IMG/VR virus record: IMGVR_UViG_3300021406_000003
Coordinates: 1 to 55,115 of that record
Source of the DNA: a virus
Strand: one strand, 5' to 3'
DNA length: 55,115 nt
Below the pieces are notes generated by a model. That model had not been told where the DNA came from and ran no database searches. It saw nothing but the letters and a program-made list of their open reading frames with translations. How positions within the stretch are numbered: the first letter of the stretch is position 1; each line of letters begins with the position of its first letter. This document shows positions 1 to 55,115 of this stretch, in pieces. The translations under genes were made by a program, and so were the position numbers.

Positions 1-127
1 TTCATCCGGCCAGCGGGCGTTTTCCCAAAGTCGTATCGGCTTGGGCCAGAAATTAGACTCTTAATAGACTTCTCCCCGAAAGGAGTTTCTTTCCCAGCCC
101 AGTCAGTATCCTGAGTCCAGGGCGTCA
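1..127. repeat. Contig-end direct repeat, left copy
   Basis: The first 127 bases recur exactly as the last 127 bases of the window. A repeat of exactly 127 is what a k=127 assembler leaves at the ends of a circular contig, so it most likely marks circular closure (unit 54,988 bp). A genuine terminal redundancy cannot be excluded. It lies inside a coding gene that is restored by joining the ends. Confidence 0.9.
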
Positions 128-473
128 CCTGCTCCAGAAATGGATTTCCGCCGGTCATCAAATTAGTTCCGCCCGGAAGCTTGCTGTAAATTTCAAAGAG
201 ACGATTAAACTCAGTCTGAGCCTCGTTTTGCTGAGGAGAAATTTGGCCTTGATTGTCTTCCCTGAAAAGGTTATGCGGGTCTGCCCCCTTGTCGATAGCG
301 CGTTTGAGCGCCGCGAGCACATCCATCCGCTGCTGATGGTATTTCATCTCAGGCGTGATCTGCGTTGATGCTTTACCCGCGAGAAGATCGCCCATAGGGT
401 CCGGCTCCGCAGGCGGGGGCGTCCCAAGCTCAGGTGGAGGAAGCATCTGCGAAGGCGGCTGCGACTTGTACAT
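1..473 (-). CDS. Virion-operon protein split by contig ends (158 aa)
   Basis: The ATG is at 471-473 and the frame runs off the left edge. After circular joining it continues 54988-54985 and ends with TAG, giving 158 aa. It begins MYKSQPPSQM, is rich in Pro and Gln at the N-terminus and has a basic tail ending FGKTPAGRMK. The gene sits directly upstream of the portal gene (stop and portal ATG 4 nt apart), so a head or packaging accessory role is inferred. I do not recognise the family. Confidence 0.85.
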   Translation of the reverse strand, partial: MYKSQPPSQMLPPPELGTPPPAEPDPMGDLLAGKASTQITPEMKYHQQRMDVLAALKRAIDKGADPHNLFREDNQGQISPQQNEAQTEFNRLFEIYSKLPGGTNLMTGGNPFLEQVTPWTQDTDWAGKETPFGEKSIKSLISGPSRYDFGKTPAGRM

Positions 474-483
474 ACGCGATCTC

Positions 484-843
484 CTACGGTGCCGTGATCG
501 TCTCGATGACGCGGTACACACCAACCGGCGCGTTGGAGTTGGAAGCCGAGGTCGCGTATGCCTGAACGCGCGCGGTCTCCAAGGGGTAGTACGTCGTCGA
601 GGTAGCGAGCTGCACAATATACGTAGGACTCGCACCCCCGGGAATCGTCACGTTCGCTAACGCTGGAAAAGCCGGGGCAGTCACGATCTCCTGAATCTCT
701 GCGATCTGAACCGCGGCGTTCGAGTTCCCCGCAGAGAGCGTCACGGCAGCGGCGAGCGCATTGAACCACCCGGAGTAACTCGTGCCGCTCGTAAGCGCCA
801 CAACCCACTGTACGTCGATTGGCTGCTGGGCGAATGTTGGCAC
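484..843 (-). CDS. Hypothetical virion-operon protein (119 aa)
   Basis: Small protein rich in Ala, Thr, Ser and Val with beta-prone repeats and no charged clusters, typical of phage structural or accessory head proteins. It lies between the zinc-ribbon gene and the portal-proximal gene in the late operon, with short spacers. There is no recognisable catalytic motif; function is unknown. Confidence 0.75.
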   Translation of the reverse strand: MPTFAQQPIDVQWVVALTSGTSYSGWFNALAAAVTLSAGNSNAAVQIAEIQEIVTAPAFPALANVTIPGGASPTYIVQLATSTTYYPLETARVQAYATSASNSNAPVGVYRVIETITAP

Positions 844-847
844 GGCC

Positions 848-1252
848 TTATCGTCCCCCTATCGGTCTATACGCAGCTTTTTCAGTAGGGGTCAAGCCGT
901 GACGCGCTGCGATCTCACGGCGCTTTCGGTTCGAGCTCACTTCATGGTTGCTCAAGGGGCGGTAAGCCAACTTCGGCTTACCGTCAGGTCTTGTACCGAC
1001 TACGGCATCCACCCCCGGTAGACCGATATTCCAGGATGCGCTCCCATCGGCAACTCTCCTCGGATCCCGGGAGTCCTCACCCGACGAGTCGACGCGCATC
1101 TGCACAGCATTCGAGGGGCCAAAGTGCTGCGCTGCGAAGTCGCCGCACCCCGGACAGCGCAGCATCCCAAGGCCAGCATCTTCAACAGTTGCCAGCGTCT
1201 CAAGAACTCCACATGCCGGGCAGCTCGTATCGTACCTTCGCATTTGCCCCAT
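848..1252 (-). CDS. FmdB-like zinc-ribbon protein (134 aa)
   Basis: The N-terminus carries two Cys pairs (SCPACG about residue 8 and CPGCG about residue 31), the layout of FmdB/RPB9-type zinc ribbons common beside phage terminase and portal genes. The C-terminal half is Arg/Lys-rich and hydrophilic (DGKPKLAYRP). The frame is open further upstream, overlapping the terminase stop, but the start MGQMRRYDTS is chosen because the zinc ribbon normally begins within a few residues. A nucleic-acid or structural zinc role is inferred. Confidence 0.7.
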   Translation of the reverse strand: MGQMRRYDTSCPACGVLETLATVEDAGLGMLRCPGCGDFAAQHFGPSNAVQMRVDSSGEDSRDPRRVADGSASWNIGLPGVDAVVGTRPDGKPKLAYRPLSNHEVSSNRKRREIAARHGLTPTEKAAYRPIGGR

Positions 1253-1274
1253 GCTAGCCTGGAACAGGCCGTAG

Positions 1275-1306
1275 GATATGTGTAAAAATACCTTTAAGGA
1301 GTTACT
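1275..1306 (-). promoter_or_regulatory. Conserved late-operon element, copy 1
   Basis: Read on the minus strand it contains CAGTAACTCCTTAAAGG followed by TATTTTTACA and an ATA. A near-identical element lies at 51838-51870 in the same orientation, also in a gap upstream of late genes. The AT-rich block stands out from GC-rich surroundings. A phage-specific late promoter is the simplest reading; an RNA processing site is an alternative. Confidence 0.45.
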
Positions 1307-1317
1307 GTGGAAAATGG

Positions 1318-3147
1318 TTACCACCATTTGCTATCTTCTTCCAAGCTTTCTTCATCCACGTCGCGCTTCTGAAAGCCCGGAAGCCCAGCGCCAACCAACT
1401 CGAAGGGGTCCCACGGGATATCGTCTTCGTCATAATCCAGGGCGGAGAAGTCGTTGGTATCTCCGGGCTCATCGGCTTCAGGGCCAAAGACCTGAGCGCG
1501 AATCCGAAGGAGCACGCAGAGAATCTGAAGCGCGGAAACGAGGTCATCATGGCGTCCGCCTGCCCCTCCGTAGGAACTCGCGTCTCCGTAGCTATCAAGC
1601 TGTTTATAGGTAGACATCTGCGTTACGACTTCCTCATCGGGAATGTCGATGAGGTCATTCTCCACCATGCGGCAGGTGTAGCTCACCATGATCGGCTTGG
1701 TCTTGGCGTTGCTCTCCCAGCCGATCGTGCGCGTCGCGGGAGCTCCGATCTTCACGAAGTCCTGATACCGATACAGCATCGGGTACAGACCCTTCTTGTC
1801 GATGTACGAGCACATCGCAGCACCGGGTCCGGTCCATTCCGGCACGAGCTCGGGCATCGAGACCTTCTCTCCCACGACACCCCGAATCGCCCAGCACAGA
1901 GCCGCCGCAAGTTCCCCGAAGAGAATCGGATTGATGTGCCCTCGCCAGCTCATAATCACTTCGTCCTGGTGAAATTCATTGAGCACGCCAACGAGGAGCG
2001 TTGAAAAGTCGGGGTCCTTGCTATTAGGGTTCCCCTGTCCCACGTCGCAGCAAACGAAGACCCGCTCGTTCTTTTTCGGATACCGAAAAATCTTGAGGTT
2101 CTCGTAGCACCTATCGTTGTCGTGGGGATCGAACCCAGCATCCTGCGCCTCGAGTGCAGTAAGGAGCTGCGGGCGACGTACGAGATCGTGTATGGTTTCC
2201 GTCTCGGCGTCTTTGGGCGAGTCGCCCCAATAGACATCGCCTTCCCAGATCGGAGGGCGGCTCTTATTGATGAGCCTCTTGATCGCCTTGCGCGTAAATA
2301 CACTCACGCCGCTCGTGAGAAATGCTGTGGCCAGGTCTTCAGGGAACTCCTGGCAGAAGTAATCCTCGTCGCCGTTGAAGGTCGGGCCGGCCAGCATCAT
2401 CCGCCGCCAGCGAAGCTGCTCCATGCTGATGTACGGGAAGCGCCGGAGCAGATCGGTCTCTGTAACGGCGAGCGTCTTTGAAAACGCGATACGAGACTCT
2501 TCATCGTCAAAGGGAAGCGCAAAGCTGTACGCCATCTCGTGCCACGGGATGAAGAGCAGGCTCATCTCGCCGTACTGCGTCTTCTTCCGTGAATGCGCAT
2601 CCATGCAATTCTCATAGAACCAAGCACCCTTGCCTTCTTGGCCATTGGGCGTCGACTCTATGTAGAGCGAGGAGTGCGGCTTCTTAGAGATGGTAGGGTA
2701 TAGCGCGCGAAAGAGATTCTCCGCATCGACGTAATACGCGGCTTCGGTCGCGTGACAATTCTGGAATCCGAAGCCAAGGTACGCATCGAGAGAGCGAGCC
2801 GTGGCAACGAGGAGCTTGGAGTTCAGCGGAGGAGCGAACTCGATCCGATCTTTAGGCGGAGAGTTCTTAAACTGCGGTGGAAGCGGCGGACGCACCGGAA
2901 GCAACCCACCCGGTATGAGACTTTCCGGGACGTGCATGTGCTCAGGCATGTGCTCCCAGAAGCGCCGACACATTGCCAGGATGTTCTCGGACGGATTGCG
3001 CTCGTTTGCGAGGATGAGCGAATACGTATTGGGGTGCGTGATCGTGTCGTCGAAGATGATCGACTCGACGCCCGTGGAAAGGCCGGCACGTCGAGCCTTA
3101 CAGATGACGATGCGCACGGGCATACGCCGCTCTTGATACCACTGCAC
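1318..3147 (-). CDS. terL: Terminase large subunit
   Basis: Packaging ATPase and nuclease. The Walker A-like loop KARRAGLST is at residues 17-25 and a Walker B-like acidic pair is in HATEAAYY. The C-terminal nuclease shows an Asp in VFVCCDVGQG and the HDDLV motif near residue 540. The first in-frame start is GTG 3147, but the expected N-terminal adenine-binding region (…IPLRYNEAQIKLY…) is encoded upstream in the same frame to about 3300, with no ATG, GTG or TTG before the preceding TAA. The true product therefore probably begins near 3317 through a frameshift, or the contig has an indel (see findings). Confidence 0.93.
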   Translation of the reverse strand: MQWYQERRMPVRIVICKARRAGLSTGVESIIFDDTITHPNTYSLILANERNPSENILAMCRRFWEHMPEHMHVPESLIPGGLLPVRPPLPPQFKNSPPKDRIEFAPPLNSKLLVATARSLDAYLGFGFQNCHATEAAYYVDAENLFRALYPTISKKPHSSLYIESTPNGQEGKGAWFYENCMDAHSRKKTQYGEMSLLFIPWHEMAYSFALPFDDEESRIAFSKTLAVTETDLLRRFPYISMEQLRWRRMMLAGPTFNGDEDYFCQEFPEDLATAFLTSGVSVFTRKAIKRLINKSRPPIWEGDVYWGDSPKDAETETIHDLVRRPQLLTALEAQDAGFDPHDNDRCYENLKIFRYPKKNERVFVCCDVGQGNPNSKDPDFSTLLVGVLNEFHQDEVIMSWRGHINPILFGELAAALCWAIRGVVGEKVSMPELVPEWTGPGAAMCSYIDKKGLYPMLYRYQDFVKIGAPATRTIGWESNAKTKPIMVSYTCRMVENDLIDIPDEEVVTQMSTYKQLDSYGDASSYGGAGGRHDDLVSALQILCVLLRIRAQVFGPEADEPGDTNDFSALDYDEDDIPWDPFELVGAGLPGFQKRDVDEESLEEDSKWW

Positions 3148-3309
3148 CTTGCTGTACAGTTTGATCTGCGCCTCGTTGTACCGAAGCGGGATGATCTCTC
3201 GCGTATCGGCTTCGAGGATTTTATAGAGCGCCTCGATACGAAAGCGGGCATCAGAACGAAACCGTGCAAGCCGCCGCGCTATCTCCGCATCGACGGCTAC
3301 GTTCGAGGC

Positions 3310-3498
3310 TTAGTCATCTTGGGGGTCTTTCACGAGATTCGAAGATGCTTGGGCCACCTCGGCAAGAGCCTGCAGGCGTTCTGAACTCCCCTCTCCGGTA
3401 TCGAGAATCTTCTCAATCTGCGTAAGGGCTTTGAAGTACACGGAGCGGCTAATAACATCGAGGCGCGCGTCGCCGTAGGTTTGGGCCTTTGTATTCAA
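3310..3498 (-). CDS. Hypothetical protein upstream of terminase (62 aa)
   Basis: Short alpha-helical acidic protein (SVYFKALTQIEKILDTGEGS). Its ATG overlaps the stop of the HTH gene before it, indicating coupled translation. Its TAA is in the same frame as the coding sequence continuing into the terminase. An alternative is a small packaging helper; the family is not recognised. Confidence 0.7.
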   Translation of the reverse strand: MNTKAQTYGDARLDVISRSVYFKALTQIEKILDTGEGSSERLQALAEVAQASSNLVKDPQDD

Positions 3499-3878
3499 GC
3501 GTGGCTTCCTTCTGTGACGGGGGGGACGAACTCTTGCGGGTTGACGATGCCCAAAGAAATTGCGATCGCAACGAGATTGGTTCGATTAAGCGCGTAGAAA
3601 TACCGCATCATCTGCGCGATCTCATTCTCGGTATAGCGCTGTGAAAGCCCGATGATCGGGCCTATGTGCCGGGCACTAAACCCGTGCGCAAGCAACACGA
3701 GAATCGTGCGCCATCGCTTTCCCAGGGGCGAAGATCGGTCGACGACGTTAACGTGATAGCAATCACATCGTTCGCACAATGCGCAGGAGAGACGAAGCCG
3801 AAACCGACTCTCCATTCTCCGGCGTGCAAGCATCGCAAGCTGTTGGGTTTTCCATGCTGCTCTCACGCAAACGCTCAT
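3495..3878 (-). CDS. LuxR-type HTH protein (127 aa)
   Basis: Residues about 65-115 (HGFSARHIGPIIGLSQRYTE … ISLGIVNP) match the GerE/LuxR helix-turn-helix layout: an S-x-R-x-I-G-x-x-x-G-L-S segment, recognition helix, then an xxxAIxxGI tail. The N-terminus has Cys residues (CALCERCDCYH) that could bind metal. It sits beside the terminase genes, so it may regulate late genes or bind DNA in packaging. The gene at 7558 encodes a related domain. Confidence 0.65.
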   Translation of the reverse strand: MSVCVRAAWKTQQLAMLARRRMESRFRLRLSCALCERCDCYHVNVVDRSSPLGKRWRTILVLLAHGFSARHIGPIIGLSQRYTENEIAQMMRYFYALNRTNLVAIAISLGIVNPQEFVPPVTEGSHA

Positions 3879-3943
3879 TGCAGCCCCCTTCTCCAGACGA
3901 AAAGCCGCCGTGCTGCTACCGCACGAGCGGCCCTCTTCGAGGC

Positions 3944-4774
3944 CTACTCATTATCTTCTTCATCACCCGAACTCACCATCTCGGCAACTTGTAAGTCTCC
4001 CAAGCTTACACGCACCGGCTCTCCCGGATCATGAGCCAGAAGCGTAAGAATGTCATTCTTGTTTTGAGGCGCTTCAAGGGGAAGAACCTGCTTCTCTTGG
4101 CTTTGCGTTTCAACCGCTTCCTTTGCATGAACCAGCGAGTGAAGATTGATATGAACATTGGTGCTATTGCCGGTATCCCCCTTAACCCAACCTTCGATCT
4201 TCGCAAGCTGCACCGCTGCCCGAATCGCGGCGTCGTCGGCTCCAAAGCGAGCAATCTTCGTGATACGCGCGATAATCTCAGCCCGCTGCTCGCGAGCCGG
4301 GCGCATCGACTCCTCGACGATCTGAGCCACGCCCTGGGTCCCGATGACGCGGCGCTGAAGCTCTTCGCTAAAGCAGATATCTTCTGGGAACCCGAGCAGC
4401 ATAAGCGCCCGCCGTGGGTCGCCCCACTCGCGCATATAGGCGATCGACGCCATCTCGTCACGCGAACGCTGGGAGCCAAAGCGCTCCCAACTCTCGATAT
4501 CCGTAGGCGCTTTCTTGAGCGCGAGCTGCTCCCGCAGACGGTCGATCTCCTCACGAAGCTCTTTGGTCACGACAGCTTTCCGGCGAGGAGACTTCGCACT
4601 TCCGGCCTTTCGTGCGTGTTCTTTTCGCTCTGCGATAATTTCCGCCCGAGCCTTCTGCGCTTTTACGGGGTCAACGTACGTTGTTATTGCGGTAGAAGCC
4701 ACCGCCCGGGATGGGGGCTTGGTCGGGGATCCCTTCGTTGCCGTGCGTCGTATATTCGCGGTCTTCTTCTGCAT
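3944..4774 (-). CDS. terS: Putative terminase small subunit (276 aa)
   Basis: A basic N-terminus and helix are followed by a central block, about residues 100-200 (MREWGDPRRALMLLGF … AEIIARITKIARFGADDAAI … AVQLAKIEGW), that matches small-terminase organisation: an HTH-like segment recognising alanine-rich helices, then an oligomerisation helix. The C-terminus is acidic (SSGDEEDNE). Location two genes before the large subunit supports the call. Sequence similarity to known TerS families is weak, as is usual. Confidence 0.6.
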   Translation of the reverse strand: MQKKTANIRRTATKGSPTKPPSRAVASTAITTYVDPVKAQKARAEIIAERKEHARKAGSAKSPRRKAVVTKELREEIDRLREQLALKKAPTDIESWERFGSQRSRDEMASIAYMREWGDPRRALMLLGFPEDICFSEELQRRVIGTQGVAQIVEESMRPAREQRAEIIARITKIARFGADDAAIRAAVQLAKIEGWVKGDTGNSTNVHINLHSLVHAKEAVETQSQEKQVLPLEAPQNKNDILTLLAHDPGEPVRVSLGDLQVAEMVSSGDEEDNE

Positions 4775-5078
4775 TCGCTAACCTCTGCGCAAGTAAAGCA
4801 GCGCGCAAATCTTCTTCTGATGGAGCATCATACGGCGGCCTGTGGCGGCTTCCACCATCGCTATGAACCTCGCGAATTTTCTCGACCGCATCACTTGCTT
4901 GATGGAGGATGGATTCTTCGGCATCTGCTTGTGCTCCGTGCGCGCGAGCTTTATGGAGAGCGGCGATGGCTTCGGCCCACCCACGAGCTCCCATTACGGT
5001 CACAAAGAGCACGAAAGCCAGCATCAAAATGCCGCAGAAGAGCAGTAGGATACAAAACACGTCAAACGCATCACTCAT
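4671..5078 (-). CDS. Small membrane-anchored protein (135 aa)
   Basis: One strong N-terminal transmembrane helix, residues about 5-30 (FCILLLFCGILMLAFVLFVT), followed by a charged cytoplasmic-type tail rich in Ala, Glu and Arg. The 3' end overlaps the TerS-like gene by about 100 nt, so the C-terminus is less certain than the N-terminus. Function unknown. Confidence 0.6.
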   Translation of the reverse strand: MSDAFDVFCILLLFCGILMLAFVLFVTVMGARGWAEAIAALHKARAHGAQADAEESILHQASDAVEKIREVHSDGGSRHRPPYDAPSEEDLRAALLAQRLANAEEDREYTTHGNEGIPDQAPIPGGGFYRNNNVR

Positions 5079-5356
5079 AGGGCGTTAAGTTGTTCTAGCG
5101 CATCGCAAAGGCTTATCGGCTCCGGCATCATTTTCTGCGGGGCCTTACGTATGGGATATTGCTTCGGAAGAAATCGGCGTATTATTTTTCCGTTTTCCCC
5201 TCTCACCACTTCCAACTGAACGCGCTCACGGTTTCCGTTGCGATGCGACGTATAGCCGCCCATCGCGTGCATACGTTTGCGCTTATGCGAGGACATCTCA
5301 AGGGCCATCGTCTCACGCCCGCGACGACGGTGCTCCTCGTTCACTCTATGCGTCAT
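5075..5356 (-). CDS. Hypothetical basic protein (93 aa)
   Basis: Arg/His-rich protein (RRRGRETMALEMSSHKRKRM) with a short hydrophobic C-terminus. The start codon overlaps the previous gene and the stop overlaps the next ATG by 4 nt, consistent with translational coupling in the late operon. No family recognised. Confidence 0.6.
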   Translation of the reverse strand: MTHRVNEEHRRRGRETMALEMSSHKRKRMHAMGGYTSHRNGNRERVQLEVVRGENGKIIRRFLPKQYPIRKAPQKMMPEPISLCDALEQLNAL

Positions 5357-5558
5357 CGTTCACCTCTGTCATAAAGTGGTGCGCCGATAGAAAACTTCTC
5401 ACATCCGTATTCCATTCGCCGGTTCTTGGACACAGATATTTTACTTGGTCTCCCCAGCGTTCTAGAATCGTGAACGTCCCTCCGAGTGCCTCAAACCTCT
5501 TCCCGACTTGAATGCTCTCGGGGTCGATGTGCTCATTGCCATAGGTAGGCTCGTTCAT
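5346..5558 (-). CDS. Hypothetical small protein (70 aa)
   Basis: Contains a compact beta-rich segment (VGKRFEALGGTFTILERWGD) resembling small barrel domains found in phage microproteins. A purine-rich GAAGGAAG site lies 7 nt before the ATG. The ATG overlaps by 4 nt the stop of the upstream ORF that contains the tRNA. Function unknown. Confidence 0.65.
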   Translation of the reverse strand: MNEPTYGNEHIDPESIQVGKRFEALGGTFTILERWGDQVKYLCPRTGEWNTDVRSFLSAHHFMTEVNDDA

Positions 5559-5734
5559 TTCCGGCTTCCTTCATACATGGGGTAGCCTGCGGGAGTTGAA
5601 CCCTGCATTCTCGCTTTCACAGAGCGGCGTCCTACCGTTGGACGAAAGCCACCATAACACATCATCGGCAACTGAGCGATCTCCGCCCACATCCGGCATT
5701 CGGCAAGCTCGCAGTGATGAACGGGACAGCTCAT
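5555..5734 (-). CDS. 59-aa ORF that encloses a tRNA gene
   Basis: Open frame begins MSCPVHHCELAECRMW and has ATGA overlaps at both ends with neighbouring ORFs, the signature of coupled genes in this operon. Its second half, however, is the sense strand of a complete tRNA-His, so the codons there may simply be open by chance. A Cys/His-rich N-terminus could bind zinc. Either the ORF or only the tRNA may be functional; both could be. Confidence 0.35.
   Translation of the reverse strand: MSCPVHHCELAECRMWAEIAQLPMMCYGGFRPTVGRRSVKARMQGSTPAGYPMYEGSRK
5578..5653 (-). tRNA. tRNA-His (anticodon GUG)
   Basis: The acceptor stem GTGGCTT pairs with AGGCTAC. The tRNA-His hallmark G-1 opposite discriminator C73 is encoded, and CCA is encoded. 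The D stem GTCC/GGAC is perfect. The anticodon loop is CTGTGAA, with the GTG anticodon, on a CGCT/AGCG stem. The T loop is TTCAACT, with a slightly irregular T stem (one extra A). It is the only ordinary tRNA I can find. It lies sense-oriented inside a coupled mRNA, so RNase P and RNase Z processing would cut the late transcript here. Confidence 0.88.
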
Positions 5735-5874
5735 CGAGCATCAATCCATCTGAGCATCGTGTCGCGCCTCATGCTCAACCACCAAGCCGCGACATCTTCA
5801 CCATCAACTACAACGATCGCGTCTTTCGTCATCTCGCTTGCGTTCATCGTCATTACTCGCCCGTCGCATGTCAT
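5731..5874 (-). CDS. Hypothetical microprotein (47 aa)
   Basis: Starts at an ATG that overlaps the stop of the HTH gene (ATGA) and ends in another ATGA overlap with the tRNA-containing ORF. Contains DAIVVVDGEDVAAWW and a positively charged C-terminus. The double overlap supports reality; function unknown. Confidence 0.5.
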   Translation of the reverse strand: MTCDGRVMTMNASEMTKDAIVVVDGEDVAAWWLSMRRDTMLRWIDAR

Positions 5875-6101
5875 ATCGCGTGCTTATCCCCCAGCTTCCG
5901 CTGATAATATTCCCGAAGCGCCTCCCGCGTGGAAAGCGGCAGCGATGCCTCTCCTCGCTCGTAATCCTCAAGCCAATCCCGCGTCAGGCTCCAGCCGACC
6001 TCTCTCACCACGTCTTCCAAAGAAAGATTGAGCCCAATACGCAGCTCACGCCACCAAGAACGCTGATGATGAACCGCTTGGGGTGCCTCTGCTTGTCTCA
6101 T
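5871..6101 (-). CDS. XRE-like helix-turn-helix protein (76 aa)
   Basis: The segment LRIGLNLSLEDVVREVGWSL … RDWLEDYERGEASLP has the spacing of a Cro/CI-type HTH: an R-x-x-x-x-L-S-x-x-x-x-A/V turn, then the WLxxYERG helix that normally follows the recognition helix. It is coupled to the KGG-repeat gene upstream by a 4-nt overlap. It may control the late operon it begins. Confidence 0.6.
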   Translation of the reverse strand: MRQAEAPQAVHHQRSWWRELRIGLNLSLEDVVREVGWSLTRDWLEDYERGEASLPLSTREALREYYQRKLGDKHAI

Positions 6102-6415
6102 GGATGCTTTTCTTTGAGCGCTTTCTTCCCGGCTTCCAACATCGCTTTAATTTTCGCTCCGCCCTTTTCCCCGATCTTCTGATAGAAATCGGGCGGCTGA
6201 TTCTCTTTTACCTTGTTCCCGCCAATCTTGCCGATGAGGCGGTAGAAGTCGGGTCCCTTCGTGTTCCGAGTGGCAACCCCACCCATAGAACCGATCTTTT
6301 GGTAGAACTCTTTGCCGCGTTGCTTGGTCTTCTCGCCTCCACGGCGACCCGCCTCGCGCGTGGTCATCTCGCCGTACGAGGTCTCATCCTCATCTAAGTC
6401 TGAACTCTCTCCCAT
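6098..6415 (-). CDS. KGG-repeat stress-type protein (105 aa)
   Basis: Contains tandem copies of the KGG (YciG/GsiB-like) motif: EFYQKIGSMGG, DFYRLIGKIGG, DFYQKIGEKGG, plus a degenerate first repeat REAGRRGGEK. In bacteria these hydrophilic, probably intrinsically disordered repeats mark general-stress proteins. Here it is the first gene of the late leftward operon. Its ATG begins 6 nt after a -10 box with no Shine-Dalgarno, so the message is predicted leaderless. Confidence 0.8.
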   Translation of the reverse strand: MGESSDLDEDETSYGEMTTREAGRRGGEKTKQRGKEFYQKIGSMGGVATRNTKGPDFYRLIGKIGGNKVKENQPPDFYQKIGEKGGAKIKAMLEAGKKALKEKHP

Positions 6416-6421
6416 TGCTTG

Positions 6422-6451
6422 AGTCTAGACCAAGCGAGGGTATCTGTACAA
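6422..6451 (-). promoter_or_regulatory. Leaderless promoter of the late leftward operon
   Basis: The -35 is TTGTAC (6446-6451), the spacer is 18 bp and the -10 is TAGACT (6422-6427), followed by exactly 6 nt and then the ATG of the KGG gene. Transcription should start at or next to the A of the start codon. The same -10 to ATG distance recurs at three other genes in this genome. Confidence 0.6.
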
Positions 6452-6459
6452 TCCCCGCG

Positions 6460-6490
6460 CAAAAAGAAAAACCCACATTTTGAGTGCGGG
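6460..6490 (-). terminator. Terminator of the RyR operon
   Basis: On the minus strand a GC-rich stem CCC(G)CAC/GTGGG, with one bulged G, encloses TCAAAAT and is followed by TTTTTCTTTTT. It lies between the RyR gene stop and the late-operon promoter, insulating the two. Confidence 0.65.
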
Positions 6491-6543
6491 CTTTTCCCTG
6501 TGAGAAAAAAGAACCGATGGTATGCTACGCCGACGATCTTTTT

Positions 6544-6921
6544 CTATGAGGCCGGCACTGTCCCTCTATCACCTCTGACAAGCGGCGTGAGCGCATGAAC
6601 GATGCTGGTGAAGATGCTGTCCTTGAGCCTCTGCTCTAGGGGAAGCTGGTCATAAGGAACATAGCATGGATGCTCTTTCTTGTCCGGGTCCTTGATCGGC
6701 CCGTACTTCCAACCATCCTGTGCTTTGCCTTTGAGCCAGTTCTCGTGCGACCCCGAAGGTCCAGCGTTAGGATTCTCGAGATGGAAGAGCACACCGTCGA
6801 TCGCACTCCGGACCTGCCAGGTGGGCGCGTCTTCCCACGCAGGCTGTGAGGCGTCCCCTAGCTCCTGGCAATATGCTCGGTTTGCTTCATGAACAATCCG
6901 AGCGATTCCCGGAATGGTCAT
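6544..6921 (-). CDS. RyR-domain protein (125 aa)
   Basis: Matches the bacterial and phage ryanodine-receptor (RyR) repeat: HENWLKGKAQDGWKYG, then PIKDPDKKEHPCYVPYDQLP, then helices ending IVHALTPLV. The conserved W-x(5)-GW-x-YG and HP-x-x-VPYxxLP blocks are all present. Family knowledge: RyR repeats are proposed nucleotide-ligand domains. It overlaps the Acb2-like gene by 4 nt, so joint action in sensing or sequestering immune nucleotides is a reasonable inference. Confidence 0.78.
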   Translation of the reverse strand: MTIPGIARIVHEANRAYCQELGDASQPAWEDAPTWQVRSAIDGVLFHLENPNAGPSGSHENWLKGKAQDGWKYGPIKDPDKKEHPCYVPYDQLPLEQRLKDSIFTSIVHALTPLVRGDRGTVPAS

Positions 6922-7319
6922 ACCGTGACCCCAATCCTTTCCGTGTGCGCGAGCTCAGGGGCAAGAGGCTCAAGCCGCGGTGCCTCAAACGTAATCGCTG
7001 AGTTCGCGATCATGACGATCTCGTTGAGGTCGGCAGCAAAGCTCTGTACCATGTCCTCAGCGGGGACGAGCGCATCAAGTCGCGTGAGTGCTCTATCACG
7101 CCGGCTCTTTGCATAGTCCGCCAAAGATTCACTTGCGGGAGGCTGCTCGGGAGCTGATTGAACAATCGCATCACGCATCTCCAAAGACGCTTCACGCAGA
7201 GCGAAAAGAGCAAGCGCGGACTTCTTAGCAGCCGCACGAATCGCGTTGCCCTTTAGCACTTGCTCGGGAGACCACGGATGATATTGGAAAATCTCGCTGA
7301 GGTTCTCCGGCGTTATCAA
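6918..7319 (-). CDS. Acb2-like predicted cyclic-nucleotide sponge (133 aa)
   Basis: Starts at TTG 7319, chosen because GGGGAG lies 8 nt upstream. The motif FQYHPWSPEQ at residues 11-20, followed by IRAAAKK, is the N-terminal hairpin of the Acb2/Tad1-type helical family. The second half SRRDRALTRLD … LNEIVMIANSAIT matches its C-terminal helix pattern. Known Acb2 proteins form hexamers that bind CBASS cyclic oligonucleotides and gcADPR. This protein has extra residues between the two blocks and a longer tail. Assignment is by motif memory and needs profile confirmation. Confidence 0.65.
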   Translation of the reverse strand: MITPENLSEIFQYHPWSPEQVLKGNAIRAAAKKSALALFALREASLEMRDAIVQSAPEQPPASESLADYAKSRRDRALTRLDALVPAEDMVQSFAADLNEIVMIANSAITFEAPRLEPLAPELAHTERIGVTV

Positions 7320-7323
7320 GCGG

Positions 7324-7449
7324 TTAGCTCCCCGTAGGATTAGGCGCTGAAGGAGCGGCGGCATCTTCTTTGGGTGCGTCGGCTGGCGGGACGGCGGGAA
7401 TCGCCGCGGTCTCTTCGCCTGGGTCAGGAGTCTTTTCAGTATCGCTCAT
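7324..7449 (-). CDS. Pro/Ala-rich disordered protein (41 aa)
   Basis: MSDTEKTPDPGEETAAIP and onward: low-complexity, acidic and probably unstructured. It is the first ORF of the Acb2-RyR operon and ends 4 nt before the TTG start of the next gene. It could act mainly as a translational coupler. The frame is open further upstream across a terminator-like hairpin, so the start is uncertain. Confidence 0.5.
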   Translation of the reverse strand: MSDTEKTPDPGEETAAIPAVPPADAPKEDAAAPSAPNPTGS

Positions 7450-7473
7450 GGCAGGCAGGATACCGCAGGCCAT

Positions 7474-7512
7474 GAAAAAAGCCCTCGTCGTGTGATTCGG
7501 ATACGAAGGCTT
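7474..7512 (-). terminator. Terminator or attenuator before the Acb2-RyR operon
   Basis: On the minus strand a 10-bp stem AAGCCTTCGT/ACGAGGGCTT (one G-U) with a 14-nt loop is followed by a T run. It is only 25 nt upstream of the leftward operon start. It either stops leftward read-through from the opposing region or attenuates the operon itself. Confidence 0.6.
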
Positions 7513-7557
7513 CGTGTCCACAACGCTCAACTTACTCATCGCAAAATAAGGAGCACC

Positions 7558-7785
7558 GTGCCTGTACCATATCCGCCCGATCCCAAGGAAGTCCTCCTGT
7601 CTGACATGGATCGCCAGGTCATCTTCCTCATCGCCGAGGGCCAGCGCGCCAAGGTCATCGCCGGCCTCCTCAAGCTCTCGCGCAAACAGCTCACGACCAT
7701 CTACGAAGACCTCCGCAAGAAGATCGGAACGCCCTCGTGGACCGGCGTTGCGGTGTGGGCCATCCGAAACGGAGTCATCAAATGA
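7558..7785 (+). CDS. LuxR-type HTH protein (75 aa)
   Basis: Start GTG 7558 chosen for AAGGAG 4 nt upstream. The whole protein is a GerE-like domain: LSDMDRQVIFLIAEGQRAKV, then IAGLLKLSRKQLTTIYEDLR and KKIGT…AVWAIRNGVI, matching the E/D-x-x-V-x-x-x-I-A-x-G, recognition-helix and AIxxGLI signature of LuxR regulators. First gene of the rightward accessory operon, so probable local regulator. Confidence 0.72.
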   Translation: MPVPYPPDPKEVLLSDMDRQVIFLIAEGQRAKVIAGLLKLSRKQLTTIYEDLRKKIGTPSWTGVAVWAIRNGVIK

Positions 7786-8045
7786 GCGTTAACGTCCATA
7801 ACCTACCGATCAACGAAGAACTCACGATGGACGGCCCCGTGAACGTCTATATGCCCGAGGATATCACGATGGGAGTTTTCGGACTCGGGGATGACTTGAA
7901 AGCCCCACTAGTGGTCATTATCGTCGACCACTATCCTCCATGCTGCGTCGCGAAGACCGCAGAGCAATGCCGCCATTGGGCCGCAGACTTCACGCGAGCA
8001 GCAGAAGAACTCGAGAAGCGCGCGAAAGTTGAGGAGCCGAAATGA
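7782..8045 (+). CDS. Hypothetical protein (87 aa)
   Basis: The ATG overlaps the HTH gene stop (ATGA). Begins MSVNVHNLPINEELTMDG and contains a mixed beta/alpha core with VVIIVDHYPPCCVAK, ending in a charged helix. Coupled to genes on both sides. Family not recognised. Confidence 0.6.
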   Translation: MSVNVHNLPINEELTMDGPVNVYMPEDITMGVFGLGDDLKAPLVVIIVDHYPPCCVAKTAEQCRHWAADFTRAAEELEKRAKVEEPK

Positions 8046-8242
8046 CTATTCTTCAGATCGCTGCCGCCCTGGAGATCGGAGGCTTCGGCTTCGATGAATC
8101 CATCGCTATAGCAAAGGGAAGCGGCGCGAAAGTCCCCTCTCTCCGAGAGCAACTCCACATCGCTCGCACAGCGCAAGAACTCCAACGCAGGCGTGCCGAA
8201 GCTCTCGAAGAGATCATCGGGCAGATCGAACGTGAACCGTGA
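8042..8242 (+). CDS. Hypothetical helical protein (66 aa)
   Basis: Predicted all-helical: ALEIGGFGFDESIAIAKGSG then a coiled-coil-like ARTAQELQRRRAEALEEIIG. ATGA overlaps at both ends. Function unknown. Confidence 0.6.
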   Translation: MTILQIAAALEIGGFGFDESIAIAKGSGAKVPSLREQLHIARTAQELQRRRAEALEEIIGQIEREP

Positions 8243-8571
8243 TCCCGGACTCTAAACTCGACGAGCTCCTCGCGCTCGCAACGAACGCTTTGCAATCGCG
8301 TGATATTTGGTATTTATGGAATGAGAATCCGTCCCCCGATGGAGGCAGAGCATCTCGGCTGATTTACGCTGCGGATCCCGAGACTGTCATGCGACTCGTC
8401 GAGGAAATACGCATGCTCCGCCTAGAGCGGGATGAAGCAAGGACCGAGATCAAGCGTCTCATGCACCTAGCGATGGAGATGAATAAGGAACTTAGCGCCT
8501 ACCACCAAGCAGAAAGACCCCCAGAAAAAATTTCTCAGGGAGCAGAAGGAGACCCCAAGCCGACGCCGTAG
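8239..8571 (+). CDS. Hypothetical protein with coiled coil (110 aa)
   Basis: GTG start overlaps the previous stop (GTGA). N-terminal helical region, then a long amphipathic helix PETVMRLVEEIRMLRLERDE continuing for about 45 residues, likely a dimerising coiled coil. Common architecture of phage early proteins of unknown role. Confidence 0.6.
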   Translation: MIPDSKLDELLALATNALQSRDIWYLWNENPSPDGGRASRLIYAADPETVMRLVEEIRMLRLERDEARTEIKRLMHLAMEMNKELSAYHQAERPPEKISQGAEGDPKPTP

Positions 8572-8578
8572 ATACACC

Positions 8579-8690
8579 ATCGCGAGACGACCGCTCGACG
8601 GAGCGCCGATCTCGGAAAGGCTTGTGGGCGCATCGGCGTCCTTACCACAAGCGGGATGTCGGTAGCCCAGAGTCCAGTCGCTCGCGCGAT
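8579..8690 (+). ncRNA. Pseudoknotted structured RNA of unknown family
   Basis: An outer helix ATCGCGAG (8579-8586) pairs with CTCGCG(CG)AT (8681-8690). Inside are hairpin CGCTC-GACG-GAGCG (8592-8605) and an 8-bp stem GCTTGTGG/CCACAAGC (8620-8627/8645-8652). The loop of that stem contains ATCGGCG (8632-8638), complementary to CGCCGAT at 8604-8610, forming an H-type pseudoknot partly competing with the first hairpin. A strong terminator follows 4 nt later. It occupies the only sizeable gap in this operon. I do not recognise it as a known riboswitch or ribozyme. Confidence 0.62.
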
Positions 8691-8693
8691 TTC

Positions 8694-8723
8694 ACTCCCT
8701 CGGGATACCTAGAGGGAGTTTTT
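8694..8723 (+). terminator. Rho-independent terminator after the pseudoknot RNA
   Basis: Perfect 8-bp stem ACTCCCTC/GAGGGAGT with a 10-nt loop, followed by five T. It would end the upstream transcript or release the structured RNA. Confidence 0.85.
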
Positions 8724-8787
8724 CTTGCCAAGTCCATCACGAAAACAAGCACACGGGTACGGCTACGGCAGCGGACGAGGCTCCGCC

Positions 8788-8991
8788 ATGACCAAGCAGT
8801 TCAACGAGAACATGGCCAAGCCGCCAAGCGAAAGACCCTACCCCTTCCGCTCATCCGACTCCCCCACCCCATCCGGGAGACAGTGCTACGGCCTCTCAAG
8901 CCTCTCCGATTGGCAAGTCCTCACCCTCATCGCCGTCGCCATGTACCTCATCCACGCCATAGCCATGAAGCTCGGATGCAACTGCCCATGA
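8788..8991 (+). CDS. Small single-pass membrane protein (67 aa)
   Basis: Start MTKQFNENMAKPPS chosen for a GGACGAGG purine stretch upstream. The C-terminal transmembrane helix is LTLIAVAMYLIHAIAMKLG, preceded by a polar segment. An ATGA overlap connects it to the next gene. Function unknown; position after a terminator implies its own promoter or read-through. Confidence 0.55.
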   Translation: MTKQFNENMAKPPSERPYPFRSSDSPTPSGRQCYGLSSLSDWQVLTLIAVAMYLIHAIAMKLGCNCP

Positions 8992-9278
8992 AGATACGCC
9001 TCGATTCCGGCACCGTGCTCGACGTCGACCATGAGCTTCGTCTCGCAAGCGCAGCAGATCAATGGAAGCTCGTAGCAGTTCTTCAGGCCCTCCACGCAGC
9101 CCTTAGCGTGCGCACTAAACACGGTCCCCCATACCCCGGCGTAGTCGATGCGATAAACGAAGTGCTCGATAACCACGGCGACTCCGAGGACATCGGAGAT
9201 GCGTGCTATTTGCATGGGCGTTCGTCCATGCGGCAAGCCGTCCGCCAAGCCGCAGGCGTCGTCGAGGAAGGCTCATGA
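8988..9278 (+). CDS. Hypothetical protein (96 aa)
   Basis: Begins MKIRLDSGTVLDVDHELRLA, a beta hairpin followed by helices, acidic overall. The start overlaps the previous stop and its own stop overlaps the next ATG, so the start is well supported. No known family. Confidence 0.65.
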   Translation: MKIRLDSGTVLDVDHELRLASAADQWKLVAVLQALHAALSVRTKHGPPYPGVVDAINEVLDNHGDSEDIGDACYLHGRSSMRQAVRQAAGVVEEGS

Positions 9279-9487
9279 CCTTCCCCCCCGGCTCCATCCT
9301 CACGCACCGCAAAGGCGGCACCTACACCGTCATCCTCACCCCTGACCTCTGCACCCTCGAGGAAACCCGCGAGCCCGCATACGCCTACCTCGCCCAAAGC
9401 ACCGGCAAAATTCACGTCCGCCGACAATCGGAGATGGAAGACGGGCGCTTCCGGCGTCTCAAAGAAGCGCAGGAGCCTCAGAGATAG
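9275..9487 (+). CDS. DUF1653-like small protein (70 aa)
   Basis: PGSILTHRKGGTYTVI, then a middle strand with AYAYLAQSTGKIHVR, fits the DUF1653 pattern (PG-x-x-x-x-H-x-K-GG-x-Y, later Y-x-x-x-x-TG-x-x-x-VR), a compact beta domain frequent in phage and plasmid genomes and of unknown biochemical role. Last gene of this rightward run; its end overlaps the convergent winged-helix gene by 29 nt. Confidence 0.65.
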   Translation: MTFPPGSILTHRKGGTYTVILTPDLCTLEETREPAYAYLAQSTGKIHVRRQSEMEDGRFRRLKEAQEPQR

Positions 9488-9875
9488 CTTTCTGGTATCC
9501 GTTGCCATTTCCATACAGACCAAACCGAGGATTGAGCCGGTACAAATGCCCCGCTCCTATTCTTCCCCCACGTAAGATAACGTTTCTTCGTAAAAGCTGC
9601 GTTATCGCCCGCGAAACACCCTGTTGCTTTAACCCGAGCGCCTTCCCTATCTGCGCCTGGGAAGTCACCGCGCATCCGTTCCCAACGCGCGTCTTCGAAA
9701 CCAAATAGCAAAGCACACGCAAGCTCTCCCCTCGTAACACCTTATCCCTGGCAGCCTTGTCCAAAGCCCCCTGGAATACCATCACAAACGGCGGCAGGGG
9801 ACTTTTTCTCCTCGAAGAAGCACCGTCCTCAACGACCTCATACGTCGTCGCGTCGATCTCAATCGTCTGGTTCAT
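9459..9875 (-). CDS. RepL/MarR-type winged-helix protein (138 aa)
   Basis: LRVLCYLVSKTRVGNGCAVT, then SQAQIGKALGLKQQGVSRAI and a winged beta hairpin GGRIGAGHLYRLNPRFGLYG give a typical MarR-like or RepL-like winged helix. The FVMVFQGALDKAARDK lead-in resembles plasmid RepL initiators. Start ATG 9875 has GAGGG 4 nt upstream; GTG 9893 is possible. Two palindromes lie just upstream, suggesting autoregulation. Either a transcription factor or a replication initiator; no other replication gene is visible in the genome. Confidence 0.65.
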   Translation of the reverse strand: MNQTIEIDATTYEVVEDGASSRRKSPLPPFVMVFQGALDKAARDKVLRGESLRVLCYLVSKTRVGNGCAVTSQAQIGKALGLKQQGVSRAITQLLRRNVILRGGRIGAGHLYRLNPRFGLYGNGNGYQKAISEAPALL

Positions 9876-9887
9876 TTCGCCCTCATA

Positions 9888-9938
9888 CAACACCCACTAC
9901 AACACGGGTGTTGTACTGTTACTACACATAGGTAGTAA
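9888..9938. promoter_or_regulatory. Twin operator palindromes before the winged-helix gene
   Basis: CAACACCC (9888-9895) with GGGTGTTG (9906-9913), and TTACTAC (9919-9925) with GTAGTAA (9932-9938), both perfect inverted repeats in the promoter position of the leftward winged-helix gene. Such spacing fits a dimeric winged-helix regulator. Confidence 0.6.
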
Positions 9939-9939
9939 A

Positions 9940-10573
9940 GCCTTTCACGACACGAAACGCGCTTTCCCTTTATTCATACCGGAAAGATTCGCGCTCTTCT
10001 CCTTCATACTACTCCGCCCTCTTATTCTTATATACCTTATACGCGGAGGCACTCCGCAGTGAAGCCGTAGGCGTAACGGAATACCAAGCAACCCATTCAC
10101 TACTCTCAACTCGCCTCAGAAAAAATCTCTGCGCAAATTTTCACCGGGGGCACTAGCAAAGGGTGAAGATCATCCCCCACACCGCCGTAAGCCAGGGGTC
10201 ACCGGGTTGTCGTCGGCGATCGTCGTCGGTGCGCTGCGGGAGTGCGTCGTGCTTGGTAGGTGTTGCTTGTTTGCGAAGGGGGTGGGCGTGGCACGGGGCC
10301 GGCGTTGGGCGGTGCGGATGCTGGCCTTCAGGGTGCCGTCGGGCACCGTGGGGGCTCTCCTTAGCGGAGGTCGCCACCAACGGCATGGGATGCCATGGCA
10401 CCGGCGCACACAGCTACGACAAAAGACATGGCAGAGAGAGCAGGAAGGGGCTAGGATGTGTGTAGGGGGATGTGGTAATCCCTCGCTTACGAGTAGCTTT
10501 GGCCGGATCCTGGCGTATTGGCTGTGGTTTAGGCTTGGCTGTCGTTGTATGCTATGAATAGGAGCTTAGTGGT
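9940..10573. other. Long non-coding region, possible origin or control region
   Basis: No convincing ORF on either strand; open frames here give Arg/Cys-rich unlikely proteins. The left part holds an AT-rich stretch (about 10019-10050) followed by hairpin GCGGAG-GCA-CTCCGC. The right part is very G-rich on the plus strand and contains hairpin GGTGCC-GTCG-GGCACC and palindrome TGCCATGGCA. By eye the G/C strand bias changes sign near 10150, compatible with a replication origin or a recombination junction. Confidence 0.45.
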
Positions 10574-10735
10574 ATGAGAGACGTATACGTGCGCGTTGCG
10601 CGAGCGCGCATCGAGTTGGATGAGATTTCGGCTGCGGTGTGGAGACTGCAGACGGCGAAGGATGTGGAGGGACTAGCAGATGGTCGGTATCGGACGTATA
10701 CGATTTTGGTGCCGTCGCGTGAGGCATGCGTATGA
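10574..10735 (+). CDS. Hypothetical microprotein (53 aa)
   Basis: Begins MRDVYVRVARARIELDEISA, preceded by TAGGAG about 9 nt before the ATG, and ends in an ATGA overlap with the next gene. Basic helix plus beta hairpin. First gene of the G-rich rightward block. Confidence 0.55.
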   Translation: MRDVYVRVARARIELDEISAAVWRLQTAKDVEGLADGRYRTYTILVPSREACV

Positions 10736-10950
10736 TCGTCGATATCCGGCAGAGTATCGGACCTCATGTGAGCCTTGGGACGTTTTGGCTTGACTTGCTG
10801 GAGCGCAAGATTGCTCAGTATGCGCGTCGGCCGGATCCCGGCGTGACGTTGATTTCCACGGGGCTTGATCGACATCGTCGGCCTCGGGTACGTATTGATC
10901 GAGAACCTGGGCGTATGTATATCGACGCCACGTCGCCTATTGAGCGATGA
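10732..10950 (+). CDS. Hypothetical protein (72 aa)
   Basis: MIVDIRQSIGPHVSLGTFWL begins at an ATG overlapping the previous stop. A C-terminal DRHRRPRVRIDREPGRMYID looks like beta strands. The stop codon is one base before the first hammerhead ribozyme. Family unknown. Confidence 0.6.
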   Translation: MIVDIRQSIGPHVSLGTFWLDLLERKIAQYARRPDPGVTLISTGLDRHRRPRVRIDREPGRMYIDATSPIER

Positions 10951-10951
10951 C

Positions 10952-11016
10952 GGCTTCGCCTGAAGAGTCTCAGCGTGTCGGTTGAGACGAAACGGCCTTG
11001 AGGCCGTCGCGGAATC
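10952..11016 (+). ncRNA. Hammerhead ribozyme 1 (type I)
   Basis: All core elements are in order. CTGAAGA (10960-10966) is followed by stem II GTCTCA/TGAGAC, then GAAA (10989-10992), then stem III CGGCC-TTGA-GGCCG closed by the A-U pair, then the H17 cleavage base C at 11008. Open stem I is formed by CTTCGC upstream with GCGGA downstream, including a G-U. Predicted cut between 11008 and 11009, in the leader of the next gene, 54 nt before its ATG. Confidence 0.88.
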
Positions 11017-11062
11017 CGATTCCGTACTTTACTTTCTCTCATCTCTAGGAGTATTTCAGACC

Positions 11063-11395
11063 ATGTCTATTCCAGCTTCAGCGGCCAAGCTTGCTTCGGC
11101 TGACCACGGATCTCATGGGCAGCCGGGCAGTGGTGCTACGCAGCGCAGCGCCAGCGTATGGCGTCTCATTTCCGGGAAATTCGCGTGTCAAGTGCGGGAG
11201 CGATCCGGCAGTAATCAGGGATACATCGAATGGCATCACGAGCGCGAGGTAATATACCGCCACGCATCCCTAGATGAGCTCCTTGCCGTTGCGCTATCTG
11301 AGGAGAGCGTCCCTGAGATCAGGGCCGCGATTCGGGAAGCGATTGGCGATGCGGAGGATGCGATGGACGCGGCATCTACGTCCCAGACCGCCTGA
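11063..11395 (+). CDS. Hypothetical protein bracketed by hammerheads (110 aa)
   Basis: Begins MSIPASAAKLASADHGSHGQ with AGGAG upstream. A Ser/Gly-rich N-terminus leads into a compact domain WRLISGKFACQVRERSGSNQ … HASLDELLAVALSEE and an acidic helical tail. Its stop codon is part of the conserved CTGACGA core of the second hammerhead, so the ribozymes would release an mRNA of about 443 nt carrying exactly this gene. Function unknown. Confidence 0.65.
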   Translation: MSIPASAAKLASADHGSHGQPGSGATQRSASVWRLISGKFACQVRERSGSNQGYIEWHHEREVIYRHASLDELLAVALSEESVPEIRAAIREAIGDAEDAMDAASTSQTA

Positions 11396-11455
11396 CGAGG
11401 CTAGGCTGATCGGCCTAGCCGAAACCGGAACGCTTGCGGGCGTTCCTGGTCGCGG
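11388..11455 (+). ncRNA. Hammerhead ribozyme 2 (type I)
   Basis: Stem I strand CCGC is followed by core CTGACGA (11392-11398), an 8-bp stem II GGCTAGGC/GCCTAGCC, GAAA (11421-11424), then stem III CCGGAACGC pairing with GCGTTCC(T)GG, then GTC with cleavage base C at 11451, and the returning stem I strand GCGG. It shares CGCGGAATCCGAT around the cleavage site with ribozyme 1 although stems II and III differ, so both core and fold are conserved. Confidence 0.88.
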
Positions 11456-11510
11456 AATCCGATCTTCCATCGAGGTTCTTCGCCGCCTTGCGTAACCGGC
11501 TAGGCGCGTT

Positions 11511-11543
11511 GCTCCCCCTGTGTACTCCTATTCCGGGGGGAGC
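11511..11543 (+). other. GC-rich hairpin in the gap after hammerhead 2
   Basis: GCTCCCCC pairs with GGGGGGAGC across a 16-nt loop. No T run follows directly, so it is not a clear terminator. The roughly 140 nt between the ribozyme and the next ATG show nothing else I can name. Confidence 0.4.
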
Positions 11544-11593
11544 GACGAGGTGCTTTTGGTTGGTAGGAATAGGGTGTTAGGAGTGCTTCGCTT

Positions 11594-11851
11594 ATGTATA
11601 CCGTGACGAACTTCCGCACGAAGAAGGCGCTGAAGGATGCGCTGATCGCAGGCAAGCGTGTGGAAGTGTACCAGCCCAACGGAGATATCTTTGGGCGCGC
11701 ACCGCAAACAGAGGGGCGCGTGGCGATCGAAGGGCCGCATTATCCCGAGCCTCACCGTTGGTATGCCGAGGCGATCATTGCTGGCGGCGTTATCGTTTCT
11801 CTCGACGGGAAGAGCGTTGAGAAGATGCGCGCGAAGGCGGCTATATCATGA
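11594..11851 (+). CDS. Hypothetical small beta-domain protein (85 aa)
   Basis: MYTVTNFRTKKALKDALIAG, then KRVEVYQPNGDIFGR: a short helix and a beta-rich core ending SLDGKSVEKMRAK, typical of phage accessory microproteins. AGGAG lies about 11 nt before the ATG; the stop overlaps the next ATG. Confidence 0.68.
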   Translation: MYTVTNFRTKKALKDALIAGKRVEVYQPNGDIFGRAPQTEGRVAIEGPHYPEPHRWYAEAIIAGGVIVSLDGKSVEKMRAKAAIS

Positions 11852-11946
11852 GCCGATTCGCTGCGTCAAGCTTTGGCCGGGAATGTGGCCAAGCGTACTT
11901 GCGCGAGAACGGGTTCGCAGTACACGACATAGGGGAGACTTCGTGA
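11848..11946 (+). CDS. Hypothetical microprotein (32 aa)
   Basis: MSRFAASSFGRECGQAYLRE, starting in an ATGA overlap with the upstream gene and ending in a GTGA overlap with a possible next ORF. Too short for family assignment; overlaps on both sides support translation. Confidence 0.45.
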   Translation: MSRFAASSFGRECGQAYLRENGFAVHDIGETS

Positions 11947-12251
11947 GTTCCTCTGCGCGCGGGCGCGTAGGCGCGCGGGAGGCTTTGCGGGCTGCGAGCT
12001 TGCGCTTGCCGCTTCCTGGGCAGCTCTCGCTCTTGGAGGAGTATGCGCTTTCCGGGGCCTTTTTCACACTAACCTTCAGGAGTTTTTCCGAGCTATGCTT
12101 ACTGCTTTGCCTGCTGCCGTTCCTCCCAGCTCTCCTGAGATCGAGAAGGCCAAGGCTGCCTGTGTGGCATACTTGCCAACGATCGAGCGGACTTCGCCTG
12201 GCGACGGCGGGGCGCTCAAAGTGCCCTTTGGGGGCTCGTACGTTCGCGTGA
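11943..12251 (+). CDS. Doubtful ORF (102 aa)
   Basis: GTG start overlapping the previous stop, giving MSSSARGRVGAREALRAASL and a Leu-rich C-terminus. The last 157 nt overlap the next, better supported gene in another frame, so at most the first 50 codons are plausible. The 11947-12094 stretch otherwise holds only the hairpin-prone GCGCGC…GCGCGC segment. Confidence 0.22.
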   Translation: MSSSARGRVGAREALRAASLRLPLPGQLSLLEEYALSGAFFTLTFRSFSELCLLLCLLPFLPALLRSRRPRLPVWHTCQRSSGLRLATAGRSKCPLGARTFA

Positions 12252-12349
12252 CGTGCTACCACCGCGCTGACGGAGAGCTTGTCGTCAAAGTTACTCGCCC
12301 GCACCGGGTTCGGCATTACCACCTCGTTTTTTCGGAGACGCAACCATGA
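12095..12349 (+). CDS. Hypothetical protein (84 aa)
   Basis: Starts MLTALPAAVPPSSPEIEKAK with AGGAG upstream. C-terminal half forms beta strands (YVRVTCYHRADGELVVKVTR). Stop overlaps the next ATG. Unknown family. Confidence 0.65.
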   Translation: MLTALPAAVPPSSPEIEKAKAACVAYLPTIERTSPGDGGALKVPFGGSYVRVTCYHRADGELVVKVTRPHRVRHYHLVFSETQP

Positions 12350-12792
12350 TGACGCTGTGCGATCTATGCCGTTCCCCTGAGCTTGATGCCGCTAAGGATG
12401 CGTGCCACTCCGCACGGATAGCCGCTCACGAGGCCGCGAATATCGCCGAGGAGCACTTGCAGCGGATGCGCCTGGAATATCATCTCGTCTTCGACCGATT
12501 GCATCGGGAGCATCCACACCCGTATACGGAGACGCACCCGAAGGCGAGTGAGGAGTTTGCCTCTTGGATGAAGGCCCCGCATGCAGAGCTCATAGCCGAG
12601 CTTCACCGGCGGGGATATGGGGACTTCGCCGCTTGGTGCGGGGCAAATAACGCGCGCGTGAATTATGCTTTGCAGCTCTTGGAGGCCGCAGAGCTTCTCG
12701 TTTGCGGAAAGTGCGGGCATCGGCCGCTGCTCACGATTTTACAATCGCAATCTACGCTCGGGCCGACCCCGCCGCCGGAGAAGCGCGCATGA
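12346..12792 (+). CDS. Zinc-binding helical protein (148 aa)
   Basis: N-terminal CDLC and C-terminal CGKCG can jointly coordinate a metal, bringing the ends of a long helical region (HSARIAAHEAANIAEEHLQR) together. Overlaps both neighbours by 4 nt. The role is unknown. Confidence 0.62.
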   Translation: MMTLCDLCRSPELDAAKDACHSARIAAHEAANIAEEHLQRMRLEYHLVFDRLHREHPHPYTETHPKASEEFASWMKAPHAELIAELHRRGYGDFAAWCGANNARVNYALQLLEAAELLVCGKCGHRPLLTILQSQSTLGPTPPPEKRA

Positions 12793-13172
12793 GTTACACG
12801 CCCGAGGAGATCGAGTCCGCGCTGACCGAGGCGAAGGCCCTACTGCGCCATCGCCACGGGGACAACCGCCGCGCGCTAGTCGAGATTATCGAACAGCTCC
12901 GAGCCGACTTACGGCACATGGATAGCGAGCGCGCTTTGGCAGGGGATGAAGCGCAGCATTGGGCAACGCGGGCGATGCGAGCGGAGACCAAACTCGAGCA
13001 CGCCGAGCAACAGCATGCGAAACTGATTGATGCGCTCGAGGCCATTCTGGAGATTCCTAGACCTCGAGAGGTGCAAGGGGACACTGCATTCGCCGTTATC
13101 GTGAACGCGCGGAGCGACGGCTACAATCTCGCTTTGGATGCCGTGCGCGCCGCCGCGAAGGCGCACGAGTGA
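12789..13172 (+). CDS. Coiled-coil protein (127 aa)
   Basis: Start MSYTPEEIESALTEAKALLR overlaps the previous stop. A long charged heptad region (ATRAMRAETKLEHAEQQHAK) predicts a coiled coil, then a short domain SDGYNLALDAVRAAAKAHE. Frequently seen in phage operons; function unknown. Confidence 0.65.
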   Translation: MSYTPEEIESALTEAKALLRHRHGDNRRALVEIIEQLRADLRHMDSERALAGDEAQHWATRAMRAETKLEHAEQQHAKLIDALEAILEIPRPREVQGDTAFAVIVNARSDGYNLALDAVRAAAKAHE

Positions 13173-13540
13173 AGCGCTTCGCCACGCTTGATGATCTGTA
13201 CGCGGCCATTCCGCCGACCGCGTGCAAGGGGCTCTGCTGGGAATCGTGTATTGCCGGCGTCCGCGCGCACCCCGATGAGCACGAGCGCATGCGTAAGCTA
13301 GCCGAGAACCGCCCGACGGTCGCGAAAGTTGGACATGGGCAATGCCGTTATCTCACGCTCGAGCGGCGCTGCTCGGTGTACGAGGCGCGTCCGCTCATCT
13401 GTCGGCTGTATGGTGCGATCGAGAACTCGCAGATCGGATGCGAGCATGGGTGCTGCGATGAGCCGCTCGTCGAGGCCGAGAGCTTCGAGCTCATGAAAGC
13501 GTACGTTCTGTTGCGTTCCGGGCAGTACGAGCCGATCTAG
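13169..13540 (+). CDS. YkgJ-type cysteine-cluster protein (123 aa)
   Basis: CKGLCWESC near residue 19, then CRYLTLERRCSVYEARPLIC and a C-terminal CEHGCC, reproduce the YkgJ/CxxCxxCC family pattern, including RC-x-V/I-YE-x-RP-x-x-CR. These proteins bind zinc or iron; no reaction is established. GTG start overlaps the upstream stop. Last gene of the rightward block; it faces the Ro cassette. Confidence 0.78.
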   Translation: MKRFATLDDLYAAIPPTACKGLCWESCIAGVRAHPDEHERMRKLAENRPTVAKVGHGQCRYLTLERRCSVYEARPLICRLYGAIENSQIGCEHGCCDEPLVEAESFELMKAYVLLRSGQYEPI

Positions 13541-13608
13541 TGCCCGGTGAGCGCGTGGTACGCCGTGGCGGCCGCTGCGAGGTACAGGAGAACGATGACC
13601 ACGCTCAA
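13537..13608 (-). CDS. Possible tiny membrane protein (23 aa)
   Basis: TTG start overlapping the preceding stop (TTGA); MSVVIVLLYLAAAATAYHAL is one transmembrane helix. It is paired with the 20-aa ORF just upstream. A similar tandem of tiny membrane ORFs occurs at 21816-21988. It lies past the TROVE terminator, so expression is uncertain. Confidence 0.3.
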   Translation of the reverse strand: MSVVIVLLYLAAAATAYHALTGH

Positions 13609-13667
13609 TGCCCCGCGTTGAGGCGCATGAGCACGTACAGAGCTGCGAAGACGCCTAGAGCTACCAT
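13605..13667 (-). CDS. Possible tiny membrane protein (20 aa)
   Basis: MVALGVFAALYVLMRLNAGH: a hydrophobic helix with a basic end, coupled by overlap to the 23-aa ORF. Plausible but too short to prove by reading alone. Confidence 0.3.
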   Translation of the reverse strand: MVALGVFAALYVLMRLNAGH

Positions 13668-13713
13668 GAGCTCGAGCGTACGACGCTGAGATTATGGGGT
13701 GATGAAGACCACA

Positions 13714-21448: not shown

Positions 21449-21819
21449 GCTTCCCGAGACGCTTCGAGGGCTTCGGTCAGGCTCTCGAAGCGGTTATCCT
21501 CGTCGATAAAATACTTCCTTTTTCTCTTTTCGAATTTCACTAGCAACGGGATAAAACCGGGGGGCATAGGATGTTCCAGTAACTCTGCAAAAACCGCACC
21601 CAACCGCTTGCCCACGCCTCCAATTTCTGCAATGACGTGAGGAAGGCCAGAGTCGAAGGGAGCCAAAGCGATGAGGTCGCCCGCGATCATATTCTCGTCC
21701 TTCCGCTTGCCGCGACGCTGACCCGAGCTGGAAGTTCTCGCGCACCGATACCCCAAGCGCGCGAAGCTGGTCATCACTCCGCCGACACGGGAGGCACCCT
21801 TCTTGGCCGAAGAGCTCAT
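21445..21819 (-). CDS. Holliday-junction-resolvase-like nuclease fold protein (124 aa)
   Basis: KKGASRVGGVMTSFARLGYR, then a central DLIALAP and HVIAEIGGVGKRL follow the archaeal Hjc / VRR-type PD-(D/E)XK layout (GD-x-I/V-A, then E-x-K). The usual catalytic Lys is replaced (EIG), so activity is doubtful. Last gene of the early leftward operon; its ATG overlaps the tiny membrane ORF upstream. Confidence 0.5.
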   Translation of the reverse strand: MSSSAKKGASRVGGVMTSFARLGYRCARTSSSGQRRGKRKDENMIAGDLIALAPFDSGLPHVIAEIGGVGKRLGAVFAELLEHPMPPGFIPLLVKFEKRKRKYFIDEDNRFESLTEALEASREA

Positions 21820-21902
21820 GCGCGCTCTCTATATCCCTCGATGACCCATACGAGGCACCACATCCAGGCAAAGAAGCCCAGAACACCAACGACAACGATC
21901 AC
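21816..21902 (-). CDS. Tiny membrane protein B (28 aa)
   Basis: GTG start overlapping the previous stop (GTGA) and ATGA overlap with the following nuclease-like gene. MIVVVGVLGFFAWMWCLVWV is one transmembrane helix, then a short charged end GYRERA. Perfect coupling on both sides argues that it is translated. Confidence 0.55.
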   Translation of the reverse strand: MIVVVGVLGFFAWMWCLVWVIEGYRERA

Positions 21903-21988
21903 GGCCAGAACAGCGCGCCAACCGAGAAAATGATGAAGAGCCCGAGCCCCAACAGAGCCCAATACAGCGGCTTTCTCTCGATTCTCAC
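21899..21988 (-). CDS. Tiny membrane protein A (29 aa)
   Basis: GTG start overlapping the HNH-like gene stop (GTGA). MRIERKPLYWALLGLGLFII is a basic tip plus one transmembrane helix. Coupled to the second tiny membrane ORF, forming a two-gene membrane pair of unknown role (toxin-like, signalling or lysis-related are all possible). Confidence 0.55.
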   Translation of the reverse strand: MRIERKPLYWALLGLGLFIIFSVGALFWP

Positions 21989-22275
21989 GCGCGCTCCACG
22001 ATAAGATTCGCACGCCGACAGTCGAGCAGATCGCCGTTTTCGTGGCGCACGACCTGGTCGTGGCGCGCGAGCATGATAAGGCGCGACAGTTTGAGTTCGA
22101 ACGGGTACGGTTCACTGCACAGCACGTTGACCACATGCCCCGCAGCATTCACATGCCAATGGAGAGATTCGGCCATCCCACGGTCGCGCCGGTCGATCTT
22201 TACTCCCTCCGGGAGAGCGTGCTGCCGGTACTCCAGATCGACCCACCCCGGCTTCCTCCGTGGCCTAAAGATCAT
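21985..22275 (-). CDS. HNH-like small protein (96 aa)
   Basis: SRLIMLARHDQVVRHENGDL and LDCRRANLIV match the H-x-(N)G-x-x-LDxRRxNL core of phage HNH homing endonucleases, but it is short and lacks the usual N-terminal NUMOD module. It may be a domesticated regulator or a degenerate nuclease. It lies in an operon chain with overlaps. Confidence 0.6.
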   Translation of the reverse strand: MIFRPRRKPGWVDLEYRQHALPEGVKIDRRDRGMAESLHWHVNAAGHVVNVLCSEPYPFELKLSRLIMLARHDQVVRHENGDLLDCRRANLIVERA

Positions 22276-22278
22276 GCG

Positions 22279-22587
22279 TCAGTCGTCCCGAGCGCCCTTC
22301 ATGTGGCCGCGCAAAGGCAGCTCCTCGGGCACCGCAGAGGGGCGATGTCCACGACGCGCAAGCTCGCCAACGATCTCGTCTCGCGTAGCCTCGAGCGACT
22401 TCAAAACCTCGCGCTCGGCGCCGAGGACATCTCGCTGAGTCTCGATCGTGGTACAGTAGCGCGCGAGGTCACCCACGAGCTGATCGAGCGATAACTCCAC
22501 AAGCGGCATCTGCTGCATCGCCTGAGCTTTGGCCTTGCGGATGCGTTCTTCTGCGGCTTGCTCAACCGCGTAAATCGTTTTGCTCAC
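22279..22587 (-). CDS. Hypothetical coiled-coil protein (102 aa)
   Basis: Helical: VEQAAEERIRKAKAQAMQQM and LGAEREVLKSLEATRDEIVG. Basic, probably dimeric. Overlaps the upstream gene by 4 nt. Function unknown. Confidence 0.65.
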   Translation of the reverse strand: MSKTIYAVEQAAEERIRKAKAQAMQQMPLVELSLDQLVGDLARYCTTIETQRDVLGAEREVLKSLEATRDEIVGELARRGHRPSAVPEELPLRGHMKGARDD

Positions 22588-22889
22588 CGCTCGCTTTCTT
22601 TCTTCTCCTGGCCCGTCAATTCATGCAGATGGAAGCAGTTCGGATGAACATTGATATAAGAAGCTTTCGGAGGCAAGATCATCGCCATCGTTACTTCATC
22701 CGGTACGAGCTGGTATCGCGCTGCGTGAATTTCGCTCCAATCAGGATACCGATGCGGATGGGAGATGCTGAGATGCCACAACGGATCTTGAGCGACGAGC
22801 ACCCTGAGATGAGAGCTTCGGAAGCACCGTGCGCCCGGAGCGAGGTATGCCGCTACGTGGGATGGGATGGCGCACTCGATCCAGTTCAT
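22584..22889 (-). CDS. DUF7694-like phage protein (101 aa)
   Basis: SSHLRVLVAQDPLWHLSISH, PHRYPDWSEIHAARYQLVPD and SYINVHPNCFHLHE reproduce a common phage family recalled as DUF7694, in which a tryptophan-rich beta sheet and the VN-x-H…HLHE segment are conserved. The start at MNWIECAIPS overlaps the 45-aa ORF stop (ATGA). No biochemical role is known. Confidence 0.72.
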   Translation of the reverse strand: MNWIECAIPSHVAAYLAPGARCFRSSHLRVLVAQDPLWHLSISHPHRYPDWSEIHAARYQLVPDEVTMAMILPPKASYINVHPNCFHLHELTGQEKKESER

Positions 22890-23023
22890 CCTGATGCGCC
22901 CCCCTGCGTTGCCGGCGGCTTGGTCTCCACGAATCCAAGCTGCTCGATGAGCCAAAGCCTGAGCTCTATCTCGCGCTCCCGGAGGAGAGCGGTAAGGGTG
23001 GGGTAGTCGTCAGAATAGTTCAC
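22886..23023 (-). CDS. Hypothetical microprotein (45 aa)
   Basis: MNYSDDYPTLTALLREREIE from GTG 23023, ending in an ATGA overlap with the DUF7694-like gene. One amphipathic helix. Coupling supports it. Confidence 0.55.
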   Translation of the reverse strand: MNYSDDYPTLTALLREREIELRLWLIEQLGFVETKPPATQGGASG

Positions 23024-23031
23024 GGCGCGCC

Positions 23032-23247
23032 TCAATTCCAACGACCACTCCCTTCGCCTGCGACAGGAGTCGCACCCTGCTTTTGAAGCGCTGCGTTTAC
23101 GGTCTTTACTTGTCGTAGAGCCTCTTGGCGCTCACGAGGGTCTGTTCCGTCTCTGCGGAACTCGCGTTCATGCTTGAGACCTCGAAGAACGTTGTAGAGG
23201 ATGCTGAGGATATGCATCGCGATCACGAGCCAATAAAGCCACCACAT
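23032..23247 (-). CDS. Small membrane protein (71 aa)
   Basis: N-terminal transmembrane helix MWWLYWLVIAMHILSILYNV, then a charged helix REFRRDGTDPRERQEALRQV. TAATG overlap with the upstream ORF. Unknown role. Confidence 0.65.
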   Translation of the reverse strand: MWWLYWLVIAMHILSILYNVLRGLKHEREFRRDGTDPRERQEALRQVKTVNAALQKQGATPVAGEGSGRWN

Positions 23248-23426
23248 TACCGCTCCCCCTCCACCGGAATGCCCTGGGGATTACGCTTGGCCCAGCTCGG
23301 CGCGACGCGGGGCTCCTCGGCAGCCGTGAGGGGCTTCCAGCGGGCGCGCTCGATGCTCTTGACCTCATCCTTCGCTTTCTTCGCGTTCGCCTTGCACCGG
23401 GCTTGGAGATCATCAATATCGCTCAT
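23247..23426 (-). CDS. Hypothetical small protein (59 aa)
   Basis: MSDIDDLQARCKANAKKAKD then AEEPRVAPSWAKRNPQGIPV; basic, mostly helical. Short overlaps at both ends (ATGA upstream, TAATG downstream) define it, although the opposite reading frame is also open. Confidence 0.6.
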   Translation of the reverse strand: MSDIDDLQARCKANAKKAKDEVKSIERARWKPLTAAEEPRVAPSWAKRNPQGIPVEGER

Positions 23427-23704
23427 GGCTTTCCAATTTCTTCATGCGCTCTGCGCACGGCTACCACGGCCTTATAAAGCTCGTATTGCAAACCAAGCGG
23501 CAGCGCCTCGATCTGCTCGGGAGACACCTTCTCCTCAATGAGCGCATCGTTAAATACGCAGATCCCCGCGCACGATATACAGATCGCAACGTCACCCGCT
23601 CTAGGAGTGCCCTCGCCCTCGATGTGAATCGCGCGGTCGTTGATGCGCCCGCAGTACGGACACGCGCTCGGTGTCGTCTCAGACTCCCGCCATTTCTTGT
23701 TCAC
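23423..23704 (-). CDS. Zinc-finger protein (93 aa)
   Basis: Starts at GTG 23704 overlapping the previous stop. Cys pairs in ACPYCGRIND and CISCAGIC form a treble-clef-like zinc site reminiscent of ClpX-type C4 zinc-binding domains (CxxCG…AxICIxCAGIC). The C-terminus is helical (LPLGLQYELYKAVVAVRRAH). It may bind a partner ATPase or nucleic acid. Confidence 0.68.
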   Translation of the reverse strand: MNKKWRESETTPSACPYCGRINDRAIHIEGEGTPRAGDVAICISCAGICVFNDALIEEKVSPEQIEALPLGLQYELYKAVVAVRRAHEEIGKP

Positions 23705-23904
23705 GAGAACGGCCCATTCGGCCACTTGGGGCCAGCAACCCAGCACAGACCGTAGAGCGAGAGGTCGAAGCCGCCCGCCGGGACCACGCCACGCGCGAAG
23801 TCTAAGGCGTTACCATCGAACGCTCGAGCAATAGCTGAGTGAAACAGCCACCCATTCGCGACGAGAACGCACAACCAAGCGGATAGCAATACCCATCTCA
23901 GCAT
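23701..23904 (-). CDS. Small membrane protein (67 aa)
   Basis: MLRWVLLSAWLCVLVANGWL is a signal-like helix, and a second moderately hydrophobic segment FDLSLYGLCWVAG follows. The start overlaps the end of the upstream gene and the stop overlaps the zinc-finger gene. Function unknown. Confidence 0.58.
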   Translation of the reverse strand: MLRWVLLSAWLCVLVANGWLFHSAIARAFDGNALDFARGVVPAGGFDLSLYGLCWVAGPKWPNGPFS

Positions 23905-24140
23905 AACGACTGTCCCGATGCCGGTCTCCCGTTGGTGCTCCGACCGTCCCCGCAGCCCTCGCGCGGAAATCGCCCCGTTGGATTCGGGTGCTCCTCGGGC
24001 AGCATGACCCAGCGCCGGAGGCACGCCTCGGACGCCGTGTAGAGCCGCTCGCGGGGAATGGGGCGACCACACCCGCACTCGCAGCGCTTTACTTTCGATT
24101 CCACGGCTTGAATCCCAGGAGGTCTTGCATGCTCGGCCAT
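23898..24140 (-). CDS. Cys-rich small protein (80 aa)
   Basis: KRCECGCGRPIPRERLYTAS, then EACLRRWVMLPEEHP, a likely zinc-stabilised fold seen in small phage proteins. Overlaps the HAD gene 3' end by about 50 nt. Unknown role. Confidence 0.55.
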   Translation of the reverse strand: MAEHARPPGIQAVESKVKRCECGCGRPIPRERLYTASEACLRRWVMLPEEHPNPTGRFPREGCGDGRSTNGRPASGQSLC

Positions 24141-24505
24141 TTGCCAGTGAACGTGATGGCTCGGTCGTCGATTGTGACCATGGCAGAAGGCTTGTGGTCA
24201 GGAAACCCGATCGCATCGAGAACGACTTGAGGAAGGGCGGGATCGCCAGGATGCCAACGGTCACAATGCTCCTCGACATGCTTCTTTAGCCACGCACGCA
24301 TCGCAGAAACGCCTCCAGGTTGGTGTGAGCGTGAGCTATAAATGACGACGTCAAACCGGGATGCAACGACGGTCATGAGAAACGGGATCGCTCCATCCAC
24401 GGGCGGGTCGGGAATCACATCCGCACCTTTCCACCCAGAAACATATGAATTTAGAACTCCGTCAAAGTCCAAGCACAAAATTGGCCTTCGGGAATCGCCT
24501 GGCAT
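24089..24505 (-). CDS. HAD-type phosphatase, recoded 5' end (138 aa)
   Basis: The HAD motif I LCLDFDGV has its catalytic Asp pair at residues 13 and 15, motif II Ser is in VIYSSRSHQ, and motif IV is VTIDDRAITF. Resembles phage HAD proteins of polynucleotide-3'-phosphatase size. Start ATG 24505 has the optimal site AAGGAGGA. A second, truncated copy of the same N-terminus lies at 25036-25074, separated by an HNH gene, and the two use different codons for the shared peptide (see findings). Confidence 0.82.
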   Translation of the reverse strand: MPGDSRRPILCLDFDGVLNSYVSGWKGADVIPDPPVDGAIPFLMTVVASRFDVVIYSSRSHQPGGVSAMRAWLKKHVEEHCDRWHPGDPALPQVVLDAIGFPDHKPSAMVTIDDRAITFTGKWPSMQDLLGFKPWNRK

Positions 24506-24520
24506 TAAATGGGTTCCTCC

Positions 24521-24549
24521 TTGCTTTTGAATGAACCGTTCCATATACT
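24521..24549 (+). promoter_or_regulatory. Leaderless promoter of the HNH gene
   Basis: TTGCTT, 17-bp spacer, TATACT, then 6 nt and the ATG of the HNH gene. No Shine-Dalgarno is present. It gives the intruding gene its own transcription against the operon. Confidence 0.65.
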
Positions 24550-24555
24550 GCATGT

Positions 24556-25029
24556 ATGGAATCCGATGCCCTGGAAATACTGAAAACGATGATGCGATAT
24601 AGCTGCTCCACTCAGGGATATACCCTCGTATCCTGCTTGGAGCATCGCCTCATTATGGCACTCCATTTGAAGCGCCCCCTGGAGACGTACGAAACAGTTC
24701 ATCACAAGAACGGAGACAAGAGGGACAATAGTATAGAAAATCTTGAACTGCTGACCTTTCATGAGCATGCAGAGAGGCATAATTTCATAGGGAAATGGTC
24801 TGAAAGCGAACAAAACCGCAAAGAAAACCACTGGCGATGGCGCAAAAATATCACGGAAGAGATTTTGATTGAATCGTTTAATCGCCTCAGATCTCTTACG
24901 CAAGTAGCGAAAGCGCTCAAAATGCAGCGGAACGCTGTAACCAAGAGGTTCGCCTATTATGGATGGAAGGTCGTTCGCCGTAGAGCACAGGAAGGCCGAG
25001 GATGGAGCAATATCTTGAAGCGGATTTAA
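24556..25029 (+). CDS. HNH homing endonuclease inserted in the HAD gene (157 aa)
   Basis: [20 protein letters not shown], then [20 protein letters not shown] and EHAERHN is the classic HNH endonuclease core (H-x-x-x-x-x-LGR/KP…VHHxNGDKxDNRxxNLEL). The C-terminus holds a DNA-binding HTH segment [20 protein letters not shown]. It faces opposite to the operon and separates the old from the replacement HAD 5' end. AT-richer than its surroundings, a sign of recent transfer. Confidence 0.9.
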
Positions 25030-25035
25030 GCACGA

Positions 25036-25074
25036 CACGCCGTCGAAGTCGAGGCAGAGAATGGGTCTGCTCAT
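25036..25074 (-). pseudogene. Remnant 5' end of the HAD gene
   Basis: Encodes MSRPILCLDFDGV from an ATG overlapping the upstream stop, then immediately enters the reverse complement of the HNH gene. It is the original start of the HAD gene, cut off by the insertion. Confidence 0.75.
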
Positions 25075-25151
25075 CTCACCGCCCGGCAGTGAAGGCATGT
25101 TGCGCACGCCTCGGAGGTCATGCGCCCGCAGTTTGGACAGAGGACGATCAT
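25071..25151 (-). CDS. Zinc-knuckle microprotein (26 aa)
   Basis: MIVLCPNCGRMTSEACATCL, with a second Cys pair CATCLHC, can bind one zinc ion. Start and stop both form ATGA overlaps with neighbours (exonuclease gene and HAD remnant), so it is likely a real gene missed by length filters. Confidence 0.6.
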   Translation of the reverse strand: MIVLCPNCGRMTSEACATCLHCRAVR

Positions 25152-25642
25152 GGCGTATACGCCTTTCTCGGATAATTGCCCATCAGGAACTCATACGCAT
25201 CGCGGTTCCATCTCGCATCTGAAAGCGAATGATGCTCGCCTTTCCCCTGCTCCGGGAGCTTCGGATTTCCTAGATCGTCGCAAAGCTGCTTCACGTCGCG
25301 GCAATACATCGGCCAACCTTTTGGAAGGTCCATCATCGTGCCGAACATCTGGGCGAACACGACCCAATCGTAAGCGCTGTAATATCCCCAGAACTCCGGC
25401 TTGCCGTCGCCGATGAAAGCCCGGACCTCTTCTTTTATGAGAGAAAGGCTTTTCATTTGCTCAACGGGTCCAAGTCGTGGAAGCACGTTTTCCTTGACCC
25501 ACTTATTGCAGAGGCCCGGGCGAAACTCGCCGCTCTCCGCGTAATACTCGCGCCCATCTTGGCAGACGATGCCGATAGAGATGAGCTCGATCGGATGCGA
25601 AGGCCCCGTCTCAGAGAACTCAGTATCGAGGAAATATCTCAC
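25148..25642 (-). CDS. DEDDh 3'-5' exonuclease (164 aa)
   Basis: RNase-T/Rv2179c-like fold: Exo I FLDTEFSE (D6, E8), Exo II Asp in SAYDWVVFAQMF, Exo III HSLSDARWNRD with the catalytic His and Asp. Length and order match the small 3'-5' exoribonuclease domain proteins of actinobacteria and phages. It follows the recombination genes, suggesting DNA or RNA end processing. Confidence 0.85.
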   Translation of the reverse strand: MRYFLDTEFSETGPSHPIELISIGIVCQDGREYYAESGEFRPGLCNKWVKENVLPRLGPVEQMKSLSLIKEEVRAFIGDGKPEFWGYYSAYDWVVFAQMFGTMMDLPKGWPMYCRDVKQLCDDLGNPKLPEQGKGEHHSLSDARWNRDAYEFLMGNYPRKAYTP

Positions 25643-26895
25643 GCCGTCGCCCTCCGCTCGATCTCGGCTAGCACGGCCTTAACGGTCGTGGGCTTGAGCT
25701 CGTGGTGATGCGTTACGTCCTTGATGAGCATCGAGAGCGCGGCGATATTTAAGCCGAGATGCGAGGCGCCCTCCGCGACTTTCCGAGCATCCTCCGGTGA
25801 AGCTGTCCCTTGTATGGCGAACACGAGCACGGCTAGAGGGTCTTCGGCCTTGGTGAGCTCTTGCACGAGGGCATCACCTTGCTTCAAGGCTTCGCCTGTC
25901 GGGGTTTCCTGCGTGCCTGCCCATTGCGGAGCCACCTCGGGCGGAAGACCGAAGTGCTCTCTCGCCGTTTCGATGACAGGTTCGGACTTCGTAAGGAGAT
26001 TGCGTATTTGCTCCGTGCGCGTCTCGCCCTCCGGCTCCTTGCCGATGCTTAGGTCGAACCAATCATCCGGGGAGCTCATCTCATCCTTGAGCGAGGCGTA
26101 AATGCCCCTAAACTTCGCCATAAGCTCCGAGCTCATGGTGTCGTAATTGCGTTGAATCCGGGCCTCGATCATCGCGCGGGTCACGCCGTATTCCTTGAAC
26201 GCCTCGAGGAGCTTACGCAGCGTATCCGGCGTCACGGGGAAGGCATGTTTCATGGTGCGTTCAGCCTGCGCGAGACCCGCCTCTTTCACGTCGCCAGGTA
26301 TGAGCGTGAGGATACACTGGCGCGTCCGGCGCGCGGCCCAATTCGCAACGTGCTCATAGATGTCGCGCTCCTCATTGAGAATCGTTCCGCCCTCAGCCTT
26401 GTCGCGAATATGCGGTACGTCGAACACACGGCTCACCGGCACGTTGGTCTCAAGGTCCCAGGCGAATGACTCCACAATCGTCTTCCCGGCCTTGATCGGG
26501 ATGAGCTTGCCTTGCGCATTCTTTTCACACGTATTCTCGACGCGGTCGATCGTGCGCCACCCAAAGCGGATATTGCCCCACTGTTGCGCCATGACTTCCG
26601 CGGCGCGAATCGAGAGGCCCCGAATCTTGGTGCCGCCACGAGGGTACTCGTAAATCGCCACCTCGGCCAACGCGGGGCGCGTGAAGGCGTCGATGATGCG
26701 CTCCATACTCTGCCGAGGGTTGCGCGGAAAGCGCTGCGCAGCCTCCATCGCAACGAAGACTTCGGCGGCGGCACGGCGAGATTCGACCTCGACGATTCCC
26801 CCGGTATTACCGTTTCCGTTCTGAATTGGCTTCGGCTGTGCGTACGGGTTTTCCACCCGCTGCATCTGCTGTTGCTGGGGAGACTGCTGTTCCAT
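25639..26895 (-). CDS. Phage recombination protein, probable annealase partner (418 aa)
   Basis: Carries VAMEAAQRFPRNPRQSMERI, YPRGGTKIRGLSIRAAEVMA, then a long DIYEHVANWAARRTRQCIL block. I have met this pattern in phage proteins adjacent to YqaJ/Exo-type nucleases. Two genes away from YqaJ here, so a single-strand-annealing or loader role in a two-component recombinase is inferred. The N-terminus is Gln-rich and disordered; a Lys/Glu linker follows. No Erf, RecT or Rad52 motif is proven. Confidence 0.65.
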   Translation of the reverse strand: MEQQSPQQQQMQRVENPYAQPKPIQNGNGNTGGIVEVESRRAAAEVFVAMEAAQRFPRNPRQSMERIIDAFTRPALAEVAIYEYPRGGTKIRGLSIRAAEVMAQQWGNIRFGWRTIDRVENTCEKNAQGKLIPIKAGKTIVESFAWDLETNVPVSRVFDVPHIRDKAEGGTILNEERDIYEHVANWAARRTRQCILTLIPGDVKEAGLAQAERTMKHAFPVTPDTLRKLLEAFKEYGVTRAMIEARIQRNYDTMSSELMAKFRGIYASLKDEMSSPDDWFDLSIGKEPEGETRTEQIRNLLTKSEPVIETAREHFGLPPEVAPQWAGTQETPTGEALKQGDALVQELTKAEDPLAVLVFAIQGTASPEDARKVAEGASHLGLNIAALSMLIKDVTHHHELKPTTVKAVLAEIERRATA

Positions 26896-27112
26896 GAGGT
26901 CCTTTCTCGACTTCGAGGATGGCTTCGTATATACTGTCGGCCAAGGTTTTAGGGCCGTCTAAGTTGTTCGGCGGAAACGCGAAGTAATGGTCATTGATGC
27001 ACACCAGCACGCCGGTTCTTGTAAGATCGACTCCGTCGACGATCTTCGCCGCCCCGCAATCGCGAATCTGCTCGAACTGATCGCAGCGTAATGTGTCAGG
27101 AGGTCGAGGCAT
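26807..27112 (-). CDS. Hypothetical protein (101 aa)
   Basis: Beta strand segment TRTGVLVCINDHYFAFPPNN, then helix TLADSIYEAILEVEKG, then a low-complexity tail overlapping the next gene by 89 nt. The tail frame could be incidental. Unknown function. Confidence 0.55.
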   Translation of the reverse strand: MPRPPDTLRCDQFEQIRDCGAAKIVDGVDLTRTGVLVCINDHYFAFPPNNLDGPKTLADSIYEAILEVEKGPHGTAVSPATADAAGGKPVRTAEANSERKR

Positions 27113-27368
27113 GTTTTTGGAGCTCCTCTAGCCGCATGATGGACGTGAAAATCTCTTCCGCAAAGGCTTTGAGGTTTGCGATATCATGCCGGAAAACGAA
27201 ATGCACGCCGTCGAGTTTAACCAAAAACGCCCATTCGCCGGTTTGCTTGTTTTCTAGCAAGCCACACGCGACTGCATCGACTTCGTGGAAATACGCACTT
27301 TTCTCACTGGCGGTATATACCTCTTTGGCCGCGCTCATGGCCTCCCGAAGTATTTCCTTAGCGCTCAT
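27096..27368 (-). CDS. Hypothetical protein (90 aa)
   Basis: Acidic helical start (ILREAMSAAKEVYTASEKSA) and a beta core WAFLVKLDGVHFVFRHDIAN, with short overlaps on both sides. Possible accessory to YqaJ nuclease just upstream. Not recognised. Confidence 0.62.
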   Translation of the reverse strand: MSAKEILREAMSAAKEVYTASEKSAYFHEVDAVACGLLENKQTGEWAFLVKLDGVHFVFRHDIANLKAFAEEIFTSIMRLEELQKHASTS

Positions 27369-28267
27369 TTCTTCACCGCCTTGAGGCGCATGACGCGCGA
27401 CTCGTACGGTTCCACGACGTAGCCTTTGTTGTGCTGGGTTTTCCAGGTGAGAAGCTCTTTGCCATTGTACGTCAAAACCGAGGAAGGCCCAAGAAATTCC
27501 CCGATCTCCCCTTGCAATGTCTCGACCTCCGTGTTGATGTCCTTCGCTTGCGCCTTGAGTTCGCGAAGCCGCTCAACCCGCTCGGCTAAATGTGCGTCAG
27601 CCTCCAGAAAGGATTCATAGCTCGTGGGGAACTTCTTTCGAGCATCCTCTATGTCAATCGCAGCGGGTGGAATCTTCTTGAGGACATTTTGTGTCCAAAA
27701 AGCAACCGCGATAGAGACGACGCGTTCGATAATTTCCGGCTGCGGTTCTACGATGTATACCCTGGCGGAATTTCCCCCGATGCAGGCCGCTAGATACCAG
27801 CGTTCAAACGATGTACACGCGAGGTAGCTCATGCACTGCAAAAAGTGTCGCGGCGGAACGCGATCGTCGCCGGCTTCAGCTCCCCACTTCTCCGTATCGA
27901 GAGCCGCAAAGCGATCCACATTCTTACATTCGAGGCCCGCAGACTCATCGACCACGCGCCCGTCGATGTTCGCCCGTATGAATGGATACTGCGGGTGAGA
28001 AATCGGTTCAGGAACGGTAACGACTTGCTTCCCAGTCTTATCGCTGAACCATTGCCTCAAAACTGGCTCAAGTCTATTTCCAAAATCTATCCTCTCCTCC
28101 GCGCTCAAGTCTTCCGGCTCGCAAAGCTGGAGCTTCTCCTGGTAGAGCTGGAAAGGCGTGCGATATCCGCGTAAACCTATCTTCGCTAAGGCTAGATCAG
28201 CGATATCCGTACCTCCGAGATACTCATGGCGAGTGCGTAAGAACTCTTCTCGCTCAGTCTTGTTCAC
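27365..28267 (-). CDS. YqaJ/lambda-Exo-type recombination exonuclease (300 aa)
   Basis: EFLRTRHEYLGGTDIADLAL is the YqaJ N-terminal signature; GNRLEPVLRQWF and ANIDGRVVDE…GLECKNVD carry the catalytic Glu, Asp and E-x-K of the PD-(D/E)XK core; a C-terminal helical region contains LKAQAKDINTEVETLQGEIG. It degrades one strand of duplex ends to feed strand annealing. GTG start with AGAGGAG ahead; its leader is the conserved structured RNA. Confidence 0.88.
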   Translation of the reverse strand: MNKTEREEFLRTRHEYLGGTDIADLALAKIGLRGYRTPFQLYQEKLQLCEPEDLSAEERIDFGNRLEPVLRQWFSDKTGKQVVTVPEPISHPQYPFIRANIDGRVVDESAGLECKNVDRFAALDTEKWGAEAGDDRVPPRHFLQCMSYLACTSFERWYLAACIGGNSARVYIVEPQPEIIERVVSIAVAFWTQNVLKKIPPAAIDIEDARKKFPTSYESFLEADAHLAERVERLRELKAQAKDINTEVETLQGEIGEFLGPSSVLTYNGKELLTWKTQHNKGYVVEPYESRVMRLKAVKK

Positions 28268-28320
28268 GGTGCGCTCCTCTTGCAGGACAAGCGCGAAGGG
28301 CAGGAAATACCCACTCCGAA

Positions 28321-28580
28321 CCTGGGCGTAATGACCCCACCCCCCTCTCGTCTCGTCTTCTACGCGAACTTCTGGCGGACGATTGAGTTTTCAATGAGCA
28401 GGTTATCGACGAGAGTCGGAGCCTTGCGGCCCTAGCGGGGTCGGCACGTTGGATGATGCCGAACCTCCTCAACCTCTTCCCTGCCGGCATATCGGAGGAT
28501 TTCCGTTCGCCGTGCGAAACACGAGCGGACAGGAAAGAAGCTTTTGGTGGTGTGAGTACCCGGAAGCTTCTTTTCATCTT
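28321..28580 (-). ncRNA. Conserved structured RNA, copy B (leader of recombination genes)
   Basis: On the minus strand: a first stem AAGAAGCTT…AAGCTTCTT; the core (28484-28523), 36 of 40 bases identical to copy A at 52001-52040; TCGGCA/TGCCGA hairpin; GGGCC-GCAA-GGCTCC hairpin with a GNRA loop; long stem CTCTCGTC/GACGAGAG with an inner ATTGA/TCAAT hairpin; then GGGTGGGG. Each part has a counterpart in copy A with compensating changes. It ends about 54 nt before the YqaJ start codon, so it could be a regulatory leader. Confidence 0.68.
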
Positions 28581-28741
28581 TCAGTCCCCCTCTCGGTCTT
28601 TGGTTGGTCCGAGTTCTTTTTTTTTGCCTGAGCTTCGTCGCCCAGGGAGCGCTCTAGCTCGAAGTCATCCTCGAAGTCCGTTCCTGAATAGGAAGGGCGA
28701 TCGGTTCGCTCGCGATCGAGCTGTGAACGGAAACTGCTCAT
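28574..28741 (-). CDS. Hypothetical acidic protein (55 aa)
   Basis: MSSFRSQLDRERTDRPSYSG, then an acidic stretch FEDDFELERSLGDE and a Lys-rich tail; likely disordered. The ATG overlaps the upstream stop. The stop lies at the edge of the structured RNA. Confidence 0.58.
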   Translation of the reverse strand: MSSFRSQLDRERTDRPSYSGTDFEDDFELERSLGDEAQAKKKNSDQPKTERGTER

Positions 28742-28857
28742 GAAGTACTCTCCTCTTGGTCGTAAGAATCTAGCGCACGTAAAGCGCGAGCGATGAATGG
28801 CGGAACATACTCCTCATCAGGGGGCGATTCCGGGAATCCCCAATTCGCGTCTCTCAT
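28738..28857 (-). CDS. Hypothetical microprotein (39 aa)
   Basis: MRDANWGFPESPPDEEYVPP then FIARALRALDSYDQ. ATGA overlaps at both ends. Unknown. Confidence 0.55.
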   Translation of the reverse strand: MRDANWGFPESPPDEEYVPPFIARALRALDSYDQEESTS

Positions 28858-29069
28858 TGGGAGTTGAGCCGCTCGTGGATATGGTCGGAGAACGCCGCGA
28901 GAATCACGGATGCTATGTCAGCCCGGCGCGCTGCTTCCTGGTCGTCGCCCCCGGCGTACACGACAGATGCGAGGGATTGCCCGATCTCGTAAGACCCAAT
29001 GCCCATCGCGTGTAGCCTGGTTTTAGAAAGGCGCTCTATGAAGAACGCGTGCATCTCAGCTCTATTCAT
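28854..29069 (-). CDS. Hypothetical helical protein (71 aa)
   Basis: Begins MNRAEMHAFFIERLSKTRLH; fully helical. Overlaps both neighbours by 4 nt. Unknown role. Confidence 0.6.
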   Translation of the reverse strand: MNRAEMHAFFIERLSKTRLHAMGIGSYEIGQSLASVVYAGGDDQEAARRADIASVILAAFSDHIHERLNSQ

Positions 29070-29266
29070 TGTGAACCTCGTAGCTGCGCCTCGAGCTGAC
29101 GCACCATGTCTTCCTCGTGCTTGAGCAGCGCCTTGAGAACCGCGATATCTTCAAGAAGCGCGAATATATCTTCCCTCATTTGCGCGCTATCGGGTGGCTT
29201 CGCGTACGAAAAGCTGCACGCGCGCGTACGGATGGCGTTGAGGTCCGCTCGCAGGTTAGCGCTCAC
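29066..29266 (-). CDS. Hypothetical coiled-coil protein (66 aa)
   Basis: EDIFALLEDIAVLKALLKHE continues into a heptad pattern; likely oligomerises. ATGA overlaps with adjacent genes. Confidence 0.6.
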   Translation of the reverse strand: MSANLRADLNAIRTRACSFSYAKPPDSAQMREDIFALLEDIAVLKALLKHEEDMVRQLEAQLRGSQ

Positions 29267-29550
29267 TTCACGGCCTCCTTGAGCGTGGCCCCGATTGCAG
29301 AGCTAATCGCACGCGGGGCAACGGGTTCCGCGTTGACAAGCGCCGCATACGCTTCCGGCCATTCATCAGAAAGATGCTGCATGAACGCCTCGGCTAACCG
29401 ATCTGAGGTGAAGTGGGACACGGGGGCATGTAGCCTCTCTTCGAGCCGTAGCGCACGGGTGATGAGGTTGCAATTCTCCATTACAAACGTATCTCGCTGC
29501 TCGAGGTCGCCTTCATCAAGCAGAACCTCGAACTCCTTAGACTTACTCAT
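29263..29550 (-). CDS. Hypothetical protein (95 aa)
   Basis: Acidic N-terminus (FEVLLDEGDLEQRDTFVMEN), then helices with HLSDEWPEAYAALVN. Overlaps upstream and downstream genes by 4 nt. Not recognised. Confidence 0.62.
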   Translation of the reverse strand: MSKSKEFEVLLDEGDLEQRDTFVMENCNLITRALRLEERLHAPVSHFTSDRLAEAFMQHLSDEWPEAYAALVNAEPVAPRAISSAIGATLKEAVK

Positions 29551-29732
29551 GTCTTCCCCTTCGCGAGCTTCTCGATGCGCCGCTGCGATGCCTTAGCGTG
29601 ATCGTGGCCCGACTGAAACGCCGTAGCGAGAAGCTCCTGGAAGACGGGACCCATTTCTGAATTGATATTTTCAGAAGATAGATGCGAGACCATCGCCGCA
29701 GCATATGCCTTCGCGTCGGCAGAAAGCCTCAT
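29547..29732 (-). CDS. Hypothetical protein (61 aa)
   Basis: Helical, Ala-rich: MRLSADAKAYAAAMVSHLSS, ending in a basic RRIEKLAKGKT. Coupled on both sides. Confidence 0.6.
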   Translation of the reverse strand: MRLSADAKAYAAAMVSHLSSENINSEMGPVFQELLATAFQSGHDHAKASQRRIEKLAKGKT

Positions 29733-29929
29733 GCGCCCACAGCCTTCCCCAGATCATGAAAGCAGTCGCTGAGATTACCAGTTAGCTCTTTAATGGCTTC
29801 CGTCTGCGCGTCCATCGCTTCGATAACCGCGCATAAAGCGATACCGCTTTCCTTGGTCGTCTGATTGTCCTCACACTTGGCCCATTCGCGAACCATTGCG
29901 CGGAAGGGGCGTTCTGCGTCGTCGCTCAT
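29729..29929 (-). CDS. Hypothetical protein (66 aa)
   Basis: Contains EWAKCEDNQTTKESGIALCA and an acidic helix ending DCFHDLGKAVGA. Coupled by 4-nt overlaps. Unknown. Confidence 0.6.
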   Translation of the reverse strand: MSDDAERPFRAMVREWAKCEDNQTTKESGIALCAVIEAMDAQTEAIKELTGNLSDCFHDLGKAVGA

Positions 29930-30156
29930 GCGGTGCTCTTCCAGTTGCCGATCGCGAAAACAAGCGCCTTGAAGGCGTGCTCCGCCGCGCCTCGATCGAA
30001 GGGGTCAAACGAGATAACGTGCTCGAGCGTCTCGAGGCGAGCGCGCACATCTTCCTCCTGCTTACGCCGCTCTTCCGCAACACTAGGGGGAACGGGGATT
30101 TCAGCGACACGCGCAAGATAGGCGCGGCGCTCAAGGGTCTCTGATTCCATTGTCAT
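29926..30156 (-). CDS. Hypothetical helical protein (76 aa)
   Basis: ETLERRAYLARVAEIPVPPS and a charged helix RRKQEEDVRARLETLEHVIS. AGGTGG precedes the chosen ATG; a second ATG six bases on is equally possible. Second gene of the early operon. Confidence 0.58.
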   Translation of the reverse strand: MTMESETLERRAYLARVAEIPVPPSVAEERRKQEEDVRARLETLEHVISFDPFDRGAAEHAFKALVFAIGNWKSTA

Positions 30157-30167
30157 TGCCACCTGTT

Positions 30168-30386
30168 CTAGCGCGAGTTCTTCATGATCTTCTGTTTATG
30201 AGCCGGGAATGCGCGGGCGAGGCGCTCCAAGCTATCTTGAGACAATCCGCGCTCGCAGCTCATGAACCGGGAAAGCTGCGAGACGTGTATGCCGGTGCGC
30301 CGGGTAATCTCGGCTAAACTATCAATTCCCTCAGCCAGCATGATGTGCCGGAGCGCGGCAGGCAGAAGCCTCGGCGGTCTGTTCAT
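30168..30386 (-). CDS. Cro/CI-type HTH repressor, leaderless (72 aa)
   Basis: IDSLAEITRRTGIHVSQLSR followed by FMSCERGLSQDSLERLARAF is a textbook XRE helix-turn-helix. Translation from ATG 30386 is supported by a consensus promoter whose -10 box ends 6 nt before it, as in lambda cI from PRM. Direct repeats TGTCAATAA overlap the promoter, indicating autoregulation. It heads the early leftward operon and is the best candidate for the phage's lytic/lysogenic or early switch. Confidence 0.85.
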   Translation of the reverse strand: MNRPPRLLPAALRHIMLAEGIDSLAEITRRTGIHVSQLSRFMSCERGLSQDSLERLARAFPAHKQKIMKNSR

Positions 30387-30421
30387 GTCAACATTATTGA
30401 CATTATTGACACCGCTGTCAA
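30387..30421 (-). promoter_or_regulatory. Early leftward promoter with operator repeats
   Basis: Consensus -35 TTGACA (30416-30421), 17-bp spacer, -10 AATAAT (30393-30398), then 6 nt to the ATG. Two direct TGTCAATAA repeats plus TTGACA half-sites in both orientations overlap the promoter, suitable for binding by the XRE protein. Confidence 0.8.
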
Positions 30422-30431
30422 TACCCCAGGC

Positions 30432-30467
30432 CAAAGAAAAGCCGCTCCCCCCGTTGAGAGAGCGGCG
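30432..30467 (-). terminator. Terminator of the late operon
   Basis: Minus strand stem GCCGCTC/GAGCGGC with a 12-nt loop, followed by TTTTCTTT. It is placed between the last late gene and the early promoter. Confidence 0.85.
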
Positions 30468-30501
30468 CTTGCTGACTTCTAAGACCTCTATGACCTCGCC
30501 C

Positions 30502-30723
30502 CTACCTACGGGAGGCGCGCTTGGACTTCCTCTTGTGGCGGCGCTTCGATTTCCGCTTGCCTTTGCGACCTTCTCCAGTTTCCTTGAAGGCGATCGCAAT
30601 TTCTTGGGCCCGCGTGCGATCCTTGTGATGAGGCCCGAGGCGTAAATCATGAAGGGTGGCCCTAAAGCGTTTCTTCTTACGCGCCTTTGAAGCTCCTCGA
30701 GGCAACGGTTTAGGAAGCGGCAT
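30502..30723 (-). CDS. DUF6496-like highly basic protein (73 aa)
   Basis: FRATLHDLRLGPHHKDRTRA then QEIAIAFKETGEG fits the DUF6496 pattern (GxLxS/HxxxG-x-x-V-x-x-R-x-QAIAIAxxEAG) of small phage late proteins. The C-terminus is almost entirely Lys/Arg, suggesting DNA or RNA binding inside the particle. Last gene before the late terminator. Confidence 0.68.
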   Translation of the reverse strand: MPLPKPLPRGASKARKKKRFRATLHDLRLGPHHKDRTRAQEIAIAFKETGEGRKGKRKSKRRHKRKSKRASRR

Positions 30724-30733
30724 GATCTCCCTC

Positions 30734-31435
30734 CTACGTCTGGAGCCAGCTCATGAGCGTGAAGGCCAAAAAGCTCACATTATAGGCGTTTACGGCGAAA
30801 GCAACCTTCGTGGGTGTGATGAAGGACCCCACGGCCTCGGAATATATTTGGTTGAAATTCACGCCGTCCGTGCCGTACAAGAATTTCAGGTTCGCCCCAT
30901 CGTTGGTGACGCGAAGCCACAAAAGGTTGGTAGGGATAATCTGCTGAGACGTTGCCCCGGCTGAGAATGTCGTGACGTTTGTGTACTGGTCGACGTTGCA
31001 ACGCATGATGAGCGCGGACTGATCGTAGTAGATGTCGAGGAACTCGACTTTCGTGCCATCGTAAAGAGCGATGCCCCCTGTCCCAACGCCGGAGCGAGAC
31101 GCAGAGGACACGAGCGCCGTGTACGTATAGGGGGTCGCGGGAGGCGTCTGCGTGAGCATCGCAATGGCGTTATTTGAGGTATTGTTCGCCGACGTGACAT
31201 AGATGCCGACCGAAGAATCCGCTCCCGTGACGATGCCCTGGTTGACCCAGGTGAATTGCGAGAGCGTCGGCTTGGTGATTATGCCGGAATACAGCCCACC
31301 AGCGCTCGGCGTCTGCCAGGAGAAAGGCTTGCCTGCCGATGTCGTCTCGGTGAGTACCTTGCCAGCACCCTGCGTCGTCTGATCGACATCGCTCAGATTG
31401 GCGGCGGAGGGGTTGAACGGGGCGGAAACGGGCAT
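30734..31435 (-). CDS. Putative virion surface/tail-associated protein (233 aa)
   Basis: The N-terminal motif LSDVDQTTQGAGKVL…TTSAGKPFSWQTP is shared with the next gene, and the C-terminal half is a concanavalin/LamG-like beta sandwich in appearance (VGTGGIALYDGTKVEFLDIY). Probably an appendage that uses the shared motif for attachment and the variable domain for binding. Confidence 0.65.
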   Translation of the reverse strand: MPVSAPFNPSAANLSDVDQTTQGAGKVLTETTSAGKPFSWQTPSAGGLYSGIITKPTLSQFTWVNQGIVTGADSSVGIYVTSANNTSNNAIAMLTQTPPATPYTYTALVSSASRSGVGTGGIALYDGTKVEFLDIYYDQSALIMRCNVDQYTNVTTFSAGATSQQIIPTNLLWLRVTNDGANLKFLYGTDGVNFNQIYSEAVGSFITPTKVAFAVNAYNVSFLAFTLMSWLQT

Positions 31436-31451
31436 GATCTACCTCCTCGAC

Positions 31452-31937
31452 CTATGCAGCCTGGTAAACGCCGGAGATACTGAGTCTCCCGGTCGACAGA
31501 GTGACATTAGCGTTGCCGCCTCCCCCCGCGTTCGTAAATCCCGGAAAGGTGATAGAGCTCCCGTTCGCTTCCGCTCCAAGCAGTGTCGCGGTAGAGTTGC
31601 GCCCTATCGCCAAAGCGCATCTCTTGGCTATGCACGTAACAGGGAGAGAAATCTGCGCCGCGCTTCCGTCCACAGTCACTGGGTAGGTGACATCAAGCTC
31701 GATATATACTAGCTTCCCTATCTGATACACAGAAGAGCTGTTGATCGTGAGCGCGAGAGACGCGCCGCTCACGTCGGCTGGCGTCCATGCCGGAGTCGTC
31801 GCTGCAAGAGGTGTCTGCCACGAGAACGCTTTGCCGCCGCTCGTGGTGTTCGTGAGGACTTTGCCCGCTGCCTGAGTGGTTTGATCGACATCGGTAAGCC
31901 CGGCGGCGGTGCCGCTGTACGGTGAGGTTATTGGCAT
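31452..31937 (-). CDS. Putative virion protein with shared N-terminal motif (161 aa)
   Basis: The LTDVDQTTQAAGKVL…TTSGGKAFSWQTP N-terminus is paralogous to the neighbouring 233-aa protein. The C-terminal domain is a different beta-rich module (VYQIGKLVYIELDVTYPVTV) typical of phage fibre head domains. This suggests a modular receptor-binding or decoration set. Confidence 0.65.
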   Translation of the reverse strand: MPITSPYSGTAAGLTDVDQTTQAAGKVLTNTTSGGKAFSWQTPLAATTPAWTPADVSGASLALTINSSSVYQIGKLVYIELDVTYPVTVDGSAAQISLPVTCIAKRCALAIGRNSTATLLGAEANGSSITFPGFTNAGGGGNANVTLSTGRLSISGVYQAA

Positions 31938-31938
31938 G

Positions 31939-32970
31939 CTAGGTTAGCTCACTTATCCGAGCGTTCCCGTTTGCAGAAGCCCAGATCCCTGAGATTGCAC
32001 CTTGATACACGGGTAGTGCGCCCTCCAAAGTGCCCTGGGATTGCACCTGATACGAATACGCTGACGTAGATGCCGTGGCAGCGAAAGCAACGTACAGAAG
32101 TTGTGTCGAGTCGTTGAAGATGATGAAGCCCTTACGCGCGGTGTTCAGCGCCAAGAGCGAAACCGTTGTCGCGGAAGACGCAACGCTCGTAAGCGTGGCC
32201 GTGCTAGAAGCGGAAAGCGACGTATCGGCTTTCAGCGCTTTGTTTGCCGTAACGGTCGCGGCGGTGGTGCCTGATTCGTCCTGAATGCGGGCGTAGGCCG
32301 GGTTCGCCGTCGCGCCACCGGGGGAGGCCGTCGTGACCTGAACCGCGTTAGTCGTGCCCGGAGTCGTCTGATCTATGCCGGTCTTCCCGATGATGTTCGT
32401 ACCGGCAGGCAGCGCCGCGTTTACTTGAACGCCATTCGTGGTCCCCGGCGTGGTTTGGTCGATCCCGACCTTGCCGATAATCGCCGAACCGGCTGCCACG
32501 GTCGTCGGCACCGCAGACTGATTGCTCGCGATCGCCACCGGAATCGACGCAGCCATCGCCGCTTGCCCGAGGGAGACGTTCGTCCCACCGACCTGCGTGA
32601 GGTTGACGTTGGAGGTCGCGCCACCACCGCCGGCAAGCGCAAGGGCCTCCGAGGCCGCGATGTTCCCGCTTATGGTCCCCGAGGTGATCGCCGTAAGGTT
32701 GTATCGAAGCGCGGTCAGTCCTAAGCCCGCAATGTTCCCAACGTACGTCCCGGCAGCCGAAATGCTGCCTCCGCCAACCGTCGTCGCCGTTACCCACGTT
32801 GCTGCGCCCGCTTGAATGGCGGCATCGCTATCGCTGGTAACTTGCGGCACCATCGTAAACCCGCCGCCGCTATTGTTTACGACGATGGAAGCGGTGCTTT
32901 GGTCGCTAAGAAGGATAGCTGGCCCAGGGCCAACGGTTGATTGACTAAAGGACTGGCTTACTCGCGACAT
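31939..32970 (-). CDS. Putative tail fibre with GIDQTTPGTT repeats (343 aa)
   Basis: Ser/Thr/Ala/Gly-rich. Contains two copies of IIGK(V/T)GIDQTTPGTTN and a C-terminal beta domain (FIIFNDSTQLLYVAFAATAS) recalling the C-terminal domains of phage fibres and adhesins. Placed between lysis genes and the two smaller surface proteins. Receptor recognition is inferred. Confidence 0.65.
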   Translation of the reverse strand: MSRVSQSFSQSTVGPGPAILLSDQSTASIVVNNSGGGFTMVPQVTSDSDAAIQAGAATWVTATTVGGGSISAAGTYVGNIAGLGLTALRYNLTAITSGTISGNIAASEALALAGGGGATSNVNLTQVGGTNVSLGQAAMAASIPVAIASNQSAVPTTVAAGSAIIGKVGIDQTTPGTTNGVQVNAALPAGTNIIGKTGIDQTTPGTTNAVQVTTASPGGATANPAYARIQDESGTTAATVTANKALKADTSLSASSTATLTSVASSATTVSLLALNTARKGFIIFNDSTQLLYVAFAATASTSAYSYQVQSQGTLEGALPVYQGAISGIWASANGNARISELT

Positions 32971-32973
32971 CGC

Positions 32974-33123
32974 TTAGGGCGTCGCTTCAGGCTTCGGAGC
33001 GCTTGCGGTCGAGGGAGGCGGGATTCTGCCGCGATTCTCCAGCTCGAGAATGATATAAGGCGCAAGCCGGGCGGCGAGTGCCTCGAGCTCGTGCTCAAGC
33101 AATGCGAGAAGGGGATTGGGCAT
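32974..33123 (-). CDS. Hypothetical microprotein (49 aa)
   Basis: MPNPLLALLEHELEALAARL, a helix, then a Pro-rich tail. TAGGAGGT lies 5-6 nt before the ATG, the strongest Shine-Dalgarno in the neighbourhood. It lies between the fibre and endolysin genes; possibly a lysis accessory. Confidence 0.68.
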   Translation of the reverse strand: MPNPLLALLEHELEALAARLAPYIILELENRGRIPPPSTASAPKPEATP

Positions 33124-33185
33124 CAAGACCTCCTAGCCTTATGCTACTAGCCCCCTCTCACTGAGTTCACTAACGCTACATACTA

Positions 33186-33617
33186 CTACTGCGCTCCAAG
33201 GTGTACATGATCTTCGGGGCCATCCTCGAAACACGTAACGCCCGCAGCCAGCCGATTCATGCCTGTGTCAGCCGTGCCTCCAAGCCCGATCTGATGGATC
33301 CATGCGGCCCCGGCAGCAATCGTGAGGAAAAGCTGGAAGCTGTGATCGGTTGGGTCCATCCAGTCTCCCGGCGTCGACGATCGGAGGGGCCACACGTCAG
33401 CGCAATAGCCGTTCGCGTGGCAATGCTCTCCCAAGGCGGAATCGTCACGGTGATCGGAGCGAACCGCCGTGATCTCGAGCGTGAAATGTCGGGACACCTC
33501 GAGCAACAATGCGATGAGGGAAGTCTCTGTTCTGTGGATGTCGAGGAGGTCTTCTCGCTGCGATTCTTTTTGGAAGATGAGCCGGGAAACAAGGTTTTGG
33601 CGGGCTTGCAAACTCAT
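33186..33617 (-). CDS. M15-type peptidase endolysin (143 aa)
   Basis: ITAVRSDHRDDSALGEHCHA, then NGYCADVWPL and EDHVHLGAQ carry the zinc ligands (H, D, H) of M15/VanY-type peptidases, which cut the peptidoglycan stem. Only 7 nt separate it from the holin gene. Single domain, no signal peptide, so release depends on the holin. Confidence 0.8.
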   Translation of the reverse strand: MSLQARQNLVSRLIFQKESQREDLLDIHRTETSLIALLLEVSRHFTLEITAVRSDHRDDSALGEHCHANGYCADVWPLRSSTPGDWMDPTDHSFQLFLTIAAGAAWIHQIGLGGTADTGMNRLAAGVTCFEDGPEDHVHLGAQ

Positions 33618-33624
33618 GAATCGC

Positions 33625-33807
33625 TCACTTTATCACCCGCAACGCGAGTTCCCACAGCGCAGCGAAAAGTCCAAGAAGCGCGGAAGCCATCGTCCCCAAA
33701 ACCCACTTTTTGAGGTCTCCGATGTCTGACCGAAGAAGTTCAAAGTCTTTACGCGTGTCTTTTTCAGCTTGTTCGACAACGGCAACACGCTCTCTCAGCT
33801 CCATCAT
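33625..33807 (-). CDS. XhlA-like holin (60 aa)
   Basis: An N-terminal coiled coil (VAVVEQAEKDTRKDFELLRS) followed by one C-terminal transmembrane helix MASALLGLFAALWELALRVI is the organisation of XhlA/class III-like holins. It directly precedes the endolysin gene. It would form the membrane lesion or anchor of the lysis system. Confidence 0.72.
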   Translation of the reverse strand: MMELRERVAVVEQAEKDTRKDFELLRSDIGDLKKWVLGTMASALLGLFAALWELALRVIK

Positions 33808-33808
33808 C

Positions 33809-36800
33809 TCAAGGTCTGCTCCAATCTATGCCGCCGTTTTGCTCTAAAATGGGCGGCGCGAGCGGCTTGATATAGCCCTCCGATTGGAGGATACGGATAC
33901 GCTCGGCGTGCGGGATGCCAAGTTTGATGAGCTGCCTCTCGCGCTGCTTACGCTGCTGGTCCGGGAAATAGATGCCCAGGAGGCCGGCGGCACCGCTTAG
34001 AGCGTTAGGCGCGTTCGTAGGAAACGGGAAATGCGTGAAGCCTCCGAGCGCACTTCCGCCTGGGAAGAGACGTTGTCCCTCTTGCGCGGCGAAGTCCATG
34101 ATGCGCCCGCTCTGTTTTGCCAGAAGCGCTCCCGGCACGATTCCAACCACGCCCGAACTCGAGGGTGACGCGACGTACTTCAGCGGATCGGCTACAAGCT
34201 CGCCGTAATCTTCGAGGGGTGCCGCTATGTTCAATCCCGTCTTCATCGTCGGATCGGTGACGTCATCGGAGATAACCTGATTAGCGCGAGCATAGAGCTT
34301 GGCGCTACCGGGCTGCTCACGAATCGCTTTGGTCATCGCTTGGGGAACGATGCCTAGCCTCCATGCCGGGAACGCCGCTCCGGCGCGATCGCGAAGCTCT
34401 CGAATCAGAGGAGCCTGATTGTGATAGTCGCCCAGAATATCGCGGACCTGGCCGGCCATCTGAAAGCCCGTCATGCCCTGTTGCTTGAGCGTGTCCGCGA
34501 GCGAGACGCGCATCGCAAGATCATAATCGTCGAGAGCCTCACTGCTCCACTGGCCGACCCACCCCCAAGGTGCTTGATGTGCGGGGTCGCGGAAGTACAG
34601 TGTCGTCGCGCCGGTGTTCACGAGTTCCTGAATCTTGGGCTCGAGTGCCGATGGCGTCTTAGCGCGCCTAGCCTCTCGAAGCTGCCGGTAATATCCCCAC
34701 CCACGCTTTACCGTAGGCCAGCCATTCGGCCCCAGAAGAGCTAGAAGCGTGACGTTTTTCATGTGCGCGAAGGGGAGAATAAACAAAGCCTCGCGCTGAA
34801 GGTCGGTGAAGAGGCTGAACATCGACTTGCGGTATTCCGGCTTATCGGCGAAGAGGCGCTCCTGAAGCGCTTCCGGCATCTCGACGCGGTTCATCCGGTC
34901 GGCCAGCTCTTGAGCGTACGAGACGACTTCCTTATCGGCCGCTTTGGCGGCTTCCGCGGATTCGAGCTTGTTAGCCGTCTGCTGCGTGGATTTGATGACC
35001 TTCGCGAGAGATGCTTTTCCCTCGGCAGCTGCGTGCTGCGAAGGGTTGAGAATGTGCTTGAAAGAAGCCGCGCCAACTTGTGGGGCGCTGGCTTCTGTGA
35101 GGGCTCCGGCGAGCCTGTCTTGTCCGCGCACCACACTCTTGATGCCGCCTTTGATCTCTTTGGGGATCGGAGGCGTCTTCTTGAGCTGGCCTTGGACGTA
35201 TCCGAGCGAAGATCGGAAGGTGTCGCCCATCTCTTTGATATTCTGAGCGATATTTGCAGGTGATCTTTCAGCCATTGGAACGTCGTAGCGCTTCGCGACT
35301 TCCTCGACATTCTGACGCGCGGCGCCGATCGTATTCATCGCTTCATCGAGCATCTTGACGGCTTCCCGCTCGGGGAATTTCTCGTTGTGTTTAAGCTTGA
35401 GCGCCTTTTTCATGGCCTTTTGGACGTCGCTCACTTCCTCCATGGAGTACGAAATATCGCCGATCGACCCGCCGCCCTTGACGTTCGTGGGCAGATCATA
35501 GTGGCCCGGCAGGTCTTCGGAAACGACAGTGAGGCTCGTGCCGGAGGGATGATCGAGGCGATGCGCGGCGATGCGGTGGAGCAGATCATCGACACTCTTT
35601 CCATGACCGCTCTTGTATGCAGTCCCCGCGATGCGCTTCGCAGCGAGATAGGCGGCTTGGAGCTGGCGTACGTCGTCACGCAGCTTGGGAATGTCCGAGC
35701 GATACCCGGCACGCACGAGCTGATGGTTCTCAAGCGCGTTCCCGAGTTTGGAAGTACGTTCACCCTGCTTCTCAAGCGCTTCCGTGATCTTGAAAAACCG
35801 GCTGAATTGCTGCTCTGCCTGCTGCGCTGCTGCCTCTTCGGTAGCTTTCTGCGTGTTCTGCGCTGATTGCCGCATGAGTTCGGAGAGGCGCTCGACGTTG
35901 GTGACGGTTTTCTTGCCTCCTTGGAACCTCGTCTTGAGGGCAGTCGTGTTCAGGCGATGCGCGCCGGTCGGCGGCTTCACCGGAACGCCAAAACCATGTT
36001 CTTCGATGTTGAGTTCGCGCGCTGCGCGTCGGAGTGCCGTCGCCTTGGGGCGGTTCTCCATGAAGGGCTCAAGAAATTCGAGAGTCTCTCCCTTTTGGGG
36101 AGTCTTTTTGAGCGTTTGCTCGCGAAGCGCGGCGGCGCGCTCCTCAGATTGCTCTTGGAGCTTTTGAAGCGCTCCGTAGCGTAGCGTCCTCTTCTCGTTC
36201 TGCCCTATGCGTCCGACAAGCGCAGCGATGAGGCGAGGGTCGCCCGTTTGAAGCGCGGGCTCTAGAAGCGGAAGCGCTTCATTTCGCTCGCTGGCGGCTT
36301 GTTCAAGTCGCTCTCCGGTGCGCCCGATATCTGGAGGTGGCAGTGAGCCCGTATCGCGCAAGATATCATGCCGCGGTCGGTAGTATTCTTCGATGCGAAC
36401 ACCACGCGCAAAGCGATCGCGAAGACGATCAGCCAACGGCATATTGGGATCAAGATTCTTACCCGGAAGATCGAACTTGGCTTTCTTCTTGCCTTGAGAT
36501 AGGTAGTAAATCGGCCCCTTCGATTGCGCGATACGATTGAACTCATCGGACTTATCAACTGGATAGATGTCGTGTGTCGGCTCGTAGGCTTCGCGGAATT
36601 GGTGAAGGACGTTGAGCACGGGAAGATTACGCTCTTCTTGCGTTGGAACGTATCCCTTAGAAAGAGCGAGGGCGCGCACGCGAGGCGTTCCCTCGTGGTA
36701 CGCCCGCTGAAGCGTTGCTTGACGGATTTCCGGAGGGAATGCCTGGTCATGTGCTTTGAGCTGTTGCTCAAGAACGGCGCGATCGGCATCGAGTTTCTCA

Positions 36801-37771
36801 AGGCGACCCTGCGGCCATTCCTTGAGCAGGCCAGGAGTGAGCGCTCCTTGTTCGATGCGCTTACGCATACGCGGAGGTATCTGAGCGAGATTCCGCCCAA
36901 TCTCACCTTTTAGGCGATCACCCTCTGCTTCCCACGCCTCTAGCGCCGGACGATTGCGCTCGACGAGCGCCGTGTATTCGTTCTCGGCAGCCTTGCGTCG
37001 ATTGAGCGCTGCGATCTCGTGACCCTTGACGATGTCCTCGCCTTGGCGCGTCACGCCTTTGCGAAGATTGTAGCCTTCGACGATGCTCCCCAAGGCACGA
37101 TTCTTGGCAGCACCAAGTTGACCCGGAAGCGCTGTCACCGCTTTCTTGATCGCCACAGAAGGCTTCTCTGATGGAGCAGCTTCCAGCTTGAAGAGCTTCT
37201 GGAGCTTCGGCTCCACGAACCCTAACGCTGCGTCGAGACCCTTTCCGGCGGCGCTTATAACGGGTGCTGCCTTTTGCGCGATTGGCCCCACGGCTTTGCT
37301 CAACGGTCCCGCAAGCTTGCCGCCGTATTTGAGCGCGCGTGCGCCGATGTTAAAGACGTTGGCTCCTGGAACGACGGTGCCGGGGTCGTTGATCGTTTCG
37401 AAGAAGAAATCTTCGGGGACGCTCAACCAGGGATTCGAAGGCGTCGGCCATCCCTCGAACTTCTCTGCTTCATGCGTGAGGTCGATCGTGTGTGCCGGGT
37501 CAAGCATGGCCGGAATAGGATTGCGCCCGAGAAGCGTCGCCAATCCCAGATTCCCGCTTGCGTTGAGAGCCGTGTTTATTCCGTGCGCGACCGGCGTATT
37601 TTCCGCCCATTGCCCGAAGGCTTCGAGGCGCTGAAGCGGCGCGATGTCACGAGAGGGCTTTGGCTTCCCAGCGATCGGAGGCGGAGCTACCGTGGGGGCT
37701 TCATCAAGCGGATTCGTCCGTGATTGTCCACGAGCAGCGCCGCTGGACGGAGCTTCATCCAGAGGATTCAC
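33809..37771 (-). CDS. Large internal virion protein (1320 aa)
   Basis: Almost entirely alpha-helical with long Gln/Glu/Lys/Arg-rich segments. It starts with two copies of NPLDEAP. The length is close to that of T7 gp16, the ejected core protein of podoviruses, but I see no transglycosylase or polymerase motif. Its place downstream of tail genes and next to Gln-rich smaller proteins supports a DNA-ejection role. It may assemble a trans-envelope channel. Confidence 0.7.
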   Translation of the reverse strand: MNPLDEAPSSGAARGQSRTNPLDEAPTVAPPPIAGKPKPSRDIAPLQRLEAFGQWAENTPVAHGINTALNASGNLGLATLLGRNPIPAMLDPAHTIDLTHEAEKFEGWPTPSNPWLSVPEDFFFETINDPGTVVPGANVFNIGARALKYGGKLAGPLSKAVGPIAQKAAPVISAAGKGLDAALGFVEPKLQKLFKLEAAPSEKPSVAIKKAVTALPGQLGAAKNRALGSIVEGYNLRKGVTRQGEDIVKGHEIAALNRRKAAENEYTALVERNRPALEAWEAEGDRLKGEIGRNLAQIPPRMRKRIEQGALTPGLLKEWPQGRLEKLDADRAVLEQQLKAHDQAFPPEIRQATLQRAYHEGTPRVRALALSKGYVPTQEERNLPVLNVLHQFREAYEPTHDIYPVDKSDEFNRIAQSKGPIYYLSQGKKKAKFDLPGKNLDPNMPLADRLRDRFARGVRIEEYYRPRHDILRDTGSLPPPDIGRTGERLEQAASERNEALPLLEPALQTGDPRLIAALVGRIGQNEKRTLRYGALQKLQEQSEERAAALREQTLKKTPQKGETLEFLEPFMENRPKATALRRAARELNIEEHGFGVPVKPPTGAHRLNTTALKTRFQGGKKTVTNVERLSELMRQSAQNTQKATEEAAAQQAEQQFSRFFKITEALEKQGERTSKLGNALENHQLVRAGYRSDIPKLRDDVRQLQAAYLAAKRIAGTAYKSGHGKSVDDLLHRIAAHRLDHPSGTSLTVVSEDLPGHYDLPTNVKGGGSIGDISYSMEEVSDVQKAMKKALKLKHNEKFPEREAVKMLDEAMNTIGAARQNVEEVAKRYDVPMAERSPANIAQNIKEMGDTFRSSLGYVQGQLKKTPPIPKEIKGGIKSVVRGQDRLAGALTEASAPQVGAASFKHILNPSQHAAAEGKASLAKVIKSTQQTANKLESAEAAKAADKEVVSYAQELADRMNRVEMPEALQERLFADKPEYRKSMFSLFTDLQREALFILPFAHMKNVTLLALLGPNGWPTVKRGWGYYRQLREARRAKTPSALEPKIQELVNTGATTLYFRDPAHQAPWGWVGQWSSEALDDYDLAMRVSLADTLKQQGMTGFQMAGQVRDILGDYHNQAPLIRELRDRAGAAFPAWRLGIVPQAMTKAIREQPGSAKLYARANQVISDDVTDPTMKTGLNIAAPLEDYGELVADPLKYVASPSSSGVVGIVPGALLAKQSGRIMDFAAQEGQRLFPGGSALGGFTHFPFPTNAPNALSGAAGLLGIYFPDQQRKQRERQLIKLGIPHAERIRILQSEGYIKPLAPPILEQNGGIDWSRP

Positions 37772-37777
37772 GAGCGG

Positions 37778-38857
37778 TTAAAACCCGCCGCCCTGCATAG
37801 GCAATGCGTGAGAAAGAGCGGCCTTGATACGTGCTTCATTCCAAGGCGGATTAGCAGTTCTTCCAAAATCCATGATCTGCTTATCTGAATAATTTTGAAG
37901 ACGTAAATCCTGGACTTTTCGCACGTCTTTCATGAGCTGCTGCACGTCGAACGGAGGTTGCGTGGGCTGATGCCTATTCACGTTGGGAATCGGAATCTGC
38001 TGCCCATTTGGCATCGTGTAGAAGACGTTGTTTACGACCGGCGCTGAAGGCTGCACGTCTTGTAAGTACGTCTCGGGCTGAGGAGGCGCGTTGGGGTTGA
38101 AGCCCGGAACCTCAGTGCCTCCAAGATACGCTTTCTCCTGCGCGTTGTAAGACTCTACGGCAGCGTGATATTGCGCCATTGCAGTGTTGTAGGCTTGCTG
38201 CTGCCCTTGACCATTCGCCGCATTCAAAGCGGTCATCGTTGCGATAAGCTCTCGCTCTTGAAGCGACATCCTTGAAGACGAGAGCCGCTGCTGTGCGCCG
38301 ATCTTCGCCGCTGCTATGCGTGCCCGCGCACCAACATCGGCTCGATACATGACGCCCTGAAGCGACATCTGCGCCTTCTGGAGATCGACGCCGAGGCGAT
38401 GACTGTAATACCCCGCCTGCGCTTGATCGAGCGGGAGCTTCCCCTGAAGCGTTTCCGTTCCACGAGCGCCATAATATCCGCCCATCGCAGCGCGCTCGGC
38501 CCCAAGGCCCTGCTGCCCCGCGATGCCGACGTAATCTTTGACCACGTCGTGACGATTGGCACCAGATGCCTGTTGAGCAACCTGGAGATCGTAATCAACC
38601 TTCTGCTCGGGCGTAAGCGGGGTTCCGTGGTTGAGCGGCGGCGGCGGAAGCGTGAACGGGAATAGCTGGTCCGTCGCAGGGTCGATGCCTTGCGCTCGAA
38701 GAGAGGCGTTGTCGAGCTTCTGGCGCTGGCCGAACTCTTGCTGCTGCAAGTTATAATTCTGCTGCGCCTGCTGGTTCTCGAACTGCTGCTGCTCACCGGC
38801 GGCTCGCGCACGGTTTCGGGCGCCCATGTAGGTCAGGAGACCTGTGGCAAACGAAAT
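37778..38857 (-). CDS. Internal virion protein, probable ATT start (359 aa)
   Basis: Gln-rich helical protein (FENQQAQQNYNLQQQEFGQR), the composition of podoviral internal core proteins. The expected N-terminus (I/M)SFATGLLTYMGARNRA begins at an ATT codon 38857, preceded at optimal distance by GGAGGG and one base after the previous TAA. The first ATG in frame is 30 nt further in. Non-standard AUU initiation is proposed; an ATG start at 38827 is the alternative. Confidence 0.65.
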   Translation of the reverse strand: MSFATGLLTYMGARNRARAAGEQQQFENQQAQQNYNLQQQEFGQRQKLDNASLRAQGIDPATDQLFPFTLPPPPLNHGTPLTPEQKVDYDLQVAQQASGANRHDVVKDYVGIAGQQGLGAERAAMGGYYGARGTETLQGKLPLDQAQAGYYSHRLGVDLQKAQMSLQGVMYRADVGARARIAAAKIGAQQRLSSSRMSLQERELIATMTALNAANGQGQQQAYNTAMAQYHAAVESYNAQEKAYLGGTEVPGFNPNAPPQPETYLQDVQPSAPVVNNVFYTMPNGQQIPIPNVNRHQPTQPPFDVQQLMKDVRKVQDLRLQNYSDKQIMDFGRTANPPWNEARIKAALSHALPMQGGGF

Positions 38858-38858
38858 T

Positions 38859-39467
38859 TTAGTACCCTCCCCCGCCTGAGTACACGTTTCCAAAGTTCCC
38901 GTACGCGGGTGTCGGAGACGTGTTCTCCTGAACGCCTGTCGGCACGTTGCCTAAGCCGTAACCGCCGCCGCCGCCAGCGCCGCCACTAGGAAGCGGTGGA
39001 ACGCCGCCGCCAGCGCCGCCAGCGGCTCCAAGCGCGCCGTAGAAATCGCTCAACGACTGATTGTAAGCCCCGGTCTGCGCTCCCGCCTGGCCCGCAGCGC
39101 CGCCGCTCAAGAGGTTCCCGTATTCCCCAAGCGCCTGCGAATACAGCGGCGCGAGAGCGCCGGAAAGCACTCCAGATTGATCGGCGGCGAGCTGGCTGAA
39201 GTCGTTGTTAGCCGCACCGCTATGCGTGATGCCCATCGCAGCCTCGCGCGCGGCGAGATTCTGATTCTGCTGATTAAAGCGCGGCTGAAGCGCGGCTTGC
39301 TGGAGATCGCCGAACTGTTTGGCCGCTGGGCTTCCCGTGGCGCTGATGAGCTGGCCTTCAGCGGGCCCGTACGCGCCTTGGTAAAAGTTGCCAGCTTGAT
39401 TCGCGTTGTACCCCGCGCCGCTGATGTCTTTGACGAGCCCGCCAAGAAGGTTAGCTATGAACCCCAC
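38859..39467 (-). CDS. Small internal virion protein (202 aa)
   Basis: Begins MGFIANLLGGLVKDISGAGY, an amphipathic N-terminus, then Gln/Ala/Gly-rich repeats and a Gly/Pro tail. Similar in style to the smallest of the three ejection proteins of podoviruses; one TAA-to-next-start junction couples it to the next gene. Role inferred. Confidence 0.65.
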   Translation of the reverse strand: MGFIANLLGGLVKDISGAGYNANQAGNFYQGAYGPAEGQLISATGSPAAKQFGDLQQAALQPRFNQQNQNLAAREAAMGITHSGAANNDFSQLAADQSGVLSGALAPLYSQALGEYGNLLSGGAAGQAGAQTGAYNQSLSDFYGALGAAGGAGGGVPPLPSGGAGGGGGYGLGNVPTGVQENTSPTPAYGNFGNVYSGGGGY

Positions 39468-39470
39468 AAT

Positions 39471-39977
39471 TCACCGATCCTCGAAAACGATGCGCGTGCG
39501 GACATACCCGAGCCCGCTCAAAAGAGCCATCATTGACCTATTCTGCATCCCGATTGAGCCGAAGACGCGCAGGCTTTTTTTGCGAGCGTGCTCGACAATG
39601 TGTTTGGTGAGTGCAACAATGGCGCGAGGGGAACCGGCAACGTGAATGATCTCGCGAGCATCTGCGCCCCGTGGGAAGTCGTAAACGCCTCGATATGCAG
39701 CAATGCCAAGAGGCCGCATAGGGTCCCCGTACACAAGCCACGAGAGCATCGAAATCTCGTTGAGCGTCGGCGTGCGCTCATGTCCCATCGCCGCCTCGAC
39801 CTCCGGCGGCAAAGACGGCAGAATACCCTCGGCGGCGAGCGTGCAAACGTGCAAGGCCGGAACCCGTAAAATGCGCCGATCCGTCGCCGTGACCATGCCT
39901 CCCACGGTAGCCGACTTAGGAGCCGGAAAAGTCTGTAAATCTACCTTTAGCCGTACATTGTCAACTTGGGTTGGCAA
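39471..39977 (-). CDS. GNAT-fold-like protein (168 aa)
   Basis: The C-terminal half follows GNAT topology (REIIHVAGSPRAIVALTKHI, then VFGSIGMQNRSMMALLSGLG and Y-x-x-TRIVFE), where the 'N-x-x-x-x-LL-x-x-LGF' pattern is the acetyl-CoA-binding end. GNAT proteins occur in several phage virion operons, where they may modify structural proteins. The acyl-CoA loop (Q/R-x-x-G-x-G/A) is not obvious, so catalysis is uncertain. Confidence 0.55.
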   Translation of the reverse strand: MPTQVDNVRLKVDLQTFPAPKSATVGGMVTATDRRILRVPALHVCTLAAEGILPSLPPEVEAAMGHERTPTLNEISMLSWLVYGDPMRPLGIAAYRGVYDFPRGADAREIIHVAGSPRAIVALTKHIVEHARKKSLRVFGSIGMQNRSMMALLSGLGYVRTRIVFEDR

Positions 39978-40332
39978 TCGCTATCAGGTGAATAATTCTC
40001 ACGTCGGTAGCATCGTGACTTGCGATCTTCGCCGCGAATTGAGTTACTTTCTCTGCGAGGTATAGGCGTGAATCGGCGGCTCCGGCCCCCACGGGCAATA
40101 CCGAGATGACCGGAGGAAAGTTGAACGCCGGGGCAAATCTCCACACATAGAGACCACTTACGAGGCTCGCAAGCCGTACTTGCACGTTGGCCGTCGTTAA
40201 GTTCGTGGTGCGTCCCCCCGCAGAGCCAAGGGCTCCAGGAGCAGAGCCAAGGGAGGTCGCGAGAAAATACGGCTCGAGCACCTTGATGAGCTGAGAAGCG
40301 CTGAGGTCGCCGATCTTCTTGCCGGAGTTCAT
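39961..40332 (-). CDS. Tail-associated protein (123 aa)
   Basis: MNSGKKIGDLSASQLIKVLE, Ala/Gly/Ser-rich, with a beta C-terminus (RIIHLIAIANPS). TAATG-type overlap with the nozzle gene upstream. Probably a small tail or fibre-adaptor protein; not recognised. Confidence 0.6.
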   Translation of the reverse strand: MNSGKKIGDLSASQLIKVLEPYFLATSLGSAPGALGSAGGRTTNLTTANVQVRLASLVSGLYVWRFAPAFNFPPVISVLPVGAGAADSRLYLAEKVTQFAAKIASHDATDVRIIHLIAIANPS

Positions 40333-42365
40333 TAGGTATATGCCTCTTCAATCGCATCAAGGCTAAGGCCCACGAGTTCGAAGGCTGTCTGGTTACTAGT
40401 ATTGCTGATATTGAACATGAATTTATAGCCCTTGAGGAATGGATTAGCCTTTACGACGAGCACTTGACCCGCTTCCTGATTCGCTGTGCCAACGGTTAGC
40501 GGAGAATTGAAGGACGCTGGCGGGTAAATCGTACTGGCAACCCCGTTCACCGGGCCCGAAGCGATCGCCTGAACGACGAAGAACGCGCCGGGCAGCGTCT
40601 CAAGATCGAGATACACCCGATGAAGCTCTTTGAGAAGAGACGGGCTTCCCATGTCGATCCAACCCGTCTGCGCGACCCACGGGATAGAGACGCCCCCTGG
40701 GTCTTGCGTGGCGTTCTGCCCATACTGAATCACCTTGATGGGCGAATTGCCAGGCTGCTGGACCCAATACAGGGTCGGCACATCAAGGCCGGTTCCCGCG
40801 GCGTTCTCGCCTCCGGGGAACGGAATCCAAGCAGCGACATTCCATCCGAAGCCATTCCACGTAGACCATGCCTCCGCCTGAAGCTCCTGACTAGCATCCT
40901 GATCGAACACCATGACGTTATTCGCCAAGCCACCGCCGGTGTCTACGGCGAAAAGCGCGACGTTATTCAAGAACGTCTGGATGGTTTGCGCCCCTGGTAG
41001 CGGGAAAGACCCGTTGAGCGCCACCTGCATCGAAAAATCGCCGGCAACGGCGCGAATAAGCCTCTGATTCCCCCCGGATATTTTGCCGGAGGTGATCGGG
41101 ATATTTCTTCCAATGGGTTCCGGTTGCGTCGCTCCTACAAAGAGACGATTGAAGCTGCTCCCACTCCAGAAAACGATCGTGTCGTTCAAAGCAGCCGCAC
41201 ATCCCGGAGATGGTATCCCGTAGCTCCTCAGCGCCGGCTGTACGTTGAACTGATATTCACCCTGCTGGAAATCGTAGCCCGCGATCGCGTAGACGCTGTT
41301 CGATTTGAACACGTAGAGCACGTTACCGATTGGGATGCACGTCTGAATGCCGGGGTCTCCATCGCCAAGGCCGATCGCATACGGCCCATTGGAAACCATG
41401 AACGCGAAGCTCTCGGGCATATTGAGGTCTGAAGCATAGAGCGTGTTCGGGAAAGCCGGATCGCCCCAAAACCAAACGTGATTATGCCACGTCACACAGC
41501 CAGTGAACGGCCGGGTGATCTGATACGAGAGCGCGGTGAGCGTCGTGCCGTCGTATTTCAGCGGCCCCGCTGTCCCGCCCCCACCCCCCGTAAACGCCGT
41601 GGGCATCCCAACTGGAGCTGCGTTCTTGATGATCTGAACGGTGTAAGCATTCCCGCCGACGCCGCTCACGAGCGCGCCCACGTCGATGTTTCCAGCCTGC
41701 GCGAACGCCTGCGCTAGGAACGGCGTGCCGGGGGCGACCGCGGCGGAGACGTTGAGTGCCTGTACGAGCTGAAGCGCGATGGACTGCGCATTATCGGTTG
41801 CCAGAACGACGTAATTGGGCGTTGTGACCGTCGCAGGGCCAACAACCTGTATCTGTGCCGTATCGCCCACTGCAAACGCCCCTGGGGCGATTGAAGCCTG
41901 CGCTACGCCGAGGTTCGAGGTCGTCGCCCCGCAGATGATGAGGATGTCGCCGCCGGGGTTCATCCCTCCGCCCAGCGCCGGATCATACGCCGAACAAAAC
42001 GAGACCGGGACGGTGTTCCCGCTCGAGAAGTCCGTGATCTTCGAAAGCGCGGTCGGAGAGATAGGCGTCCCAGGGTCTCCGCCGCCCCACAGCGCCCCCT
42101 GCGCGGAGATGACAAGCTTGGTGAGCAGTGAAGGCGACGTGCGATACCAGCGGATGCCGGAGACCGGAGCATTCGGAAATGAGCCGGTGATCGAAGCCTG
42201 GTACACGATGCCGCTGCCAGCACGCTTCCCCCAAGCCCCGAATCTTCTATAAAGCAGGTTCGAGCACGCCGTCAAGCCCGGAACCTGGCTAGGCGTACGG
42301 CCCTCGTTGAGCACCGCACCAAACGCGAGGGCGGAGAACTTGCGGGCCGCCTTATCGACCGGCAT
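40332..42365 (-). CDS. Tail nozzle / beta-propeller tail protein (677 aa)
   Basis: Repeats of WHNHVWFWGDPAFPNTLYAS-like strands (Tyr/Trp, Asp/Asn turns) across residues 280-500 indicate a propeller, as in T7 gp12/P22 gp10-type tail proteins. The N-terminus MPVDKAARKFSALAFGAVLN binds the tail. A start at 42365 overlaps the previous stop (TAATG). The order coat, accessory proteins, tailspike, adaptor, nozzle is podoviral. Confidence 0.75.
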   Translation of the reverse strand: MPVDKAARKFSALAFGAVLNEGRTPSQVPGLTACSNLLYRRFGAWGKRAGSGIVYQASITGSFPNAPVSGIRWYRTSPSLLTKLVISAQGALWGGGDPGTPISPTALSKITDFSSGNTVPVSFCSAYDPALGGGMNPGGDILIICGATTSNLGVAQASIAPGAFAVGDTAQIQVVGPATVTTPNYVVLATDNAQSIALQLVQALNVSAAVAPGTPFLAQAFAQAGNIDVGALVSGVGGNAYTVQIIKNAAPVGMPTAFTGGGGGTAGPLKYDGTTLTALSYQITRPFTGCVTWHNHVWFWGDPAFPNTLYASDLNMPESFAFMVSNGPYAIGLGDGDPGIQTCIPIGNVLYVFKSNSVYAIAGYDFQQGEYQFNVQPALRSYGIPSPGCAAALNDTIVFWSGSSFNRLFVGATQPEPIGRNIPITSGKISGGNQRLIRAVAGDFSMQVALNGSFPLPGAQTIQTFLNNVALFAVDTGGGLANNVMVFDQDASQELQAEAWSTWNGFGWNVAAWIPFPGGENAAGTGLDVPTLYWVQQPGNSPIKVIQYGQNATQDPGGVSIPWVAQTGWIDMGSPSLLKELHRVYLDLETLPGAFFVVQAIASGPVNGVASTIYPPASFNSPLTVGTANQEAGQVLVVKANPFLKGYKFMFNISNTSNQTAFELVGLSLDAIEEAYT

Positions 42366-43414
42366 TAGCCGAGAAACCAACCGGCATCATACCCCTCGGA
42401 ATCCTCGCCGGAGACCGTGGGCTGTGAAGCGCGGTTCGTGTCGAACGTGAACGCCTTGGCCTTGTCCACTGCGGTTTGGTAGCGCTTCATGAAGTCTGCT
42501 GCCAGGCCGCGGTCGCTCTTCCTGATCCAATAGTCCCCGAGCACGCGGTACGCCAGCGCCATGCAGTACTGCGGCGGGATGCCGGGCACATCGCCGGGGT
42601 TGTCGAGCTGAATCCCAAGCGAGCTGTAGTAAAACGTGATCGTATCACCGTTGGGGCTGAAATAGGTCAGCGTCGTCGGGGAGACGACCATCGTCGCCGA
42701 CGTCGTCGTGATCTTGAATTGGATGCCCGTCCCCGGCGCGAGCAGCGCGGTGAGGGTGAGTTGATTCGCGATCGTCGTCGCAGGAGAGAGGAACGCCGTG
42801 ACGCCCTGAACCGCCCCCGTAAGATTCAGCTTGGTCGCAAGCTGAACAGCAATGGTCGTGGTCGTATCGCTTGGCGTCGTGACGTACGGGGCAGACGTGA
42901 ATGACAAAGCGCCATTCGTAACCGTTACCGTCGTCGAATCTCCGACGCTTGGAGCTGCGCTGAGAATGCCGGCGCCAACCCCGGGCCCGACCGCATTCCC
43001 GGGCCCCGGCTGCGGGTAGAGGCGAATATAGCCCGCCCACGGCTGCCGGTAATACAGCGGCTGCCCCACGTTGTTCGGCACGATGCCGCCGACGCGATTG
43101 CTGAACTCCGACATGGAGACGCCGTCCAGGTCATACGTGTAGCCTCCCGCAGGCGTGTACTCGATCTTCGTGAGGCTCACGAGCCCAAGGGGAACCGGGT
43201 AGTCGAGTAACGGCAGCACGGGAAACGTGTCCATGCGGTCGGAGAGATCGGGTGCGATTCCCGTATCGGCGATGAATTGCCCAAGGGCGATGGTGAGGTC
43301 GCGCGCCATGACGCTTGCGGTGAAATCTCCAGACGTGGGCATCGGATAGCCCGTGTCTGGTCCGTCTTCTCTGAGAAGGCTGAGCACACGACACTGCAAA
43401 TCGAACAGCGACAT
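42365..43414 (-). CDS. Tail adaptor (tubular-A-like) protein (349 aa)
   Basis: N-terminus MSLFDLQCRVLSLLREDGPD with a helical portal-binding domain and a beta-rich insertion (TTTIAVQLATKLNLTGAVQG). Matches adaptors of the gp11/P22 gp4 group in size and position. The same frame is open to 43597, but that extra segment repeats the end of the tailspike and is probably a gene scar, so MSLFDLQ is the chosen start. Confidence 0.68.
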   Translation of the reverse strand: MSLFDLQCRVLSLLREDGPDTGYPMPTSGDFTASVMARDLTIALGQFIADTGIAPDLSDRMDTFPVLPLLDYPVPLGLVSLTKIEYTPAGGYTYDLDGVSMSEFSNRVGGIVPNNVGQPLYYRQPWAGYIRLYPQPGPGNAVGPGVGAGILSAAPSVGDSTTVTVTNGALSFTSAPYVTTPSDTTTTIAVQLATKLNLTGAVQGVTAFLSPATTIANQLTLTALLAPGTGIQFKITTTSATMVVSPTTLTYFSPNGDTITFYYSSLGIQLDNPGDVPGIPPQYCMALAYRVLGDYWIRKSDRGLAADFMKRYQTAVDKAKAFTFDTNRASQPTVSGEDSEGYDAGWFLG

Positions 43415-43534
43415 GGACCCCGGCGCGTGCCCGGTGTTCGCCGCGCTCGGGGAAATGAGAAGCCTTCCGCCTTGGGTGTTCCCCAAGTACAATGGTTGCC
43501 CAGGAGCAGCGACGAGCCTGTTAAACATAGGCCA

Positions 43535-43636
43535 TGAACGCTCGCGGCCCCATTGAAGCAGCATCCAAATCCAGGTCGGCGCTCCCGCCGCGTACACTTC
43601 CGCGAGCGTTCACTAAAGCAGCATCCAAATCCAGGT
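43535..43636. repeat. Duplicated tailspike tail with 13-bp inverted repeat
   Basis: AGCAGCATCCAAATCCAGGT occurs at 43557-43576 and 43617-43636 (exact 20-bp direct repeat), encoding PTWIWMLL twice. TGAACGCTCGCGG (43535-43547) is inverted at 43600-43612 and brackets the upstream copy. The structure looks like a recombination scar at the tailspike 3' end. Confidence 0.85.
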
Positions 43637-45544
43637 TGGAGCGCCAGCCGTGTAGGTAAGCGCAATGCCCGATCCCGCTGGCACCATCGCCGACACCGTC
43701 GCCGTAGAGAGGATCGGGATTTCAGCGGTTGATCCCCCCGAGCCGTTCACATGCGCCGTAAGATTCGCTGCTCCGTTTCCGGTCACGTACACGATGCAGT
43801 CTGTCGCGTAGGGATTCGCGACGACAACGGTGGTCGCGGCAATCGCAGGTTGAGCGGGGTTCGTCGGGGGGCCAAAGGGATTGGGGCCGATGTTGTTTCG
43901 GTAGCGGCACGCACCAACGCGCGTCGTGGAGTTGTCCGTCCAATTTGTCGTATTCCCGGCGATGTAGTTGTTCTCGAAGATCACGCCGTTCACGGTCGCG
44001 GAGTCGATGACGACGCCTTTGAGATTCTGGCCCCCGGCGATATCGTTTCCGATGGAGCAGTTCCGAAACTCAGTGGTTACGGGAAGATTCCCGCCTCCCT
44101 GAAGATGCACGCCAATGCCTAACGCATTGGTATGGAAATTGCAAGAATGGAACTTTATGGCTTGGGATGTTCCGATGTCGAGTCCGTTTCCGCCCGTCAC
44201 GCATTGAAACGTACATCCAAGGAACAGCACATCGTGAATGGGTCCCGTGCCGGACTGCGCGATGGTCGCAGCATTCACGCCGCCTCCGGTAAAGGGCGGA
44301 TGACCTGTCCAGAAAGTGCAGTCCACCAAACGGATATTGCCGTATCCTGGTGCCCCCGTACCGCATTGTAGGGTCAATCCGCTGTTCGTCGTCCCGTCGA
44401 AGAAACAGTCGGCGAAGTACGAATCCGAGAGATCGCCAAGCGTGGCGTTGAAGTTGAGTCCTTGCCCTATGCTCTCGAAATCGCAGTCTTGCATGTCAAT
44501 GAGGTCAAAGCCGGGCGTAAGCGATCCCGCAGAAATGAGCGCAACGGCGTTACTTGTCCCCGCGTCGTAAGAGGGTCCTGAGCCTCGCACCATGCACTGA
44601 TTGATGAAGAACTGGGCGCTCCTCGTGCGCGTGCGAAGGAAGTCTCCAAACTGATTGTACGAGTCGATTCGGCCCATGAAGAGCGTCGTGACGCTCCCGG
44701 CGTTGTTCACCGCATCGCCCACGTCAAGCGTATGGAAGTGCGCTTGCAGCGTGCAATCTGAAATCCAGATATTGACGCCGAAGGGGATGCGCCACATCGC
44801 CCCGCCGCTCATGTTCCCGTTATTGCAGAGAAAATTTAGGTTTTGCCATGAGAAATTAGCAAGGTTGTTTGCCGCTGTGGGATATGCGCCTCCGGCGAAG
44901 ATGTCATACGTTCCGGCATCGGCATAGATACATGAAGAGCCCTGGGCATCCCCCACGAAGCGCATCCCATATAGCCGACTCGGGGAACCCATTCCGGCGA
45001 GGTTGATCGAGTTGGTGATGCGCCAGTTTCCCGCCGGGAAGTAGACGACCCCGCCACCAGCCGCAGCGCAAGCAGCGATCGCATTGGCAATGGCCGTATT
45101 GCAGACGAAAACGCCGTTGCCGATCGCACCGTAGGTAACGATGTTGAAGATACGGCTCGTACCGGCTGCGAAGAGCGCGGCGACAGACTGCGCGGTAACG
45201 TTCTCGATGACGCCGCCGCGAGAGATGACGAGCAAGTCGGTGTTCTGTGCCGGGCTCCCCGAGGGATACCCGGCGATAGAGAACGGCGGAACGCCTGCGA
45301 GAAGCTGCGTCCACGTCAGGTATTCCGTGAGACCCGTTGCAGGCCGAAAGATCGGGAAGAGGTCCGCACCTTGCGGTGTCGCTCCGGCAGGCAACTCGTT
45401 GATCGTAAAATCAGCGCGAGCAGCTTTCTCGGAGCGAAGCTTGGCGTTACGAAGGAAAAACTCGTCAGCAGAAAGCCCCGCGGATGACCGGCGCTTGCGC
45501 CGCATCTCCGCGATAGCCATTTGGAGGAGATGCTCGTCATGCAC
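43613..45544 (-). CDS. Pectate-lyase-type tailspike (643 aa)
   Basis: An N-terminal attachment domain about residues 1-120, then a right-handed beta helix: FNIVTYGAIGNGVFVCNTAI, AAAGGGVVYFPAGNWRITNS is the canonical pectate-lyase-3/tailspike opening, followed by many N-x-I/F and C-x-F rungs. The C-terminus is short and beta-rich, ending SGIALTYTAGAPTWIWMLL. It is expected to bind and perhaps cleave surface polysaccharide. Its C-terminal peptide is duplicated downstream. Confidence 0.85.
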   Translation of the reverse strand: MHDEHLLQMAIAEMRRKRRSSAGLSADEFFLRNAKLRSEKAARADFTINELPAGATPQGADLFPIFRPATGLTEYLTWTQLLAGVPPFSIAGYPSGSPAQNTDLLVISRGGVIENVTAQSVAALFAAGTSRIFNIVTYGAIGNGVFVCNTAIANAIAACAAAGGGVVYFPAGNWRITNSINLAGMGSPSRLYGMRFVGDAQGSSCIYADAGTYDIFAGGAYPTAANNLANFSWQNLNFLCNNGNMSGGAMWRIPFGVNIWISDCTLQAHFHTLDVGDAVNNAGSVTTLFMGRIDSYNQFGDFLRTRTRSAQFFINQCMVRGSGPSYDAGTSNAVALISAGSLTPGFDLIDMQDCDFESIGQGLNFNATLGDLSDSYFADCFFDGTTNSGLTLQCGTGAPGYGNIRLVDCTFWTGHPPFTGGGVNAATIAQSGTGPIHDVLFLGCTFQCVTGGNGLDIGTSQAIKFHSCNFHTNALGIGVHLQGGGNLPVTTEFRNCSIGNDIAGGQNLKGVVIDSATVNGVIFENNYIAGNTTNWTDNSTTRVGACRYRNNIGPNPFGPPTNPAQPAIAATTVVVANPYATDCIVYVTGNGAANLTAHVNGSGGSTAEIPILSTATVSAMVPAGSGIALTYTAGAPTWIWMLL

Positions 45545-45556
45545 GGGGGAGGCTCC

Positions 45557-45745
45557 TTACTTCGTCTTGTGGCTGCCGCGATTGCGCTCTGAACGCGGGA
45601 GATTACCGATATCGACGTGCGAGCCATCAGAATCGGCGATGCGCTTGGTCATGCCCGAATAGATGCCGTCTTCCGGGCAGCGTCGAGGGTCTTGCTGTAC
45701 CGGCACGTCGTCTTTGATCGTGTGTCTACGAGGTTCAAATGCCAT
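45557..45745 (-). CDS. Hypothetical small protein (62 aa)
   Basis: MAFEPRRHTIKDDVPVQQDP; hydrophilic, charged. GGGAGGG precedes the ATG. Between the zinc-ribbon gene and tailspike. Unknown. Confidence 0.6.
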   Translation of the reverse strand: MAFEPRRHTIKDDVPVQQDPRRCPEDGIYSGMTKRIADSDGSHVDIGNLPRSERNRGSHKTK

Positions 45746-46004
45746 CGGACACCCTCCCAAACTTGCGGGGCTCTGGAAGTTTCAGAAGCTCTGCGTTCTC
45801 TTTTGGCTCCGGCTCCGGTTCGGAAAACTCCGGCTGTTCTGGCTCTTCCGACACGCGAACGGGCTCCACGTACGACAAGTTTTTCGTAAAGACGTGATGC
45901 CCCAAGCCGCATGTTCCAACGAGAAGCTCGTCGTAGAAAGAGCCACCACAAGCGGTGAACGTCCCGCAGTTTTGGCAGGTCGCCCCCTGCGCTACGTCAG
46001 CCAT
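45735..46004 (-). CDS. Zinc-binding structural-region protein (89 aa)
   Basis: CQNCGTFTACGG and CGLGHHVFTKN give a plausible zinc site; a Pro/Glu-rich linker (PEQPEFSEPEPEPKENAEL) follows. Small Cys-rich proteins in this position are common in phage late operons. Function unknown. Confidence 0.6.
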   Translation of the reverse strand: MADVAQGATCQNCGTFTACGGSFYDELLVGTCGLGHHVFTKNLSYVEPVRVSEEPEQPEFSEPEPEPKENAELLKLPEPRKFGRVSDGI

Positions 46005-46776
46005 CGGCGTCTTTCGGCAAGATGCGCCCGGTAGCGGGGTCCCGTTTGCGTCCCATTGAGTCCACGATCGGCATAGGCGTAGTCATCGCTTCAACCGGCT
46101 CGCGCGTCTCACGCGGTATTTCCATCGAAAGCTTAGAAGAGATGAGCCCCTTGAGCTCGGCAAGCTGCATACGGAAATCTTGCGCCTGCTGCTCGTAATG
46201 CTTGCTCAAGCGCGCCATCTCGTCTTCATACTTCTCTTTGAGCTGCTCCGGCGTTTCGATCTGCCCAAAGCTATCTTTGAGCGGGTCAAACTCCCCGATG
46301 CCGTAGATTTTGTACAGCCGGATAGGCTCATCGGCGGTCCCGTCGTCATGGAGAACCTGCACTGTCACGTCAGGCGAACGATGTGGCCCCGAAGGCGTCA
46401 TATTAGGCCGACCGCCCCGCCCGTCGCCGCGAGGATAGTCATACCGATTAAGGTAGCGCGTCTTCTCGACACGCCAGAACTCACGCAGCTTTTCCTTGGC
46501 TTTCTCGTCGATGGCAAACCGGAATTGATCCGGGACGTAGAACGGTCCAAACCACGCCGCAACCTTGTGCATCGGCTGCACGATAGAGCATCCAGGCTGT
46601 AATGGGATTATCGTCGCCTTGCTACGCGGTCCCCCGACGTTCCACTCGAGAAAGACCGTGCGCGGCCACGTCCTCGCAAGCGTGACACGGCACTGCTTTT
46701 CAGCCTCGACGATGCCTCGAGCTTGGGCGACAGCGTCATCACGATCAAGGGACTCGAGTGGATCAACAGTCTGCAT
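45997..46776 (-). CDS. Hypothetical virion-operon protein (259 aa)
   Basis: Basic middle (NRYDYPRGDGRGGRPNMTPS) and a C-terminal coiled coil (YEDEMARLSKHYEQQAQDFR). Lies between the 339-aa structural protein and the zinc protein. No match recognised; may be a virion minor component. Confidence 0.62.
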   Translation of the reverse strand: MQTVDPLESLDRDDAVAQARGIVEAEKQCRVTLARTWPRTVFLEWNVGGPRSKATIIPLQPGCSIVQPMHKVAAWFGPFYVPDQFRFAIDEKAKEKLREFWRVEKTRYLNRYDYPRGDGRGGRPNMTPSGPHRSPDVTVQVLHDDGTADEPIRLYKIYGIGEFDPLKDSFGQIETPEQLKEKYEDEMARLSKHYEQQAQDFRMQLAELKGLISSKLSMEIPRETREPVEAMTTPMPIVDSMGRKRDPATGRILPKDADG

Positions 46777-46791
46777 AACCTGATTCGTTCC

Positions 46792-47811
46792 TTAGCAGCC
46801 CACGCAGCCAACGAGCGCGGGGAGGTAGCCTTTGAAGCCGGTGCCGCCGGCAAGGTTTGCACCGCCAGCCGTCGCCGTGGAACCGCCCGTTGCGGCCACC
46901 GCGAAGGTAAGCGAGTTCGCAACCATGCCGGAGAGCGAGATAGTGAAGAAGCTCGCCTCCGTGCTTCCGGAACCGAAGTTCACCTTGAAGAACATCGGGC
47001 TCGTAACCGAGAAATTATTGACGGTCACGGTCACGACGCCAGCCGCGTTGGCCGCGGTGAAGAACGCTGAGAAGCTAGGCTGTGCGTTAAGGTAGGCCAC
47101 AAGCGCCGCCGCCGCGGTCGTCGCCGAGACCGCCTGCGCGGAGGTCAGAGGCGGCGTCGTCCAGGTGGTGGTTTGCGCGGTGCCTGGAGCCGAAGGCACA
47201 TACGGCGTTTGGATCGTCACCGAGAGCGTATCGCCAGCCGCCGGAGCGCCCGCGATCGTATCGGTCTGCGAAGCCGCTGCGAGAGCCGCCGCGGTAATCG
47301 AAGAGCCGATTCCCGAAGCCGGCAGCGAGGCGTTCCCCGCAAAGGCCGAGATGCCGTTGGGAGCCGAAACCGAACCGCCCTGCAGATATCCCGCCGTACC
47401 GCGCGAAGCGATGAGCGGAAGCTTGTCGACGATCGTGACGGCGCCGGCGCCGGACTGATCGACGAGAACGCTGGGATGGAAGCCGGAGATAACCGCGTCG
47501 ATGTACTGCGTGCCGCGCACCAACCCCGCCGTCAAGTTTGCTCCAGACGTGTAATTGGCCGGAGATACAGAACCCCCGAAGCCGACCCAGGTCTCGGAAA
47601 CGATGCCGACGATGGATTGCTGATTCGCGCCGGTTCCCGGAAGCCCAACGCCCTTTTGATCGGGATATGGTTGGATATCCTGACTTGAGAACTGCAAGGC
47701 AATACCGGGGCTATACACCGTGCTCGCTACGGCAGGGCGATACTTGCGCGCCCCACGTTCGTAGTCGCGGTACTGTGAGCCAAAATCAGATACCGAAGTT
47801 GCGGAACCCAT
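46792..47811 (-). CDS. Putative structural protein (339 aa)
   Basis: Ala/Gly/Thr/Ser-rich throughout with beta-strand periodicity (VTVTVNNFSVTSPMFFKVNF) and a Cys-containing end GCVGC. The composition and position after the coat gene suggest a head decoration or tail-type structural protein. No domain recognised. Confidence 0.6.
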   Translation of the reverse strand: MGSATSVSDFGSQYRDYERGARKYRPAVASTVYSPGIALQFSSQDIQPYPDQKGVGLPGTGANQQSIVGIVSETWVGFGGSVSPANYTSGANLTAGLVRGTQYIDAVISGFHPSVLVDQSGAGAVTIVDKLPLIASRGTAGYLQGGSVSAPNGISAFAGNASLPASGIGSSITAAALAAASQTDTIAGAPAAGDTLSVTIQTPYVPSAPGTAQTTTWTTPPLTSAQAVSATTAAAALVAYLNAQPSFSAFFTAANAAGVVTVTVNNFSVTSPMFFKVNFGSGSTEASFFTISLSGMVANSLTFAVAATGGSTATAGGANLAGGTGFKGYLPALVGCVGC

Positions 47812-47814
47812 GTC

Positions 47815-48012
47815 TTAGCCTTTGCCTCCCGGAGCCTTGCTGCGACCGCCGAAGTTCGCGTTCAAGACGCGGCCTTCGTTGGGCGGATATCCCTGTTCGT
47901 AATTGCACGGCTCCATCGTAGACTTGGCAGCCGTGTAGATATCGCCAAGGCGCTCGTTGACGCTGTTGTTGATCTTCTGACCCTTGGCGCTGCCGCTCTT
48001 CTCTTTAGACAT
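47815..48012 (-). CDS. Small basic protein after the coat region (65 aa)
   Basis: MSKEKSGSAKGQKINNSVNE then NYEQGYPPNEGRVLNANFGG; hydrophilic and probably disordered. Its start lies 15 nt beyond the HNH stop. Possibly a head cement protein; not recognised. Confidence 0.6.
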   Translation of the reverse strand: MSKEKSGSAKGQKINNSVNERLGDIYTAAKSTMEPCNYEQGYPPNEGRVLNANFGGRSKAPGGKG

Positions 48013-48026
48013 GGCTCTCCTCGCTC

Positions 48027-48875
48027 TTATTCTCGACGAATGATCTCGACGACGTGCAAACGGTCGAAGAGGGAATGCTGTAATCCGGCAGCCATGCTCG
48101 CGCGCTTGCGAGAATTGCACGGCTTACAAAGCCCCTGGATGTTGAAAGCGTAATCGCAGCCGCCTCGCGAGAGCGGGACGATGTGATCCTTCGTGAGCAC
48201 GCACTTCTCGCCGCATGACGCACAGCGCCCACGCTGCTTCGCAACGATTGCCTGCCACTCTGGAGCGGTGTGCGAACCAAGGATTCCCAACTTGAGAGCA
48301 CGGCGCTTCTCTTCTCCACGATTGGCGAGAGCGTGCCATCTATCAGGGAACCTGCGTCGCCACCGCATGACGCCAGCTTTGTGCGGTTCTGGGTTCTTGG
48401 CATACTCTGCACGGCATCGGGCATTGTACTCATCGCGATTCTCGGTACGCCACTTCTTGCGCCAAGTGCTATTCCACGCTTTGACCTTTTCAGGGTTTTC
48501 GGCATAGTACTGACGCGCGTAATCTGGGTGTTCTTCGTGCCACTTACGCAGGTACTCACGCTGGCATTCTTTGCATTTTCCGGGGCCGATGTGCTCGTGT
48601 CCGTTTTTGCAAAAGCCTGTACGCTTCGCCGCGTTGTTTGCGGTGAGGCAAGGTCCGCAAGCTCCACGCTGCCCTGGCTTGCGCTCGTGTAGCCCCTTTT
48701 TGCAGAATCGAGGCTCAGCGTTCTTCTTTGCCTTATATTCAAGCTGATAGGCAGCGCGCTGTTCCTTGTGCTCGGCAGCGTAAAGCCGGCTTCTCTCACG
48801 GGAGCATTCAATGCACGACGCACCGACGAGGCGCTCATGGCCTCGCTTACAGAGCGTTGTTTTGTAGTTCTGCAT
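48027..48875 (-). CDS. HNH homing endonuclease beside the coat gene (282 aa)
   Basis: The C-terminal HNH ββα-metal domain has C-x-x-C pairs in CASCGEK and CKPCNSR, core KDHIVPLSRGG and an N-x-x-GLC segment. The N-terminal half is a string of Cys-rich repeats (CKRGHE, CIECSRER, CKNGHE, CKECQREY) that likely read DNA through zinc knuckles. Inserted immediately after the coat gene, with its own leaderless promoter in the coat gene's 3' end. A related HNH gene lies on the other side of the coat gene. Confidence 0.88.
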   Translation of the reverse strand: MQNYKTTLCKRGHERLVGASCIECSRERSRLYAAEHKEQRAAYQLEYKAKKNAEPRFCKKGLHERKPGQRGACGPCLTANNAAKRTGFCKNGHEHIGPGKCKECQREYLRKWHEEHPDYARQYYAENPEKVKAWNSTWRKKWRTENRDEYNARCRAEYAKNPEPHKAGVMRWRRRFPDRWHALANRGEEKRRALKLGILGSHTAPEWQAIVAKQRGRCASCGEKCVLTKDHIVPLSRGGCDYAFNIQGLCKPCNSRKRASMAAGLQHSLFDRLHVVEIIRRE

Positions 48876-48881
48876 TCGTGC

Positions 48882-48910
48882 ATTTTAACATGCTCCATCG
48901 TAAAAATCAA
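48882..48910 (-). promoter_or_regulatory. Leaderless promoter of the HNH gene near coat
   Basis: TTGATT (48905-48910), 17-bp spacer, TAAAAT (48882-48887), then exactly 6 nt to ATG 48875. No Shine-Dalgarno ahead of the start. The -35 overlaps the coat gene stop region. Confidence 0.6.
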
Positions 48911-49866
48911 CCGTTGCTCACGTTACGATAAACTCCAGTTGAACTGGGTTTCCTAACCTCGTAATTTCCCAAAACAAAGATATGACCAGTTTCAACATCC
49001 TGATTCGTTGGTTTAATGAACCCCTCAAACTCAAAGTCGCGCTTCTCGTGGATGACAAGTCGCTCGTGATCGAGATTGTGGAAGTTCATGGTGTTCGCAG
49101 GCTGCCCGGAGTCGTCGACAAGCGGACAACCCTGGAACGCAATGTTGTCGAAGCCCAAACTTGCGATCTGAGAATCGACGAAAATCTCTTGCGGCGTGAG
49201 GAGCTGCCAAAACGAAGCGTAGCCGGTCTTGGTCGCAGAGATGAGCTGCACGCGCTCTTCATCGGTTTTACATTGCATCCACAACGTCATCATGGAGGCG
49301 CTCGAGAGCGCGGTGAGCGTGCCCGGATCGAAGACCTGCGCCTGCCACCACGGGTTGGCGACACGGTCGATACCCAGATACACTTGCTGACCCGAGGCGT
49401 TATTGACGGCTGCTCCAAGACCGTCCCAATCTTTCCCACCATTGCCGGAGCCATTGGCAAAAACCTGAGCGCCGATCTTATCGTAGAGCGCCATATATGC
49501 CGACTCCACCTTGTTCTTCACAAGGGAGAGCTGCGCGCGTTTGCCCGAAGCCCGAAGCTTGTCGATCGCAATGATCGTCACCGACGCCTGCGCCTGCTTC
49601 CAGGGGAGTTCGTAGGTCGTAAACTCTTCCTGCGCATCGGTCGGCAGAATGTCGGCGCCGCTATAGGTGATCGCCGTCTCATTGGGCTGCGCCAAGATCG
49701 GCTGCGAGATAATCGAGCCGCCGGATTCGTGGACGATCCGCTTCTTGGAGCGCAAGATACCGATGAGCGGACGCGCGCCGTAGCGTTGGTCGATGATCGA
49801 CGTACGAAGCTCACGCTCGACGAAGGCGTTGATTTCTGCGGTTGAAACAAAGGGTATTTGCGGCAC
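48907..49866 (-). CDS. Major capsid protein (319 aa)
   Basis: The sequence has the HK97-fold coat organisation: an N-arm (MPQIPFVSTAEINAFVEREL), an E-loop region around residues 50-90 with VHESGGSIIS, a long spine helix near LSLVKNKVESAYMALYDKIG, and P/A-domain beta strands to the C-terminus. Between scaffold and structural genes. Size fits podoviral coats. Confidence 0.82.
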   Translation of the reverse strand: MPQIPFVSTAEINAFVERELRTSIIDQRYGARPLIGILRSKKRIVHESGGSIISQPILAQPNETAITYSGADILPTDAQEEFTTYELPWKQAQASVTIIAIDKLRASGKRAQLSLVKNKVESAYMALYDKIGAQVFANGSGNGGKDWDGLGAAVNNASGQQVYLGIDRVANPWWQAQVFDPGTLTALSSASMMTLWMQCKTDEERVQLISATKTGYASFWQLLTPQEIFVDSQIASLGFDNIAFQGCPLVDDSGQPANTMNFHNLDHERLVIHEKRDFEFEGFIKPTNQDVETGHIFVLGNYEVRKPSSTGVYRNVSNG

Positions 49867-50480
49867 TACATACTCCCTACTACTAACGAGATGCGATCAA
49901 ACAGCGTTGGCTGTACGCCGGGAAGCAGCGCATTTGATTTAGCCGCGTTGCATGTCCGACAAAGACCCTGGATGTTGATTGCCATGTCCGACCCCCCACG
50001 AGAAACGGGAACGATGTGGTCTCGCTCTAGTGGACGGCCTGGAATCTTCCCACAGTGATTGCACTTGCCGTCCTGTCTGGCGACAATCGCAGTCCACTCT
50101 TCGGTAGTGTGGGAGCCTATTGCGTTGAACTTCGCTAGCCGATGACGGCGCGTGCGCGCTCTACAAAGCTCGGGATTCGCCTTCTGCCAAGCTGAGAAAT
50201 ACTCTGGGTTCTCTAGCTTGTACTTAGCGTTATACGTGCGATTGTATTCACGATACCGCTCGGGGTTGTTCACCTTCCAAGCTTTCGTAGTGGCCCGCCG
50301 CTCGTCAAGGTGCTCCGCCATGCGCTTGGCATGGTAAGCCTTCCATCTCTCAGGATGCTCCCGATAAGCCTTCCGTGCATCCGCAATCTTACAAGGACGG
50401 CATGATTTCCGAAGCTCACGCGGCCCTCCGCATCTCCCGCAGGGCTTCCCAAGTTTTGACGTGTCAAGCATGGTATTCAT
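49866..50480 (-). CDS. HNH homing endonuclease upstream of the coat gene (204 aa)
   Basis: Same C-terminal HNH domain (CNHCGKIPG, LERDHIVPVSRGG, NIQGLCRTCN) and N-terminal CGRCGGPRELRKSCRPC zinc knuckles as the HNH gene downstream of the coat gene, but shorter. It overlaps the scaffold stop by 4 nt and ends directly at the coat start. Probably independently mobile. Confidence 0.88.
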   Translation of the reverse strand: MNTMLDTSKLGKPCGRCGGPRELRKSCRPCKIADARKAYREHPERWKAYHAKRMAEHLDERRATTKAWKVNNPERYREYNRTYNAKYKLENPEYFSAWQKANPELCRARTRRHRLAKFNAIGSHTTEEWTAIVARQDGKCNHCGKIPGRPLERDHIVPVSRGGSDMAINIQGLCRTCNAAKSNALLPGVQPTLFDRISLVVGSM

Positions 50481-51598
50481 GACGCGAATCGCGGATCTGG
50501 GTTAGCCAAATAGCGATCGACGGGATCGTCGAACTGCTTGGCTCTTTGAGCCGCGCCATTGGAGCGCGTGCCGTTGGGGGAAGCCCCCGGGCTTCCTAAG
50601 AGTGCGGGAATCTGCGGCTGCGGTGCCGCTGCCGGCTGTTGCTGCTGCGTGCGCGCGAGCTTGAGCGCGTCGTAAATCGACGCCTTGAGTGCAAGCGCAT
50701 CGAGGAACCAAGGACGATTTTGACCCTGCGGAAAGCCCTGCGCCTGCGCCTGGAAATAGAGCGCGTCGGCGGTGGTCTTCAGATCGGCTTGAAGATGCTG
50801 ATCGGTCGCGAGCATCGGGTACTTCTCAACGCATTTGGCCCAATCGCTCTGCATGCGCTGCTGATCGCTTTGGCGCTGCTGCTCCGCTCTCCATGACTGA
50901 AGCTCTTTGATCTGCTGCGCGAGCACCGGGTCGGGTTGCTGCTGTTGACGCTGCGTGCGCGCCTGCGTCGGCTGCGCGGCGGGTGCGTTCTGATCGAAGA
51001 ACGCAGAGCACTGCTCGAGGTACTCAGCCTTGGGCGCATTCGAGAGATACTCGTCGATGAAGCCCAGCGTGTTCGGCTCTTTGGTGAGGCGCTCCATGAG
51101 CGGCGCCCAATTTTGCTTCGCCTCTTCAGCCGTGCATCGGAAGATGCTCTTGAACGTATCGACTTCGCCCTTCATGGGCTGGAGCTGCGCACGCTCTTGG
51201 AGCGCCGCCACAACCTGGGCGCGCGTCCACTCTATGCCTTCCGCGAGGGGGATTTTGTCCTCGGGGGAAAACGTGGGCTTAGGTTCAATGACAGCCTCAG
51301 CGACCTTCGGAGCTTCGGTTCCGGGGGTCTCTGCTTTAGGCGTCTCCGTCGTCTTTGCGACGGGCGGCTCAACCTTGGGCTGCTCGGTGGTCGCCTTCGC
51401 GGGCGGCGCTTCCGTCTTCGGAGTCACCTCAGCCTGCGGCGTTACCGCCGGAAATTCTTTGGTCTCCGGGTTCTCCTCAATCCACCGATCAATGGGATCG
51501 GCGGGAGCGGAAGAAGATGGAGAAACCTCGCCTCGACCATCGTTACCGATGGGAAGCGGGTCAAGCCCCTTGGGAGTCGCTTCGTCTTGTGGATTCAT
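50477..51598 (-). CDS. Scaffolding protein (373 aa)
   Basis: Acidic, repetitive Pro/Ala/Glu/Lys/Thr N-terminal half (VTPKTEAPPAKATTEQPKVE), then a helical Gln-rich half (QIKELQSWRAEQQRQSDQQR) ending with a short basic tail PDPRFAS. This is the usual composition of phage scaffolds, which assist coat assembly then exit. Directly upstream of the coat region. Confidence 0.78.
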   Translation of the reverse strand: MNPQDEATPKGLDPLPIGNDGRGEVSPSSSAPADPIDRWIEENPETKEFPAVTPQAEVTPKTEAPPAKATTEQPKVEPPVAKTTETPKAETPGTEAPKVAEAVIEPKPTFSPEDKIPLAEGIEWTRAQVVAALQERAQLQPMKGEVDTFKSIFRCTAEEAKQNWAPLMERLTKEPNTLGFIDEYLSNAPKAEYLEQCSAFFDQNAPAAQPTQARTQRQQQQPDPVLAQQIKELQSWRAEQQRQSDQQRMQSDWAKCVEKYPMLATDQHLQADLKTTADALYFQAQAQGFPQGQNRPWFLDALALKASIYDALKLARTQQQQPAAAPQPQIPALLGSPGASPNGTRSNGAAQRAKQFDDPVDRYLANPDPRFAS

Positions 51599-51620
51599 AA
51601 GCTACTGCACAACCATGCCT

Positions 51621-51664
51621 GAGCGGTGCGATAGCAGTGTCGAAACGCTGCAACAGCACCGCTC
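51621..51664 (-). promoter_or_regulatory. 9-bp hairpin before the scaffold gene
   Basis: GAGCGGTGC pairs with GCACCGCTC across 26 nt, immediately ahead of the scaffold start. A 25-codon frame (51595-51672) starting MQLSGAVAAFRHC and ending in ATGA also spans it. Either a structured translational-control leader or a coupling mini-ORF. Confidence 0.42.
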
Positions 51665-51673
51665 AACTGCATC

Positions 51674-51751
51674 TTACCGGCGACCGCGCCGCCCGCCGCG
51701 CTTGCCTTTGCGGCCTCCGCGCATGTGATGGCGCTTTTTTCGTCTAGCCAT
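51674..51751 (-). CDS. Protamine-like basic microprotein (25 aa)
   Basis: MARRKKRHHMRGGRKGKRGG then RRGRR: about two thirds Arg/Lys/His. AAAGGAGAG precedes the start by about 11 nt. Placed at the head of the scaffold-coat genes; a role in binding DNA or neutralising packaged DNA is inferred from composition only. Confidence 0.6.
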   Translation of the reverse strand: MARRKKRHHMRGGRKGKRGGRRGRR

Positions 51752-51837
51752 GGTTGTTGGTGCTCTCCTTTCCATCCGTCTTCCGGGAACCGGAGATGAC
51801 GATGCGGAGAGCGTAGCGCACCGCTTGCGCCGCCCTA

Positions 51838-51870
51838 TCTGTAAAAATACTTCTAAGCGGTTACTGCAAC
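51838..51870 (-). promoter_or_regulatory. Conserved late-operon element, copy 2
   Basis: Minus strand CAGTAACCGCTTAGAAG followed by TATTTTTACA and GATA. Shares the spacing and AT block with the element at 1275-1306. Upstream of the basic microprotein, scaffold and coat genes, as expected of a capsid-gene promoter. Confidence 0.45.
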
Positions 51871-51905
51871 TTTTTTAAGGAGACTCACTACATTCAGGGT
51901 TGGCT

Positions 51906-51929
51906 GGGAAGCAATATAGCTCGTAGTAT
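51906..51929 (+). promoter_or_regulatory. Promoter of structured RNA copy A
   Basis: TTGGCT near 51900, 18-bp spacer, TAGTAT (51924-51929) gives a sigma-70-like promoter pointing right, with transcription expected near 51936, where the conserved RNA begins. Confidence 0.5.
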
Positions 51930-51935
51930 GACGCA

Positions 51936-52237
51936 GGTAGTCCCAGAAAAGAAAAGAAGCTCCGGTGTACCCCTACAGCCCAAAGCTCTTTTCACTCTCC
52001 CGTGTTTCGCACGGCGAACGGATTTCCTCCGATGTGACGGTGAAAAGCGCCTAGAGGCGTTCCGCACCTATCATGCTTGCGGACCTGTTCGGAGCCGAAA
52101 GGCTCCCTTGCCTTCCAAAAAACCGCTGAAAAGCGGGAAGGGAAGGGAAGGCGGGTGGGGAATGTCCCCCTAAGACCCCCTGTCAGTACTACTAAGGAGC
52201 CGGGAACGGTATCGGCTTAGTACGAGGCGGTCTTTTC
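51936..52237 (+). ncRNA. Conserved structured RNA, copy A (free-standing)
   Basis: Counterpart of copy B. First stem AAAAGAAGCT…AGCTCTTTT; conserved core (52001-52040) around TTTCGCACGGCGAACGGA; CGCC-TAGA-GGCG hairpin; TCCGCA/TGCGGA hairpin; GGAGCC-GAAA-GGCTCC hairpin; long CCTTGCCTTCC/GGAAGGGAAGG stem with an inner CCGCT-GAAA-AGCGG hairpin; then GGGTGGGG. GNRA loops fix the strand as plus. A terminator-like helix (AAGACC…GGTCTTTTC) ends it. It is antisense to the late operon and fills a gap of about 500 bp without genes. Confidence 0.7.
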
Positions 52238-52265
52238 TTATCCTAGGAAGCAAGCGCGCCTCTTA

Positions 52266-52670
52266 TCACATCCCACCGGGAGACCCGGAGAGATCGAGTG
52301 AACTCTTCGCCGGAGGCGGAGCTCCCGGAATCGCTGGCGCGGTCGGAGGAGCCTGTGGCGCAGGCGCGGCGACGGCGGCTTTGATCTGATCGACGAGCAT
52401 CGTGATCGCGGGGGCCAAGCTCGGCACCTGACCGGTAAGCTCGCGCAAAGAGAGAATGGCCGTATCGGCCGCTACTTTCTTCGAGGTTGAGGGATCCCCG
52501 GATGAAAGGCCCCCGATGCCCGTAGGAGGCGGCGGAAGCCCCGGCATGCTCGGAGGGGCTCCCATACCCGCACCAAGAGCCGCAGAGGGCGCTCCAGGCA
52601 TGTTCATGGGCGAAGGACCGGGGCCACCCCCGCCACCCAGAAGAGACGCTAAACCACCACCGTATGCCAT
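52266..52670 (-). CDS. Gly/Pro/Met-rich head-region protein (134 aa)
   Basis: MAYGGGLASLLGGGGGPGPS, low complexity with a middle helix DTAILSLRELTGQVPSLAPA and Pro-rich tail. Small Gly/Pro-rich ORFs after podoviral portal genes are common; function unknown. Confidence 0.6.
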   Translation of the reverse strand: MAYGGGLASLLGGGGGPGPSPMNMPGAPSAALGAGMGAPPSMPGLPPPPTGIGGLSSGDPSTSKKVAADTAILSLRELTGQVPSLAPAITMLVDQIKAAVAAPAPQAPPTAPAIPGAPPPAKSSLDLSGSPGGM

Positions 52671-52671
52671 T

Positions 52672-52842
52672 TCACTTCCCCCACGAGCTTAGAAGCTCTT
52701 CAGAAAATAGTCTTTTTGCGTCTTCTTCCGTGAAGCACGGTAAAAGCGCGTGCAAGATCGGCTCTATCTCTTCAAAAGAAAGCTCCCGATCAAGCCACGG
52801 CTTTATCGCGCTCGAGACGTCTGCTCTAAATGATGATTGCAT
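52672..52842 (-). CDS. Hypothetical head-region protein (56 aa)
   Basis: Begins MQSSFRADVSSAIKPWLDRE; a helical acidic protein starting 4 nt after the portal stop and ending 2 nt before the next gene. The tight packing supports it. Unknown. Confidence 0.68.
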   Translation of the reverse strand: MQSSFRADVSSAIKPWLDRELSFEEIEPILHALLPCFTEEDAKRLFSEELLSSWGK

Positions 52843-52845
52843 GCC

Positions 52846-54981
52846 CTACCTCACCGCGGCGTTTTCGTGTCGCGAAGGGATGTTCGAAGGCGGCGCGTTG
52901 CGCGTCTGAACCTTCGGATGATTCTGGGGGCGTGATTGCTCCGGGCCCGGCTTACCGCCAACCTTGGAGGCACGCTTCGCCATGGCTTCCATCGCCTGGT
53001 TTGCCGCCTGCTGCTGGAGCATACGCGGAACTTGCGTGCGGTAGCCCTCGATGCGGTTCTTCTCGTGCCACCAAACCATGTCGACGAGCTTTTTATCGTA
53101 GAGCTGCATCCACTTATTCCACAGCCCAGCGGGAGATGTGGAGAGCGAAGAGACCGGCTCAATCGCAAACTCGACGGCTCCCTGAAGATCGGTCGCCTGA
53201 TACGTGCGGAACTTGGTCTCGACGCTAGAGACGGGCTGCACGACGGGCTGCCCTTGCTCGTCGAAAGTCTGCTCGTAGTGAACCTTGTCTTGGCGCTCCC
53301 GAATAGGCCGCTGCCCGCGGTCGAACTGCTGGATGAGCTGCACGCGCAGCTTCCCGATGCGCGCGAGCCCGGATTCGAAGTTGCGCACCTTTAGGCGGAT
53401 CGGCGCAGCCCCGGATTCCTGGAGCTGATCCATCGTCGCGAATGCCGTATTCCCCGCTGGCATATGACCACTCACCGCGTCATTGACGCCGCTCACTTGC
53501 CCCATCGCCTTGTCAAGAACCTCGTAAAGTTCGAAGAACTCCTTCGGGATGCCGGGCTTGTCCAAAGGCTGCAATCCGTCCATTTTTTCCATGGGAATCA
53601 CGAGCCCAGGCTTGTTCTTGATAGAAGCAGCGTTGACACCAGCATTCTTATCGAGCTTATAACTTGGCGATCCAATCTTTTCGAGGATATCGTAAACCTG
53701 TGACAAGATACGATTTTCCGCGATGGCGCAATCCTTGAGAGCAATGCACTCGCCCTGACCCCAGAATGCGCCGTTGTCGTAGTCTTTCCACATGGCCCAC
53801 GGGAAGCCGTCGGTCTGGAACGGATTGCAGATATCCCGGAGAAGCACGCGGTTGCACCCCGCCGTGATGACCAACCGACCATTGGGATACTTGGGACGCC
53901 AACACGTTTCCATAACCGGCTGCATTTTCGGCTTATAGAACGGGAACGGGAACGGCTGGCCGTCGATCTCGCTAACCTCAGTACGCATGCCCGCAAGCTC
54001 AAGATCATACATACCATCGGGGCCGACGACGGGCTCAAACTGCGGCTGGCCGTTGACGACTTTCTGCTTTTCGTACTCCTCAAGCGTGTCGTCTCGCATC
54101 CAATACTCGAGAACCTCGACGATGTCTCCGTCGTCTTCCCGATACGGCGACGTAGCGTTGGTGTACAAAGGAGCGGTGACGTTTCCGTTTATGCTCTGCG
54201 CTGTGATGATGCGCTTGCGCTCTCCAGCGGCGTCCCCTTCGCGGATGAAGTCACGATCGGCTTCGCTTCCACTTGCCATGCGGATCGTCCGTACGGCATA
54301 GCACGCCTTTGCCTTGTCGGGAAAATTGCGACGAATCCACCCCATCGTTTGCGATTCAGCGTGGATAAGAAACTCGCAATCTTCGATGCACGTTGCCGTC
54401 GCGTTCGTGAAGACTTTGTAGGGGGCCACCGGAATGGCGACATGCTTTCCACGTCCTCCATCTGCGTACGGATCGAACAGAACCTTCATGAAGCCCGTGC
54501 CCCAGATGAGGCCGAACAGCACGAAGATCGAGTTCTTGCCCTGCATATCGTTGTTATCCCAATCGCGGTCGACGAGCTTGCGCAACAGGTCGGCAGCATC
54601 TTCGGAGCCCGGAACTTCGGGCTCAACCGATATACGGGGCTTGTTATCGGTCATGACAGCCTGCTGGAAAGTGACCAGCGCACGTATCTTGTTTACCGAT
54701 ATTTTCGAGCGCCACGTCGGCCATTTATTGGGCCACATATTGGACACGAACAAGTCCCATGCGACATCGAACGTCTCATAAGGATCGCGAGCGCGACGGG
54801 CGTCTTCGTACATGCGGGAGCAGAACTGGAGGATTTCAAACTGATCTTGCTCTTCAGGAGTAAGCTCCTCGATCTCCGGGATTTCACGACGCTCCGCCTG
54901 ATGCTTCTCTTGCTGCGTAGAGAGCCACTCATCGTACTGTAGAAGGCCGGAGTTCCGGCCCATGGCGCTCTGAAGCGGCAT
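52846..54981 (-). CDS. Portal protein (711 aa)
   Basis: The large P22/podovirus-type portal: N-terminal helices (EQDQFEILQFCSRMYEDARR), a stem region WRSKISVNKIRALVTFQQAV, clip segments and a C-terminal Gln-rich barrel-like helix (QQAANQAMEAMAKRASKVGG). It forms the 12-fold ring through which DNA enters and exits. The genes on either side are head proteins and, across the circular junction, the terminase. Confidence 0.9.
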   Translation of the reverse strand: MPLQSAMGRNSGLLQYDEWLSTQQEKHQAERREIPEIEELTPEEQDQFEILQFCSRMYEDARRARDPYETFDVAWDLFVSNMWPNKWPTWRSKISVNKIRALVTFQQAVMTDNKPRISVEPEVPGSEDAADLLRKLVDRDWDNNDMQGKNSIFVLFGLIWGTGFMKVLFDPYADGGRGKHVAIPVAPYKVFTNATATCIEDCEFLIHAESQTMGWIRRNFPDKAKACYAVRTIRMASGSEADRDFIREGDAAGERKRIITAQSINGNVTAPLYTNATSPYREDDGDIVEVLEYWMRDDTLEEYEKQKVVNGQPQFEPVVGPDGMYDLELAGMRTEVSEIDGQPFPFPFYKPKMQPVMETCWRPKYPNGRLVITAGCNRVLLRDICNPFQTDGFPWAMWKDYDNGAFWGQGECIALKDCAIAENRILSQVYDILEKIGSPSYKLDKNAGVNAASIKNKPGLVIPMEKMDGLQPLDKPGIPKEFFELYEVLDKAMGQVSGVNDAVSGHMPAGNTAFATMDQLQESGAAPIRLKVRNFESGLARIGKLRVQLIQQFDRGQRPIRERQDKVHYEQTFDEQGQPVVQPVSSVETKFRTYQATDLQGAVEFAIEPVSSLSTSPAGLWNKWMQLYDKKLVDMVWWHEKNRIEGYRTQVPRMLQQQAANQAMEAMAKRASKVGGKPGPEQSRPQNHPKVQTRNAPPSNIPSRHENAAVR

Positions 54982-54984
54982 GAA

Positions 54985-55115: not shown

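Follow-up and report, generated by a model that had tools for sequence, protein, structure and literature searches.

A predicted phage operon pairing an elongated Acb2-like hairpin protein with a RyR-domain protein, a candidate counter-defence module

Organization of the locus

The stretch of DNA analysed here, hereafter the window, is the 55,115-nt virus record IMGVR_UViG_3300021406_000003. It carries genes for a terminase large subunit and a portal protein, and its source is therefore a tailed phage. Two overlapping minus-strand genes, each belonging to a known kind, are the subject of this work: the first encodes an Acb2-like protein and the second a RyR-domain protein of the RyDEP family (Table 1). 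The ATGA sequence shared by the stop of the former and the start of the latter, already reported in the first-pass annotation, suggests that their translation is coupled. The same annotation extended the feature from 6544 to 7449; the two ORFs are indeed present, but the Acb2-like ORF ends short of 7449, at 7364 or 7319. Its frame contains no start at 7449, which is instead an ATG of a small ORF that stops at 7324. This putative ORF, placed in another frame immediately upstream of the Acb2-like gene, has no family match in Pfam and PHROG searches, and its end contains what is presumably that gene's ribosome-binding site.

The likeliest start of the Acb2-like gene, judged from the sequence, is TTG 7319. 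A GGGGAG motif is located eight bases ahead of this codon. It is favoured because most hairpin relatives open just a few residues ahead of FxYH, in several cases with M-I-T.

The operon is closed by an intrinsic-terminator-like hairpin (−18.2 kcal/mol, z −4.4) that none of 200 shuffled sequences equalled. A terminator-like hairpin had been described upstream of the pair; a hairpin followed by a T-run does exist there, but it is the weaker of the two, given that 22 of 200 shuffles fold as well.

Table 1. Features of the operon and of other genes noted in the window
Feature	Position	Strand	Remarks
Acb2/Tad1-hairpin-like protein	6918-7319	-	133 aa from TTG 7319; insertion of ~43 aa lengthens the hairpin
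Same Acb2-like ORF, longer version	6918-7364	-	148 aa from ATG 7364
RyR-domain protein (PF02026, RyDEP family)	6544-6921	-	125 aa; H59, W62, H84, D101
ATGA stop/start overlap of the Acb2-like and RyR ORFs	6918-6921	-	4 nt
Small Pro/Ala-rich acidic ORF	7324-7473	-	49 aa from ATG 7473, 41 aa from ATG 7449
Intrinsic-terminator-like hairpin closing the operon	6464-6499	-	~45 nt past the RyR stop
Weaker hairpin upstream of the operon	~7474-7513	-	followed by T6
KGG stress-repeat protein	6098-6415	-	105 aa
LuxR/GerE-type helix-turn-helix gene	7492-7785	+	better-looking start GTG 7559
TROVE-domain and VWA-domain protein	13776-15284	-	502 aa
TerC-family membrane protein	16176-17117
Second VWA protein	17150-18490

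Several other genes of the window were noted. The gene just past the operon terminator encodes KGG stress repeats (PF10685, E 2.7e-6). Divergent from the operon is the LuxR/GerE-type gene (PF00196, E 5.3e-5, slightly below the cut-off), whose GTG start is preceded by AAGGAG. Further away, the TROVE/VWA gene (PF05731, E 4.7e-14; PF13519; phrog_850) encodes a phage-borne Ro60-like RNA-binding protein, and genes for a TerC-family and a second VWA protein are also present.

Association of RyR and hairpin genes in other viruses

The linkage between the two kinds of genes was surveyed in 80 viral records picked solely by their RyR gene, by searching the Acb2_Tad1_hairpin family (PF24729) across the whole records. 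After removal of near-copies, 10 of the 15 independent hairpin matches were found less than 500 nt from the RyR gene, on either side, for 0.58 expected (P 7e-12, a value that assumes uniform placement although small accessory genes cluster); five of the 15 matches fall under the Pfam cut-off. The SSB genes of the same records, used as a control, were equally near in one of eight independent cases (Fisher P 0.019), and the control sponge family Tad2 was absent from all 80 records. The recurrent adjacency is seen in both gene orders.

Two natural fusions exceed both Pfam cut-offs, namely SUFG_00048 of Sulfitobacter phage phiCB2047-B (188 aa; RyR 3.3e-10, hairpin 5.4e-8) and a protein of locus L007 (RyR 3.6e-12, hairpin 9.6e-7). 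Like the window pair, SUFG_00048 brings together a RyR domain and an Acb2/Tad1 hairpin; unlike it, SUFG_00048 is a single protein, with the RyR domain first and without such an insertion. A locus retrieved with the Acb2-like query rather than by its RyR gene (L111) carries a RyR gene ~250 nt downstream. The same locus, also sampled as L114, is the only one with a RyR gene nearby among 80 loci retrieved through typical hairpin genes; the remaining 79 contain no RyR within ~2.5 kb, and hairpin genes therefore function mostly alone. On the RyR tree the hairpin linkage is scattered, with at least seven changes on supported branches; this tree, in which 20 of 38 inner branches are open, has poor resolution and was used for the linkage scatter only. 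The pattern suggests that the RyR-hairpin pairing arose repeatedly.

Other arrangements were encountered in the same survey. A second type of RyR-adjacent hairpin protein, with a long N-terminal extension before PF24729, is encoded in L030 (2493-2954; hairpin domain 50.1 bits) and L011 (2408-3004). A Vibrio phage protein (L101, 2180-2836) has a Phage_gp49_66 domain (PF13876) fused to the RyR domain, so that RyR domains pair with further small domains too.

The ATGA coupling, the adjacency in both orders and the natural fusions would also be expected if both proteins bound the same ligand or formed one complex, acting together as one sponge with higher affinity for cADPR isomers. According to a 2025 review, Tad1, which has the hairpin domain in common with Acb2, does bind gcADPR (PMC12043709). 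On the other hand, the Acb2-like protein has the predicted layout of Acb2 without the beta-sheet of Tad1, and the same review attributes gcADPR binding to Tad1 and Tad2, whereas it gives Acb2, like Tad1, cyclic di- and trinucleotides as ligands and lists no gcADPR for Acb2 (PMC12043709). The earlier statement that Acb2 binds gcADPR is thus not supported by this source, and neither is the shared ligand proposed with it. Because of this division of ligands, two complementary ligands are likelier than a common one, and a shared ligand or complex is regarded as unlikely.

The RyR-domain protein

The RyR protein scores 38.7 bits against PF02026, above the curated cut-off of 27.4, and is thereby assigned to the RyR/R12 domain, in agreement with the first-pass annotation. 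By sequence it matches solved RyR domains, PDB 35TM among them. Relatives are contained in 286 phage records; among 84,980 genomes of bacteria and archaea, genes of this kind were found at 10 loci, versus 192 stretches of viral contigs.

The phage RyR-domain defence evasion proteins, or RyDEP family (bioRxiv, May 2026; PMC13232231), act on 2'/3'cADPR either by cleavage or by sequestration. Nucleotide binding, mentioned as proposed for RyR repeats in the first-pass annotation, is now experimental for relatives of the window protein. In that preprint, none of eight assayed RyR homologs degraded the signals, six formed stable complexes and two formed none. Two homologs, one encoded by a Ruegeria phage and the other by a Pectobacterium phage, showed nanomolar binding constants and restored phage growth, the Pectobacterium-phage sponge being nanomolar for 2'/3'cADPR and protective against Thoeris (PMC13232231).

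Like other members of the RyDEP family (PDB 35TM), the window protein is a stand-alone phage protein of the ~110-140 aa range with a RyR domain over the cut-off. All four named ligand or catalytic residues of RyDEP (H75, W78, H100 and D117) are present at identical spacing as H59, W62, H84 and D101, which are invariant across 13 aligned RyR proteins. Unlike the founding glycosidase, the window protein has an Ala at the position of Gln54 and is only 24% identical to RyDEP, compared with 56% identity to the Pectobacterium and 46% to the Ruegeria phage RyR proteins. The surroundings also differ: the window gene adjoins the Acb2-like gene, whereas the founding RyDEP gene sits between NARP1 genes.

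The presence of both catalytic residues of RyDEP (H75 and D117) would allow the RyR protein to be an enzyme that cleaves 2'/3'cADPR to ADPR, with the Acb2-like partner taking other signals. However, the same dyad occurs in the Pectobacterium and Ruegeria phage proteins of the alignment, and none of the eight assayed homologs degraded the signals (PMC13232231). The higher identity to the Pectobacterium proteins and the replacement of Gln54 also argue against cleavage, and no NARP1 genes were recognised beside the window RyR gene on casual, non-systematic inspection. An enzymatic role is consequently quite improbable. Since non-cleaving homologs retain the same H/D dyad, the RyR protein more likely acts as a sponge, as judged from its relatedness to them.

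The Acb2-like protein

The assignment of the first protein of the operon is less direct. It scores 14.2 bits against PF24729 (14.6 bits for the 133-aa form) and does not reach the gathering cut-off of 27. An independent hairpin profile was built from 70 distinct hairpin proteins of viral contigs, gathered through an alignment without the window protein; four sampled members of the hairpin set or seed alignment exceed the Pfam cut-off. This profile gives the Acb2-like protein 31.7-33.2 bits (E 2.9e-8 at 31.7, among the 4,751 ORFs that comprise all those of the window and of the 80 RyR loci), whereas the next unrelated ORF obtains 8.5 bits and none of 5,000 shuffles exceeds 12.3. Residues 1-45 account for most of the score. 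In a phmmer search of the same 4,751 ORFs, the first hits after the query itself are L017 (E 0.06) and L021 (E 0.22), both clear hairpin genes that adjoin RyR.

The alignment places a block of ~43 residues between two helices, with the flanking family motifs retained in order, FxYH...Q...R before the insertion and E-V-M-x-A-N-x-x-I after it. The two sequence blocks on which the first reading relied, YHPWSPEQ...AAAKK and RALTRLD...MIANSAI, are both found in this ORF, and its description as a hairpin relative of the Acb2 type that carries an unusual insertion is supported. An earlier alignment (A2), in which the insertion had displaced the second motif, was dropped in favour of A3 and A5. Among the well-conserved columns of the family, 13 of 26 are retained, and many of the lost residues map to the hairpin tip, which the insertion replaces. 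As half of the near-invariant residues have changed, including P16 and Y24 of the hairpin tip, the protein may bind ligands differently or not at all.

Direct searches with the protein retrieved no relative in viral contigs or phage records and no chain of note in the PDB, so that the relationship is visible through profiles only; NCBIfam gave no match. On the basis of the phmmer ranking, the independent profile and the motifs that flank the insertion, the protein is filed as a diverged relative within the hairpin superfamily PF24729 and not as Acb2 proper.

Predicted fold of the Acb2-like protein

AlphaFold2 with an alignment (pLDDT 78.8) predicts three helices, a short one at the N-terminus (residues 4-10) and two long ones (21-55 and 66-110), a layout that is not fully independent given that the input alignment included hairpin relatives. 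This arrangement is the one described for Acb2, whereas Tad1 combines a beta-sheet with helices (PMC12043709). The top three Foldseek matches among 350,542 PDB chains all correspond to 7uq2 (T4 Vs.4, that is Acb2, with cGAMP), with a probability of 0.82-0.94 and weak E-values of 0.38-0.81. The VIA-align Z-scores for Acb2 (6.9-7.5) are level with those of unrelated helical bundles and were not taken as proof. A single-sequence AlphaFold model (pLDDT 61) matches generic helical bundles only and does not recover Acb2, and a search of a viral structure library with the predicted model returned nothing useful. A fold different from that of Acb2, which would have refuted the first reading, is thus not indicated by the alignment-based model and its top matches, but the single-sequence model does not show Acb2. 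Together with the weak E-values and the relatives in the alignment, this makes the fold consistent with Acb2 rather than proven.

As in Acb2 (T4 Vs.4, PDB 7UQ2; PaP2 Acb2, PDB 8H2J), a short N-terminal helix is predicted to be followed by two long antiparallel helices, and the hairpin domain is homologous. The window protein departs from Acb2 in the insertion, which lengthens both long helices, and in its changed near-invariant residues and sub-threshold Pfam score. The Acb2_Tad1_hairpin domain is also common to Tad1 (PDB 8KBB, 8SMD). Membership of Tad1 was rejected, as its N-terminal beta-sheet is absent and neither model contains a strand.

The first protein could instead be a helical phage protein without kinship to Acb2, the likeness being confined to its first motif. 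The sub-threshold Pfam score, the concentration of the profile score in the first 45 residues, the generic bundles matched by the single-sequence model and a weak PHROG match to a terminase small subunit (phrog_141, E 0.0053) all point in this direction. This is nevertheless very unlikely, given the independent profile score far over the shuffles, the retention of both motif ends (FxYH and VMxAN.AI) in order, the RyR-adjacent position typical of other hairpin genes and the top structural matches to Acb2. The terminase identity itself was rejected, the hairpin-family profile being far stronger.

Proposed role of the operon

With an Acb2-type relative overlapping a RyR gene, the locus most plausibly encodes a counter-defence pair, as the first-pass annotation had proposed. 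In its specific form, the favoured interpretation is that the operon probably co-produces a RyR sponge for 2'/3'cADPR and an Acb2-like sponge for cyclic di- or trinucleotides. Both signal-binding proteins would be made together from one operon. The RyR protein would hold 2'/3'cADPR, which signals in Thoeris and other TIR systems, in a pocket around H59, W62, H84 and D101. The Acb2-like protein would be a helical-hairpin sponge, oligomeric and with its hairpin elongated, and would hold CBASS-type cyclic di- or trinucleotides. Both signal classes would then be kept low and the effectors would not fire during infection, thereby protecting the phage. The extra hairpin length might alter oligomerization or provide a docking site for the partner protein.

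A bolder and rather doubtful extension is that RyDEP-type RyR domains and Acb2/Tad1-type hairpins recur as a bifunctional sponge module, fused in some cases, against both Thoeris-type and CBASS-type signals; in this phage the lengthened hairpin would assemble with a RyR dimer into one multi-signal particle. A role of the pair in nucleotide or NAD metabolism of the phage, or in regulation, instead of immune evasion, as the binding of adenine nucleotides by the animal RyR domain (PMC13232231) and the feeding of an NAD-synthesis pathway by the founding RyDEP might suggest, has the slimmest chance of all, because the assayed phage RyR proteins counter Thoeris and the Acb2-like partner is related to immune sponges.

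Significance

Phage RyR proteins were linked to immune evasion only in 2026. No paper containing both "RyR domain" and "Acb2" was found in the open literature, and the available text of the RyDEP preprint, supplements aside, mentions neither Acb2 nor Tad1 (PMC13232231). The elongated hairpin and the recurrent pairing or fusion of RyR and hairpin domains are therefore new with respect to the open literature, subscription papers and supplements aside, and priority is not certain.

The lengthened hairpin offers a new variant for asking how sponges alter their ligand or assembly. The recurrent RyR-hairpin link, including the fusions, would indicate that phages package together sponges with distinct second messengers as targets, and the pairing makes it testable whether one operon or one fused protein blocks both Thoeris and CBASS. 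In the phage studied here, the operon probably silences two kinds of bacterial alarm signals at once.

Follow-up and report, generated by a model that had tools for sequence, protein, structure and literature searches.

Hammerhead ribozymes (HHRs) leave a 2′,3′-cyclic phosphate and a 5′-OH at the ends that they create. When present as direct repeats, they give rise to circles in viroid-like RNAs and retrozymes. Phage transcripts are also processed by other means: in the early genes of T7, RNase III sites at gene boundaries cut polycistronic RNA into pieces with hairpin-protected ends. The arrangement closest to the one described here was reported by Perreault et al. (2011), who found tandem hammerheads flanking single prophage genes and proposed that they process gene-length mRNAs. 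In their work, tandem prophage hammerheads cleave in vitro, the Agrobacterium triple cleaves in E. coli, and a search of similar arrays for circles or spliced RNAs found none (PMC3088659). The paper also describes loop pseudoknots in all three hammerhead types, as well as the HHphage ribozyme upstream of the helicase gene of Halovirus HF1/HF2, where the transcript 5′ end lies within 3 nt of the cut (PMC3088659). Circle-forming hammerhead elements are covered in a further source (PMC7761336). The role of prokaryotic hammerheads is treated as an open question in a 2017 review (PMC6155905).

Here we analyze a whole IMG/VR record of 55,115 bases (hereafter the window), a tailed-phage contig with genes for a terminase, a major head protein, and a P22-like portal. 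Its two hammerheads point in the same direction and surround a likely phage gene, as in clusters of prophage hammerheads, which consist of at least two such ribozymes around a phage gene. The window shares with the clusters of Perreault et al. the tandem hammerheads around a single gene, but differs in being a new phage with an orphan gene. It resembles HF1/HF2 in having a hammerhead just ahead of a phage gene, whereas that system, as described in the same source, is a single variant hammerhead in an archaeal virus. As with the RNase III sites of T7, phage RNA would be cut at gene boundaries to give hairpin-protected ends; there, however, a host protein cuts, whereas in the window the RNA would cut itself. 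Likewise, retrozymes and viroid-like circular RNAs are units bounded by hammerheads, but those described in PMC7761336 replicate or retrotranspose as circles, while the window holds a protein gene in a DNA phage operon with no circle indicated. The arrangement is already known from other phages; what deserves follow-up is its layout across the family.

Results and Discussion

The two hammerheads and their genes

Both hammerheads are on the + strand and were identified by direct reading, by a script, and by a covariance model, R1. Copy 1 (10955-11013) has the core CTGAAGA (CUGAAGA in RNA; 10960-10966), the strand GAA-A, an 8-bp stem II (10967-10988) closed by G10967-C10988, a 6-bp stem III (10992-11007), and a 5-bp stem I (UUCGC/GCGGA). 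Copy 2 (11387-11456) has the core CTGACGA (CUGACGA; 11392-11398), a 9-bp stem II (11399-11420) closed by G11399-C11420, and a 4-bp stem I (CCGC/GCGG); its stem III (11424-11450) has 5 bp, or 10 if counted beyond a one-base bulge. Each copy combines the CUGANGA and GAAA core of type I hammerheads with an NUH cleavage site (GUC in both cases) and three helices, of which stem I is open-ended. The cores are 432 nt apart, and GTCGCGGAATCCGA is common to both copies. Cuts are predicted after 11008 and 11451. The original prediction had described complete cores, a G-C closed stem II, and a GUC site in each copy, with these same cuts releasing an RNA of 443 nt (11451 minus 11008); direct reading and the script reproduced all of this, coordinates included.

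The RNA between the cuts holds an ORF of 110 aa (11063-11395, +), as had been proposed, though its status as a gene is likely rather than shown. Its ATG, at 11063, is 54 nt past the copy 1 cut and is preceded at a distance of 11 nt by AGGAG (11047-11051, +), a likely ribosome-binding site. Its TGA (11393-11395) supplies U4-G5-A6 of copy 2, which bears out the claim that the stop codon forms part of the second core. We call it a likely gene only, because it has no homologue in the viral-contig and phage collections searched, no match in protein-family searches, and a weak codon score: at -0.003, this is the best of the six frames but lies under the 5-95% range of the long genes of this phage (0.079-0.276). 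An alignment-free fold model of the protein (mean pLDDT 54.9) was too poor for use.

Further ORFs lie on either side. The upstream ORF (74 aa; 10726-10950, +) has no family match and three weak partial relatives. Its stop, TGA 10948-10950, falls 12 nt ahead of the copy 1 core, so the stops of the window are offset by -12 (copy 1) and +1 (copy 2) from the respective cores. Past the copy 2 cut, the first convincing gene begins after 142 nt and encodes a widespread phage protein of 85 aa (11594-11851, +) with 56 relatives and a good codon score. A strong predicted stem-loop with no T-run directly after it (11508-11546, +) separates copy 2 from this gene. A search for sigma-70-like promoters across 9800-13800 gave none.

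Validation of the hammerhead assignments

A search for the core pattern gave two matches in the window and none in 100 shuffles. R1, the covariance model, was constructed from 35 hammerheads of other contigs, with the window pair left out. It nevertheless retrieves copy 2 at 48.0 bits (E 5.4e-8) and copy 1 at 42.7 bits (E 6.7e-7), E-values that are rough, and nothing else in the window up to E 10. In the R1 alignment, 98.1% of cells pair compared with 80.7% after shuffling, and the covariation score is 0.371 compared with 0.088 for shuffled and at most 0.064 for slid alignments. The constancy of stem I GCGG is no evidence, since the search pattern had fixed this sequence in most R1 rows.

The Rfam scan suggested alongside the original prediction gave a divided answer. 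No hammerhead in the window reached the gathering score of 34 bits; copy 1 appeared below it (RF00163, 23.6 bits, E 0.012), and copy 2 was unlisted. We read this shortfall as the limited reach of the model rather than as absence, because R1 finds both copies independently of the window. Rfam was therefore dropped as a sole test, being insensitive for these copies.

Folded together with its flanks, neither copy has the hammerhead as its minimum-energy structure. The modelled share of the active fold, computed with the pseudoknot left out, is at its maximum 6-10 nt beyond the cut (150 hammerheads) and is near zero at about 18-20 nt. This fall is no proof of a designed switch, because shuffled tails fall too; a designed co-transcriptional window may exist, but the rise alone is specific.

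A tertiary contact may form between loop II and the stretch 3′ of stem I; the complementarity is good for copy 2 and weak for copy 1. In copy 2, loop II GATCG (11408-11412) has the predicted pseudoknot partner CGATC (11460-11464, +), and this complement is equalled by 0.4% of the tails and 3% of the loops in the family. In copy 1, the possible partner of loop II GTCGG (10977-10981) is CCGAT (11016-11020, +), which is weak alone, the complement being equalled by 9% of family tails and 12% of family loops. Across 278 hammerheads, the mean for loop II against the stretch after stem I was 3.94, compared with 3.32 (sd 0.05) for shuffled partners. The loop II complement was also examined in a stricter set of 207 that included the two window copies.

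Close relatives of the phage

Relatives identified through the capsid protein (n = 15, many of them fragments) contain a hammerhead-like element only in two contigs, G005 and G006 (elements at L294 3923-3984 and L295 3724-3785). The two elements are identical and retain their helices, but their core reads CTAAAAA. Hammerhead catalysis needs the core G5, so this element is probably inactive. The regions around it have no ORF in common with the window contig. The nearest relative, with 99% capsid identity, is 10.8 kb only and without the region. We also gathered 69 loci (543,661 bases) via three genes near the pair rather than for hammerheads, and R1 detected none in them at E up to 0.05.

Distribution and layout of related ribozymes

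Pattern scans recovered at least 119 matching stretches in viral collections and at least 118 in genome collections; the genome matches listed include Clostridia, Paenibacillus, cyanobacteria, and acetic-acid bacteria. As tens of chance matches were estimated for the first search pattern, only structurally confirmed ones were kept. The structural scan yielded at least 309 non-redundant hammerheads in 195 loci, compared with two in one shuffled copy of all loci. Conservation of the core or of the stem I sequence is no evidence, since the scan patterns demanded both, while the upstream stops and the downstream sequence were unselected. The layout counts below treat related sequences as independent and drop, from the 309, hammerheads near locus ends (leaving 295, 299, 285, or 308).

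The ribozymes tend to follow the ends of genes and precede the starts of others. ORFs of 60 or more codons end at -15 to +1 of the core in 192 of 295 hammerheads, compared with 20.1% of control CTGA sites, and in 98 of the 295 the TGA within the core itself serves as the stop (805 of 5499 controls). A Shine-Dalgarno sequence and start codon are found within 110 nt past the cut in 174 of 299, compared with 249 of 1495 random places; the start is mostly 25-50 nt away. In the sense direction, both features accompany 116 of 285 hammerheads and at least one accompanies 235, whereas in the antisense direction the corresponding numbers are 0 and 24. Fifty of the 285 have neither a near stop nor a near start. 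Where one hammerhead follows another, 65 of 122 intervals are taken up by a single ORF, compared with 12.2% of control intervals.

The layout extends to the 5′ end of the downstream product. The RNA released in the window is predicted by folding to start with a 7-bp hairpin (11009-11025, +), and this hairpin and stem I are mutually exclusive, because the 5′ arm of the one is the 3′ strand of the other. In the family, an exact complement to the opening 4 nt of the 3′ product occurs among the following 22 nt in 180 of 309 cases (11.1% shuffled), and structure prediction pairs nt 2-4 in 209 of 308 products (vs 34.8%). The copy 2 product is without the exact form of the hairpin and is predicted to fold from nt 3.

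Records chosen mainly for several hammerheads (n = 15) hold between 1 and 16 each. The extreme is a phage contig (G023; L289) with 16 in approximately 8 kb (2219-10275). An upstream stop precedes the cut at all 16, seven times at the core TGA, and a start lies 29-46 nt past the cut at 15. A motif, CTGCAATGGAGA, recurs ahead of many start codons of this contig. We were unable to assign a common function to the genes bounded by hammerheads: Pfam names two of ten proteins from the 16-copy array region (DNA ligase, DUF6011), and PADLOC names none of nine, three of which are from that region.

Stop-codon fusion, a hairpin at the product 5′ end, and an array of 16 copies were not found in the available portions of Perreault et al., whose main text nowhere contains the term "stop codon" (PMC3088659). 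A term search found "hammerhead" absent from the main text of a 2024 paper on a phage theta ribozyme. Titles and abstract openings of later literature, a sample with few subscription journals, yielded nothing recognizable on stop-codon fusion or long phage arrays.

Proposed function

We consider it likely that the transcript of a phage operon is processed at the two hammerheads, which cut it between genes. The cores, helices, intergenic placement, and recurrence of the layout in hundreds of relatives are evident at the level of sequence. From these we infer that cutting takes place in the cell and during transcription, and that the new ends would set mRNA life or translation. Each ribozyme would fold as RNA polymerase passes and then cut where one gene gives way to the next. 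On the upstream side, the message would end with its stop codon, two ribozyme hairpins, and a 2′,3′-cyclic phosphate; on the downstream side, the message would begin with a 5′-OH, usually within a hairpin, and carry a ribosome-binding site and start codon of its own beyond it. The 110-aa gene of the window would be set apart from its neighbours as an mRNA of 443 nt. The original prediction had the mRNA either cut out of its operon or circularized. The former is favored by ribozymes that occur in the sense direction only, with a stop fused to them, a start past the cut, and one gene per unit; the latter went unsupported.

The position of the stops could also mean that cutting is gated by translation, which we regard as unlikely. 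Ribosomes at the core stop would hold the ribozyme open, such that cleavage would signal or restrict translation of the upstream gene. The core UGA does serve as the stop in copy 2 and in a third of relatives, and the hairpin that excludes stem I is widespread. In copy 1 and many others, however, the stop is just before stem I and outside the core, and the compactness of phage genomes alone could place stops there.

Still less probable is that a unit-length RNA released by the pair is closed into a stable circular mRNA, either by reversal of the ribozyme or by an RtcB-type ligase. Direct repeats make circles in viroid-like RNAs and retrozymes, and circularization is possible in principle because the product ends match: with the shared segment in both copies, they could rebuild a hammerhead. 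The predicted structure points the other way. The 5′ end of the 443-nt product pairs locally, with per-base probabilities of up to 0.98, and has less than 1% predicted pairing with the last 75 nt in a model that leaves out pseudoknots. A search of the contig for an RtcB ligase gene found none, though a host ligase or a low yield could escape this analysis. Among records chosen for a lone hammerhead, 23 of 24 hold exactly one at E 0.001, which, in a sample chosen for loneliness, shows merely that lone hammerheads exist; they count against circles because one hammerhead cannot excise a unit. In 23 lone-record loci with 25 hammerheads (two loci have two), 15 of the 25 have a stop at -15 to +1, here for ORFs of at least 50 codons. 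The negative search for circles in similar arrays, reported by Perreault et al., weighs against this reading as well (PMC3088659).

It is similarly improbable that the ribozymes are remnants of mobile or recombining cassettes, with near-identical junctions allowing gene swaps and cutting of little importance: the unit is absent from loci gathered via neighbouring genes, and the broken core with intact stems in G005 and G006 indicates that helices can outlive catalysis, but elsewhere cores are conserved alongside compensatory changes in the stems, a pattern suggestive of selection for cutting, though the search patterns, by requiring intact cores, account for part of this conservation.

Returning to operon processing, a broader version can be put forward tentatively, and we think it somewhat doubtful as a whole. 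Hammerheads fused to or abutting the stop codon of each gene would constitute a strategy that crosses lineages: they would cut within a short kinetic window, after which the 5′ hairpin would capture the stem I strand, make the cut irreversible, and cap the mRNA. Some phages would use them at nearly every gene junction, as in the array of 16 in 8 kb, in place of protein-based processing. If true, some phages process whole operons by RNA alone, and hammerhead parts might be used as small insulating elements when operons are engineered. The regular layout makes one role testable, as stop, ribozyme, product hairpin, and next start occur in a fixed order.

Other features of the contig

The window encodes a TROVE/Ro60-like RNA-binding protein (13776-15284, -; PF05731, phrog_850) with ten relatives in viral contigs. 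Beside it are two weak matches to YrlA, a Y RNA-like RNA (15178-15291 and 15327-15423, -), with scores of 30.8 and 25.2 bits (cut-off 69) and folds no stabler than shuffles. Together, gene and matches may constitute a Ro60-Y RNA module of the phage, in which tRNA-like RNAs stand in tandem. The contig also carries a gene for a TerC-family membrane protein (16176-17117, -; PF03741, phrog_7180) and a single tRNA-His gene (5578-5652, -).
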